DNA of 41,031 nt, taken from Candidatus Sabulitectum sp. (lineage in GTDB: Bacteria; Fermentibacterota; Fermentibacteria; Fermentibacterales; JCC-6). Shown one piece after another: positions 1 through 41,031 of the stretch (the first letter of the stretch is position 1; every line of letters starts with the position of its first letter). The stretch is from contig JAOZUR010000023.1 in NCBI GenBank assembly GCA_029938555.1, positions 1 through 41,031 on the forward strand. The letters are read 5' to 3'. The notes under the pieces were generated by a model, which saw only the letters and a list, made by a program, of their open reading frames with translations, was not told where the DNA came from and made no database searches. The position numbers and the translations under genes were made by a program.

Positions 1-220
1 TAAGCAGAGAATCCGGCAACTCTGCAAGAACATCACCGGCTTTCAGTTGACTGAACAACATATCAACGAGCATTCCGGTTTCGGCAGGTGTGAGGTTAAC
101 AGAAAACAGATCTGCAATATCAGCAGGGTGAATTTTACTTATTGCAACAGCAGCACGGACTGTGGCTTTTTGAGCAAGCAACTTGCGTATGTAATTCATC
201 TGGGTTGGTGTTATAGCCAC
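1..220 (-). CDS. MgtE N-terminal-domain protein (5' part only)
   Basis: This gene runs off the left edge, and only its first 73 codons are present. They read open on the minus strand from a GTG at 220-218. GGAGG lies 5 bases upstream, which is why I prefer it to the in-frame ATG at 199-197. Residues 25-31 read HPADIAD, followed by a leucine-rich helical stretch with LTPAETG. This is the pattern of the MgtE_N superhelical domain that regulates MgtE magnesium channels and also occurs alone or with CBS domains. Only about half of that domain is visible, so I cannot tell whether the gene encodes a full transporter or a soluble regulator. The domain call is fairly confident; the function is not. 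Confidence 0.6.
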   Translation of the reverse strand, partial: MAITPTQMNYIRKLLAQKATVRAAVAISKIHPADIADLFSVNLTPAETGMLVDMLFSQLKAGDVLAELPDSLL

Positions 221-252
221 AGTAACCTCCAATTACTCAGATAAAAAACAGT

Positions 253-603
253 TTACATTGTTTGATTATCTTCAGGTTTACAGATACCGAAATTGTATGC
301 TACTTCGCCTAGAAGGGGAAGAGGTTCTACTTTGCCGTTAAATCCATTGATTACTCCTATTATAAAAAGTACTAATGCTGCCAGTCCAGCTATTGCATCA
401 ACATAACTGGGAGTAAATGGCACAAATCTTATCATAAAAAGAGCCAATGGTATTAACGATTGTTGAGCATGAAACATCACGTATCTATTTTCTCTGCTGG
501 TTACCATTGCAATAACAAAACCAACAATACCAAAATAAGAGATTCCAGCCATTGCTTTTCCATTTTCAATGTCTGATGAATTTATGTTAAAAATAACTTT
601 CAT
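253..603 (-). CDS. Tic20/DUF4870-like small membrane protein, paralogue 3
   Basis: A 116-residue protein and the last of three tandem leftward paralogues. It has an N-terminal segment containing NGKAMAGISYFG, the family hallmark FHAQQSL near residue 46, and three to four hydrophobic segments. The C-terminus (EPLPLLGEVAYNFGICKPED) matches that of its two neighbours. The HAQQ motif between helices is typical of the Tic20/DUF4870 group of small integral membrane proteins, whose bacterial members have no settled function. Its ATG overlaps the TAA of the upstream paralogue as TAATG, so translation is probably coupled. The family call is confident; the role is unknown. Confidence 0.75.
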   Translation of the reverse strand: MKVIFNINSSDIENGKAMAGISYFGIVGFVIAMVTSRENRYVMFHAQQSLIPLALFMIRFVPFTPSYVDAIAGLAALVLFIIGVINGFNGKVEPLPLLGEVAYNFGICKPEDNQTM

Positions 604-1010
604 TAGTTTATCATTTCTATGTTTTCGGTACCATTTGTTAAATCTTCAGGTTTAAGTAATCCAAGTTTGTAAGCTAATTTTCCTATTAGCGGAATAGGTT
701 TAACATTGCCAGAGAATCCATTGATTATGCCAATGACCCAAAGAACTATAAGAACAATATCACCTATAATTATAAAAATATCTATAACCCAACCAAGTAG
801 AGGGATAACTGATGCAACCCAGAGTATATTTAGAATAACCCAGATTATCATTACAAGAAGAGCTTGCTGTGCATGAAACATAACAAATTTATTTTGTTTA
901 CTGGAAAGAATAGCCACGATAAAACCAATTGGTTCGAATAAGTATGAAAACCCTCCCATAACCTTACCATTATCAATGTCTGCATCCGGGATGTTAAATT
1001 CAGAGTTCAT
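603..1010 (-). CDS. Tic20/DUF4870-like small membrane protein, paralogue 2
   Basis: A 135-residue protein with the same plan as its neighbours: NGKVMGGFSYL near the N-terminus, FHAQQAL near residue 50, hydrophobic helices, then KPIPLIGKLAYKLG at the end. It carries an extra hydrophobic stretch in the middle (VIPLLGWVIDIFIIIGDIVLIV region), so it probably has one more or one longer membrane segment than paralogue 3. AAAGGA sits 8 bases before the ATG. A hairpin with terminator character lies between this gene and the upstream paralogue at 1082-1453, so the last two genes may be expressed below or separately from the first. Bacterial members of this family have no known function. Confidence 0.75.
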   Translation of the reverse strand: MNSEFNIPDADIDNGKVMGGFSYLFEPIGFIVAILSSKQNKFVMFHAQQALLVMIIWVILNILWVASVIPLLGWVIDIFIIIGDIVLIVLWVIGIINGFSGNVKPIPLIGKLAYKLGLLKPEDLTNGTENIEMIN

Positions 1011-1030
1011 TTTACAAATCCTTTAGAAAT

Positions 1031-1060
1031 AAATAAAGGGACGATATAAACCGCCCCTTT
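1031..1060 (-). terminator. Hairpin between DUF4870-like paralogues 1 and 2 (terminator or attenuator)
   Basis: Read on the minus strand, AAAGGGGCG pairs with CGTCCCTTT (9 bp with one G-T wobble) around an 8-base loop, followed by the T-rich ATTTATTTC. It sits just after the stop of 1082-1453 and before the ribosome site of 603-1010. It could end or reduce transcription into the last two genes. The T tract is broken by A, so termination may be partial. Confidence 0.6.
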
Positions 1061-1081
1061 AGTCAATTATCAATTAGAAAC

Positions 1082-1453
1082 TTATTCTACGTCAGGAGCG
1101 CCTGGTGCTGCTGGAGGAGGTGTTCCGCCGTCTGCAGGTTTCAGGATTCCAAATTTGAAAGCAAGGTTGCCAACTAGAGGAAGAGGTTTGATTACTCCCT
1201 TGAATCCATTGAGCATGCCAATGATAAAAAGAACAAATGCACCAAGTGCAATAATCCATCCTACTACTGGAATAGGTGTAACAAGCAAACAAATCACTAG
1301 AATTAGCCCCTGTTGTGCATGGTACAAAACATATTTGTTTTCTTTCTTAGTTAAGTAAGCAATAAGAAATCCGAGAGCACCAAAATAGGCGATACCGCCC
1401 ATTGTTTTGCCTTCTTCGATCTCGGCAGGCGTGATACCGTATTCATTGTCCAT
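1082..1453 (-). CDS. Tic20/DUF4870-like small membrane protein, paralogue 1
   Basis: A 123-residue protein and the first of the three leftward paralogues. It begins MDNEYGITPAEIEEGKTMGG, carries YHAQQGL near residue 44, has about three hydrophobic helices, and ends in a Pro/Ala-rich hydrophilic tail (PPPAAPGAPDVE) that the others lack. GGAGGG lies about 7 bases before the ATG. The shared spacing of the motifs points to duplication within this locus, with the C-terminal tail as the main difference. Family membership is clear from the HAQQ signature; the biological role is unknown. Confidence 0.75.
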   Translation of the reverse strand: MDNEYGITPAEIEEGKTMGGIAYFGALGFLIAYLTKKENKYVLYHAQQGLILVICLLVTPIPVVGWIIALGAFVLFIIGMLNGFKGVIKPLPLVGNLAFKFGILKPADGGTPPPAAPGAPDVE

Positions 1454-1603
1454 TAAAAAACTCCCTCCAAAAAAATGTAACTTTAATTAATCCATACTTC
1501 ATAGCACAAGGCAACATTCTGAAATATTATGGCTTTGTCAAGCTCTCTGCTTCAGCATCTTTTTAAAATCTTTGTTATATTGAGGAATACCAGGGAGGTT
1601 TTC

Positions 1604-2008
1604 ATGAGTGAGGTTGATAGAAGTAACAGTGATCTAATTTCGATAGTATCCATTTTCCACTATGTGCTTGGTGGCTTCCAGATGCTTTTTTCCCTAATTG
1701 GATTTGTGTATGTAGCCATGGGTATACTTATGGTAACAGGTGTATTGGATTCGGCAAAAGGTGAATCTCCACCTGCGGAACTTGGTTGGATTTTTACCGG
1801 TGTAGGTGTTGTGTTTGTTTTGATTTTTCTCGCTATAGGCTTTTTTACCATAAGAACGGGCATTAATATGAGTCGTAGAAAGCATCGTACCTTTTGTATA
1901 GTGATTGACGCTATATTATGTATGATGATACCTTTTGGAACGATTGTTGGTATATTTGGTTTAGTTCTCTTGTCCAAGTCAGAAACAGCTAAGGAATTCG
2001 AGGGGTAG
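1604..2008 (+). CDS. Small multi-pass membrane protein of unknown function
   Basis: A 134-residue protein. I start it at ATG 1604, which has GGGAGG a few bases upstream, instead of the upstream ATG of the ORF track, which has no ribosome site. It has about four hydrophobic segments: residues 10-40, 55-80 (IFTGVGVVFVLIFLAIGFF), 85-105 and 105-125, with a basic MSRRKHRT loop between the last pair. The C-terminus ends in a charged SKSETAKEFEG tail. I do not recognise a named family. It lies 14 bases upstream of the PilZ gene in the same direction, so the two are probably co-transcribed. It is divergent from the three Tic20-like genes and shares their small membrane-protein character, but I see no sequence similarity. 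Confidence 0.65.
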   Translation: MSEVDRSNSDLISIVSIFHYVLGGFQMLFSLIGFVYVAMGILMVTGVLDSAKGESPPAELGWIFTGVGVVFVLIFLAIGFFTIRTGINMSRRKHRTFCIVIDAILCMMIPFGTIVGIFGLVLLSKSETAKEFEG

Positions 2009-2022
2009 AGAAGGGAAGAACA

Positions 2023-2352
2023 GTGAGTGTGATTGTAACATCGGAGAAGCGTCAGGAAAAACGAGTGGGGGGCACCCTTGAGGTCATCATTAGTACTCAT
2101 GGCATGCCTGGCCAGTCAGTTACTGCGCTGAATTTGAGTGCTTCCGGGCTTTATTGTATTTGTACCGATCCACTTGGAGACCTTACAAGGGTGGATGTGT
2201 CAGTAAATCTTAATGAAAACCAAATTATGGCTCGTGCTGTTGTAATTAGGGAAGAGGAACTTCCAGATGGTACATGGGGTATAGGTTTATTCTTTACGCG
2301 AATAAGGTTTGAAGACAGGCAGTTTTTTGCCAGATATGTAAATGGAGAGTGA
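2023..2352 (+). CDS. PilZ-domain protein (probable cyclic-di-GMP effector)
   Basis: A 109-residue protein that is essentially one PilZ domain. The two c-di-GMP-binding motifs are both visible: RxxxR (RQEKR, about residues 10-14) and a [D/N]xSxxG element (NLSASG, about residue 40), followed by beta strands. The GTG at 2023 has GGGAAG upstream. PilZ proteins bind c-di-GMP and alter a partner by contact, in processes such as motility, pili or polysaccharide secretion. No catalytic domain is fused, so the partner must be separate. The gene ends by overlapping the start region of the PorV-like gene. The binding motifs make the domain call strong; the target is not visible. Confidence 0.85.
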   Translation: MSVIVTSEKRQEKRVGGTLEVIISTHGMPGQSVTALNLSASGLYCICTDPLGDLTRVDVSVNLNENQIMARAVVIREEELPDGTWGIGLFFTRIRFEDRQFFARYVNGE

Positions 2353-2356
2353 TCTT

Positions 2357-3448
2357 TTGAAAAACCCCCTTCTTTTAGTTCTTTTATTAGGAATTTTGGT
2401 TTTAAATGCAAATGCAGATAAGTATGCTGGAGAGTTTATGTATGTTGGTGCTGGAGCTCGAGCTTTAGCCATGGGAAGTGCTTATTCAGCAGTGGCTGAT
2501 GATATTACCGCTGGATATTGGAATCCTGCAGGGCTTGTTCAAAACAGAAATAAGTCAATTGCATTTATGCATTCAGAAAGATTTGGTGGTCTGATTTCTT
2601 ATGACTACCTAGCTTATTCACAGGAATTCAATAGTGATGTTTATGCTGTAAGTCTGTTTAGAACAGATGCAGGCAAAATAGCAGATACCAGTAACCTTCA
2701 GTGGCATGATACTGGAAGTGATGGGGTTTTTGGAGAAGATGGTTCAGGTGCTCCAGGCGATAGTGGAAATGACGATTATGACCAGAACGACAATCCATCA
2801 GGCACAGAGGGTAATGGGGAATGGGATCCAGGCGAGGAACTCATCTATGATGAGGGAAGAATTACTTGGAATAGTGCTGCTGATAATGCTCTTTACCTGT
2901 CCTGGGGAAGAGCTCTTAATGAAAAACTTTCTGTGGGAGTATCTTCAAAACTCATATATAGAAAACTCATGGACTACAGCGCTTGGGGAGTGGGTTTTGA
3001 TGCAGCTATTCGGTGGAATGTTACAGAAGCATTTGCAGTTGGTATAAATATGCAAGATGTGTTTGGTACTTATATGTTCTGGAACACAGGTACTACTGAA
3101 AGTGTTTCGCCTACTGCTAAAATGGGAACTTCATTTACTTGGCCAGTTTCAAGATTTCATTCTGTTATTACTTTTACTGCAGATGGTGATTTTCGTTTTG
3201 AAGGTCGTGAGTTTGCAACTCAGTACAGTATACCTGAAGCTGGAATTAGTCTTGATACACATACAGGCGTAGAGCTTTTGGTTAAAGATACTGTAGGTCT
3301 TCGAATTGGTTCGAATGAAGGTAATATGACAGCAGGTCTTGGATTCTCTATTAGTTTTGCAGGGCACCCTGTCTCTATTGATTACGCATGGGTAACTCAT
3401 GATCAACTTGATAATACTCATCGTGTTTCAGTAGGAGTGGGTCTCTAG
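2357..3448 (+). CDS. PorV/PorQ-family outer-membrane protein
   Basis: About 363 residues. I favour the TTG at 2357, which follows GGAGAG by 7 bases and gives a signal peptide MKNPLLLVLLLGILVLNANA. The ATG at 2342 has no ribosome site. After cleavage comes the hallmark of the PorV/PorQ (UPF0164) beta-barrel family: FMYVGAGARALAMGSAYSA, then GYWNPAGL. In T9SS bacteria, relatives such as PorV shuttle cargo to the cell surface. The remainder alternates beta strands of a barrel. Residues about 113-165 form an unusual Asp/Gly-rich insertion (GEDGSG, NDDYDQNDN, EWDPGEE) that could bind calcium in an outer loop. The barrel family is confident; a T9SS role is inferred from cargo-like proteins elsewhere in the window. 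Confidence 0.8.
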   Translation: MKNPLLLVLLLGILVLNANADKYAGEFMYVGAGARALAMGSAYSAVADDITAGYWNPAGLVQNRNKSIAFMHSERFGGLISYDYLAYSQEFNSDVYAVSLFRTDAGKIADTSNLQWHDTGSDGVFGEDGSGAPGDSGNDDYDQNDNPSGTEGNGEWDPGEELIYDEGRITWNSAADNALYLSWGRALNEKLSVGVSSKLIYRKLMDYSAWGVGFDAAIRWNVTEAFAVGINMQDVFGTYMFWNTGTTESVSPTAKMGTSFTWPVSRFHSVITFTADGDFRFEGREFATQYSIPEAGISLDTHTGVELLVKDTVGLRIGSNEGNMTAGLGFSISFAGHPVSIDYAWVTHDQLDNTHRVSVGVGL

Positions 3449-3456
3449 CTCGGCTT

Positions 3457-4059
3457 ATGGGTTACGGCAAAGAGATTTTACGCAAATCGGTTCATTTTGC
3501 TTCTTTAATTATTCCAGCTGCGGCTATTTTTACTCCTCGAATGGAAATGGTTCTTATTCTTACTGCCCTGGCTCTGGGCATGCTTATTGTTGATATAATA
3601 CGATCCCGCAACAGGGTATTTCGAAAATTCTTTCTTGGTCTTTTTGGAAAAGTTCTGCGAGGCAAAGAGCAGGACGGTGGAATGACTGCTTCTACAGTTC
3701 TTATGGCCAGTGCCGGTTTGACAATATTAATTTTTCGAACAGAAATTGCAGTAGCAGCACTTGTATTTCTTTCAGTTGGTGATTCCTTTGCTGCACTTAT
3801 AGGTAAAAAGTTTGGCAAAACAATTCTAGTATCCAGTAGAACCCTTGAGGGTAGTCTTGCTGCTCTTTTAAGCTGCTTGATGGTATCTATTCCACTTCTT
3901 CAGATTTCCGCCGCCCGCGGGTGGACTCTTTCGCCAGCAGGCTTGGCAGCAGGAGCTTTAGCAGCCACGCTTGCAGAACTGTTTGAAATGCCTCTTGATG
4001 ATAACTTAAGAATTCCAATAATTGCCGGTCTGGTGATGGAAATGGTAATACCAGGATGA
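3457..4059 (+). CDS. Dolichol kinase / phosphatidate cytidylyltransferase-family membrane enzyme
   Basis: A 200-residue multi-pass membrane protein. Family landmarks are the N-terminal EILRKSVHFAS helix, the GDSFAALIGKKFGK motif near residues 108-121 (nucleotide/Mg site region of the SEC59/DGK1/phytol-kinase family) and SRTLEGSLAA shortly after. These enzymes use CTP to phosphorylate polyprenols or diacylglycerol, or form CDP-lipids, at the membrane. The bacterial substrate cannot be read from sequence. The ATG at 3457 has no clear ribosome site and follows the PorV-like stop by 8 bases, so translation may be coupled. Its stop overlaps the miaB start as ATGA. The family is clear; the exact reaction is uncertain. 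Confidence 0.75.
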   Translation: MGYGKEILRKSVHFASLIIPAAAIFTPRMEMVLILTALALGMLIVDIIRSRNRVFRKFFLGLFGKVLRGKEQDGGMTASTVLMASAGLTILIFRTEIAVAALVFLSVGDSFAALIGKKFGKTILVSSRTLEGSLAALLSCLMVSIPLLQISAARGWTLSPAGLAAGALAATLAELFEMPLDDNLRIPIIAGLVMEMVIPG

Positions 4060-5342
4060 TATGTCATATTGAAGTTTATGGATGTCAGATGAACGCTCAT
4101 GATGGAGAGATTCTTGCAGGAATTCTAAAATCATCCGGTCATACTGTGGTTAATAATGCAAAGATAGCAGAAGTCATTTTTGTGGTTACATGTGCAGTAC
4201 GAGAGCATGCAGAAACAAGAGCTTTGGGAAGAGTAACACATCTGGCAGGTATGCCTGAAAAAAAACCCATAATGGTATTATGTGGTTGTGTTGCCCAGGA
4301 GCACGGTGAAAAGCTCTTAAAAAAAATGAAACTTCTTGATTATGTAATTGGTCCTGATTTGTATCACAGAATACCTGACCTTCTTCTTGAGGGAAACAGA
4401 AGGTTATCATTAACAGAGCAGGGTGTAGAAAAATACGAGAATGTTTCACCTGACAGAAAACAATTTCCAAGAGCATTCGTCACAGTTATGCGTGGTTGTA
4501 ATAATTTTTGTACCTATTGTATTGTGCCTTATGTTAGGGGACGGGAACGGAGTCGGCCGGTAGATCTAATTTTAAATGAGATAAAAGGTCTTGTTGATTT
4601 AGACTATGGTGAAATCACTCTTCTTGGGCAAAATGTTAATTCATACCTTCACAATGGTGTGGATTTTCCAAAACTTCTTGAAAAAGTTTCAGAAATCTGT
4701 GAAGGCAAATGTTGGGTAAGGTTTGTTACAAGTCATCCAAGAGATCTTACCACTGAATTGGCAGAGGTTATGGCTTCGAAAGAAAATATATGCAATCAGT
4801 TTCATCTTCCAGCTCAATCAGGCAATGACAGAATTTTAAAAATTATGGGTAGAGGGTATACTAGAAAAGAGTATATTGAAAAAGTTAAAATGTTGAAAAG
4901 ACTTATGCCTGATATTGTAATTTCAACTGATATGATAGCAGGTTTTCCAGGAGAAACACTTGAGGAATTCGAAGATACAGTTTCATTATTAAAAGAAGTC
5001 AGATATGATTATGCATTTCTTTTTAGATACAGCGAACGAGATGGAACAGCTGCTTTGAATATATCTCCTTCGGTACCAATGAAGGAAAGGTTGAGAAGAC
5101 TTTCTATTCTACAGGAGTTGCAGGCTGAGATAACTCTTGAAAATTCAAGAAAATTGGTTGGAAGAGAGATGGAAGTTTTAGTCACTGGTGTTGCCAGACG
5201 ACCTGGCCAGATGGCTTCAAGAACAATGGGAAATCGATTGGTTATTCTAGAGTCACTAAACTACAACCCCGGTGAATCTGTTCAGGTTAAAATTGTGAGA
5301 GCCGATGGATACACTCATTTCGGAGAACCTATCAAGGAATAA
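4056..5342 (+). CDS. miaB: tRNA-2-methylthio-N6-dimethylallyladenosine synthase MiaB
   Basis: A 428-residue radical-SAM methylthiotransferase that adds the 2-methylthio group to i6A37 of tRNAs reading UNN codons. All expected elements appear in order. The N-terminal UPF0004 domain has three Cys for the auxiliary [4Fe-4S] cluster (YGCQMN, VTCAVRE, LCGCVAQ). The radical-SAM CxxxCxxC is CNNFCTYC, followed by VPYVRGRE. Family motifs LLGQNVNSY and STDMIAGFPGET follow, and a C-terminal TRAM domain begins about residue 365. YVRGRE and the overall length favour MiaB over MtaB or RimO. It overlaps the upstream kinase-like gene by four bases and converges on xseB with an 11-base gap. Confidence 0.93.
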   Translation: MICHIEVYGCQMNAHDGEILAGILKSSGHTVVNNAKIAEVIFVVTCAVREHAETRALGRVTHLAGMPEKKPIMVLCGCVAQEHGEKLLKKMKLLDYVIGPDLYHRIPDLLLEGNRRLSLTEQGVEKYENVSPDRKQFPRAFVTVMRGCNNFCTYCIVPYVRGRERSRPVDLILNEIKGLVDLDYGEITLLGQNVNSYLHNGVDFPKLLEKVSEICEGKCWVRFVTSHPRDLTTELAEVMASKENICNQFHLPAQSGNDRILKIMGRGYTRKEYIEKVKMLKRLMPDIVISTDMIAGFPGETLEEFEDTVSLLKEVRYDYAFLFRYSERDGTAALNISPSVPMKERLRRLSILQELQAEITLENSRKLVGREMEVLVTGVARRPGQMASRTMGNRLVILESLNYNPGESVQVKIVRADGYTHFGEPIKE

Positions 5343-5353
5343 CTATTGGTAAT

Positions 5354-5557
5354 TTAGTTTTCTATTTCTAATAGCATTTCTGAAACTGATTTTTCAGTGC
5401 TTTTTAGTTTCTTCCGTAAGGTTTTTATAAGAATACCGGCTCTTTGAACCTTTTCTTCCAGTTCATCCACAGGGCAGTCATCTCTGCTTACAGAATTAAC
5501 AATGCTTTGAAGTTCTTCTAACATCTGTGAGTAGGTCATTGTTTTGATATCAGTCAT
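5354..5557 (-). CDS. xseB: Exodeoxyribonuclease VII small subunit
   Basis: A 67-residue, all-helical acidic protein. The family pattern MTYSQMLEELQSIVNSV and later the DELEEKVQRAGILIKTLRKKL helix match XseB, which binds XseA in several copies to form exonuclease VII, an enzyme that digests single-stranded DNA from both ends. AAGGAG lies 7 bases before the ATG, and the start overlaps the end of xseA by 8 bases, the usual coupled order. The length is typical. No anomalies seen. Confidence 0.9.
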   Translation of the reverse strand: MTDIKTMTYSQMLEELQSIVNSVSRDDCPVDELEEKVQRAGILIKTLRKKLKSTEKSVSEMLLEIEN

Positions 5558-6815
5558 TTATTTTCTCCTTCACAAAAGCTGTGAGTGAGCCTTTGTCCAT
5601 AGATATTTTTATGGTTTCACCTTCATTTACTGAGGAAACATTTCGAATTGGAATTCCATGGGCATCGCGAACAACAGCCCACCCAAGTTTGAGCATTTTG
5701 TTTGGATCTCGAATTTCAATCTGTTTTTCAATATCCGCAATCTGTAGATTGATTTTATAAAGACCGGTTTTTACTGCAATATTTAGTTTTGAAGCTAGTT
5801 TATGAATAACCTCTTCTTTTCTTACAGGCAGAGAAGACAAGTGTTGGGTTAGATTTGAAGCAAGATTGTTTATTCTAAGATTTTCTATTTGAATTTTTGG
5901 GGATACGCTAGAGAAAAGTGACTGAGTTGCAGTAGAAATATAATCATCAAATTGTGCTAATTGGTTTACAATTAGAATTGCTGCATGTGTTGGGGTTTTG
6001 GCTCTGGTATGAGCTGCGTAATCTGGAAGAGTAGTATCAATCTCGTGTCCAATACCGGATATTACCGGCCATGGAAGTTGAGCTATAGTTCTTGCAATTC
6101 TTTCATCATTGAACCACGCCAGATCTGTTACCGAACCCCCTCCTCTTGTGATTACCACAATATCAAGAGAATTACAAGCAGGATTTGTTATCAGTCTGTT
6201 AAAGGCATCACACACAGAATCAGATGTAGAAGAGCCTTGCATACTGGCATACGCAGCAAATACCTTAAATGGGTAACTTGATTCCTCAAGTGTTTTGACA
6301 AAGTCTTTTTCAGCTGCAGAACCTTTTGATGTTATCAGTCCGATGTTAAGTGGGACTTCTGGTAAGCGTAGAGTTCTGTTTTCTGCAAGTACCCCTTCTT
6401 TGTTGAGAAGTGAAACTAAACGCTGAAGGTGAATGGCAGCGGAATCACCTGAAAAATCTGGATCATAACCTTTCATTACAAGTTGAAAGCCACCAGATCT
6501 GTCCCAGAAATTAACTGATACTAAGATTCGAACTTCTTCATGATTCTGTAAATCAAATATTTTTGATTGCCTGCCTGTTTCCAGTGAGATTCTTGACCTA
6601 TCACCGGCGAAAAGAGCACAATCAACAACAGCTTGAGATTGCCCTCCCAATTCCGAAGGGTCAGCAAGTTTGAAATAGGTATGCCCTCTACTAGAAACCC
6701 TTCTAAGCCCAGTGATAACACCACGAATCCAGATGGGTTCAGGGAAGCCAATCTGAAGAACCTTTTTCACCTTTTGATTCAGTCTTAGTACAGTGAAATC
6801 TGAGGAAGAGTTCAT
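5550..6815 (-). CDS. xseA: Exodeoxyribonuclease VII large subunit
   Basis: A 421-residue catalytic subunit of exonuclease VII. The N-terminal OB-fold (residues about 6-100, IWIRGVITGLRRVSSRGHTYFKL) binds single-stranded DNA. The catalytic domain follows, with IGLITSKGSAAEKDF near residue 157, a DIVVITRGGGSVTDLAWFNDE segment, and GIGHEIDTTLPDYAAHTRAKTPTHAA, all characteristic of XseA. A helical region leads to a short C-terminal domain (KLGWAVVRDAHG). The length is slightly under that of E. coli, mainly in the helical part. The ATG overlaps the TAA of the upstream secreted-protein gene (TAATG), so this operon runs from a small exported protein into xseA and xseB. Confidence 0.93.
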   Translation of the reverse strand: MNSSSDFTVLRLNQKVKKVLQIGFPEPIWIRGVITGLRRVSSRGHTYFKLADPSELGGQSQAVVDCALFAGDRSRISLETGRQSKIFDLQNHEEVRILVSVNFWDRSGGFQLVMKGYDPDFSGDSAAIHLQRLVSLLNKEGVLAENRTLRLPEVPLNIGLITSKGSAAEKDFVKTLEESSYPFKVFAAYASMQGSSTSDSVCDAFNRLITNPACNSLDIVVITRGGGSVTDLAWFNDERIARTIAQLPWPVISGIGHEIDTTLPDYAAHTRAKTPTHAAILIVNQLAQFDDYISTATQSLFSSVSPKIQIENLRINNLASNLTQHLSSLPVRKEEVIHKLASKLNIAVKTGLYKINLQIADIEKQIEIRDPNKMLKLGWAVVRDAHGIPIRNVSSVNEGETIKISMDKGSLTAFVKEKIND

Positions 6816-7195
6816 TAATGGACTTTCAATGTGAACAATCCACCATTTCCACCGGAATCATGAACTATTACATAAACCAGACCAGCGTCTCCTGCGGGAA
6901 TTGTAATGGATTCATTACCTGTATTTATTCCGCTGATTATGGCGAAATCAAGAGCATAGAAAAAATCTTCACGGTATGGTAGACTCATAAAATGGTCAAA
7001 ATCCATTTCAGAAGATGCGGTTATCACATCAAAATCAGTTTCGTCATTTACTGATTCTAGAATCAACCAGTAGACAGTTTCTTCATCAAGTGAAACGGTG
7101 TAGACTGCTGTTGCCCCTCGATCCATAGTATGGGTAACATCCAATAGGGGAGAGGAGCCAGTAAGAATTAATACAAACACACAGAAAGAAATCAT
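6815..7195 (-). CDS. Small secreted protein, possibly PPC-like beta domain
   Basis: About 126 residues from the ATG at 7195, which has GGAG five bases upstream. The ORF-track start at 7255 would add about 20 hydrophilic residues before the signal peptide. The N-terminus MISFCVFVLILTGSSPLLD looks like a short signal peptide. The mature part is predicted beta-rich and ends with IPAGDAGLVYVIVHDSGG and a FTLKVH strand. This recalls the last strands of bacterial pre-peptidase C-terminal (PPC) domains, although the whole domain is not convincing by eye. It is cotranscribed with xseA-xseB, an odd partner for an exported protein. Function unknown. Confidence 0.6.
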   Translation of the reverse strand: MISFCVFVLILTGSSPLLDVTHTMDRGATAVYTVSLDEETVYWLILESVNDETDFDVITASSEMDFDHFMSLPYREDFFYALDFAIISGINTGNESITIPAGDAGLVYVIVHDSGGNGGLFTLKVH

Positions 7196-7255
7196 ATTTT
7201 CTCCATTCATTGCCGTGAAAATGATGAAGAATTGTCCTCTAGTCAACCGTTGCAA

Positions 7256-7734
7256 TATTTCAGTAAAAACAACAACTTAATAAACTTGATTAATTACTTA
7301 TTTTTTTGTATTTTGCATTTAGAAATAGATTTTGATGTAGGAAAAATTATCTCTTTGAAAGTTACACTCATCCCATGGGCCTTAACTAACCAATATAAGA
7401 AGAGATAAAGACAATTTTACTAGTGTTTGATTTTGCCATCCCATAAAAGTGTCATAAAAAGAAGAATCTTAATGAGATTCTGTTTATCATATAAATAAAA
7501 TCAAGTTGGTGACAAATATCAAATGAATTGTATCTTTTCTGCCGGATACAAAGAAAAAATTACTGCATTGTGAATGATAGATTGTAAATTTCATCAATCA
7601 TATAAGCAATGCTTAAACTGCCACTATAAGGCAAGATACATCATAATAAGTTCTTGTATTTTTTATTGATGGGGGGTTTCTATTTGATTTAAATTAGTGT
7701 ATTATTACTAAACAATAAAAGAAAGGATCATTTT
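7256..7734. other. Gene-free AT-rich intergenic region (479 bp)
   Basis: The region lies between the divergent genes 6815-7195 and 7735-9300, and I find no credible ORF in it. It contains a perfect 7-bp inverted repeat, AGAATCT-TAATG-AGATTCT (7463-7481). A second nested weak structure pairs GCATTG 7565-7570 with CAATGC 7607-7612 and, inside it, GATTG with CAATC. TTGATG at 7666 and TAAATT or TTAAAT 17-18 bases downstream could form a promoter for the kinase gene, but the match is loose. A small RNA or operator is possible and unproven. Confidence 0.4.
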
Positions 7735-9300
7735 ATGGAAACAAAAGACCTAAGCAAAGTAACATCAATAGCGGTAAAAAACGAATCTGGACTTATTTTT
7801 CCTCTGGGGTCTTCAAAGGGCGAGAGCATTGCTCCATGGGTAACAGAAGGTAGAGAAGTTTATCGCAGGGGGCTAATTTTAGCTCTGGATTTGGCTGTAA
7901 AACGGGCATACCCTCATTGGAAATTGTGGGTAGAGCATTCAATTTCTCTTGGATATCGTTGCAGAATTGAAGGCATGAAACTAGGTACTGAAAGCCAGGT
8001 TTGTGCCAGACTTGATATAGAGTTGAAAAGAATTGTGAAGGAAGCTCTTCCAATTCAATACCGTAAAATATCATCAGAAGAAGCATTAGGCCAGGTTGGT
8101 GAACACAGTTTGTTACCAAGATGGCACATGGGTAAGAAATTTTACAGAGCAAATGTTCTTGGAGATTCATGGGCTTTTGCCATGGGCCCAACAGTACCTG
8201 ATACTTCATGGTTATCTGTGTGGGAACTTCGCCCTGCAACTGGAAGTTTTCTTTTAAGATTTCCAGGAAGTAAAGCATGGCCCGAGATAGTACCTTGGAA
8301 GGGTAACCCGTCTCTTGCCAAAGAACTTGACCTTGAAGAAAAACATATTTCAAGAATGAAAGTTCATACTGTTGATATGATGAACAGACGAATTCGTGAA
8401 GATGGTGGCAGGGAAGTTGTGATGATGAGTCACTTCTATCAGAACAGACGAATTGTTCAGATTGTCAGCAGACTGGATGATGAATTTCCAGAAAAGCGTA
8501 TTGTGATGATAGCAGGTCCTTCATGTAGCGGAAAAACTACATTTACAAGAATGCTTTCTACATATCTTCGTGCGCAGGGATTCAGCACTAGAATGATAAG
8601 TGTTGATAATTATTTCAGGAACCGTTCTGAAACCCCTAAACACAAAGATGGAAGTTTTGATTTTGAATGTATTGGTGCACTGAATACAGAATTGTTCGGC
8701 CTTCACATTAAAAAACTTATAGCAGGGGAGACTATTAAACTTCCTGAATTTAACTTTCATACAGGTGTAAGGGAAGATGACGTTACTCCCATGAGTTTAG
8801 GTAAAAATGAAATTCTTCTGATTGAGGGAATTCACGGATTGAATGACAGCCTTACTCCAGGTGTGGATGTGGCAGATAAATTTAAGATCTACATCAGTGC
8901 CCTGACAACCCTGAATATTGATCGCCTTACCCGCATGTCAACTTCAGACGGTAGGCTTCTTAGAAGGATAGTGAGAGACAGTACCAGAAGAGGATATTCA
9001 GCAACTGATACTATCCTTGGTTGGTCCAGCGTGCGCCGTGGGGAAAGAAAGAATATTTTCCCATTCCAGGAACAGGCAGACATGATGTTTAATTCAGCCC
9101 TTCCCTACGAGCTGCCTGTACTTAAACCATATCTAGTTCCTTTACTACAGGAGGTAGAAAAAGGATCAGAAGCTTATGGTGATGCTAACAGACTTTTAAG
9201 ACTTTTTGATGTTGTAGAGCATATCAATGAAGGCGTTGTACCCAGATTGAGTATTCTCAGAGAATTCATTGACGGTCTTCTTCTTGATTGGAGCGAGTAA
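7735..9300 (+). CDS. Uridine-kinase-like nucleoside kinase with ThrRS-like N-terminal domain
   Basis: 521 residues. The C-terminal part (about 255-465) is a P-loop kinase of the uridine kinase/phosphoribulokinase group: Walker A GPSCSGKTT near residue 262, SVDNYFRNR (the UdK DDFY-like substrate loop), LPEFNFHTG, and LLIEGIHGLN for Walker B. The N-terminal half resembles the second additional (editing-like) domain of threonyl-tRNA synthetase (KRIVKEALPIQYRKISSEEAL), as in a known class of long bacterial nucleoside kinases. The catalytic aminoacylation core is absent, so it is not ThrS. The likely role is pyrimidine nucleoside salvage using NTP. AAAGGA precedes the ATG, and the stop overlaps the next ATG as TAATG. 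Confidence 0.85.
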   Translation: METKDLSKVTSIAVKNESGLIFPLGSSKGESIAPWVTEGREVYRRGLILALDLAVKRAYPHWKLWVEHSISLGYRCRIEGMKLGTESQVCARLDIELKRIVKEALPIQYRKISSEEALGQVGEHSLLPRWHMGKKFYRANVLGDSWAFAMGPTVPDTSWLSVWELRPATGSFLLRFPGSKAWPEIVPWKGNPSLAKELDLEEKHISRMKVHTVDMMNRRIREDGGREVVMMSHFYQNRRIVQIVSRLDDEFPEKRIVMIAGPSCSGKTTFTRMLSTYLRAQGFSTRMISVDNYFRNRSETPKHKDGSFDFECIGALNTELFGLHIKKLIAGETIKLPEFNFHTGVREDDVTPMSLGKNEILLIEGIHGLNDSLTPGVDVADKFKIYISALTTLNIDRLTRMSTSDGRLLRRIVRDSTRRGYSATDTILGWSSVRRGERKNIFPFQEQADMMFNSALPYELPVLKPYLVPLLQEVEKGSEAYGDANRLLRLFDVVEHINEGVVPRLSILREFIDGLLLDWSE

Positions 9301-11189
9301 TGCAGATTATTCTGATTTTGTTGTCTTTGTACAGCCCTAGATTAAGCCCCATGGTTCTTACCAGACCTTTGACTCCTGCAATTCAACCTTTGTATCAAGA
9401 GTTTGAACTGGAACCAATTGATGTTTTACATTATGATCTGTCTATAACTATTGATAGAGAAAACGAAACAATTGATGCTTCCGCTCAGGTAACGTTTGTT
9501 CCCACAGAAGAGAATCTAACAGACTTCAGACTTTATCTGAAAGATCTTACGGTTTCACAGGTTACCGGAGTTTCTTCCTTCAGTCAGAGTGAAGATTCAC
9601 TTTTTATTACTCTGCCTTCACCTGCTTCAACCTCCGATACCATTGAACTGGTTATTGATTATGCAGGCGCTCCTCCATCAGAGCAATGGGGTGGCTTTCA
9701 TTTCCACCCGTATGTTACCTATCATATGGGGGTTGGTTTTGTCAGTGATCCTTCCATGGGTAAGTATATGTTTCCTTGCCATGACAGACCCTCAGACAAG
9801 GCTTCATTCGATTTCCACATTACAGTACCCGATACACTGTATGCAGTAGCTAACGGTGATTCTAGCGGAGTTACTGATAATTCTGATGGCACTCTGACCT
9901 ATCACTGGACTTTAGAGCAGGAAATGTCAACATATCTTGCTGCCATTAGTGTTGCTGATTATGCTGTTCTTCATGATTCAACAGATTCAAGAATCTCTTA
10001 TTATGTGTATTCCTGGGATGTGGAAGATGCATTAGGTTCTTTTGCTAATGTTGATCTGATGATGGCTCATTTTGAGGATGTTTACAGTCCTTATCCTTGG
10101 GATTGCAAGTTCAGTTATGTGCAAACTCCCATAGGTGATATGGAACACCTATCACAGGTGTATCACATTGCTTCTGCGGTAAACGGAAATACTAATTATG
10201 ACTGGCTTCTTGCCCATGAATTGAGTCACCACTGGTGGGGAAATTGTGTAACAGAGCGTTACTGGACAGAAGTTTGGTTATCAGAAAGTTTTGCAACATA
10301 CAGTGAAGCTATCTGGATGGAAAGTTACGGTCAGTCTGAATATATTGATTATATAACAAATAATATAATGAAACCATATTTGAACAGCGGAGAGTTGTTT
10401 CCCATTGTTGGAGCAGAAACCCCTTCAGAACTATGGAGTAGCACCACCTACCAGAAAGGTGCTTCTGTTCTTCACATGCTTCGACAAATAGTGGGAGATA
10501 CTGCTTTTTTCGCAGGATATGCAGCTTATTTTGATAACCACAGTTATTCTACAGCTTTAACCACTGATTTCATTTATTATATAGAAAGTCAGTACGGTGA
10601 TGAACTGGATTGGTTTTTTGATCAATGGGTGTATGGCGAGGGATATCCCATTTATGACATTCAAACTGATTGGGTGCAGCAGGGTTCTGACTGGCAGCTC
10701 ACAATCGGTATAGATCAGACACAGACGGTAAGTACCTTTTTCACAATGCCAGTTGAATTTCTAGTTCAGGGTGCAGGAAGCGATTCAGTAATAACGTTTC
10801 TAAACGATTCATTCGATCAAGAGGAAACTTTTATTCTTCCATTTGAGCCTGTTTCGATTGTATTTGATCCAGGAACAAAAATTTTAACAAGTTCTTTTCT
10901 TGGTGTAGATGAACAAACAAATCCACCATTGGGTGGGGTGGGAACCATGTATCTTGGCCCTAATCCTGCCACTTCAAATTCAACCATTAATTGGTTGGGT
11001 ACTGAAAATATGGTTCTTGAAATTAAGATTTATGATCTTTCCGGCAGAATTGTGCAGAAACAGATTTTGGGCTCCTCTGAAAGACATCTAAATCTTTCTG
11101 GTATTCCAGCTGGTACATATCTTGTTGATGCAGTTGCCCCGGGTAATGTAAGACAGACAGCTAGGCTTGTACTTTTACCGTCTATCTGA
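9300..11189 (+). CDS. Secreted M1-family metallopeptidase with T9SS-type C-terminal sorting domain
   Basis: 629 residues. I use ATG 9300, preceded by GGAG at 6 bases, instead of the TTG at 9288. A hydrophobic N-terminus (MQIILILLSLYS) suggests export. An aminopeptidase-N-like beta domain comes first. The catalytic HELSHHWWG (HExxH, near residue 306) then follows, with the third zinc ligand in WLSESFATYSE about 19 residues later. M1 enzymes remove N-terminal residues from peptides. The last ~80 residues (PNPATSNSTINW, IYDLSGRIV, IPAGTYLVDA) have the layout of a Por/T9SS type A sorting domain, so the enzyme is probably delivered to the surface or released. Translation is coupled to the upstream kinase gene; a strong terminator follows. 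Confidence 0.88.
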   Translation: MQIILILLSLYSPRLSPMVLTRPLTPAIQPLYQEFELEPIDVLHYDLSITIDRENETIDASAQVTFVPTEENLTDFRLYLKDLTVSQVTGVSSFSQSEDSLFITLPSPASTSDTIELVIDYAGAPPSEQWGGFHFHPYVTYHMGVGFVSDPSMGKYMFPCHDRPSDKASFDFHITVPDTLYAVANGDSSGVTDNSDGTLTYHWTLEQEMSTYLAAISVADYAVLHDSTDSRISYYVYSWDVEDALGSFANVDLMMAHFEDVYSPYPWDCKFSYVQTPIGDMEHLSQVYHIASAVNGNTNYDWLLAHELSHHWWGNCVTERYWTEVWLSESFATYSEAIWMESYGQSEYIDYITNNIMKPYLNSGELFPIVGAETPSELWSSTTYQKGASVLHMLRQIVGDTAFFAGYAAYFDNHSYSTALTTDFIYYIESQYGDELDWFFDQWVYGEGYPIYDIQTDWVQQGSDWQLTIGIDQTQTVSTFFTMPVEFLVQGAGSDSVITFLNDSFDQEETFILPFEPVSIVFDPGTKILTSSFLGVDEQTNPPLGGVGTMYLGPNPATSNSTINWLGTENMVLEIKIYDLSGRIVQKQILGSSERHLNLSGIPAGTYLVDAVAPGNVRQTARLVLLPSI

Positions 11190-11222
11190 TTGATAAGTAA
11201 TTTTTAGATGGCAGTTTCAATA

Positions 11223-11249
11223 AAGCCGACCCCAAAAGGGTCGGCTTTT
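11223..11249. terminator. Bidirectional intrinsic terminator
   Basis: AAGCCGACCC and GGGTCGGCTT pair perfectly over 10 bp around CAAAA. A T run follows on the plus strand, and the preceding A residues provide a T run on the minus strand. It lies between the convergent peptidase (ends 11189) and desulfurase (ends 11262) genes and can serve both. Confidence 0.9.
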
Positions 11250-11261
11250 AAAATAAACAGA

Positions 11262-12641
11262 TTATTTATTGAATTTGAAGTAATCATCAAAAGGTTCAGT
11301 GTACCCTACAGGAACATATTCGCCAGTGGATTTAACAACTTCATAATTGCCTGAATAGTCACCAGCAGATACTATTTTCAGCATTGCAATCAGTCGATTT
11401 ACATCTTCTTTATTGCTGTAACAGCCAAGACTCATTCTTACCATTCCAGGCATTTTTGATTTGTCTCCTGCTAAAAACTCATCTCTCCATGATTCAGCTT
11501 CTTTTTCTGTAAGATTGAGTAAGCTTACAACATATGGGTGGGCACAGAAACAGCCGCTTCGTACACCAATACCACCTTCGTAACCAAGTATAGCTGCAAG
11601 AAGAGTATGCGGTACATTCTGAAGATTAAAAGGTATCACACCAACTCTATCAAGTTTTGAAGGGTCGCTTTCACCATAAATAATAATACCAGGGACTTCT
11701 TTAAGTCGATTCAAGGCATATGTGGTAAGCTCAACTTCATGCTCTTCAATTTTTTCCATGGAATAATTCATTAAAGCTTGTGCGGAAGCTGCCATTGCAA
11801 CAGCACCGGCGACATTAGGGCTTCCTGCTTCTTCTTTATCAGGCAAACCGGCCCAGTACACTTCATTTGGGGTAACTATGCTTACCGTACCTCCACCGCT
11901 GTAATCAGGTGAGCAATTCATGAAGGCATGTTTGGGGCCTATGAGAACACCAGTACCGTATGGAGCGTACATTTTATGACCAGCCAGTACGACAAAATCA
12001 AGATGCTCTGGATGGTCATCAGGTTTCATATCAATGGCACGGTGGGGAGCCAGCTGGGCTGCATCAATCAATATGAGAGCACCAGCTTCGTGTACTTTTT
12101 TTGCAAGGCGATGAATTGGTTGTAAGTAACCGGTAACATTTGCAGCTCCAGCAACAGCCACTAGAGCAAGTTTGTCTTTGTGCAATGCAAGTTTTCTATC
12201 AAAATCTTCTTCATCAAGTCGGCCATCAGGTAGAGTATCAACATGGACAACATTATAGTGATCTCGCCATGGAAGATCATTCGAGTGATGTTCCAATCGT
12301 GTTGTGATAACAATACAATCATCACCAGAAGGCAGAGAATGTGCTAGTTTATTAAGTGCTTCTGATGCATTTTTTCCAAATATGATAGTGTTATTTTCAA
12401 GGTCTGCTTTAACAAATTTAGCAATAATCTCGCGAGTTTCATCAAATATGCGGGTGCTTAAGCGAGATTTAAAACCAGTTCCACGATGTACACTTGAGTA
12501 ATAAGGCATAAAATCCGTCAGAGCTTTCACCGAATCAATCATGGGAGGAGAGCTTGCGCCGTTATCAAGATTCACGTAAGTGACTGTAGATCCATCTAGT
12601 AGAGGAGTTTTTTTGTCAAGTCCAAGAATTCTGTCTCTCAT
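11262..12641 (-). CDS. Class-V aminotransferase / cysteine-desulfurase-like PLP enzyme
   Basis: About 459 residues from the ATG at 12641. The ORF track adds a 29-residue N-terminus with no ribosome site. The PLP-binding Lys is in VVLAGHKMYAPYGTG, and the pyridoxal-contacting region LILIDAAQLAPH precedes it. The active-site loop RSGCFCAHPYV holds a cysteine at the position used by SufS/NifS-type desulfurases, which take sulfur from cysteine for Fe-S cluster or thio-nucleoside synthesis. The protein is about 50 residues longer than SufS at the C-terminus (from about DEFLAGDKSKM on), as in a group of stand-alone desulfurase-like enzymes. No sufB, iscU or other cluster genes are nearby, so the substrate is inferred only. 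Confidence 0.8.
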   Translation of the reverse strand: MRDRILGLDKKTPLLDGSTVTYVNLDNGASSPPMIDSVKALTDFMPYYSSVHRGTGFKSRLSTRIFDETREIIAKFVKADLENNTIIFGKNASEALNKLAHSLPSGDDCIVITTRLEHHSNDLPWRDHYNVVHVDTLPDGRLDEEDFDRKLALHKDKLALVAVAGAANVTGYLQPIHRLAKKVHEAGALILIDAAQLAPHRAIDMKPDDHPEHLDFVVLAGHKMYAPYGTGVLIGPKHAFMNCSPDYSGGGTVSIVTPNEVYWAGLPDKEEAGSPNVAGAVAMAASAQALMNYSMEKIEEHEVELTTYALNRLKEVPGIIIYGESDPSKLDRVGVIPFNLQNVPHTLLAAILGYEGGIGVRSGCFCAHPYVVSLLNLTEKEAESWRDEFLAGDKSKMPGMVRMSLGCYSNKEDVNRLIAMLKIVSAGDYSGNYEVVKSTGEYVPVGYTEPFDDYFKFNK

Positions 12642-12777
12642 TTCACACCCTTGTTTATTAGTTCGAAGAATATAGCATAGTAATGGCAAATGGAATATAC
12701 AAACATATTTCATGAAACTCAATACCAAAACAGAAATAGCATAAAAATGTTAGTTAATTTTATCACTGAGAATTGTG

Positions 12778-12814
12778 GAAAAAATCCATCGGGATCTTAA
12801 TGACCCCAATGGAT
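12778..12814 (-). terminator. Intrinsic terminator of the cyclic-nucleotide-binding gene
   Basis: On the minus strand, ATCCATTGGGGTC pairs with GATCCCGATGGAT (13 bp with two wobbles) around ATTAA and runs straight into six T residues. It lies just after the stop of 12827-13306 and separates that gene from the downstream desulfurase-like gene. Confidence 0.85.
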
Positions 12815-12826
12815 GATATAAAGAAA

Positions 12827-13306
12827 CTAGCCTTTAAGGAATTTACGCATTTCAGACATGTTCTTTTTCATGTCTCGGTTTGCCACAGCAATGGTTGTAA
12901 AAGCCACATCAATGAATTGCAATCTGTTGATGAGAATTTTGACAAGACTTAGAAGCACTTTTGTTGTAACAACCGGTTTTGACTCTATAAGTTCAAGAAA
13001 TGTATCCCAGTGTATACTGTAAACAACGCTGTCCTCTGTGGCCTTTACTGTTGCAGATCGAGGTGTTCCATCCAAAAATGACATTTCGCCGAAAACATCC
13101 CATTCGGAAAATATAGCAAGTGGAACTGAGTCTTCATCCCAGCTGTCGCTGGCTGTGGCGGAACCTGTTTTGATAAGAAACATAATTCGTGAAGTATCAT
13201 CTTTAGTAACTATTTCCGTACCTTTTAAAAAGACTTTCTTTTCACATCTGGAAATGAATTCGGTTCTTTCCACATCAGTGAGATCGTCGAGAAATTTTCT
13301 GTGCAT
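12827..13306 (-). CDS. Cyclic-nucleotide-binding-domain (Crp-fold) protein without DNA-binding domain
   Basis: About 159 residues from the ATG at 13306, with GGAGG 5 bases upstream; the TTG at 13318 is less likely. The fold follows the cNMP-binding beta roll: FLKGTEIVTKDD, MFLIKTGSATAS, then the phosphate-binding cassette equivalent FGEMSFLDGTPRSATVKA near residues 87-104, with the Arg that usually contacts the phosphate. After it come the helices DTFLELI and VTTKVLLSLVKIL. There is no C-terminal helix-turn-helix, so it is not a transcription factor of the Crp type. It probably senses a cyclic nucleotide and acts on another protein. Its own terminator follows, so it is likely monocistronic. 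Confidence 0.82.
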   Translation of the reverse strand: MHRKFLDDLTDVERTEFISRCEKKVFLKGTEIVTKDDTSRIMFLIKTGSATASDSWDEDSVPLAIFSEWDVFGEMSFLDGTPRSATVKATEDSVVYSIHWDTFLELIESKPVVTTKVLLSLVKILINRLQFIDVAFTTIAVANRDMKKNMSEMRKFLKG

Positions 13307-13374
13307 GTTACCCTCCAATTTGGTTTGTATCGTTATAATAGTATGAAAACATCTTGAAGAAAAGGATGTGAATA

Positions 13375-13452
13375 ATGAGAAGAACCAGAATACTGTGGAT
13401 TACAGTTTTTGGTGACTTGCTTAAAATGTGTATTCGGGAGGTAAAAAAATAG
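13375..13452 (+). CDS. Possible 25-residue leader ORF
   Basis: This ORF is too short for the ORF track. ATG 13375 is preceded by AAAGGA at about 8 bases and encodes a basic 25-residue peptide beginning MRRTRILWITVFG and ending REVKK. Its TAG overlaps the GTG start of the next gene (TAGTG), the same junction type as the TAATG overlaps elsewhere in this window. That suggests real translation coupled to the secreted-protein gene. Without homologues the call is tentative. Confidence 0.35.
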   Translation: MRRTRILWITVFGDLLKMCIREVKK

Positions 13453-14822
13453 TGATTTACTTATTGCAGATTTTGATAGCTCTTCCATGTTTTTCCTCAG
13501 TATTACCTAGCCAGGGCGCTCAGACTATTTATTATTCAAGAGAGGTTGATTCAGGCTATCTATCTGTAAGTACCGTGGTGGACAGTTGGGGCGGAATGCC
13601 CCATGTATTACTTTCTGGTATTGATCAATATGGAATGATAATCTGGCAGAAATTAAGTTCTTTCACCGGTGAACTACTTTCAGTTGAAGATTGCCAGGAT
13701 GGTATTGTTATTCTTTCCACTGAAGCGGTAGATGATATTACGCAAGTAGCTTTTATAGAACCAGATGGAACAGAACGATGGCTTGTACCGTTCACACAAG
13801 AGTTTACACCCAGTGGAGATTTGTGTTCCATTGATTCAAGTATTTATATCTCTGGAAATGGAGAAGATTGTTTAAAAGTGGCTTGTATAGATTCCCAGGG
13901 AATTCTTGTTTGGAGTAAAAATTATCCAGATATTGATTTTCAAATTAAAGATATGTGTATTTTTGAAAACACCATTTACATTCTCGGAATTCAGGAGCAG
14001 GCAGGTTGGTTTTGTAATCCATGCATCTTTCAAACAGATATTTACGGTGTTCAACCTTTAATGAAAACTATTACCCTTCCAACTGGAAGAAATAATCCGG
14101 AAGCGCTTTGGGTGGATACAAGAGGTATTTTTTTACTTGTAAATGCTTTGAATGAGTTCAATGGTATGGTTTATGAAACTCAATTAGTGAAATTGAGCAT
14201 AGATGGGGGCGTTCAATGGATACAATCATTAACAGGAACAAGCTGGATCAGAGCCACAGATATGGTATCATTGCCGAACGGAGAGTTTGTTTTATGCGGT
14301 TGGACAAATTCTCTTCCATTGAGTGAGTCAAACAGATCAGATTTATTTATTTGCTGTTTCTCAAATTCCGGTGATTTGTTATGGCAACGAGAGTATGGTT
14401 CTTCAGCTCCTGATTATGCCTTGGATATATCTTCTGTAAGTGATGGTGGATTGATTGTTTCTGGCTGTACCACTGAAAATTTATATCAAGGGTGGTTGCT
14501 AAAGACGGATTCCCTTGGTTTTTTAGAGCCACAGGGGGTTAGTCAATTTGAAACTGAAGTTTTTTCAGTTCAATCTCTTGTGAATCCTGTAAGTAAAAGC
14601 TTTCTTCCATTGCTTGTATCTTCAGGGAGATACCGAATTCTTGATATTTCCGTGATAGATTTAGCCGGTAGAGTGGTGCAAAGAAGTACAGCAGCTGTAA
14701 CACAGGGAAGCAATACTGTAAACCTTTCCATTTCTCTTCCAGCAGGATTGTATTCCGTGAGGGTTTCCAGTGATTCAGAAGAATGTTTAACTAGAGTTAT
14801 TGTGTGGGGAGGTTCAAGATGA
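13452..14822 (+). CDS. Secreted beta-propeller-like protein with T9SS-type sorting domain
   Basis: About 456 residues from the GTG at 13452, which follows GGGAGG by about ten bases; the ORF track uses an earlier GTG that lies before this ribosome site. A signal peptide (IYLLQILIALPCFSSVLP) leads into about seven short beta-repeat units with Asp-x-x-Gly turns and tryptophans, such as QYGMIIWQKL, SQGILVWSKN and NSGDLLWQREYGS, which recall a propeller of PQQ or Kelch type. The last ~85 residues (NPVSKSFLPLL, VIDLAGRVVQ, LPAGLYSVRV) match a T9SS type A C-terminal domain. It is probably a surface-exposed binding or structural protein; the ligand is unknown. It overlaps the next gene as ATGA. Confidence 0.72.
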   Translation: MIYLLQILIALPCFSSVLPSQGAQTIYYSREVDSGYLSVSTVVDSWGGMPHVLLSGIDQYGMIIWQKLSSFTGELLSVEDCQDGIVILSTEAVDDITQVAFIEPDGTERWLVPFTQEFTPSGDLCSIDSSIYISGNGEDCLKVACIDSQGILVWSKNYPDIDFQIKDMCIFENTIYILGIQEQAGWFCNPCIFQTDIYGVQPLMKTITLPTGRNNPEALWVDTRGIFLLVNALNEFNGMVYETQLVKLSIDGGVQWIQSLTGTSWIRATDMVSLPNGEFVLCGWTNSLPLSESNRSDLFICCFSNSGDLLWQREYGSSAPDYALDISSVSDGGLIVSGCTTENLYQGWLLKTDSLGFLEPQGVSQFETEVFSVQSLVNPVSKSFLPLLVSSGRYRILDISVIDLAGRVVQRSTAAVTQGSNTVNLSISLPAGLYSVRVSSDSEECLTRVIVWGGSR

Positions 14823-15514
14823 CAATGATTATTCTTTTGTTTGGATTGTTTTCTAATTTTAGTATACTTTTTGTGGGAAACAGTTATACATTTTGCAACG
14901 ATGGTTTGTGGAAGTCAGTTAAACAGATTTACGATTCAGTTCAACCAGATACCCTAAATGTAGCTGCTCATACTTATGGAGGCGCAACTTTTCAGGATCA
15001 TTGGGGAAATCAAGATTTGAAAGATCTTATAAGTTCAGATACATGGGATTTTGTTGTTTTTCAAGAGCAAAGCTGTATGCCGGTAATAGATCCATCAAGA
15101 ACATACACGTATGGAGATAGTTTGGCTTGGTTTGCCACTGAACACCAAGCTCAACCTGTTTTTCTGATGACATGGGCCAGAAAAAACGACCCCTTTATGC
15201 TGGAAGGGCTGGATTTGGGTTATTCCAGAATGGGATATGTTCATGATTCACCTGTGGTACCGTGCGGTTATGCTTTTGATCAGGTAAGAAGAAAATACCC
15301 AGAAATAAATCCCTATTCTGATGATGGAGCTCATCCTTCAGTTCACGGAACTTATCTTGCCGCATGTGTGGTGGCTGTTACAGTGTTCGATTTAGATATT
15401 CTAGAGGATTCCGTTTGGTATCCTGTTGACATTACTGTAGAAGAGGCTGAAATTCTTCGAGAGGTGGCTATTCAAAGCGATACAAGTTATCAACAACCTT
15501 CTGAAAGAGAATAA
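14819..15514 (+). CDS. SGNH/GDSL-like hydrolase-fold exported protein
   Basis: About 231 residues from ATG 14819, with GGGGAGG six bases upstream. A short hydrophobic N-terminus (MIILLFGLFSNFS) suggests export. The first block reads ILFVGNSYTF, the SGNH block I with GNS in place of GDS. WDFVVFQEQS sits where block III would be, and SDDGAHPSVHGTYLAA near the C-terminus supplies the Asp-x-x-His of block V. The layout resembles DUF4886-type SGNH proteins, which act on esters of carbohydrates or lipids when active. The nucleophile would be Ser in GNSY. It lies between a propeller protein and a HAD phosphatase with almost no spacing, indicating one operon. The substrate is unknown. Confidence 0.7.
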   Translation: MTMIILLFGLFSNFSILFVGNSYTFCNDGLWKSVKQIYDSVQPDTLNVAAHTYGGATFQDHWGNQDLKDLISSDTWDFVVFQEQSCMPVIDPSRTYTYGDSLAWFATEHQAQPVFLMTWARKNDPFMLEGLDLGYSRMGYVHDSPVVPCGYAFDQVRRKYPEINPYSDDGAHPSVHGTYLAACVVAVTVFDLDILEDSVWYPVDITVEEAEILREVAIQSDTSYQQPSERE

Positions 15515-15516
15515 GA

Positions 15517-16170
15517 ATGAAATATAATTCACTGATTTTTGATCTTGATGGAACTCTATTGAATACAATTCCTGATATTGTAACAGTGGTAAATTCGGTT
15601 ATTGGAAGAATCGGAATAAAACAGAAAAGCCAGGAACAGGTCAAGGCCGGTGTAGGTTTTGGAGTAGAGCATCTGTTAAGAACCCTTGGTGTTCCTGAGC
15701 ATAAGAATTCTGATGCAACACTTGAAATGGAAAAAGGTTTCAGTGCTGTGAATTGCTCAGAAGCTTTTGTGTATCCAGGAGTAGTAGAAATGATTCAGCA
15801 GATATCTGATAGTGGAATTAGAATTTTTCTTTTAAGCAATAAGCTTCAAAGCGGAGTTGATAAATCCGTTTCAGACCATCTTGGTTTTGTCAATTTCTTA
15901 TCAACTAGAGGTTCTTTACCAGGCAAACCCGCCAAACCAACAGCTGAAGTTCTTCTTGAAATGATGAAAGAGTTTCATATATCTCCAGAAAGTGTTCTTT
16001 TTGTAGGAGATGGAGAACCTGATGTAATGGTTTCCAAAGCCGCTGGAATAGATTGTTTATCAGTTTTGTGGGGCTTTAGAAGTAAAGACGAACTTGTAAC
16101 AGCAGGTGCCAAATTATTTGCAGAGACCCCGGCGGATGTTGTGGATTTTATTTTTCAGGTGGGGTTATAA
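15517..16170 (+). CDS. HAD-superfamily hydrolase, phosphoglycolate-phosphatase-like
   Basis: 217 residues. Motif I is FDLDGTLLNT with the nucleophile Asp, motif II is in FLLSNK, motif III Lys is in GKPAKPTAEVL, and motif IV is VGDGEPDVMVSKAAG. A helical cap inserted between motifs I and II fits the Gph/PGMB class. Such enzymes remove phosphate from small metabolites such as phosphoglycolate. The substrate cannot be fixed from sequence. The gene starts two bases after the SGNH-like gene. Its last 23 bases overlap the 3' end of the opposing lipid-kinase-like gene. Confidence 0.87.
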   Translation: MKYNSLIFDLDGTLLNTIPDIVTVVNSVIGRIGIKQKSQEQVKAGVGFGVEHLLRTLGVPEHKNSDATLEMEKGFSAVNCSEAFVYPGVVEMIQQISDSGIRIFLLSNKLQSGVDKSVSDHLGFVNFLSTRGSLPGKPAKPTAEVLLEMMKEFHISPESVLFVGDGEPDVMVSKAAGIDCLSVLWGFRSKDELVTAGAKLFAETPADVVDFIFQVGL

Positions 16171-17074
16171 CTCTCAGATTATTAGGCAAAGAAATCAGTT
16201 CAATATATTTTGCATCTGTTCCGGGAATAACGATTTCGCCATCAAGTTCAAGTACTAGTGCTCCAGGTTTTTCAGGTTCGATTTTAATAGAAGTGCCTTG
16301 AGCAGAAGTGGCATATTGTGTTTTGTGAAGCGTACCATCAAAAAGACTAGTCAAATGTTTCGTTATAGTGAAAAAATTCATTGGAGATAAAACAACACTA
16401 TCAAGTAATCCGTCATCAGCTACTGCAGTGGGGGAGAGTTGCATGCCTCCTCCTGAATATCTGCCAACACCTGTTGTATGGGTTAAGTAATCACCTTTAT
16501 AAAAGGGTTTTCCGTCACAGGAAAAAGTCGCACGCCAGTGTGGAGGTATCAATGCAGAAAGCGCAAGCGTTAATAAATAGTTCATTTTACTGAAAGGCAG
16601 AAATTTCCGTAAAGTTGTTGCACGCTTTAGAACAAGTGCATCAAAACCAAATCCAGCTGAATTAAGAAAAAAGTGTTGTCCATCAGGCCATCTGCACATA
16701 CCTGCATCCACAATTTTAGTATTACCAGCTTTTATGGCTTGAATACATGATTCCATGGTTGCCGGGTTGAAACCAACTGATCGAATCCAGTCATTGCCGG
16801 AACCGGCAGGTAGAAATGCTATCACCGGTTTTTCAGAGAAACCATTTAAGGCTGCTGCTGCATCAGAAACTGTGCCGTCTCCTCCAAAAATAATAATACC
16901 GGAATACCCTAAATTCAGTGCATTTGAAGCTAGTAATCTTGTTTGAGCAGGTGCTTCTGTAAATTTAGGTGTGAATTTAATAGAAGCTGTATCCAGAGCC
17001 GTTTTGGTTTGACTCCAGAGTTTACCGGCAGCACCTCCGCCTGCTTTTTTGTTTACTATAACAAGCCAGTTCAA
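16148..17074 (-). CDS. Diacylglycerol-kinase-catalytic-domain (YegS/LCB5) lipid kinase
   Basis: About 308 residues from a TTG at 17074 preceded by GGAGG at six bases; the ORF-track ATG at 17131 would add an unrelated leader. N-terminal WLVIVNKKAGGG is the family phosphate-binding start. GIIIFGGDGTVSDAA and FLPAGSGNDWIRSVG are the two signature blocks of the DAGK catalytic domain. A C-terminal beta domain carries GGGMQLSPTAVADDGLLD and LELDGE. These soluble or peripheral enzymes phosphorylate diacylglycerol, ceramide-like or other lipids using ATP. It faces the HAD gene with a 23-base convergent overlap. Confidence 0.87.
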   Translation of the reverse strand: MNWLVIVNKKAGGGAAGKLWSQTKTALDTASIKFTPKFTEAPAQTRLLASNALNLGYSGIIIFGGDGTVSDAAAALNGFSEKPVIAFLPAGSGNDWIRSVGFNPATMESCIQAIKAGNTKIVDAGMCRWPDGQHFFLNSAGFGFDALVLKRATTLRKFLPFSKMNYLLTLALSALIPPHWRATFSCDGKPFYKGDYLTHTTGVGRYSGGGMQLSPTAVADDGLLDSVVLSPMNFFTITKHLTSLFDGTLHKTQYATSAQGTSIKIEPEKPGALVLELDGEIVIPGTDAKYIELISLPNNLRVITPPEK

Positions 17075-17132
17075 ATATGACCTCCTAGAAGTTTCAGTTC
17101 TAATTCTCAACTGACTTGAAGTCAATAGCAAA

Positions 17133-17161
17133 TTGTATTATTTAACTATAGTAATTATTAT
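17133..17161 (+). promoter_or_regulatory. Sigma-70-like promoter of the MliC-like gene
   Basis: TTGTAT and TATTAT are separated by exactly 17 bases in the gap between the divergent lipid-kinase and MliC-like genes. The expected start point lies about 7 bases downstream, leaving room for the AGGAAG ribosome site before ATG 17189. Confidence 0.45.
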
Positions 17162-17188
17162 GCATCGAAATTAACATAGGAAGTTAGA

Positions 17189-17527
17189 ATGAATGTTTTT
17201 ACTACTCTGATTTATTGTATCTTGTTTACATCTTTTTTTGCTCAGGATTCTCTTACGGTGGTTCACTCTGGTCATTTTTTGTATGCGGGTGACTCTGATA
17301 GTGAAGTTGTTGTTGATTCCTACCTTTTGTCAGACTCTAGTCTTTACTTCATCAAAGTATTATTTGCGCATAAAGAGTATACTCTTCCTCAAACTGTTTC
17401 AGGTTCAGGAGTTCGCTACTCTGACGGAATGGATATGACCTGGTGGGAAAGTGGTGATTCTGCTAGTGTTCAACACCGGGACACGCTTGGGAATTGGGAA
17501 ACAGCTGAAATATTCTGGCTTAAGTAA
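17189..17527 (+). CDS. MliC-like (C-type lysozyme inhibitor domain) secreted protein
   Basis: 112 residues with a signal peptide (MNVFTTLIYCILFTSFFA). The C-terminal half carries YTLPQTVSGSGVRYSDG and then MTWWESGDSASVQ. This is the arrangement conserved in MliC/PliC proteins, where a Ser-Gly-x-(A/V)-(R/K)-Tyr loop and a W-x-(K/E)-G-D-x-A strand form the inhibitor's active site. Such proteins sit in the periplasm or on the membrane and block c-type lysozyme. The N-terminal half is shorter and less typical than in classical members, and no lipobox or paired cysteines are seen. Its last bases overlap the end of the opposing NYN gene. Confidence 0.65.
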   Translation: MNVFTTLIYCILFTSFFAQDSLTVVHSGHFLYAGDSDSEVVVDSYLLSDSSLYFIKVLFAHKEYTLPQTVSGSGVRYSDGMDMTWWESGDSASVQHRDTLGNWETAEIFWLK

Positions 17528-18353
17528 GAGCTCGAAAACTGCCTATATTTATCGCCTGAATTTTTCCACTATCTGTTCCATCCCCGATCTCAAATTCAAA
17601 AACTATGTCACGATCAGGTAGTTTGTAGTAATCCACATTAGTAGGAAGATTTGAGTCGTGAAAGAAAATATTAGAGTAGGGCGATCCGGGATATCTGTTA
17701 TCGATTAACCATAGTTCTCCTTGAAATGTTTTCATAAAACGGAAAAAACCGAAACCTTTTTCATGACTTACGCAGATACCTCTTACAAAAGATCCCTTTG
17801 CGCCCCATTTTGAATAATCTTCTAACCCCTTGAATGGAAGAAGATCTGGAACGAGATAACCTGAAATGTAATTATCAGCTTCGTCCCTTAGATCGCGGGA
17901 AACATTGTCAAAACCAAGAACTTCTACTCGACAGCCTTTATTCTGAATTGTACTTATTACTCTTACAAAATCACCATCACCTGTTGCTATAAGAATTTTA
18001 TCAAGCTTATCTGACTGAAGAAGAGCATCAACTGCTAGATCAAGGTCCACATTTGCTTTGCCGAATCTTGCACCTGTTTCATCTGTATACCATTTTACTA
18101 TTTTTCTTATTACCTTAAAACCCATATCTCGCAAGGCAGTATGAAATCTTCTTTGCTTATCACGATAATCAAAATCTGTTTTTGCTCTGGTTTCATCAAA
18201 ACTTACGTAAGCGTTCAGGCGAACAGCTCTTGCTCCATTACGACATGCAAATTCCCTTAGCACTTCATAACGCATACCAAAACCACCGTTCATGGTCAGG
18301 TTTGCCACATCAACATAAACACCTACCCTTGTACCAACATTACGATCGGGCAT
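17520..18353 (-). CDS. NYN-domain (LabA/DUF88) nuclease-like protein with C-terminal cold-shock-like domain
   Basis: 277 residues. Residues 1-165 form a PIN-like NYN domain with its conserved acidic positions: GVYVDVANL near residue 10, KANVDLDLAVDALL, and LIATGDGDFVRVI. Domains of this type are metal-dependent RNases or are related to them. From about residue 185 the sequence reads VRGICVSHEKGFGFFRF, then SNIFFHDSNL and FEFEIGDGTDSGKIQA. These are the strands of a cold-shock/S1-like OB fold, including the aromatic RNP-like patch. The fusion suggests an RNA-binding NYN nuclease. GGAGG precedes the ATG at 7 bases. NYN is highly likely; the cold-shock call is strong by pattern. Confidence 0.8.
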   Translation of the reverse strand: MPDRNVGTRVGVYVDVANLTMNGGFGMRYEVLREFACRNGARAVRLNAYVSFDETRAKTDFDYRDKQRRFHTALRDMGFKVIRKIVKWYTDETGARFGKANVDLDLAVDALLQSDKLDKILIATGDGDFVRVISTIQNKGCRVEVLGFDNVSRDLRDEADNYISGYLVPDLLPFKGLEDYSKWGAKGSFVRGICVSHEKGFGFFRFMKTFQGELWLIDNRYPGSPYSNIFFHDSNLPTNVDYYKLPDRDIVFEFEIGDGTDSGKIQAINIGSFRALT

Positions 18354-18422
18354 AATATTACCTCCATAGTAGGAACAGATTAAAACTAAAACAATGATTT
18401 TTAATTAGGGAGTTGAATATAA

Positions 18423-18962
18423 GTGAAATATACTGAGTGGTTGAGCACAATTGGATACAAGGTTGAAGAAACAGGGATTTCAGAAGAGGAAGCCATAAAG
18501 AATGCAGCTCCATTGGAAAATCCTGGCACAGAAAAGATGAAACTTATAAAGAGAATAGTGATACATCATTCTGCAACTGAATCAGGTAATGCTGCATGTT
18601 TCAGAGTACTGCACCGTCTGATAAATAGATGGAATGATGTGGGGTATCACTTTGTCGTTGGAAATGGTTCTTTTGGAAATGATGGTTTGGTGGAAGATGG
18701 TAGAAACTTGCCCTATCAAGGAGCGCATGCCAAAGGTGCCAATGAGGATTCTATTGGAGTATGCTTAGTGGGGAATTTTAACAAAACTAATCCGACAAAA
18801 GCACAATTGAATTCGCTTCAGCTATTGCTGCAACAACTTACAGCAAAGTACTCGATTCAGAAAGATTCTATTACGTTGCATCGATTTGTTAATGGATCAT
18901 CCACTGAGTGTCCTGGAAAAAATTTCACTATGAAAACATTGGGCTATCTGCTTGAATCATAA
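18423..18962 (+). CDS. N-acetylmuramoyl-L-alanine amidase (amidase_2/PGRP type)
   Basis: 179 residues. The zinc amidase core shows IVIHHSATESG with the first His ligand, VGYHFVVGNGSFGNDGLVEDGR, SIGVCLVGNFNK, and the second His and Cys ligands in LHRFVNGSSTECPGKNF. This matches T7-lysozyme/PGRP-type amidases that cut the bond between MurNAc and L-Ala in peptidoglycan. An N-terminal ~35-residue helical stretch precedes it, and no signal peptide is visible, so the enzyme may act on cytoplasmic muropeptides (AmpD-like) or be exported otherwise. GTG 18423 has AGGGAG about ten bases upstream, a long spacing; no better start is present. Confidence 0.82.
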   Translation: MKYTEWLSTIGYKVEETGISEEEAIKNAAPLENPGTEKMKLIKRIVIHHSATESGNAACFRVLHRLINRWNDVGYHFVVGNGSFGNDGLVEDGRNLPYQGAHAKGANEDSIGVCLVGNFNKTNPTKAQLNSLQLLLQQLTAKYSIQKDSITLHRFVNGSSTECPGKNFTMKTLGYLLES

Positions 18963-18978
18963 TAGCTTGACTATGGGC

Positions 18979-19007
18979 TTGCCAGATGATTCAGCTTTTT
19001 GTATATA
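18979..19007 (+). promoter_or_regulatory. Sigma-70-like promoter of secG and tRNA-Leu
   Basis: TTGCCA and TATATA are separated by exactly 17 bases in the short gap between the amidase and secG. The predicted start is near 19013, ahead of the AAGGAG ribosome site of secG. Confidence 0.5.
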
Positions 19008-19035
19008 ACGACTTCGAAACGAAGGAGTGACTTTA

Positions 19036-19260
19036 ATGACAACAGTACTTACGTTTTTGCATTCAGTGATTTGTGTTCTTCTTGTTGCAGTAGTTCTGCT
19101 TCAGAAGTCTAAAGGAGACGGCCTGTCCGGAGCCTTTGGTGGCGGTGGAGCTCTTACAGCTTCATTTGGTAATAGAGGCGCTGCTAGCCTGCTCAGCAAA
19201 GCTACAACAGTTCTTGCTGTTCTTTTTATGGTGGCCTCATTTTTACTGGCGATATTTTAG
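19036..19260 (+). CDS. secG: Protein-export membrane protein SecG
   Basis: 74 residues from ATG 19036, with AAGGAG 8 bases upstream. It has two hydrophobic helices (residues about 4-22 and 52-72) joined by the SecG hallmark loop VVLLQKSKGDGLSGAFGGGGA followed by FGNRGAASLLSKAT. SecG joins SecY and SecE in the translocon and assists SecA-driven protein export, which fits the many exported proteins in this window. A tRNA-Leu follows 13 bases after the stop, an arrangement also found beside secG in E. coli, so the two are probably transcribed together. Confidence 0.93.
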   Translation: MTTVLTFLHSVICVLLVAVVLLQKSKGDGLSGAFGGGGALTASFGNRGAASLLSKATTVLAVLFMVASFLLAIF

Positions 19261-19273
19261 AGAAGAATTTAGT

Positions 19274-19360
19274 GCCGGGGTGGTGGAATTGGCAGACACG
19301 CTAGGTTAAGGACCTAGTGGGCAATAGCCTGTGCGGGTTCAAGTCCCGCCTCCGGTACCA
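19274..19360 (+). tRNA. tRNA-Leu (anticodon AAG by stem-loop reading)
   Basis: An 87-base class II tRNA with encoded CCA. The acceptor GCCGGGG pairs with CTCCGGT (two G-T wobbles, including 1-72). The D-arm is TGGTGGAATTGGCAGAC. The anticodon stem CTAGG/CCTAG encloses the 7-base loop TTAAGGA. The long variable arm pairs GGC with GCC, and the T-arm is GCGGG-TTCAAGT-CCCGC. The long arm and the D-loop pattern are those of leucine tRNA. Positions 34-36 read AAG, which decodes CUU and, if A34 is deaminated to inosine, CUC. Bacteria usually use GAG here, so this is unusual. Confidence 0.93.
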
Positions 19361-19367
19361 TTTTATA

Positions 19368-19398
19368 AAACAGGGAGCTTTAGGGCTCCCTGTTTCTA
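19368..19398. terminator. Strong bidirectional terminator after tRNA-Leu
   Basis: AAACAGGGAGC and GCTCCCTGTTT form a perfect 11-bp stem around TTTAGG. T residues follow on both strands. It ends the secG/tRNA transcript and also lies just past the stop of the opposing gene at 19409. Confidence 0.9.
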
Positions 19399-19408
19399 TT
19401 TCTATTTG

Positions 19409-20539
19409 TTATCTAATACTTTCTATGAGTCTTACAATTTCTGCAGACTCGTCTCTTGATGGGTTCATGACCGAGTAAAGAATTGTTCCTTCTTCTGAGA
19501 TTAAAAATATTGAAGGTACAGAGTTCACCTGGTAATCTCTTGCGGTATTTTCACCAAAAATTAGTATAGGGAAATTTATGCCCAGTGAATTTAGTCTAAA
19601 CCATGGATCAGAGGATTCGTTTATAGAAATGCCCACCGATTGAACAAATTCAGGATAGTCACTGGCAACGGAATTTAACAGACCCAAGGTAGCTAGGGAA
19701 GAAGGCTCCCATGAAGAAAAGAAACATATAAGAAGTGCTTTGTTCTCAAAATCAGAGGATCTTATTGCTCTGCCTTCTTTGTTTGCAAGGAAAAACTCAG
19801 GAGCTTGAGACATGGGTTCTAACAGTGAATTCCATTGAGAGTAAACATAGTGTTCCGGTATGTTCTTAGTGGAAAATTCAGTGCAATTAGGCTCTATGTT
19901 GGAAATTTCTAGAAGTTGTCCTCCTGGCATGGACTCTGCGCCGTAGTATCCGATTCTTTCTACTGCCCTTGGAAGCAGATCATCAATTCCAATAAACCAG
20001 ACTGCTTCAGCTTGCTCTTCGCCTGAATAAAACACATGAAATGCATGACACAATACATCATTTAGAAAAACAGGTAATAGAACAGCAATTGAATCTGCTA
20101 TCATCTCATGGTTGAAGGGATTTGAAATTACATATTCCATCATAACCGAGGCTGGGGGGAAATTGAATAAGTCATTTATACTGTTTTCTAATGTTGAACA
20201 GAAAACAGTGGAGGATGATTCCTCGATATAGTATATACTGTCAGCTGTTGCTAAAAAATGTGAAGGTGTTTCTAGATTCCCTACCGTACCTATTTTGCTC
20301 ATGGTCAGAATTGAGTGGTACATCAAGGGATGATGTGCTCCGGACTGATAACCAAGAGAGGTTTCACCCTGAAATTCAGGTATTATGTTTGAGAGTGCTC
20401 CGGTACCACTAAAAGCAAAATGATATTTTACTGTGTTTATGTTTGAAATAACAGAATCAGATTCGGCAAAAATTAAATAGGGATCAACGGTATAATCTTC
20501 CGGTAGATTGGAAAAAATGAAAAGAATAAATATCAACAA
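19409..20539 (-). CDS. Exported protein with LolA-like N-terminal region and cysteine-less redoxin-like C-terminal domain
   Basis: About 376 residues from a TTG at 20539, which follows GGAGG by six bases; the ORF-track start at 20602 lies upstream of this site. The hydrophobic N-terminus LLIFILFIFSNLP suggests export. Residues about 30-215 form a beta-rich region resembling DUF2092/LolA-type lipid-binding folds. Residues about 245-376 follow the TlpA/AhpC-like redoxin fold: LANKEGRAIRSSDFENKALLICFFSSWEPSS, later VNSVPSIFLISEEGTI. In active members the helix start is WCxxC; here it is WEPSS, so both redox cysteines are gone and thiol-disulfide activity is unlikely. The conserved cis-Pro (VPS) remains. 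It is divergent from the TPR gene. Confidence 0.7.
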   Translation of the reverse strand: MLIFILFIFSNLPEDYTVDPYLIFAESDSVISNINTVKYHFAFSGTGALSNIIPEFQGETSLGYQSGAHHPLMYHSILTMSKIGTVGNLETPSHFLATADSIYYIEESSSTVFCSTLENSINDLFNFPPASVMMEYVISNPFNHEMIADSIAVLLPVFLNDVLCHAFHVFYSGEEQAEAVWFIGIDDLLPRAVERIGYYGAESMPGGQLLEISNIEPNCTEFSTKNIPEHYVYSQWNSLLEPMSQAPEFFLANKEGRAIRSSDFENKALLICFFSSWEPSSLATLGLLNSVASDYPEFVQSVGISINESSDPWFRLNSLGINFPILIFGENTARDYQVNSVPSIFLISEEGTILYSVMNPSRDESAEIVRLIESIR

Positions 20540-21518
20540 AAAAAACCTCCATGGAATTAAGAATTTGATAATGAATATACTTATCATTATCATTGTTTGC
20601 ACTGTTTTTTTATCTTGTGATAATCAACAGGAAAGTTCTCCAGAACCAGCTGAACTCTTTTCCGATGCAGGTGAAGCTTATAGAACCGGAGATCTTGTTA
20701 CCTGCCGAGATTTACTCATCAGGGTAGCTGTTCTTGATCCCGAGAACCCTAATGTTTGGAGAAACCTTGGAACTGTTAATCTTGATCTAGGGTTGTATAA
20801 TGAAGCAATCTCTGCTTACCAGAATGTTATTGCTATAGATTCCACAAGGGTTGATATTCTTACCGATATTACAGGCGCGTTGCTTGGTGCCGGTAGAATT
20901 GAAGAAGCTCTTCATACAGGGGAACTGGCAGTACAGTTTATGCCTGAAGATGGAATGGCATTTAATAATTACGGAATGGCTTTAATGGAGAAGGGTTATT
21001 ACGAAGATGCTTCTATCTGTTTTAATACAGCGCTCAGGCGTGAACCGGAAAACGCGGTGATTCTTTTTAATTGTGGAAGATTTCTTTTAATGACCGGTGA
21101 TCCTGAAAGTGCTTTGCTTTTGTTCAATGACGCCATTGCAAACGATCCTGATTATTTGCTACCTAGAATTGAAAATGCAAGAACGCTTGGAATTCTTAAT
21201 CGGCATGTTGAAGCTGAGGAACAGATTCTTTCTGTTCTAGCGGTTATACCCCATGATCAGGAAGCACTAAACATATTAGCACTGACTTATTCAGCTCAGG
21301 GAAGACAGGAAGAGGCAGTTTCCATCCTTGAGTCTATTTTGCTTGATAACCCAGGGGATTTGCTCACAAGGCTTGGTCTTGCAGAGTGTCTATATAGATA
21401 CGGAGATTTACCTGAAGCACTGGAAAATTACAGAATATTTATGCAGGAACTGCCAGACACCACTGGAACATCTCATGTAAGAATTAGAATTCAAGAATTG
21501 GAGGTCATTTGTGAGTAA
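20517..21518 (+). CDS. TPR-repeat lipoprotein
   Basis: About 333 residues from ATG 20517. A later ATG at 20571 gives a cleaner lipoprotein signal and would avoid overlapping the divergent gene's start; neither has a strong ribosome site. The signal segment MNILIIIIVCTVFLSC ends in a plausible lipobox (FLSC), so the protein is probably lipid-anchored. About seven tetratricopeptide units follow from residue ~50, for example NVWRNLGTVNLDLGLYNEAISAYQ and AFNNYGMALMEKGYYEDASICF. TPRs form a superhelix for protein contacts. The following MBL gene starts inside its last codons. The client is unknown. Confidence 0.8.
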   Translation: MKRININKKNLHGIKNLIMNILIIIIVCTVFLSCDNQQESSPEPAELFSDAGEAYRTGDLVTCRDLLIRVAVLDPENPNVWRNLGTVNLDLGLYNEAISAYQNVIAIDSTRVDILTDITGALLGAGRIEEALHTGELAVQFMPEDGMAFNNYGMALMEKGYYEDASICFNTALRREPENAVILFNCGRFLLMTGDPESALLLFNDAIANDPDYLLPRIENARTLGILNRHVEAEEQILSVLAVIPHDQEALNILALTYSAQGRQEEAVSILESILLDNPGDLLTRLGLAECLYRYGDLPEALENYRIFMQELPDTTGTSHVRIRIQELEVICE

Positions 21519-22134
21519 ACCATTAGTTACTACAATTGTTACAGGTGGAATTCAGACTAACTGTTATATTGTTAAATGTTCAACAACGGGAAAAACGTTA
21601 GTAATTGACCCGGGAGATGAATACCGTAAAATTCAAAAAGAGCTTGAAAGTCTGGATTTTATTGTTTATACCCATGGTCACTTTGATCATGTAGGCGGAG
21701 CTGCTGGGCTCTGTGGAAAATTTAATCCAGTAACTATGCTTCACAGTGCAGATTCTGAAATGATGGCTGTTTCCGCAGAACGCAGCAAAGAATGGGGCTT
21801 CAGTATTGACCAGCCTCCAGTACCTGATAAATTACTTGAAGATGGCCACGTAATACGTGTTGGCGATCTGACTTTTAAGGTGGTTCATACTCCAGGGCAT
21901 TCTAACGGTTCAATCTGCCTTATAGGGCATGGATTACTGTTTTCAGGAGATACTTTGTTTTCAGGATCCATAGGTAGGACAGATCTTCCACAGAGTTCAC
22001 CTGAAAAAATGAAAATAACACTTAAAAAGATAGTCATGAATTTTGAAGATTCTCTGATTGTTTTTCCAGGGCATGGACCATCTACTGAAATGGGTTATGA
22101 GAAGAAGAATAATCCGTTTTTAAGAATTCTTTGA
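21511..22134 (+). CDS. Metallo-beta-lactamase-fold hydrolase (glyoxalase II-like)
   Basis: 207 residues from a GTG with GGAGG six bases upstream, overlapping the TPR gene by 8 bases. Metal-binding motifs are all present: VYTHGHFDHVGG (HxHxDH), VHTPGHSNGS, LFSGDTLF with the bridging Asp, and FPGHGPST with the final His. Length and motif spacing match short glyoxalase-II-like or thiol-ester hydrolases with two metal ions, probably cytoplasmic. The substrate is uncertain; the C-terminal glutathione-binding domain of true GloB is absent. It ends the short operon that begins with the TPR lipoprotein. Confidence 0.85.
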   Translation: MSKPLVTTIVTGGIQTNCYIVKCSTTGKTLVIDPGDEYRKIQKELESLDFIVYTHGHFDHVGGAAGLCGKFNPVTMLHSADSEMMAVSAERSKEWGFSIDQPPVPDKLLEDGHVIRVGDLTFKVVHTPGHSNGSICLIGHGLLFSGDTLFSGSIGRTDLPQSSPEKMKITLKKIVMNFEDSLIVFPGHGPSTEMGYEKKNNPFLRIL

Positions 22135-22138
22135 CCCC

Positions 22139-22166
22139 TTGCACTATTCACAAAATCTCTTAATAA
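22139..22166 (+). promoter_or_regulatory. Possible promoter of the receiver-kinase-ATPase operon
   Basis: TTGCAC is followed after 16 bases by TAATAA in the 67-base gap between the MBL gene and the first receiver gene. The match is moderate and the gap is the only evident place for a promoter of this operon. Confidence 0.35.
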
Positions 22167-22201
22167 TTAGCAGTGATGTTTAGTTTAGGAAAGGAGACTT
22201 T

Positions 22202-22747
22202 TTGATTAATGAAATGCTAAGGGAAAAGTTGCTTAAAGCTGAAAAGAGAATTGCTTTTGTTTCCACTCAGACTACTGGTGTCATGGCTTCAGAGCTTGTT
22301 GCAGCATTAAAAGATATACGATTTATTATTAAAGCAGTTACTCCAGATATGGAAAAAAAAGTTGATGGGGTATCTGTTCTTTTTGTGGATGATGAAGAGA
22401 TTATTAGAAGAATAGGAGAGCAGATTCTTGTAAGAGAAGGTTATAATGTTCTTATCGCTTCTGATGGAATAGAGGCACTTGGTGTTTATGAGCAAAATAA
22501 GGACACTATTAAGTGTGTTATTCTTGATCTTGTAATGCCTCGTCTTGATGGAATGCAAGCATTTAGACAGCTTAGGCGTTCTGCTCCAAATCTTGGAATT
22601 ATTCTTACAACCGGTTATGGTGAAGAAGAAATAAGAAGGCGTTTTGGGGGTCTTAAACTACAGGGCTTTCTGCGTAAACCTTTTGGCGCAGCTTCTTTAG
22701 CTAATATGGTGAAAGAAGCCATTAGGCAAACAGATGTTAAAGGTTAA
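22202..22747 (+). CDS. Single-receiver response regulator with N-terminal helical extension
   Basis: 181 residues. I keep TTG 22202, which follows AGGAGA closely; the ATG twelve bases later is too far from it. Residues about 57-178 form a receiver domain: acidic pair in LFVDDEE, phospho-acceptor Asp in VILDLVMP, Thr in ILTTGYGEEE and Lys in LRKPFG. The first ~55 residues (MINEMLREKLLKAEKRIAF...) are helical and unlike a known output domain. With no DNA-binding output it probably acts by protein contact or as a phosphate intermediate. It is the first gene of the four-gene signalling/secretion-ATPase block and ends 3 bases before the hybrid kinase. Confidence 0.85.
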   Translation: MINEMLREKLLKAEKRIAFVSTQTTGVMASELVAALKDIRFIIKAVTPDMEKKVDGVSVLFVDDEEIIRRIGEQILVREGYNVLIASDGIEALGVYEQNKDTIKCVILDLVMPRLDGMQAFRQLRRSAPNLGIILTTGYGEEEIRRRFGGLKLQGFLRKPFGAASLANMVKEAIRQTDVKG

Positions 22748-22750
22748 TGA

Positions 22751-25700
22751 ATGATGGCAAAAAAAGTAGCTAAAGTGAATTCAGGGCGATCTGTACACCA
22801 ATTGTTGATGAAGATCTTAAGTGATTCAGGTATCGGTGCAATTGTAATCAGTGGTGATAAAGTTATTAAGATTAATGAGTCTGCATGTAAACTGTTAAAA
22901 GGGAGTTCAGTTGATTTTATAGGAGAAAGTTCAATAGAACTGCTTTCTGCTATTGCTAAACTAGGGGCGAAAATCCGAACAGAACATTCATCATTTAATG
23001 GAAATTCTTATGAGGTTGTTTCATTTAGTGTTAATGTAAATACCAAAGTAATTGATAATGAACGACGCAGGATTTTTAATGAGATGGACGATCTTTATTG
23101 TAAAATTGCCCTTGATGGAACCATTGTTAACATAACTCCATCTATATTCAGTTTTAGCGGATTTACCAGAGAAGATGTTATTGGTACATCTATTTATGAC
23201 TATTATGCCGATGAGGCACAAAAAAATAATCTTATTAGTGCATTAAGTAAATTTGGAAAAGTGAATGATTTTATAATAGATTTGTTCAGAAAAGACGGAA
23301 GTGTTTTTACCACTCGTGGCTCTATGCATGTTGTATTTGATGAACACGGAGTTCCTGTTTTTCACGAAGGTATTCTTACTGATATAAGTGCAGAGCAGCG
23401 ACTTGAGGATGAAATTTTTGAAAAAGAAGCTTTTTTTCGTGAAGTTGTAGAGAGCGTTCCTGATGCAGTTTTTACTATTGATGAATTTGGCATAGTTACT
23501 GCTTGGAATAAGGCGGCGGTTGAAGTTTTTCAGTGGACTGCTGAGGAAGCAATCGGTCGACCTGTTGATGAACTTGTTAATACTGTTTCAGAAAAGGATA
23601 AAATCCCCTCTGAAGACGTAGTTAATGGTAAAATTATTCGTGGGCTTGAATGTACTAGGCATGGAAAGAACGGGAAAGAAATCAAGGTAGCTATTTCTGC
23701 AGCGCCAATAATCGTTCATGGGAAAAACCACGGAGCTGTTGCAGTTTACACTGATCTTTCAGACCGAGAATCTATTCTTCGTCTTCTTCGCGAGAAGGAA
23801 GTAAAGTTTAGAGCAATTACAGAATCAGCTCAGGATGCAGTTATTATTATTGATTCAGATAGCAAAGTATCTTTTTTTAACACATCAGCTGAGTTAATGT
23901 TTGGTTACCATAAATCAGAAACTTTAGGGAAAAAACTTCACCATCTTATTGCCCCTGAAGAATACTGGGAAATGATTGAATTTGGGTTTGCTAATTTCAA
24001 GAGAACAGGGCAAGGTATGATGATTGGCCGAGTTGTTGAAATGGAGGGTAGACGCAAAAATGGAATAATGTTCCCAGTTGAACTTTCTGTTTCTTCTTTT
24101 TTTCTCAATGGAGGTTGGCATGCAACCGGTATTCTCCGCGATATATCAGAACGGAAGCGCATTGAACTTGAACTTATAGAAGCTCGTGAAGGAGCTCTTA
24201 ATGCAGCAAGAACAAAATCTGAATTTCTTGCAAATATGAGTCATGAGATAAGAACTCCACTTAATGCCATTATTGGAACTACAGATTTAATGCTGGAAAC
24301 AGATTTAACACAAGTACAGAAAAGTTTTTTGAAGGTAAGCCGAAATGCTAGTGATAATCTTCTGAATTTGATAAATGATATTCTTGATATTTCAAAAGTT
24401 GAAGCAGGAAGAGTAGAGCTGGAAGAAATTCCTTTTAATCTTTATGAAGAGCTTGAGAAAACATGTGAAACCCTTGCTCTACGAACTCACGAAAAGGGTC
24501 TTGAATTGAATTGTAGAATTGATCTTGAAACACCAAGGTGGGTCAAAGGAGATCCTTCTCGACTTAAACAGGTATTAATTAATCTCATTGGAAATGCTAT
24601 TAAATTCACATCTTCTGGTGAAATAACTGTTTCAGCTGAACTTTATGACTCAGGTAGGATTAAATTTTCGGTTATGGATACTGGAATTGGAATCCCCGAG
24701 GGTAAGGTTGAAGCAATATTCATGAGTTTTACCCAAGCTGATTCATCACACACAAGGCGTTATGGAGGTACAGGGTTAGGGCTTGCTATTTGTACAAAGC
24801 TTGTTGAGTTAATGGGTGGCAATATTACCGTTGAAAGTGAAGTGGGTGTTGGAAGCACATTTTCTTTTTATTCTGATTTGCCAGAAACCGACTCATTGGA
24901 TTTACCTGATTCAGTTAGAGATATTGACCTAAAAGGAAAAAAGATTCTTGTTGCAGACGATAACAAGAATAGTACTGTGATTTTGGGTGAAATTCTTACA
25001 AACTGGGGTGCCTTTGTGGATACAGCCAACGGGGGAGTCGAAGCTCTTCGAATGGCAAGAAGTGCGGAATATGATGTAATTCTTCTTGATTATGGAATGC
25101 CTGAGATAAATGGATTGAAAACAATAGAGTATTTTAAACAAGATGATTTATCAGTAAATCACATCATAATGATGCTTACATGTGAAGACAGTAATACACA
25201 CCTTAACGAATGCAAATTTTCCGGCGTTGAGAGATTTATATTTAAGCCGGTGAGACGGCAAGAGTTGATTCTTCAAATTCGAGGTGTTTTGGGTGGTTTT
25301 TTGCCATCTTCAGAAAATGAAACTTCTTCTTTTGTTGGTAAAACATCCATAGAAACTAAATCTCTTTCTATTCTATTAGCAGAAGATTCTCCAGACAACA
25401 GATTTTTAATACTAAAGTATACAGAGTCTTTTCCTTGGGAAATTACAATTGCAGAGAATGGAAAAGAAGCTTTAGATCATTATTTGCAAAATAAATTTGA
25501 CATAATTCTTATGGACATGCAAATGCCTATTATGGACGGATATGAAGCAACAAGATCCATTCGTGCTCATGAAGCCATATCAATGATCGATCATGTTCCT
25601 ATTGTGGCTCTGACGGCGCATGCTCTCAAAGAGGAAGTTGTTAAGTGTCTTGATGCAGGTTGCGATATTCATATATCAAAACCTGTTCGGAAGAAAAAAT

Positions 25701-26296
25701 TAGTAGAAAAACTTGACCAGTTGATGAAAATTATGGGTCCTCGTGAGGGAATACCACTTGCCCCTGATATAGATAATGATTTACCGGAAAAATTCGACTT
25801 CGTTATGGTAGAATCTGCAGACGATGAAGAAATTCCTCATACCCAAGAAGAGGAATCTCTTGATGTTGTTCATGAAGGTCCCGTGGCTCTTGTTCCAGAG
25901 GATCTTGAAACTCTGATAGAGAATAGACATTCAGACGATGAAGGAATTTCTGATGTTCAAGAAAAGGATTCTCTTGAACTATCTCAGGAAGTGCCAGTGG
26001 CTCTTGTTCCAGAGGATCTTGAAACTTTAATACCGGGGTATATGAAAAATAGATATTCAGATGTAACTAATATTAGACAGCTGGTTAGTGATGGTGATTT
26101 CAAAGAAGCTCAGCGCCTTGCTCATAGCATGAAGGGTTCAGGTGGAGGTTATGGCTTTTCTAGAATATCTGAACTGGGAGCCTCTATGGAAATTGCAGCT
26201 AAATCACTTGATGGACCAGAGATATTATCAGGCATTGATGAACTTGAAATTTATTTAAAAACAGTACGAATTGAATATGTTGACGAAGACGAGTAA
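22751..26296 (+). CDS. PAS hybrid histidine kinase with two receivers and a C-terminal HPt domain
   Basis: 1,181 residues. From the N-terminus: a weak PAS-like region (15-100), three clear PAS segments (about 105-215, 225-340, 350-475), and HisKA with phospho-His in FLANMSHEIRTPLNAI near 498. HATPase_c follows (about 600-715) with LIGNAIKFT, DTGIGIPEGK and GGTGLGLAI. Receiver 1 is at 730-850 (VADDNKNS, LLDYGMP, FKPV) and receiver 2 at 873-995 (LAEDSPDN, LMDMQMP, SKPV). An acidic linker has a tandem 38-residue duplication, and an HPt domain has AHSMKGSGGGYG near 1125. No transmembrane helix is seen, so it is probably cytoplasmic. A kinase-receiver-HPt chain is built to pass phosphate to a further receiver; the adjacent ATPase carries two. 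Confidence 0.93.
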   Translation: MMAKKVAKVNSGRSVHQLLMKILSDSGIGAIVISGDKVIKINESACKLLKGSSVDFIGESSIELLSAIAKLGAKIRTEHSSFNGNSYEVVSFSVNVNTKVIDNERRRIFNEMDDLYCKIALDGTIVNITPSIFSFSGFTREDVIGTSIYDYYADEAQKNNLISALSKFGKVNDFIIDLFRKDGSVFTTRGSMHVVFDEHGVPVFHEGILTDISAEQRLEDEIFEKEAFFREVVESVPDAVFTIDEFGIVTAWNKAAVEVFQWTAEEAIGRPVDELVNTVSEKDKIPSEDVVNGKIIRGLECTRHGKNGKEIKVAISAAPIIVHGKNHGAVAVYTDLSDRESILRLLREKEVKFRAITESAQDAVIIIDSDSKVSFFNTSAELMFGYHKSETLGKKLHHLIAPEEYWEMIEFGFANFKRTGQGMMIGRVVEMEGRRKNGIMFPVELSVSSFFLNGGWHATGILRDISERKRIELELIEAREGALNAARTKSEFLANMSHEIRTPLNAIIGTTDLMLETDLTQVQKSFLKVSRNASDNLLNLINDILDISKVEAGRVELEEIPFNLYEELEKTCETLALRTHEKGLELNCRIDLETPRWVKGDPSRLKQVLINLIGNAIKFTSSGEITVSAELYDSGRIKFSVMDTGIGIPEGKVEAIFMSFTQADSSHTRRYGGTGLGLAICTKLVELMGGNITVESEVGVGSTFSFYSDLPETDSLDLPDSVRDIDLKGKKILVADDNKNSTVILGEILTNWGAFVDTANGGVEALRMARSAEYDVILLDYGMPEINGLKTIEYFKQDDLSVNHIIMMLTCEDSNTHLNECKFSGVERFIFKPVRRQELILQIRGVLGGFLPSSENETSSFVGKTSIETKSLSILLAEDSPDNRFLILKYTESFPWEITIAENGKEALDHYLQNKFDIILMDMQMPIMDGYEATRSIRAHEAISMIDHVPIVALTAHALKEEVVKCLDAGCDIHISKPVRKKKLVEKLDQLMKIMGPREGIPLAPDIDNDLPEKFDFVMVESADDEEIPHTQEEESLDVVHEGPVALVPEDLETLIENRHSDDEGISDVQEKDSLELSQEVPVALVPEDLETLIPGYMKNRYSDVTNIRQLVSDGDFKEAQRLAHSMKGSGGGYGFSRISELGASMEIAAKSLDGPEILSGIDELEIYLKTVRIEYVDEDE
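25883..26029 (+). repeat. Tandem 114-bp (38-codon) duplication in the hybrid kinase linker
   Basis: The stretch GTGGCTCTTGTTCCAGAGG starts at 25883 and again at 25997, exactly 114 bases apart. Each copy continues almost identically (GATCTTGAAACT). Both encode PVALVPEDLETLI, and the surrounding residues are diverged copies. The second copy leads directly into the HPt domain. Confidence 0.85.
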
Positions 26297-28835
26297 AAAC
26301 GTACTGATTATTGATGATGATGAGGATACCAGAAATCTGCTTTCCCTGATTTTAGGGAAAGTAGGTTACGGTACCAGTACAGCTGAAAGTGCTGCAGATG
26401 CCATGAAGATCCTTACTACAGGTGATATTCATGTTATTCTGCTTGACTTGCTGATGCCTGGTATTAACGGTCTTGAATTCTGTGCTAGTCTTCAGTCAGA
26501 CAGAAATCTTTCAAGAATACCTGTGATTATGATTACCAGCAGATCTGACGATGAAACCAGGCGGGATGCTCTGAATGCAGGTGTTGCTGATTTTGTACCT
26601 AAGTCAGAGTTAAACAGAAAAACCCTTCGTACTAAAGTTAAAAAAGTGTTAGAGAGATCCGGTAGATGGAATAAGTTGGATAGTCCAGTACCTTCTGCAA
26701 GATTGCAGAATTATAAAGGTTTTGTTGAGTTTTTGAGAGATAATTCAACCTTATCCAGAGAAGACACTGCTACTTTAACTCTTTCACAGCCCAGAAATAT
26801 GTATCAGACAACAGCTGATATTGGTCTTGATTCTATTGAGACCGCCAAACTTTTGTCGAGTTATTTGCGTCTTCCCAATTACCCATATATTGATCCTGAA
26901 GCAGTAGAACCAGATATGCTTCCTGCTGCGTTCTCGAAGGCTCATAGAGTTCTTGCTTTAAAAGAAAAAGATTGCACACGATTTGTTGTATCGAATCCTT
27001 ATGAACCTCAACTTATTGAAATGCTGGAATCGCTCACAGGAAAAATTCCAACCTTAGGGATAACATGCCCTGATTGTATTGATGCTCTTCTTCGCAAGGA
27101 TGAAACTCATGATAATGAGTCTACTTTTGCTAATATTGGAACTGGTGAAGAGGAAGAGGAAAAAAACAAGAAGGATGATGAAGATGAACTTGCAGACTTT
27201 TCTGGTTCTATAGAAATCACGGAAAAGCCTTCAGAAGAAGATATAAGAAAATTCCCCATTAGATATATTTCAGACAGTATTCTGTTCTCTGCTGTGGCAG
27301 AGGGGGCTAGTGATATTCATATTGAACCCAAACCAGATAAAGTTCTTGTTCGATTCAGGGTTGATGGTGATATGAAGGATATGTTTACTCTAAAAAAGAA
27401 AACAGGAGCTGTTCTAATCAGCAGATTCAAGGTGCTGGGTGGAATGGATATTGCGGAAAGACGAAAACCACAAGATGGGCAAGCAGAGGCGAATATTGGT
27501 GGAAAACCTTTCAAAATGCGTTTTGCCACCACATCTACTCCGCAGGGTGAAAGCCTTATCGTGAGAATGCTTGATCTTTACGCAAAACCCCGCGAGTTGA
27601 CCGAGCTTGGAATGACCGAACAGCAATCGAAGGATCTTTACGAAGTTTCTAGTCAAACTAGTGGTGCAATAATAGTTGTTGGTCCAACTGGTAGTGGAAA
27701 GTCAACAACTTTATACAGTATGATTTCCCATCTAGACATAAAATCTCGTAGTCTTATGACAATTGAAGACCCTGTAGAGTACAGAATTGAGTACGCTAAT
27801 CAGCAACAGGTAAATGAAAAAGCTGGAGTTACTTTTGAAGCTTTGTTAAAGTCAGCAGTTCGTCAGGATCCTGATATTGTTTATCTCGGTGAGGTTCGAG
27901 ATGCTTTTAGTGCCAAAACTTGTCTTGATCTTGCAAGTACAGGTCACCTTACAATGGCAACTCTTCACAGTTCCAATACAACCACTGCATTGTTCCGTCT
28001 TGCCAGATTGGGAATTGCCAGGGAAGATTCAGCCGATAACCTTTTGTGTCTTCTTGCACAAAGGCTTATGAAGAGCTTGTGTCAAAAGTGTCGAAGAATG
28101 AAACCTATAACATTTGAAGAGAAAAAAATTCTTCTTCCTTTTATAGACAGAGAGGATTTACCAACAGAGCTACCACATCCTGAGGGATGTCCCAAATGTA
28201 ATTTCACAGGTTATGCAGGCAGACAGGGTGTTTATGAGTTGATGAGGTTTACTCCAGCGGTTACAAATATCATTAAAACAGCCGAATCAGTACCTGCTAT
28301 GCGTATTGCACTTCATGAAAAAGCAAATGTTTTTCTGCTTTCTGACCATGCAATTATGAAAGTAAAACTGGGACTTCTTTCGTTGGATGATGTGAACAGA
28401 CATGTGTTGCTTGAAGAACTACGGCTAAGTGGTAGACAAAATATTGATTTTGATGAAAAAGTAGTTGAGGTAGATAGGAAAAAACAGATTCTGCTTGTTG
28501 ATGATGACGAAGACTTCAGAAATCTTGCTTCAATACTGCTGGAAACAGCCGGTTATGATGTGGATCAGGCTTGTGATGGGGTAGAAGCCATTGTGACTCT
28601 TCAAACAAGTAATTATGATTTAATATTGTCTGATATCGAAATGCCAGGCCTTGATGGTTTTACAATGCTTCAGGCATTGCAGAGCAAGAATTTGGATACA
28701 CCTCTTGTATTTTTAACAGGCAACGACAGTATGGATAAAGAAGAAAAAGGATATGAATTAGGAGCAATTGATTACATAAGAAAACCAATAAGAAGAAAAA
28801 TGTTCTTAACTCGTGTAAAAAGGGCATTAAAGTGA
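26277..28835 (+). CDS. GspE/PilB-type secretion ATPase with receiver domains at both ends
   Basis: About 852 residues. ATG 26277 overlaps the kinase gene's end; the ORF-track TTG is six bases earlier. Residues 7-125 form a receiver: LIIDDDED, LLDLLMPG, SRSDDE, PKSE. Residues about 140-265 resemble the GspE/PilB N-terminal domain (LSSYLRLPNYPYIDPE, VLALKEKDCTRFVVSNP). After an acidic linker, the ATPase spans about 320-680 with SDIHIEPKPDKVLVRFRVDGD, Walker A VGPTGSGKSTT near 468, Walker B-like DPDIVYLGEVRD, GHLTMATLHSSN and a CxxC...CxxC zinc module. Residues about 735-852 form a second receiver: LLVDDDED, LSDIEMPG, LTGND, RKPI. Such hexameric ATPases power type IV pilus or type II secretion assembly. 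Phosphorylation control is inferred. Confidence 0.92.
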   Translation: MLTKTSKNVLIIDDDEDTRNLLSLILGKVGYGTSTAESAADAMKILTTGDIHVILLDLLMPGINGLEFCASLQSDRNLSRIPVIMITSRSDDETRRDALNAGVADFVPKSELNRKTLRTKVKKVLERSGRWNKLDSPVPSARLQNYKGFVEFLRDNSTLSREDTATLTLSQPRNMYQTTADIGLDSIETAKLLSSYLRLPNYPYIDPEAVEPDMLPAAFSKAHRVLALKEKDCTRFVVSNPYEPQLIEMLESLTGKIPTLGITCPDCIDALLRKDETHDNESTFANIGTGEEEEEKNKKDDEDELADFSGSIEITEKPSEEDIRKFPIRYISDSILFSAVAEGASDIHIEPKPDKVLVRFRVDGDMKDMFTLKKKTGAVLISRFKVLGGMDIAERRKPQDGQAEANIGGKPFKMRFATTSTPQGESLIVRMLDLYAKPRELTELGMTEQQSKDLYEVSSQTSGAIIVVGPTGSGKSTTLYSMISHLDIKSRSLMTIEDPVEYRIEYANQQQVNEKAGVTFEALLKSAVRQDPDIVYLGEVRDAFSAKTCLDLASTGHLTMATLHSSNTTTALFRLARLGIAREDSADNLLCLLAQRLMKSLCQKCRRMKPITFEEKKILLPFIDREDLPTELPHPEGCPKCNFTGYAGRQGVYELMRFTPAVTNIIKTAESVPAMRIALHEKANVFLLSDHAIMKVKLGLLSLDDVNRHVLLEELRLSGRQNIDFDEKVVEVDRKKQILLVDDDEDFRNLASILLETAGYDVDQACDGVEAIVTLQTSNYDLILSDIEMPGLDGFTMLQALQSKNLDTPLVFLTGNDSMDKEEKGYELGAIDYIRKPIRRKMFLTRVKRALK

Positions 28836-28841
28836 GGTATT

Positions 28842-29267
28842 ATGAAGGATGATTTTAGCTTTTCAATGGAAGATGCAGAGGCCAGCATAGAGAAGAATGA
28901 GTCTGATAAGGAAATCAAGAAAAGTAATAGTAATTTACTTAGAGTAGTTGGCATTCTCAGTCTTTTAGCTGTTTTTTCTGTAGTAATTATTAGATTTTTT
29001 ATTATAAACAGCACTAAAGGTGAACCAACATACGAAATTCCAGTAGCTGATTCAGCTTTTATTTTTAATAACATTGAAATGCTGGAGATGCATGTTAGAG
29101 AATACGGTTATTTCCCTGGTGATATACAAGACTTTATAAATTCGTCAGATGACGCAAGCCTTATTGTAAATGATGACGGGTCATTTACATACACAGAGAG
29201 CGGTATAGTTTATAGATCTGACATGGGGCTTCTTGGGCCATCCGGTGGGAACGGTTCTGACCTTTAA
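28842..29267 (+). CDS. Single-pass membrane protein with pseudopilin-like C-terminal region
   Basis: 141 residues, with GAGG four bases before the ATG; it starts 6 bases after the ATPase stop. A charged, Glu/Lys/Ser-rich cytoplasmic N-terminus (1-32) precedes one hydrophobic helix (about 33-56, LLRVVGILSLLAVFSVVIIRFF). The exterior part reads FNNIEMLEMHVREYGYFPGD and ends with IVYRSDMGLLGPSGG. The helix followed by an E-x-x-x-x-x-x-G-x-[YF]-P pattern resembles major and minor pseudopilins, whose residues after the helix read similarly. There is no short prepilin leader with Gly before Phe, so normal peptidase processing is not evident. Its place behind a GspE/PilB ATPase supports a link to the same machine. 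Confidence 0.62.
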   Translation: MKDDFSFSMEDAEASIEKNESDKEIKKSNSNLLRVVGILSLLAVFSVVIIRFFIINSTKGEPTYEIPVADSAFIFNNIEMLEMHVREYGYFPGDIQDFINSSDDASLIVNDDGSFTYTESGIVYRSDMGLLGPSGGNGSDL

Positions 29268-29329
29268 CTGTTATGTTAAAAATTGCATTGTTTTAGTTTA
29301 TTCGTATTCATTAATTGGAGGTTATGTAA

Positions 29330-31555
29330 ATGACTATTGCTCTTTTCCTTTCCATACTTGGTTCATGGGTTTCTCTGGGGGGTGACTCTTATTCAGCTCC
29401 TGAAATTACATTAGTTGAAGCTGATATGGATCATGTGGTTATTCAGTTGAATCTTTCAGGTTATTCTTTAGAAACCATTTCAGAGTATTCACGCTTTGAC
29501 GTTGCTGAATACGATTGGGATATGGATGCACCGATTGGTGATCCTGAACTGCCACTTATACCAGTTGTAATAGGCATTCCAGCTGGTTTGGAAGCTTCAG
29601 TTACTATGCAGGATTCAGAATGGATAAGTGCTGGAGACGGGAAACCATATCCAGTACAGCCAATTCTTATGGATTGTGAAACATCTCCATTGGTTTTTGC
29701 AGAGCTTTCATCACAGCTTCAAGGGGTTTATCCTACACAGCCATTGAATCTTGATAAGCAGGGAAAATGGGCTGGAGTAAACACAATTGTATTACAAATA
29801 AGTCCTTTTTCGTGGGATGAAACTTCAGGAGAATTTCAAGTTGCATCTTCAATTACAGCAAGGGTCGACTTCTTAGGCACAAGAACATATCAAACTTCTG
29901 TTAGGCCAGAGATTGCCAATATGCATGGCTCAATGATCATTAATTACGATGAACTTGATATAATGGTTGATTCTTCTCCTGTTACTATGGATGATGATGT
30001 TTACTTATGTGTAGTTCCACCTGAGAACCTTGAATCAGTAACACCATTACTGGCCATGGTGAACTCGCTCGGGCATCATGTAAATGTAATTGAGATAGAA
30101 CCTGGGCTGAATAGTTATCAGGTAGCGTTAGCTATAAAAGATGTTTACCAGGAAGGTATTACCCGTTTTGCTCTTATTCCAGCCCGGCATCAGCAACTTG
30201 AATCAAAAAATTATGGTTCTTTCTACGGAGATTTTTACTACGCACAGATGACTTCAGATAATCTTCCAGATATTGCTGTGGGAAGATATCCAGGGAATTT
30301 TACACAGCTCGAGAATCAAACTGGAAAAACAATGTCTTACATTTCTTATACAGGTGAAGAGGGGCAACCTTCCATACCTACCAGTGTGATTCTTGCTGCA
30401 CACCAGGAAGATTATCCGGGTAAATATACAGCAAATAGTGAAGCTGTAAGAACTTGGGATTATGAATTGGCTGATATCGATTTCGAAACAGCTTATGCCG
30501 GTGAAGGTGGAAATGCCGCTGATATTTCTGCTGCTATAAACACAGGTGTTGGTATTGTTAATTACCGAGGTCATGGATCGGTTACAATCTGGCAGTGGAC
30601 AGGTGGATGGAACGCCGGTGATGTTTATGCACTTGTAAACACCTATATGCCTCCAGTTTTTAATGTTTGCTGCAGCAATGGAACCCATGATCTTTCATAC
30701 AACTGTCTTGGTGAAACATGGATGGATGCCCCGAATGGTGTAGGTGCCAGTGGAAATCTTGCTGCCAGTGCCCCGTCAGCCACAGTAGCAAACAATAGAA
30801 TGCAGAAAGTTTTATTCTGGCAGCTTTTTGATACTGGTAATACATGTGCAGGTGAGATGCTTGCGGCCACTCAGGTAGACCTTATTCAAACCCAGGGCGC
30901 GCCAGGTCTTGGCAATGCAAAAATGTACCATTGGTTTGGCGATCCATCAATGGACATTCAAACTGGTGACGCAGATGGCACGCCTTTTGCCATGGATTTT
31001 AGTGTTCCCGAAGCTCTTAATATCGGTGCTAATACACTTCAGCTTACTATTACATCCAATGGTTCACCTTTAGAGGGTGCTGTTGTTACCATAACAGATG
31101 GCGTGGGCAATCACCCTGATTTCCCAGAGTCATTTTATGAGCAGCAGATTACCAATAGTTCTGGCCAGGTCTGGTTGAATTTCACAGCACTTGAAGATAA
31201 AAACCTTTATTATGGCGTTAGAAAGCATAATTATGCCTCTGCAACAGGAACAATTGATGTGGTATCAACTGGAATTGAGACAGGGCAGAGTTATACAACA
31301 AATCTTTTACCGATAACCCCTTCTCCTGTTAATGGGCTGGCACAGATTTCATTCACATCCCCTTCAAGTGATCAGGTGAATATCAGTGTTTTAGATCTGT
31401 CCGGCAGAGTCGTTTCAACTATTCATGATGGTGCGGTGCTAGAGGGAGCAGGTTTTAGAACATTTGAAACTTCTGAGCTTTCCCCTGGTATTTATTTCGT
31501 TATGATGCACACAGCTCACACGACAATCACAAGGAAAATGGCTGTTGTCAGATAA
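29330..31555 (+). CDS. Gingipain-like C25 cysteine peptidase with T9SS-type sorting domain
   Basis: 741 residues from an ATG with GGAGG eight bases upstream. A signal peptide (MTIALFLSILGSWVSLGG) is followed by a propeptide-like region. The peptidase domain spans about 225-540: the catalytic His lies in NYRGHGSVTIWQW near 414 and the nucleophile in VFNVCCSNGTHD near 446, the His-Cys pair of family C25. An Ig-like domain follows, and the last ~75 residues (LPITPSPVNG, VLDLSGRVVST, LSPGIYFVMM) form a T9SS type A C-terminal domain. Gingipain-type enzymes are secreted and cut proteins at the surface; the residue preference cannot be read here. The next gene starts inside its end. Confidence 0.88.
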   Translation: MTIALFLSILGSWVSLGGDSYSAPEITLVEADMDHVVIQLNLSGYSLETISEYSRFDVAEYDWDMDAPIGDPELPLIPVVIGIPAGLEASVTMQDSEWISAGDGKPYPVQPILMDCETSPLVFAELSSQLQGVYPTQPLNLDKQGKWAGVNTIVLQISPFSWDETSGEFQVASSITARVDFLGTRTYQTSVRPEIANMHGSMIINYDELDIMVDSSPVTMDDDVYLCVVPPENLESVTPLLAMVNSLGHHVNVIEIEPGLNSYQVALAIKDVYQEGITRFALIPARHQQLESKNYGSFYGDFYYAQMTSDNLPDIAVGRYPGNFTQLENQTGKTMSYISYTGEEGQPSIPTSVILAAHQEDYPGKYTANSEAVRTWDYELADIDFETAYAGEGGNAADISAAINTGVGIVNYRGHGSVTIWQWTGGWNAGDVYALVNTYMPPVFNVCCSNGTHDLSYNCLGETWMDAPNGVGASGNLAASAPSATVANNRMQKVLFWQLFDTGNTCAGEMLAATQVDLIQTQGAPGLGNAKMYHWFGDPSMDIQTGDADGTPFAMDFSVPEALNIGANTLQLTITSNGSPLEGAVVTITDGVGNHPDFPESFYEQQITNSSGQVWLNFTALEDKNLYYGVRKHNYASATGTIDVVSTGIETGQSYTTNLLPITPSPVNGLAQISFTSPSSDQVNISVLDLSGRVVSTIHDGAVLEGAGFRTFETSELSPGIYFVMMHTAHTTITRKMAVVR

Positions 31556-32465
31556 GAGCAAACTAACGCTTTTTGTTTTTCTTTCTCTGCTCCTGCAGGC
31601 AGGATGTGTGCTTGGAGCAGAGGATGCTGTGACATTTCCTACCTATAAAGAGGGGGAGGTTTCTTTCCCCTCTGATATTTCTTTACCTCCTGTTTTTTCC
31701 AGTAATGGTAATTATGGGCTTGTAGCTTCTGGTGATACTCTTTATCACATGGAGCTTCGCCATGGTAGAATTCATGGAAAAACACCGATTGCCGGTGAGA
31801 TTACAGCATTTGAAACCGGTTCTGGTTCAAAGATTTTTGCTGTTTATTCAAATCAGCTTGTATCTATTGAGGGTTTTTCTGTTAATAAGTCTGTTGAGCT
31901 TGTTTCTGAAGCTGAAATGATTACTGTGTGTGGCAATGACCCAGTTGTTTTGTCAGAAGATGGTTCTCTTTCGCTTTTCAATAGTGATTTATCTTTAATA
32001 GGAAATCATGTTCCAGATAGTTCTAAAATAACTTGTATTCAGGGATTTTCTGATCTTGTGGTTCTTGGGTATGAAAATGGGACTGTTGTTTCGCTTGCAG
32101 TACCTTCATTTGATATAATTGCTTCTGAAAAGATGAATGGTTCATTGATTTTCTTGAATAAAGCAGGAGACGATTTGCTTTTTTCAACTGAAATATGGAA
32201 TGAAGTTGCCGTTTGTGACCCTGCTGATTTGATTATTCAAGTAATGTTTACCTTTCCAGAGATACCTGTTTATGCCGCTTCAGATAGCAGCCTTTCTTGT
32301 ATTTATGCAGTATGCCCTTCCACCGGGATTCATGTGTGCATGGAGAATGGGGAAATAGCATGGAGCACAGATGAATTTGGTTATTCTCCACTTGTTTCCC
32401 TTTCTAAGGATTGCGAAACAGCCCTTGTAGTCTGGGAAAACAAGGTTGCTTTACTTCTTAAGTAG
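31545..32465 (+). CDS. Exported propeller-like protein
   Basis: 306 residues. TTG 31545 lies 9 bases after AAGGA and overlaps the peptidase gene by 11 bases. A hydrophobic signal segment (LTLFVFLSLLLQAGCVLGA) could be a lipoprotein signal (LQAGC, imperfect lipobox) or be cut after VLGA. The remainder is short beta units such as GNYGLVASGDTLYHMEL, GSKIFAVYSNQLVSIEG and FSDLVVLGYENGTVVSLAVP, with the spacing of a WD40/PQQ-like propeller. No catalytic motif is visible. Coupling to the C25 peptidase suggests the two work together, but I cannot name the role. Confidence 0.65.
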   Translation: MSDKSKLTLFVFLSLLLQAGCVLGAEDAVTFPTYKEGEVSFPSDISLPPVFSSNGNYGLVASGDTLYHMELRHGRIHGKTPIAGEITAFETGSGSKIFAVYSNQLVSIEGFSVNKSVELVSEAEMITVCGNDPVVLSEDGSLSLFNSDLSLIGNHVPDSSKITCIQGFSDLVVLGYENGTVVSLAVPSFDIIASEKMNGSLIFLNKAGDDLLFSTEIWNEVAVCDPADLIIQVMFTFPEIPVYAASDSSLSCIYAVCPSTGIHVCMENGEIAWSTDEFGYSPLVSLSKDCETALVVWENKVALLLK

Positions 32466-32485
32466 ATAAGATATTTTTGCAGAAT

Positions 32486-33337
32486 TTATTTTGGGATAAC
32501 AATTTCAGAGATATCAGAATCTCTCTGTATTGTAAGATCTAAATCTTCTGATGAATTCATTATTAGCACTTTTAAAGCTTCAGGGTGATACACTCGCTCA
32601 CCGTTTACTTCAGTAATAATATCCCCTTCTCGTAAACCGCAACTTTCTGCAGGGGAATTGTTTTCAACATCAAGAAGAAGAATTCCTTGTACTGGTGAAA
32701 GCCCAGAAGTAGCAGGCATTGCAGTTATTCCAAAAAGTGGTGTGTGCATACCTGCATCCGAGAGGAAAGCTTCTACCCAGAAGAACCACAGATTGCATGG
32801 AACCAGAGCCATGAGCTCACCTCTGCCGTCACCAGGGTTGTATGAACCAGTTACTATACCTGCTAGGCGGTCATAAGCATCAAATACAGGAGCACCCATC
32901 AGTTCGGATTCAGGAGGTGATGCTAAAAGAAGAGCACCGTCTGCAAGCTGTTCCATGGGAAATGTTCGAACTATAGATAGACCTGTTGGATGGTTAGATA
33001 TTACCATCAAGGCAGCCCCGTTTGCAGGGCTTGTGTTTCTTGGTTGCTCATAAGATGAAAAAATTTCTTCGTGGAATATCATAACAGAAAGACCCATATC
33101 ACGAAAGTTAAACACTGAGTCCGGAAAGAGTCTTGTACCATTTTTGATCACAAAAACACTAGAATTTTCAGTGAAAGCAAAAAGGGTAACTACATGGCTT
33201 GGGGAAACCGCAACTCCACTGCAGACTTCCACAAAACTGTTTATCTCTGATTCTCGGCCAATTGAAACCGCTGGCGATTCAAAAAGAGATGGAAAAAAAC
33301 CAGATGCTACAAGTGTTATTAGAAAGAAACTAGTCAT
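32486..33337 (-). CDS. HtrA/trypsin-like PDZ protein, probably catalytically inactive
   Basis: 283 residues with an N-terminal hydrophobic signal segment (MTSFFLITLVASGFF). Residues about 30-195 follow the trypsin fold of HtrA proteases: GVAVSPSHVVTLFAF where HtrA has VVTxxHV, RDMGLSVM keeping the Asp position, and SELMGAPVFDAYDRLAGIVTG where HtrA has GNSGGPVFD. By this alignment the catalytic His is Phe and the catalytic Ser is Met. A PDZ domain occupies about 205-280 (GILLLDVENNSPAESCGLREGDIITEVNGERV). It is the last gene of the sigma/anti-sigma operon, 6 bases after the anti-sigma stop, so a role in sensing envelope stress by binding is plausible. Confidence 0.78.
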   Translation of the reverse strand: MTSFFLITLVASGFFPSLFESPAVSIGRESEINSFVEVCSGVAVSPSHVVTLFAFTENSSVFVIKNGTRLFPDSVFNFRDMGLSVMIFHEEIFSSYEQPRNTSPANGAALMVISNHPTGLSIVRTFPMEQLADGALLLASPPESELMGAPVFDAYDRLAGIVTGSYNPGDGRGELMALVPCNLWFFWVEAFLSDAGMHTPLFGITAMPATSGLSPVQGILLLDVENNSPAESCGLREGDIITEVNGERVYHPEALKVLIMNSSEDLDLTIQRDSDISEIVIPK

Positions 33338-33343
33338 AATCTG

Positions 33344-33802
33344 TTAGAAAGTAGATACAGAAGATGGTCTTGAATAAGCAACAACTGGTGCTGGAGCATA
33401 TTGTATATCATTCTTTTGAATAGAGATTGTTTCCATGGAATTGCCCCTTAAATGAGATTCATCAGGTCCTGTGAAGTTTTGAAGAATTAAAACCAGTGCA
33501 GCAGCAAAAGGAATAACAGCGGCAATTTTCCAACTAGGCAAATGGAATTTCTTTTGTGGGGATAAAGTCGAGCTGTCATAATTCCCTGAAGCTAGTCTTC
33601 TTTGAATACTTTCAAGAAGATCAGCTGAGGGTTCTGGTTCTACAATTTTTTTTACTTGTTGGCTAATTGATTTGTTATAATGATATATTTTCTCACAAGA
33701 AGCACATCCGTTGATGTGAAAACGAAACAGTTGATTCTCTTCGGGTGTACATTGATTATCAATTACAGAATCCATTAAAAGCAGTGCATTTTTGCATTTC
33801 AT
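33344..33802 (-). CDS. Zinc-type (ZAS) anti-sigma factor
   Basis: About 152 residues from an ATG at 33802 preceded by GGGAG and overlapping the sigma gene stop as ATGA; the ORF-track start at 33817 lies inside the sigma gene. The N-terminal domain has the HxxxCxxC signature (FHINGCASC near residues 28-36) of zinc-containing anti-sigma factors, which hold an ECF sigma factor inactive. One transmembrane helix (about 92-110, WKIAAVIPFAAALVLIL) places the C-terminal ~40 residues outside the membrane, where a stress signal could lead to its cleavage. It is coupled to the sigma factor upstream and the pseudo-HtrA protein downstream. Confidence 0.87.
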   Translation of the reverse strand: MKCKNALLLMDSVIDNQCTPEENQLFRFHINGCASCEKIYHYNKSISQQVKKIVEPEPSADLLESIQRRLASGNYDSSTLSPQKKFHLPSWKIAAVIPFAAALVLILQNFTGPDESHLRGNSMETISIQKNDIQYAPAPVVAYSRPSSVSTF

Positions 33803-34392
33803 TTCCACATCTCCCATACATCTTCAAGAGATTCACGAAGGTTTGTTCGAGCTCTGTTAATTCTGGATTTTACGGTTCCAATTTTTATGTTAAGAATTTC
33901 TGCAATTTCTTCATAAGAAAAACCCTGTTTCTCACGGAGCATAAAGGGCTCTCGATAGTGCATTGGCAGACCGTTAATGGCTTCCTCGATGCTTGCACCT
34001 AATTCTCTTCGCCCTTCCCGGTAATGTGGAGTCATTTTTGCAGAGCCTTTAAGAACTACTTTATCAAGAGAAACCATAGACCAGCGGGAACGGCGTCTCC
34101 ATTCCTTTTTTGCCAAATTACTTGCAATGGTGTATACCCAAGTAATAAGCGGTCGTTCGGGATCATAGTTGTTTCTGTATTTATAGACTCGGCAGAAGGT
34201 CATTTGAAGCTGTTCTTCAGCATCTTCTTCACTTCCAAGCATACGAATAAGATATGAAAAAAGTGGGCGTTGAAATCTTTTAACCACATGGCTGAAAGCA
34301 TCTTCATCACCAGCGCAAAGGTCAATCATTAATTGTGAATCCGACCTTGGATCTTTTATGTTTTTTTTCTTCACCACATTTGTCCTTAGCAT
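33799..34392 (-). CDS. ECF-family RNA polymerase sigma factor
   Basis: 197 residues with GGAGG four bases before the ATG. Region 2 (about 25-95) includes AFSHVVKRFQRPLFSYLIRMLGS and ITWVYTIASNLAKKEWRRR, which bind core RNA polymerase and the -10 element. Region 4 (about 135-190) includes LPMHYREPFMLREKQGFSYEEIAEIL and IKIGTVKSRINRARTNL, a helix-turn-helix for the -35 element. Regions 1 and 3 are absent, so it is an ECF (group IV) sigma factor of the RpoE class. The downstream genes are its membrane anti-sigma factor and an HtrA-like protein, the usual layout of an envelope-stress system. It is divergent from the exporter gene with a 110-base gap. Confidence 0.9.
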   Translation of the reverse strand: MLRTNVVKKKNIKDPRSDSQLMIDLCAGDEDAFSHVVKRFQRPLFSYLIRMLGSEEDAEEQLQMTFCRVYKYRNNYDPERPLITWVYTIASNLAKKEWRRRSRWSMVSLDKVVLKGSAKMTPHYREGRRELGASIEEAINGLPMHYREPFMLREKQGFSYEEIAEILNIKIGTVKSRINRARTNLRESLEDVWEMWK

Positions 34393-34462
34393 GCGTCCTC
34401 CATGGTTGTAGAAATCTAAACATATCTACCCCACAGAGTGGTATTTGTTCCCGAAGAGCTTG

Positions 34463-34478
34463 AGGTTGACTGCAACCT
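34463..34478. promoter_or_regulatory. Palindrome in the sigma/exporter divergent region
   Basis: AGGTTG-ACTG-CAACCT is a perfect 6-bp inverted repeat around 4 bases. It sits 25 bases before the exporter ATG and about 70 bases from the sigma ATG. The left arm and spacer include TTGACT, which looks like a -35 element. It could be an operator for either gene; no -10 at proper spacing is evident. Confidence 0.35.
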
Positions 34479-34502
34479 ACTCAATTCAGCAGAATAGGCA
34501 CT

Positions 34503-36392
34503 ATGAAGAATAATATATATATCAGAATTCTTGCCATGGCCAAACCTTATAAATGGCGGGTAGTACTTGCGCTTTTTTTCGCTTTGATTTTTGCTGCATC
34601 CAGTGGAGCAACACTGGCAATGCTTCTTCCAATATTTGATGATGTACTTGGTGCAAACTCAGATACACCTTCTACTCTTGGTCTTAAACAGGCAATGTCG
34701 CAAACTTTTATACCTCAATTTGAAAGTTTTACCAGTTCCATAACCACAGGTGATTCTTCTTCAATCATAGAAAATGCGAAGGCATTGCCAGACGCTTTTC
34801 TTGATGGAATTCATGAATCATCTCCTTCGCAGGCTCTTCTTGCAGTGATAATTACTTTAATTTCTTTAATTTTCATAAAGAACATAGCTTTTTTCTTTCA
34901 AACATTTTTTATTGCTTCTGTTGAAGAGGGAATGTTAAGAGATTTACGAGTTAAGGTTTATTCACATCTTTTGAAATTAGATCTTGGTTACTTTGCGCGA
35001 AGTCGATCAGGCGAGTTAACTACTCGTATTACAGCAGATGTTGTACGCATAAAAAGAACAGTAACAAATTCTTTAATCACCCTTGTTCGGCAATTTTTCC
35101 TACTGGGTGTTTACTTCTTTATAACTTTCTGGGTTTCATGGAAACTTACTCTTGTTACCCTAGCAGTACTTCCACCAAGTATGGCACTTATTTTACTTTT
35201 GGGCAAGAGTTTACGAAAAAAAAGTCACAGAGCTCAGGAAAAAATGGCGGATTTTGCCAGCTTTCTAACTGAAACTATTACAGGTGTTCGTGTTGTAAAA
35301 GCATTTGCCATGGAAAGCTTTGAAGAAAAGAGATTTTTGAAAAGTGTTAATGCCCATAGGAAATATGAAATCTCACTTCGTCGTATGAAGGCTCTTTCTG
35401 GGCCGATGACGGAATTTTTAGGTGCTGCGGCCGCTGGAGTTATTTTGTGGTATGGTGGTAATGCTGTAATTGAAGGTACTGGGATGTCACCAGGAAAATT
35501 TATGGTATTTCTTGCTGCGGCCCTTAGCATGATGGATCCTGCAAAAGGTATAAGTAAAACTTATGCTTCGATTCAGGCTGGACTGGCTGCCGGAGAAAGA
35601 GTTTTCTCTGTAATTGATACTGCTCCTGCCATTGTTGAGTACAGTTCTGCAATTATACCTGAAAAATTATCTCGTTCTCTTCGTTTTGAAAATGTTTCTT
35701 ATGGGTATAATCCTAAAAAACCAGTATTGAAAAACATTAATTTAGAGATATCTATTGGTGAAATAGTGGCCTTGGTAGGTCCAAGTGGCGGCGGCAAGAG
35801 CACTCTGGCAGATATGATTCCTCGCTTCTATGACCCCGATGATGGTCGTATTCTATTTGATGGAATTGATTTAAGAAAGCTATCTATTACAGGGTTACGA
35901 AGTCAGCTGGGGGTTGTTACTCAGGAAACCGTTTTATTCAATGATACCGTTTTTAATAATATAGCTTACGGTGATCCTTCAATATCTATGGAGCAGGTAG
36001 TTAAGGCTGCAGAAGTTGCTAATGCACTTGAATTTATCGAAATCATGCCTGATGGATTTGAAACAATCATTGGTGAAAGAGGTGTAACTCTTTCTGGCGG
36101 ACAGCGACAGAGACTTGCTATTGCAAGAGCTGTTTTAAAAAATCCTCCAATTCTTATCTTTGATGAGGCCACAAGCGCTCTTGATACTAAAAGTGAAAAA
36201 CTTGTTCAACAAGCTATTGATGGACTTGTAAAGGGAAGAACATCACTGGTTATCGCTCACAGATTAAGCACAATTAAAAAAGCTACTCGTGTTTTATACC
36301 TTGAGGACGGTAGGATTCTTGAAGAGGGGACCCACCAAGATCTTCTAGCGCTAAAAGGTAAATATTATTCTTTATGGAAGATGCAATTCTAA
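34503..36392 (+). CDS. MsbA-like lipid/polysaccharide ABC exporter
   Basis: 629 residues: one membrane domain fused to one ATPase domain, acting as a homodimer. Six transmembrane helices fill residues about 10-340. The ATPase (about 390-629) has Walker A GPSGGGKST, the Q-loop VTQETVLF, signature LSGGQRQRLAIARA, Walker B ILIFDEATSALD and the H-loop IAHRLST. It belongs to the MsbA/LptB-independent flippase class, which moves lipid A-core or similar glycolipids across the inner membrane. A ~75-residue hydrophilic loop between helices 1 and 2 (DDVLGANSDTPSTLG and on) is longer than in E. coli MsbA. The next gene, a GT9 enzyme, begins immediately after the stop, which supports a lipopolysaccharide-like role. 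Confidence 0.87.
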   Translation: MKNNIYIRILAMAKPYKWRVVLALFFALIFAASSGATLAMLLPIFDDVLGANSDTPSTLGLKQAMSQTFIPQFESFTSSITTGDSSSIIENAKALPDAFLDGIHESSPSQALLAVIITLISLIFIKNIAFFFQTFFIASVEEGMLRDLRVKVYSHLLKLDLGYFARSRSGELTTRITADVVRIKRTVTNSLITLVRQFFLLGVYFFITFWVSWKLTLVTLAVLPPSMALILLLGKSLRKKSHRAQEKMADFASFLTETITGVRVVKAFAMESFEEKRFLKSVNAHRKYEISLRRMKALSGPMTEFLGAAAAGVILWYGGNAVIEGTGMSPGKFMVFLAAALSMMDPAKGISKTYASIQAGLAAGERVFSVIDTAPAIVEYSSAIIPEKLSRSLRFENVSYGYNPKKPVLKNINLEISIGEIVALVGPSGGGKSTLADMIPRFYDPDDGRILFDGIDLRKLSITGLRSQLGVVTQETVLFNDTVFNNIAYGDPSISMEQVVKAAEVANALEFIEIMPDGFETIIGERGVTLSGGQRQRLAIARAVLKNPPILIFDEATSALDTKSEKLVQQAIDGLVKGRTSLVIAHRLSTIKKATRVLYLEDGRILEEGTHQDLLALKGKYYSLWKMQF

Positions 36393-37316
36393 ATGTCCGG
36401 TAATCTTCTTGTCAGACTTCACTCACTTGGAGATGTGGTACTTGCTTCAGGTACAGCCGTTTCAATGGCAAAACATAAGCAGGTTACCTTTGCCACAAGA
36501 GCAGTATATGAACCGATAGTTAGACGAATTCCAGGCAAAGTTAAGTCGGTTCCTTTCAATGGTAGCTGGAGAGATCTTAGGAAATCCAGTGAAGGTTTTG
36601 AAACCATTGTTGATTTGCAGAACAATCTTACCACAAAGCTTGCATTTGCTGGGAAAAAGGTTAGCAGATTTCGATTCAGCCGCAGATTAAGAAGAAAAGT
36701 TCTTTTAGGTGCAAAAGTGAAAATGCCATGGAGAGCGGAAGAATATTTACGAACCTGGTCAGACCAGGGAGATCCAACTCCGGTTCTATCAAGATTTAAT
36801 GAGCCAGATTCAGATGTTTTTACAGTTGGAATTGTAGCAGGTGGTGGATGGCCTATGAAATCGATTCCCCATGGGGTTGTTATTGAGCTATCCCGCCTTT
36901 TCTGTGACATCTCTCATGCTAGAGTTTTGATAATGGGTGATTCTTCTGACTTGCCATTAACTGAGTACATAGTAAATCAGTGTGGATATAGGAATGTAAA
37001 AACCATTGCCGGTGAAGGCGGGGTATCACAACTGATAAACAGAATTGAAAAACTTGATTTACTAATTTCACCAGATTCAGGCCCTGCGCATCTTGCAATG
37101 GCTTTAGGTGTGCCGGTACAAGTTGTTTTTACATCTACTTCTCCATCTCTTGGTTTCTGGGCTGAAGATTTTGAAGGTGCTTTTATGGTTAATCCAATTT
37201 TGTGCAGACCCTGTCACAGACACGGTGGAAAAAAGTGCTCTACAGGAGATCAGCAATGCAGAAGAATGCTTGTTCCAAGAGAAATGTATCAGGAGGCAAT
37301 GTGTCTGGTGCATTAA
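36393..37316 (+). CDS. Glycosyltransferase family 9 (heptosyltransferase-like)
   Basis: 307 residues in two Rossmann halves, typical of GT9 (GT-B fold). The N-terminus LLVRLHSLGDVVLASG is the family start, with the ADP-sugar-binding region around SPDSGPAHLAMALGVPVQVVF (about residues 230-250). The Cys-rich end CRPCHRHGGKKCSTGDQQCRR is the characteristic tail of WaaF/WaaC-like heptosyltransferases, which add L-glycero-D-manno-heptose from ADP-heptose to lipid A-core in the cytoplasm. The ATG follows the exporter stop without a gap, and the mutS start lies inside its last codons, so the three genes form an operon. The sugar is inferred. Confidence 0.85.
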   Translation: MSGNLLVRLHSLGDVVLASGTAVSMAKHKQVTFATRAVYEPIVRRIPGKVKSVPFNGSWRDLRKSSEGFETIVDLQNNLTTKLAFAGKKVSRFRFSRRLRRKVLLGAKVKMPWRAEEYLRTWSDQGDPTPVLSRFNEPDSDVFTVGIVAGGGWPMKSIPHGVVIELSRLFCDISHARVLIMGDSSDLPLTEYIVNQCGYRNVKTIAGEGGVSQLINRIEKLDLLISPDSGPAHLAMALGVPVQVVFTSTSPSLGFWAEDFEGAFMVNPILCRPCHRHGGKKCSTGDQQCRRMLVPREMYQEAMCLVH

Positions 37317-39865
37317 ATAGCCCCATGATGAAGCAGTATCTTGACTTAAAGAAAGATCATCCAGATTCCATTCTTTTGTTTCGAATGGGTGATTTTTATG
37401 AAACTTTTCTTGATGATGCAAAAAAAGTTGCATCTATTCTGGGTATCACTCTTACAGCTAGGCAGAAAAACAAAAAAACAGGAGAAGGTATTCCTTTAGC
37501 AGGTTTTCCATTTCATGCTCTTGATGGTTATCTTACAAAATTGATTAAAGCCGGTTGTCGGGTTGCAGTATGTGAACAGACTGAAGACCCTAAAAAGGCC
37601 AAAGGCCTTGTTAGTCGAGATGTGGTTGAAATTGTCACACCTGGCACTCTTGTTAGCGGCTCTGCTCTTGATGAACGAACTACAGCTTTGCTTGTTTCTG
37701 TTAATGTTATCAAGAACCGTGGAGCATTGGTTATATGTGATGTTTCAACCGGTGATATCAGAGCCACAGAGTTAGACATTTCGTTGGTGGAAATTGAGCT
37801 TTCACGAACAGCTCCAAGGGAAATAATAGTATCGTTTGATTCATCTGTTATTGTTCCAAATAGTTGTGAAGTTACAAAACTTGATAATTGGAAATTTGAT
37901 GCTCTTTCAGGTGAAAGAGAAATAGTACATACCTTTGGTAAGGCGGCGGCAGATGGTTTCGGACTTGCTGGCAGTCCGGTGCTTTTAGGAGCCATGGGTG
38001 CATTACTTACATACATAGGACATACAAAACGATCAAATGTATCTCATCTGGATTTTAGAGGTGTTTATCGTCAGAGTGACTATCTGATAATGGACAGATC
38101 AAGTTCAAGATCTCTTGGTATTGTAGACGCACCACCAGGCGAGGAAGAAGCTATTCTGGCCAACAGAACAGATAGAACAGAAACATCAGGTGGGGCAAGG
38201 CTTTGGAGGGTGTGGCTTACGGCGCCGCCAATCAAAAAAGACACAATTCAGGAAAGGCATCAGGCTGTACAGGACCTTATTTCCACTGGATTATTTGTAC
38301 AGATAAGAGAAATTCTCAAGGAAACTATAGACCTTGAGAGACAGGCTGGAAAACTTGGAACTCTTCGGGCTACACCAAGAGATTTAAGATCTATTCAACA
38401 GACGGCAGCTCTTGTACCATCCCTAAAGGATTTACTTTCAAGGACGGCAGCACCAATTCTACAAAAATTGTTAGAGATGGATTCTTTATCAGATATAGCA
38501 CAGCAGATTGATATTACGCTTAGTGAAAATCCGCCAGCTAGATTATCTGATGGTGGATACATCAGAGATGGTTTTTCTGCAGAACTTGATAGTCTTCGTA
38601 CTGTTAAAACCGGAGGAAGAGACTGGATGGATCAAATGTTGGAGCGCGAAAGAAACTCCACAGGAATAACCAAACTTTCCGTAGGTTACAATAAAGTATT
38701 TGGGTACTATCTTTCTGTGTCTAATTCATTCAAACATCTTGTTCCAGATTATTTTATAAGAAAGCAGACTTTAGTTGGTGGAGAGCGTTTCATTACCCCT
38801 GAATTAAAGGAAATGGAAGAGAAAATTCTTAATGCGGATGAAAATATTGCAGTTATTGAGGCTGATATTTTCAATTCTCTTTTGGCTTTGGTGGCTTCAG
38901 CTGTTGCAAGGGTGAAACGACTTGGTGGTTTTCTTTCAAGATTGGATGTACTTTGTGCCCTTTCCGATCTGGCTGCGGAAAAAGAATGGGTTTGCCCAAT
39001 TGTTTCCGAAAATCCCGTCCTTGAAATAAAAGAGGGAAGACATCCTGTTCTTGAGTGCATTCTTCCTAGAGGTGAATGTGTTCCAAACGATATTTCTCTC
39101 AACAGAGAAAATCGTATTCTTCTTGTTACAGGGCCCAATATGGCTGGTAAATCAACTTATTTGCGACAGGCAGCTCTACTTGTAATTCTTGCACAAAGTG
39201 GATCTTTTGTACCTGCAGAATCAATGGTTTTTAGTCCGGTAGATAGAATTTATACTAGAATAGGATCAGGTGATCGTCTTTCTCGTGGGCAATCTACATT
39301 TCTGGTGGAAATGGCAGAGGCAGCTTCACTGCTTAATGGAAGCACAGAACGTAGTTTAGCCATTCTTGATGAAGTTGGAAGAGGAACAAGTACTTATGAT
39401 GGTCTTTCCATTGCATGGGCTATGCTAGAGTACTTGCACAACAATGGTGACCATCGGCCTATGGTTCTTTTTGCGACTCATTATCATGAGCTCACTTCTC
39501 TTGCGGCAAGACTTCCGCTTTGTTCAAATGCAAATGTAATTGTGAGAGAAATGGGAAATAGAATAGCATTTCTTTACAGGGTAGAAGAAGGTTCTGCCGA
39601 CAGATCATACGGAATTCATGTGGCAGCAATGGCTGGGGTACCTCATTCAGTTCTTAATCGTGCAAGAAAAGTTCTTCAGGATCTGGAAGCAGGTAAGCAT
39701 CTTCTTCCATCCAGCAACCGTGATCAGAATGGGCAGATGAGTCTTCCTCTAGCAAATCCTGAACACCCTGTACTAGAGGAGATAAGAAAGATGGAACCAG
39801 ATAGCCTTACGCCCCGCAAAGCATTGGAACTCATATATCTACTAAGAGATAGACTTGACTCATGA
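37301..39865 (+). CDS. mutS: DNA mismatch repair protein MutS
   Basis: About 854 residues from GTG 37301, which follows AGGAGG by four bases; the ORF-track start 99 bases upstream has no ribosome site. The mismatch-recognition domain comes first: SPMMKQYLDLKKDHPDSILLFRMGDFYE, containing the FxE motif (FYE) that inserts at a mismatch. The connector, core and clamp domains follow, then the ATPase with Walker A TGPNMAGKSTYLRQ near residue 608, STFLVEMAEAA, and Walker B LAILDEVGRGTS. A helix-turn-helix end matches MutS1. The protein recognises mismatches and recruits MutL. It is the last gene of the exporter-GT9 operon, overlapping the GT9 gene by 16 bases. Confidence 0.95.
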   Translation: MSGALNSPMMKQYLDLKKDHPDSILLFRMGDFYETFLDDAKKVASILGITLTARQKNKKTGEGIPLAGFPFHALDGYLTKLIKAGCRVAVCEQTEDPKKAKGLVSRDVVEIVTPGTLVSGSALDERTTALLVSVNVIKNRGALVICDVSTGDIRATELDISLVEIELSRTAPREIIVSFDSSVIVPNSCEVTKLDNWKFDALSGEREIVHTFGKAAADGFGLAGSPVLLGAMGALLTYIGHTKRSNVSHLDFRGVYRQSDYLIMDRSSSRSLGIVDAPPGEEEAILANRTDRTETSGGARLWRVWLTAPPIKKDTIQERHQAVQDLISTGLFVQIREILKETIDLERQAGKLGTLRATPRDLRSIQQTAALVPSLKDLLSRTAAPILQKLLEMDSLSDIAQQIDITLSENPPARLSDGGYIRDGFSAELDSLRTVKTGGRDWMDQMLERERNSTGITKLSVGYNKVFGYYLSVSNSFKHLVPDYFIRKQTLVGGERFITPELKEMEEKILNADENIAVIEADIFNSLLALVASAVARVKRLGGFLSRLDVLCALSDLAAEKEWVCPIVSENPVLEIKEGRHPVLECILPRGECVPNDISLNRENRILLVTGPNMAGKSTYLRQAALLVILAQSGSFVPAESMVFSPVDRIYTRIGSGDRLSRGQSTFLVEMAEAASLLNGSTERSLAILDEVGRGTSTYDGLSIAWAMLEYLHNNGDHRPMVLFATHYHELTSLAARLPLCSNANVIVREMGNRIAFLYRVEEGSADRSYGIHVAAMAGVPHSVLNRARKVLQDLEAGKHLLPSSNRDQNGQMSLPLANPEHPVLEEIRKMEPDSLTPRKALELIYLLRDRLDS

Positions 39866-39913
39866 AACGGTACTTGAAATATTACTAGATGCATTTATTC
39901 AAGGAGGTTGATT

Positions 39914-40267
39914 GTGAAATTTATGCTCTTTCTTTTTCTTCTACCTGCAGTGATATTCGCAGCAGGTATTGTTGAAACATTTGACGCACCTGATACTGGA
40001 ATCACAGGGCTTGCTTATGGTGATGGTAGCATTTGGGCTGTTGATGGAACTACTCAATATGTTTATCAGATTGATCCAGATGATGGTGGAGTGGTTTCAT
40101 CGTTTTATGTTACTGATCAGACTTCTGTTTACAATCCTGTCCCAGGCGGGCTTGCATTTGGTAATGGTATTATTTATTTGGCAATGTACAGTGGTACGCA
40201 ATATGGTAGTATCTATAAATACGATACTTCCGGAGTTTTGTTAGATTCTTTTGATGCATACTGTTGA
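39914..40267 (+). CDS. Exported beta-propeller protein, N-terminal part ending at an in-frame TGA
   Basis: 117 residues from GTG 39914, with AAGGAGG six bases upstream. A signal peptide (MKFMLFLFLLPAVIFA, the GTG read as Met) leads into beta units ITGLAYGDGSIWAVDG, YVYQIDPDDGGVVSSF and GGLAFGNGIIYLAMY, as in NHL/WD-like propellers. The frame closes at TGA 40265-40267 right after a Cys codon (DAYC), in the middle of a propeller blade. The reading frame then continues in the same phase for 218 codons with the same repeat type, so this is not a natural end. See the following entry and the hairpin entry for what the TGA may mean. Confidence 0.7.
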   Translation: MKFMLFLFLLPAVIFAAGIVETFDAPDTGITGLAYGDGSIWAVDGTTQYVYQIDPDDGGVVSSFYVTDQTSVYNPVPGGLAFGNGIIYLAMYSGTQYGSIYKYDTSGVLLDSFDAYC

Positions 40268-40924
40268 GGCAGTACATTATACTCGTCGGTGACGGGTGCA
40301 AGCTTAAACGGTTCAACTCTTTATACTTTTGGTAATGGTTACGGTACAGATCTTTACACTGTTCAAAAATTCAATCCAACAACAGGTTCTTCTACTGGTC
40401 AGTATATGACCCCTACTGATTTCCCCGGCCTTTCTCCTGCTGTTTATGACATTGCTTTTTCCACTTCAGGCATATGGGTAGCTCGAGATGAGGCAGATAG
40501 CCCAATTCTCAGATATAATACCATGGGAGAAGTTACTGGAAGTATTATGGGTAGTGTTATTCCTTCTGCTGCTGGGTTAGCTATTGATATTGATGGATTT
40601 CTCTGGGTTAGCGATCCTGATAATGACAAGATATATAAACTTGATTTGTCGTCTTCAGCCTCAGATAATGAATCATTTGCTATAGAAGAATTATCAATTT
40701 CTCCTTTTTGTAATCCATTCACATCAACAGCTCTTATTAATGCTGTTGGTTTTTCTGATGAAGCATCAGTAGAAGTTTTCGATTTACATGGAAGACTTCT
40801 TCATTCAGGTTTTATAAATGGTGGATCTTTTTCTTGGGATGCTACTTTAGATCCTGATGGAATGTACTTAGTTAATGTACGGGATCAACAGAATTCTTCG
40901 TCTTTAAGAATGACAAAAATCTAA
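40268..40924 (+). CDS. C-terminal continuation of the propeller protein, with T9SS-type sorting domain
   Basis: 218 codons in the same frame as the preceding part, directly after TGA. It starts GSTLYSSVTGASLNGSTLYTFGNG and continues the propeller blades (YDIAFSTSGIWVARDE, GLAIDIDGFLWVSDPDNDKIYKLDL). It ends in a T9SS type A domain (ISPFCNPFTSTALINA, VFDLHGRLLHSG, DPDGMYLVNVRD). The only near start, GTG 40289, has no ribosome site, so separate translation is unlikely. Either the gene is broken by a single-base nonsense change, or TGA is read through, possibly as selenocysteine. The intact frame over 650 bases suggests a recent mutation or real readthrough. Confidence 0.6.
   Translation, partial: GSTLYSSVTGASLNGSTLYTFGNGYGTDLYTVQKFNPTTGSSTGQYMTPTDFPGLSPAVYDIAFSTSGIWVARDEADSPILRYNTMGEVTGSIMGSVIPSAAGLAIDIDGFLWVSDPDNDKIYKLDLSSSASDNESFAIEELSISPFCNPFTSTALINAVGFSDEASVEVFDLHGRLLHSGFINGGSFSWDATLDPDGMYLVNVRDQQNSSSLRMTKI
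40281..40297 (+). other. SECIS-like hairpin 3' of the in-frame TGA
   Basis: ACTCGTC pairs with GACGGGT (7 bp with one T-G wobble) around the loop GGT. The loop begins 20 bases after TGA 40265-40267. Bacterial SECIS elements have a short stem just after UGA, with G in the first positions of the loop (GGU in E. coli fdhF) at similar distance. No bulged U is present. The match is suggestive, not proof. Confidence 0.3.
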
Positions 40925-40930
40925 GTTTTT

Positions 40931-40969
40931 ATAATGGGGGAGGTGCATTAGTGTCTCTCCCAATATTTT
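40931..40969 (+). terminator. Probable terminator of the propeller gene
   Basis: TGGGGGAG pairs with CTCTCCCA (8 bp with one G-T wobble) around 12 bases and is followed by ATATTTTA. It lies 10 bases after the stop at 40924. The T tract is interrupted, so efficiency is uncertain. Confidence 0.5.
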
Positions 40970-41018
40970 ACCTAGCAGGTAAACAGGTGTTTACTTCGCG
41001 AGTAAATTTAAGTATAGT
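40967..41018 (+). promoter_or_regulatory. Promoter with two 17-bp palindromes (operator-like)
   Basis: TTTACC-TAGCA-GGTAAA (40967-40983) and TTTACT-TCGCG-AGTAAA (40990-41006) are two perfect palindromes of one type, 23 bases apart. The left arm of the second serves as a -35 element 17 bases before TATAGT (41013-41018). GGAGG follows at 41025, just inside the right edge, so a rightward gene begins beyond the window. Confidence 0.5.
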
Positions 41019-41031
41019 AAGTGCGGAGGTG

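Follow-up and report, generated by a model that had tools for sequence, protein, structure and literature searches.

The window, i.e., the whole stretch of DNA analysed here, comprises 41,031 nt from Candidatus Sabulitectum sp., a member of the candidate phylum Fermentibacterota. ARAGORN identifies a single tRNA gene in the window, a tRNA-Leu with the anticodon AAG. The gene and the features around it are as follows.

19036..19260, + strand: secG, 74 aa, the upstream neighbour of the tRNA gene (Pfam PF03840, 80.5 bits)
19274..19360, + strand: tRNA-Leu(AAG), CCA encoded, predicted to be IAG when mature (ARAGORN, Rfam RF00005; kept in 29 Fermentibacterota genomes)
19306..19312, + strand: anticodon loop TTAAGGA, positions 32-38 (read directly; A34, A35 and G36 at 19308-19310, then G37, and A38 at 19312)
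19368..19395, + strand: intrinsic-terminator-like hairpin of 12 pairs with a T-rich tail (consensus scan)

Direct reading of the sequence places the stem CTAGG/CCTAG around the loop U32 U33 A34 A35 G36 G37 A38. The original prediction had described the same stem, loop and A34, and the ARAGORN anticodon agrees with it. The Rfam model RF00005 matches positions 19274-19357 with 50.6 bits (gathering score 29), and ARAGORN and Rfam recover the features of a bacterial tRNA-Leu, namely the cloverleaf, a long variable arm and A73, the sequence ending in GGTACCA. The RNAfold minimum alone is not a cloverleaf, but both ARAGORN and the covariance model give one, so a cloverleaf with AAG is recognised by two programs; we overrule the RNAfold minimum because the gene is kept in 29 genomes. 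The tRNA-Leu(AAG) is real and almost certainly functional. It begins after a gap of 13 bases from the end of secG (19260), and the two genes are probably on one transcript. The hairpin at 19368-19395 draws its support from its position right after the tRNA, given that shuffled sequences yield 0.9 such sites in the region.

For comparison, the genome collection includes 42 species of Fermentibacterota belonging to three families, all represented by incomplete metagenome-assembled genomes; the host genome itself is 3.03 Mb in 151 contigs and 93% complete. In what follows, f1 is the host family and f3 its sister family, and the genera include g1 (Ca. Sabulitectum, the host genus), g2 (Ca. Aegiribacteria) and g5 (the sister genus of Sabulitectum). 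The 87-base gene is unchanged in 8 of the 13 Sabulitectum genomes, including the host, which excludes a sequencing error. ARAGORN reads AAG in 28 f1 genomes (g1, g2, g4 and g5) as well as in the single f2 genome. According to the original prediction, the tRNA beside secG in E. coli is a GAG leucine tRNA, and the present locus is the same one with G34 changed to A34. Both statements are borne out: ARAGORN reads the E. coli tRNA as GAG, and within Fermentibacterota the secG-linked tRNA-Leu is GAG in all three f3 loci and AAG in 29 of 29 assembled f1 and f2 loci. E. coli leuU resembles the Sabulitectum gene in gene order, tRNA type and sequence (79-80% identity), and differs from it in having G34 instead of A34. 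Of the 31 other Fermentibacterota loci checked, 30 have secG next to the tRNA; the remaining one is truncated by a contig end. Since secG precedes the AAG type and the GAG type alike, on the 5' side, the anticodon change happened in place.

A second position of the loop differs between the two types. The loop is TTGAGGG in the f3 GAG tRNAs, and TTAAGGA or, in g5 and f2, CTAAGGA in all f1 and f2 tRNAs. G38 is also found in the GAG tRNAs of three outgroup genomes, so A38 is the derived state, and the change from G38 to A38 accompanied that from G34 to A34. The AAG-type tRNA-Leu is fixed across most of the candidate phylum.

In the host genome, 38 tRNAs are detected, and the leucine anticodons among them are TAA, CAA, CAG and AAG; AAG is the one CUY-reading leucine tRNA detected in this genome, and no second one was found. 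A separate GAG gene, for which the original prediction had proposed a search, is absent from the host genome and from the f1 genomes searched. To extend this to the whole CUN box, we searched 20 Fermentibacterota genomes with a pattern covering every leucine tRNA of that box. It found AAG and GAG together in none of the 20, and neither a GAG nor a UAG gene in the 13 g1 and two g5 genomes, which contain AAG and/or CAG only, a few incomplete ones showing just one of these. By the same pattern, tRNA-Leu(UAG) is retained in g2, g3, g4 and f2, in agreement with a direct search using the UAG gene, and its absence from 13/13 g1 and 2/2 g5 genomes is likewise seen by sequence similarity and, in the host genome, by the Rfam model. 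In g2 and g4 genomes the UAG gene is located directly 5' of tig. At the 14 g1 and g5 loci that are long enough to read (12 and 2, respectively), there is no tRNA and no recognisable remnant upstream of tig. A tree of TadA, which is a short marker, places g5 beside g1 with support of 93/97, a placement that fits a single loss of the UAG gene. As a separate observation, the tig frame of G011 (Ca. Sabulitectum silens, L295) contains three TGA and one TAA stops, while its relatives are open; this is either a decayed gene or the result of assembly errors.

The codons concerned are in regular use. In 61 ORFs of the host genome, CTA accounts for 200 of 2216 leucine codons (9%), and CUA makes up 7-9% of leucine codons in Sabulitectum; in the other sampled genomes that have AAG and CAG only, CUC makes up 14-36%. 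Reassignment of CUA was considered and rejected: in comparisons with homologues from outside the genus or at lower identity, leucine faces CTA in 68% of cases, as often as it faces CTT (70%). Because CUA is still used as leucine and a U34 isoacceptor is lacking, its reading must fall to the A34 tRNA and would need inosine. The host genome has 42% CTT and 18% TTA among its leucine codons at a GC3 of 0.29, and the CTT/CTC ratio roughly tracks the GTT/GTC ratio in the genomes sampled, among which there is no GAG relative of similar GC3. In these data, a codon shift driven by IAG (CUU and CUC up, UUA down) is thus inseparable from base composition.

In bacteria, TadA edits tRNA-Arg(ACG), converting A34 to I34, and an edited A34 is standard for arginine. 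The TadA gene (locus L090, 1486-1956, 156 aa; PF14437, 126.9 bits) is intact, with the HAE and PCxxC motifs, and among solved structures the host TadA is closest in sequence to S. aureus TadA (2b3j). Within the clade, no TadA was recovered from some incomplete genomes (G005, G006, G018 and G036); most others have it. The tRNA-Arg(ACG) loop of the clade, host included, is CUACGGA, i.e., it has G37 and A38. The leucine loop YUAAGGA differs from it at position 35 and, in most genera, at position 32; in g5 and f2, where the leucine loop is CUAAGGA, position 35 is the sole difference. Since its own tRNA-Arg(ACG) carries both G37 and A38, the host TadA must accept this context. That tRNA-Leu(AAG) is a second substrate of TadA is strongly implied by the resemblance of its anticodon loop to that of tRNA-Arg and by the loss of tRNA-Leu(UAG).

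Two published observations bear on this prediction. For E. coli TadA, positions 32, 37 and 38 leave little room for change, and G37 abolishes its editing of AAG (PMC11066159). S. pyogenes TadA, in contrast, efficiently edits tRNA-Leu(AAG), which E. coli TadA does not (PMC11472039). The G37 block of E. coli TadA speaks against the editing proposed here, which would also need the host enzyme to accept A35. We also considered the residue corresponding to position 111 of E. coli TadA, which is Thr in E. coli and Phe ('KFG/RFG') in S. pyogenes TadA (2nx8), Deferribacteraceae and Fermentibacterota. As a marker of TadA that accepts Leu(AAG) it was rejected, as Phe111 also occurs in the GAG-bearing f3 and in G051 (GAG).

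We scanned the whole genome collection for AAG tRNA-Leu genes using a restricted pattern (CCG acceptor and GACAC in the D-arm), so that the matches are not a full census. They come mainly from Candidatus Fermentibacteria. Others are found in Deferribacteraceae (Seleniivibrio, Denitrovibrio and metagenome-assembled genomes; L125, L131, L148, L149, L159 and L165), a family that includes culturable genera, in two Elusimicrobia (L142 and L145), in four small Gammaproteobacteria (L129, L154, L156 and L162), and in single or paired genomes of KSB1, Pseudomonadota and further bacteria. Among 13 AAG genomes checked outside Fermentibacterota, none has GAG and 12 have UAG. Position 38 is A in the AAG cases that are common to several related genomes, and the Gammaproteobacteria have the leucine loop CTAAGAA, which matches their own Arg sequence TACGAA. 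The switch to AAG probably arose several times, apparently independently. Two of the gammaproteobacterial genomes, of about 1 Mb each (G067 and G072; L156 and L129), have AAG and UAG and no CAG leucine tRNA by the CUN-box pattern; their AAG tRNA carries A37 in place of the usual G37, matching their own Arg(ACG) loop. Five scattered AAG cases have G38 (L143, L147, L153, L161 and L169). Editing is less certain for these, which may be unedited, recent or erroneous.

The original prediction had assumed that A34 in bacteria normally occurs only in tRNA-Arg(ACG). This needs correction, since experiments have established tRNA-Leu(IAG), edited by TadA, in Oenococcus and Streptococcus (PMC11472039, PMC13249217). 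According to PMC13249217, which mentions Mycoplasma and Prochlorococcus, bacterial AAG genes come almost exclusively from Bacilli, and reading of CUA by IAG is not required, UAG being present. The Lactobacillales (Oenococcus oeni and Streptococcus) resemble Sabulitectum in that their CUY-reading leucine tRNA has A34 in place of G34 and never occurs alongside GAG; TadA is the editor there. However, UAG is retained there and is gone in Sabulitectum and g5; and the lineage belongs to another phylum, while in Fermentibacterota the switch lies inside the phylum, with f3 having GAG at the orthologous locus. In S. pyogenes, the Arg and Leu loops differ at positions 35 and 37, in Fermentibacterota at 35 and, in most genera, also at 32. 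A close parallel in decoding is bacterial tRNA-Arg(ICG) with TadA, where I34 and C34 read a box without a U34 tRNA; the loop is nearly identical and the same conversion of A34 to I34 is predicted for leucine, although the Sabulitectum tRNA is a leucine tRNA with A35 instead of C35 and a class II body.

We consider the following reading the best explanation, with a probability of roughly 0.85. An ordinary secG-linked tRNA-Leu(GAG) changed from G34 to A34, with G38 changing to A38, and is now the functional and only leucine tRNA reading CUU and CUC. TadA most likely deaminates A34 to inosine, which would make CUU, CUC and CUA readable, and tRNA-Leu(UAG) would afterwards have been lost in Sabulitectum and g5, leaving the CUN box to be served by IAG and CAG in the way that ICG and CCG serve the CGN box of arginine. 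The anticodon, its conservation, its origin at the same locus, the absence of GAG and UAG genes, the use of CUA as leucine and the intact TadA are shown by the data; we infer the deamination and its role in permitting the reading of CUA. The more specific claim, that in Sabulitectum and g5 CUA is read by tRNA-Leu(IAG) alone, the U34 isoacceptor having become dispensable after the change from G34 to A34 and then been deleted, is also likely, if somewhat less so.

Other explanations have to be weighed against this one. A34 may stay unmodified and read CUU, and CUC weakly, with CUA left to another tRNA or to four-way wobble of A34. Unmodified A34 tRNAs do exist, and A34 reads C-ending codons in some contexts (PMC11066159). 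In the same work, however, an AAG test tRNA read CUA below detection despite about 15% inosine, a result that tells against reading by an unmodified A34 and that we count in favour of the preferred reading. The presence of TadA, the resemblance of the loop to that of Arg(ACG), and the frequencies of CUC (14-36%) and CUA (7-9%) given above all argue against an unmodified A34, which we regard as unlikely. Less probable still is that tRNA-Leu(UAG) is present but was missed, because it has diverged, carries an intron or lies in unassembled DNA. CUA would then not need IAG, as in Lactobacillales, and the sole-reader claim would fall, with the reading of AAG as inosine still standing. The genomes are metagenome-assembled and incomplete, and tRNA-Ala(UGC) and tRNA-Ile(GAU) also go undetected in the host genome, presumably along with unassembled rRNA operons. 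Formally, a UAG gene could therefore lie in a stretch that never assembles. Nevertheless, similarity and pattern searches agree on its absence from every g1 and g5 genome, the Rfam model adds the host, and in 14 g1 and g5 genomes the assembly covers the orthologous site before tig, which is empty.

The remaining explanation is that AAG is an artefact of sequencing or assembly, or that the tRNA has decayed and a GAG gene lies at another place in the genome. The window does come from a fragmented assembly, but AAG is found in 29 genomes from many separate assemblies, the f1 genomes searched have no GAG, and the cloverleaf is recognised by two programs; we give this explanation almost no weight.

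To our knowledge, an inosine-type leucine tRNA is known in few bacterial groups only. We found no paper on the arrangement in Sabulitectum and g5 in the openly licensed literature, although an earlier notice of A34 leucine tRNAs in these phyla is possible; the case adds a new lineage and also a new variant to the known tRNA-Leu(IAG), one in which IAG is apparently the sole CUA reader. Its value lies in the missing UAG isoacceptor, the joint changes to A34 and A38, and the simple pair of Arg and Leu loops. How TadA widens its substrate range is an open question (PMC11472039), and because the two loops differ so little in this clade (at 35, plus 32 in most genera), it offers a clean system for studying such widening. 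The experiments on bacterial tRNA-Leu(IAG) come from Lactobacillales, and a 2026 PNAS Nexus paper asks whether it extends further. Sabulitectum is a natural mutant without tRNA-Leu(UAG), in which inosine would be indispensable for leucine, as for arginine. If this is true, a bacterial leucine box is decoded wholly like the arginine CGN box, by I34 and C34, and inosine would be obligatory for a second amino acid.

Follow-up and report, generated by a model that had tools for sequence, protein, structure and literature searches.

How signals reach pilus motors is an open question, and in the known cases they arrive through separate regulators or through c-di-GMP. TadZ/CpaE proteins of Tad pili join a receiver-like domain to a pilus-associated ATPase, which is of the ParA/MinD localisation type with an atypical receiver and is not a T2SSE motor. 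CheY-like regulators act on pilus motors without transcription: PilG on the PilB extension motor in the Pseudomonas Pil-Chp system (PMC12632253) and, as cited in PMC7690835, the response regulator PixE on the PilB1 motor of Synechocystis. The sequence-only reading of the DNA discussed here had described pilus control as exerted by separate regulators, which is correct for both pairs. Wang et al. 2016 (PMC5013675) noted in passing that MshEN and receiver domains are associated; their main text does not describe a T2SSE motor with a fused receiver. We found no published account of such a motor with a linked HPt domain in the open-licence literature.

The window, that is the whole stretch of 41,031 nucleotides that was analysed, is contig C80 of a draft genome of 3.03 Mb (151 contigs, 93% complete), whose nearest named relatives are Ca. 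Sabulitectum / Ca. Fermentibacteraceae. Its forward strand carries a cassette opened by a lone receiver protein of 181 aa (22202..22747; Pfam Response_reg 1.5e-22, receiver at residues 59-170, with D63/D64, phospho-Asp D109, T136 and K159), whose gene adjoins the kinase gene in Sabulitectum loci. The hybrid histidine kinase that follows (22751..26296, +) is predicted to be soluble, no transmembrane stretch being found by hydropathy. Pfam orders its domains as three PAS, HisKA (H498), HATPase_c, REC1, REC2 and HPt (H1125), and the residue check placed D780 and K832 in REC1 and D922 and K977 in REC2. The HPt domain at its C-terminus (residues 1104-1170; 26060..26260, +) is recognised by Pfam Hpt at 1.2e-7 and by a six-frame HPt profile at 25994-26284 with 5.8e-35.

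Overlapping the kinase stop, from a TTG at 26271 or an ATG at 26277, begins an ATPase of the extension type (26271..28835, +; 854 aa) which Pfam resolves into receiver, MshEN-like, T2SSE and receiver domains. The N-terminal receiver (26292..26645, +) has D15/D16, D59, T89 and K111, the MshEN-like stretch covers residues 203-276, the T2SSE motor core residues 330-710 (27258..28400, +), and the C-terminal receiver (28488..28817, +) has D744/D745, D788, T816 and K838. The last gene (28842..29267, +) encodes, as judged by hydropathy, profile matches and alignment, a single-span membrane protein of 141 aa. The tandem of lone receiver, PAS hybrid kinase and two-receiver GspE/PilB-type ATPase perceived in the sequence-only reading was thus verified by Pfam and residue check, and it is also true of the window proteins that the receivers keep acidic pocket, phospho-Asp and Lys and the HPt its His. 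The residues that a phosphorelay would need, H498, D780, D922, H1125, D59 and D788, are intact and linked. A defence role for the locus was considered and is unsupported, PADLOC giving just weak receiver or P-loop matches to defence models.

The ATPase belongs to the T2SSE superfamily by its domain score above the Pfam cut-off and by its intact motifs: Walker A (471-477), Asp box (499-504), Walker B (539-544, with GE at 540-541), His box (564-569, H566) and the tetra-Cys C604/C607/C640/C643. It falls below the cut-offs of both NCBIfam equivalogs, scoring 367.8 against 630.25 bits for GspE (TIGR02533) and 339.9 against 675.65 bits for PilB (TIGR02538). An AlphaFold2 model from 51 sequences reached pLDDT 89 with pTM 0.55, a value at which the relative placement of the domains is uncertain; an earlier model from 18 close sequences had been poor (pLDDT 64). 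Superposed on the crystal structures of Thermus PilF and Geobacter PilB, the predicted core gives TMt 0.91-0.94, and on this modelled evidence the core fold is of the PilB/PilF type. The 24-residue c-di-GMP motif of MshEN, as defined in PMC5013675, is absent in strict or relaxed form from all receiver-ATPase members; a PilB of the window genome carries two copies of it.

This architecture is not a peculiarity of one genome. The receiver-ATPase-receiver protein occurs in 20 of 42 Fermentibacterota genomes (one copy, in G006, is truncated at the end of its contig): in 11 of the 13 genomes of the window's genus g1, the window counted, in seven of g2 and in one each of g3 and g5. None was found in other families of Fermentibacterales among these 42. 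When 84,980 species genomes were scanned with two conserved peptides, orthologues emerged from deltaproteobacterial MAGs labelled Thermodesulfobacteriota or Myxococcota, from Elusimicrobiota, an Actinomycetota MAG, Macinerneyibacteriota, Gemmatimonadota, Acidobacteriota (Holophagales) and Auribacterota; the strict-family members found are all MAGs. Since the architecture recurs in nearly half of the Fermentibacterota genomes and in other phyla, an assembly artefact or a single-genome fusion is ruled out, and the objection that the fusion might be limited to one assembly fails. Pfam recovers T2SSE and Response_reg in 19 of 19 representatives and MshEN in 17. When 84 T2SSE domains were placed in a tree by a quick method, the 27 receiver-ATPases formed a single clade (SH-aLRT 100, stem 0.65), separate from the PilB paralogues of their own genomes and from T2SSE-REC proteins of Mariprofundus. 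Judged by sequence, receiver-fused T2SSE motors are a rare, previously unnamed family found in about eight bacterial phyla.

Is this protein a working motor, and on what would it act? No platform gene (PilC/GspF) was found near the window cassette, which therefore does not qualify as a type IV pilus or T2SS locus. A single PilC gene with two T2SSF domains is present in every g1 genome with a match, and in all Sabulitectum genomes but one, at a distance from the cassette. PilC is also encoded in 14 out of 15 further genomes, Mariprofundus among them. In the window genome PilC is apparently split over the contig ends C93/C81, and the C93 end also encodes two PilB-type ATPases and one PilT-like. 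Altogether this genome has four extension-type ATPases for one PilC gene, which, together with the lack of a platform gene in the cassette, could be taken to mean that the receiver-ATPase is a regulatory or decoy paralogue without motor function. We regard that as very improbable: across about eight phyla the motor motifs are kept in all aligned members, single residues excepted, as is the tetra-Cys zinc motif typical of extension and not of retraction ATPases, and the core is the most conserved portion of the protein. As a motor without a platform gene of its own, it most likely uses PilC.

The two receivers have had different fates. In the C-terminal one the acidic pair, the phospho-Asp, the Thr and the Lys are present in every readable member (L094 is masked), the first acidic position varying between D and E among assessable members, and D745, D788, T816, K838 and P839 are invariant in 19 members. 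Sabulitectum and most of the other phyla have a canonical N-terminal receiver. In Ca. Aegiribacteria (L048-L055) both the phospho-Asp and the Lys of this receiver have been lost, in Holophagales the phospho-Asp site is occupied by Glu, and the Auribacterota members have no N-terminal receiver at all. The idea that both motor receivers are phospho-targets therefore keeps its C-terminal half only: as the N-terminal phospho-Asp is gone in Ca. Aegiribacteria and Holophagales, a family-wide switch would be the C-terminal receiver alone. Because one genus has naturally lost the N-terminal phospho-site, the parts played by the two receivers can be told apart. It may be asked whether they set the location of the ATPase by polar recruitment and not its catalytic rate, as PilG phosphorylation is required for polar localisation of PilB in Pseudomonas (PMC12632253). 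The AlphaFold2 model would agree with this, its receivers being well formed and, at the pTM given above, not confidently docked to the core as rigid bodies; however, the cassette encodes no localisation partner, and we consider such an explanation quite unlikely.

A sign of a dedicated phosphate donor comes from gene order. With a six-frame HPt profile, an HPt was found just upstream of the ATPase in 29 of 35 family loci (19 of 20 in Fermentibacterota, 10 of 15 elsewhere) against none of 51 control T2SSE loci, a set of 474 kb in total in which just two loci hold a kinase of the same type. The HPt may be fused to the kinase, as in the window, or be a free-standing small gene between kinase and ATPase (L054, L055, L079, L087, L090, L092, L094 and others). 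Kinase layouts range over PAS-HK-REC-REC-HPt, REC-HK-REC-REC and HK-REC, and the HPt-ATPase linkage persists across phyla through these changes of kinase layout, of fused or free HPt and of surroundings. The same profile detected no HPt adjoining the ATPase in L080, L084, L095 and L096; L089, which starts just upstream of the ATPase, is counted among the loci without HPt. In L082 one receiver gene lies between HPt and ATPase.

Kinase and ATPase also travel together. A kinase orthologue is present in the ATPase-bearing Sabulitectum genomes and in G016, and G009 has neither protein. The kinase is fragmented in G011 (L047); in G003 it runs into a contig edge exactly where the ATPase would come next; barring such contig-edge or fragmented cases, the two are jointly present or absent in genus g1 and G016. 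The objection that they might fail to co-occur in related genomes thus does not hold in Sabulitectum. Linkage and co-occurrence are, at the level of sequence, the pattern expected of a dedicated HPt-to-receiver step. From the proposed path of phosphate from kinase through HPt to the motor receivers we retain the HPt-motor connection, as its persistence across phyla suggests, and give up "both receivers" as too strong. A kinase phylogeny was tried as proof of partner swapping and set aside: Sabulitectum and Aegiribacteria kinases were ungrouped, but the supports are mixed and a background set is lacking, so this tree is only suggestive.

The relay may nevertheless have a second output, because lone receiver and kinase stay beside a C25-peptidase gene when the ATPase is elsewhere. 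Such is the arrangement in G004, G010 and G016 (L153-L155); in G016 the ATPase is distant from any HPt, with kinase and lone receiver in another part of the genome. One could go further and suppose that the relay is aimed at the lone receiver and/or at the neighbouring C25 peptidase, which bears a Por secretion tail by Pfam, and T9SS-type secretion, the ATPase only sharing the locus and its receivers being docking or oligomerisation modules; the degenerate N-terminal receiver of Aegiribacteria would suit such modules. We find this unlikely, as outside Sabulitectum the linkage of HPt and ATPase survives with other neighbours, an HPt-coding frame still adjoins the relocated ATPase in G004 and G010, and invariant catalytic residues in the C-terminal receiver would not be expected of a plain scaffold.

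The fourth gene turned out differently from what had been supposed. Its product had been called pseudopilin-like, an identity now ruled out by Pfam, profile comparison and hydropathy: it has no Pfam match, its one transmembrane stretch lies at about residues 32-50, after some 31 N-terminal residues, and the translation lacks a prepilin peptidase motif (G-F-T-L-x-E) beside the hydrophobic helix. Profiles relate it at 5e-43 or better to proteins of L145-L150 and L039/L041, and alignment shows it as a diverged paralogue of the membrane protein paired with a true N_methyl prepilin at L145. That pair occupies one further conserved locus in the examined Sabulitectum genomes, among them the window genome, where it is on contig C94 and unlinked to the cassette. 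Directly downstream of the ATPase it is found in G004 and G010 (L039, L041), and in G020 it stands beside the kinase L048_7. A counterpart of the window's fourth gene is absent from the cassette position in most sister genomes. A similarly placed membrane-protein/prepilin pair lies downstream in L080, L081 and L092, and in some deltaproteobacterial cassettes the last genes encode a prepilin and a membrane protein with a zinc ribbon. Profile comparison detected no homology between the Sabulitectum and the zinc-ribbon membrane proteins, therefore we claim an analogous position and no more.

Taking these observations together, we propose a phosphorelay from kinase through HPt to motor receiver by which an accessory extension motor, working on a shared platform, is switched, and we hold this reading to be probable, though by no means secure. 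The soluble PAS hybrid kinase would autophosphorylate, phosphate would reach the HPt domain by way of the kinase's receivers, and from there it would pass to the receiver or receivers fused onto the PilB/GspE-class extension ATPase. The C-terminal receiver would be the main switch and the N-terminal one a second, lineage-dependent input. Phosphorylation would change how the hexamer assembles, how fast it hydrolyses ATP or how it docks. Serving as an alternative extension motor, the ATPase would most likely engage the type IV pilus platform of the cell (PilC), and its work could be to assemble or insert a dedicated minor prepilin, the partner of the small membrane protein. A bolder version, which we offer only tentatively, is that of a horizontally spread family in which the phosphorylated fused receiver lets the accessory ATPase displace ordinary PilB on the sole PilC; if this is true, a sensor kinase picks which minor-pilin filament gets built without new gene expression. 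In either form, a phospho-switch on the motor polypeptide with a neighbouring HPt suggests direct switching by a sensor kinase that bypasses gene expression, and the question can be addressed in vitro with three soluble proteins: the HPt domain, the receiver-ATPase and a phospho-dead mutant.

Compared with the described systems, the receiver-ATPase shares with PilB, GspE and MshE (T2SSE, PF00437) the MshEN-like N-domain, N2D, the RecA-like core, Walker, Asp and His boxes and the tetra-Cys; it differs in its terminal receivers, its lack of the c-di-GMP motif, its own clade and the missing adjacent platform gene. Like MshE, it would sense an allosteric signal through one of its own domains, but MshE binds the ligand c-di-GMP, whereas here the binding motif is absent and the signal is putatively phosphorylation. 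PixE and PilG are separate proteins fed by a photoreceptor or a CheA-type kinase; in the window the receiver belongs to the motor polypeptide, with a hybrid kinase/HPt as putative donor. A likeness in architecture is offered by the T2SSE-REC proteins of Mariprofundus (L097-L105, L113), T2SSE ATPases with a canonical C-terminal receiver. They differ in having no N-terminal receiver, in belonging to a different T2SSE clade and in their CheW/MCP/CheA-REC cluster, and by sequence they are a separate fusion with convergent wiring. As Mariprofundus includes cultured strains, this independent fusion offers a second system in which the putative control of a pilus motor by a receiver of its own can be studied.

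As for the genes that surround the relay, the kinase and the lone receiver keep a C25 (gingipain-type) peptidase as their neighbour in the window (29330-31555, this copy bearing a Por secretion tail) and even at the loci of three other genomes which the receiver-ATPase has vacated (L153, 1-2025; L154, 3-1931; L155, 2-1615), and it is possible that this peptidase constitutes a second output of the relay.

T2SSE ATPases of the extension type number four in the window genome, which also has two shorter matches of PilT-like kind (contigs C93, C66, C80, which is the window, and C50), while apparently only one PilC gene stands against these four ATPases. A unit of membrane protein, prepilin and permease-like protein (625-652 aa) is kept across loci L145-L150, the first of them (L145, 3369-6570) being on the genome's own contig C94, and most of these units include a further membrane protein related by family to the first. 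In the window, a 100-aa minus-strand ORF (28772-29074), overlapping the ATPase end and the membrane-protein gene, is probably spurious.

In Desulfobacterales (L082) the receiver-ATPase gene is followed 3' by a receiver protein (9072-10298) whose C-terminal part resembles HD-GYP, hinting at a c-di-GMP branch there.

An independent T2SSE-REC fusion was found in Mariprofundus species, cultured strains among them; on its 3' side come CheW, then an MCP-like protein, then a CheA-REC carrying HPt (whole cluster at L097, 5881-12528; also L101, L103, L104 and L113). A third arrangement is unfused: in Omnitrophota and Planctomycetales a separate receiver protein gene (261-287 aa) lies immediately 5' of a T2SSE (PilB-like) gene (L120, 5596-8087; L125, 5587-8087; L126, 4616-7194).
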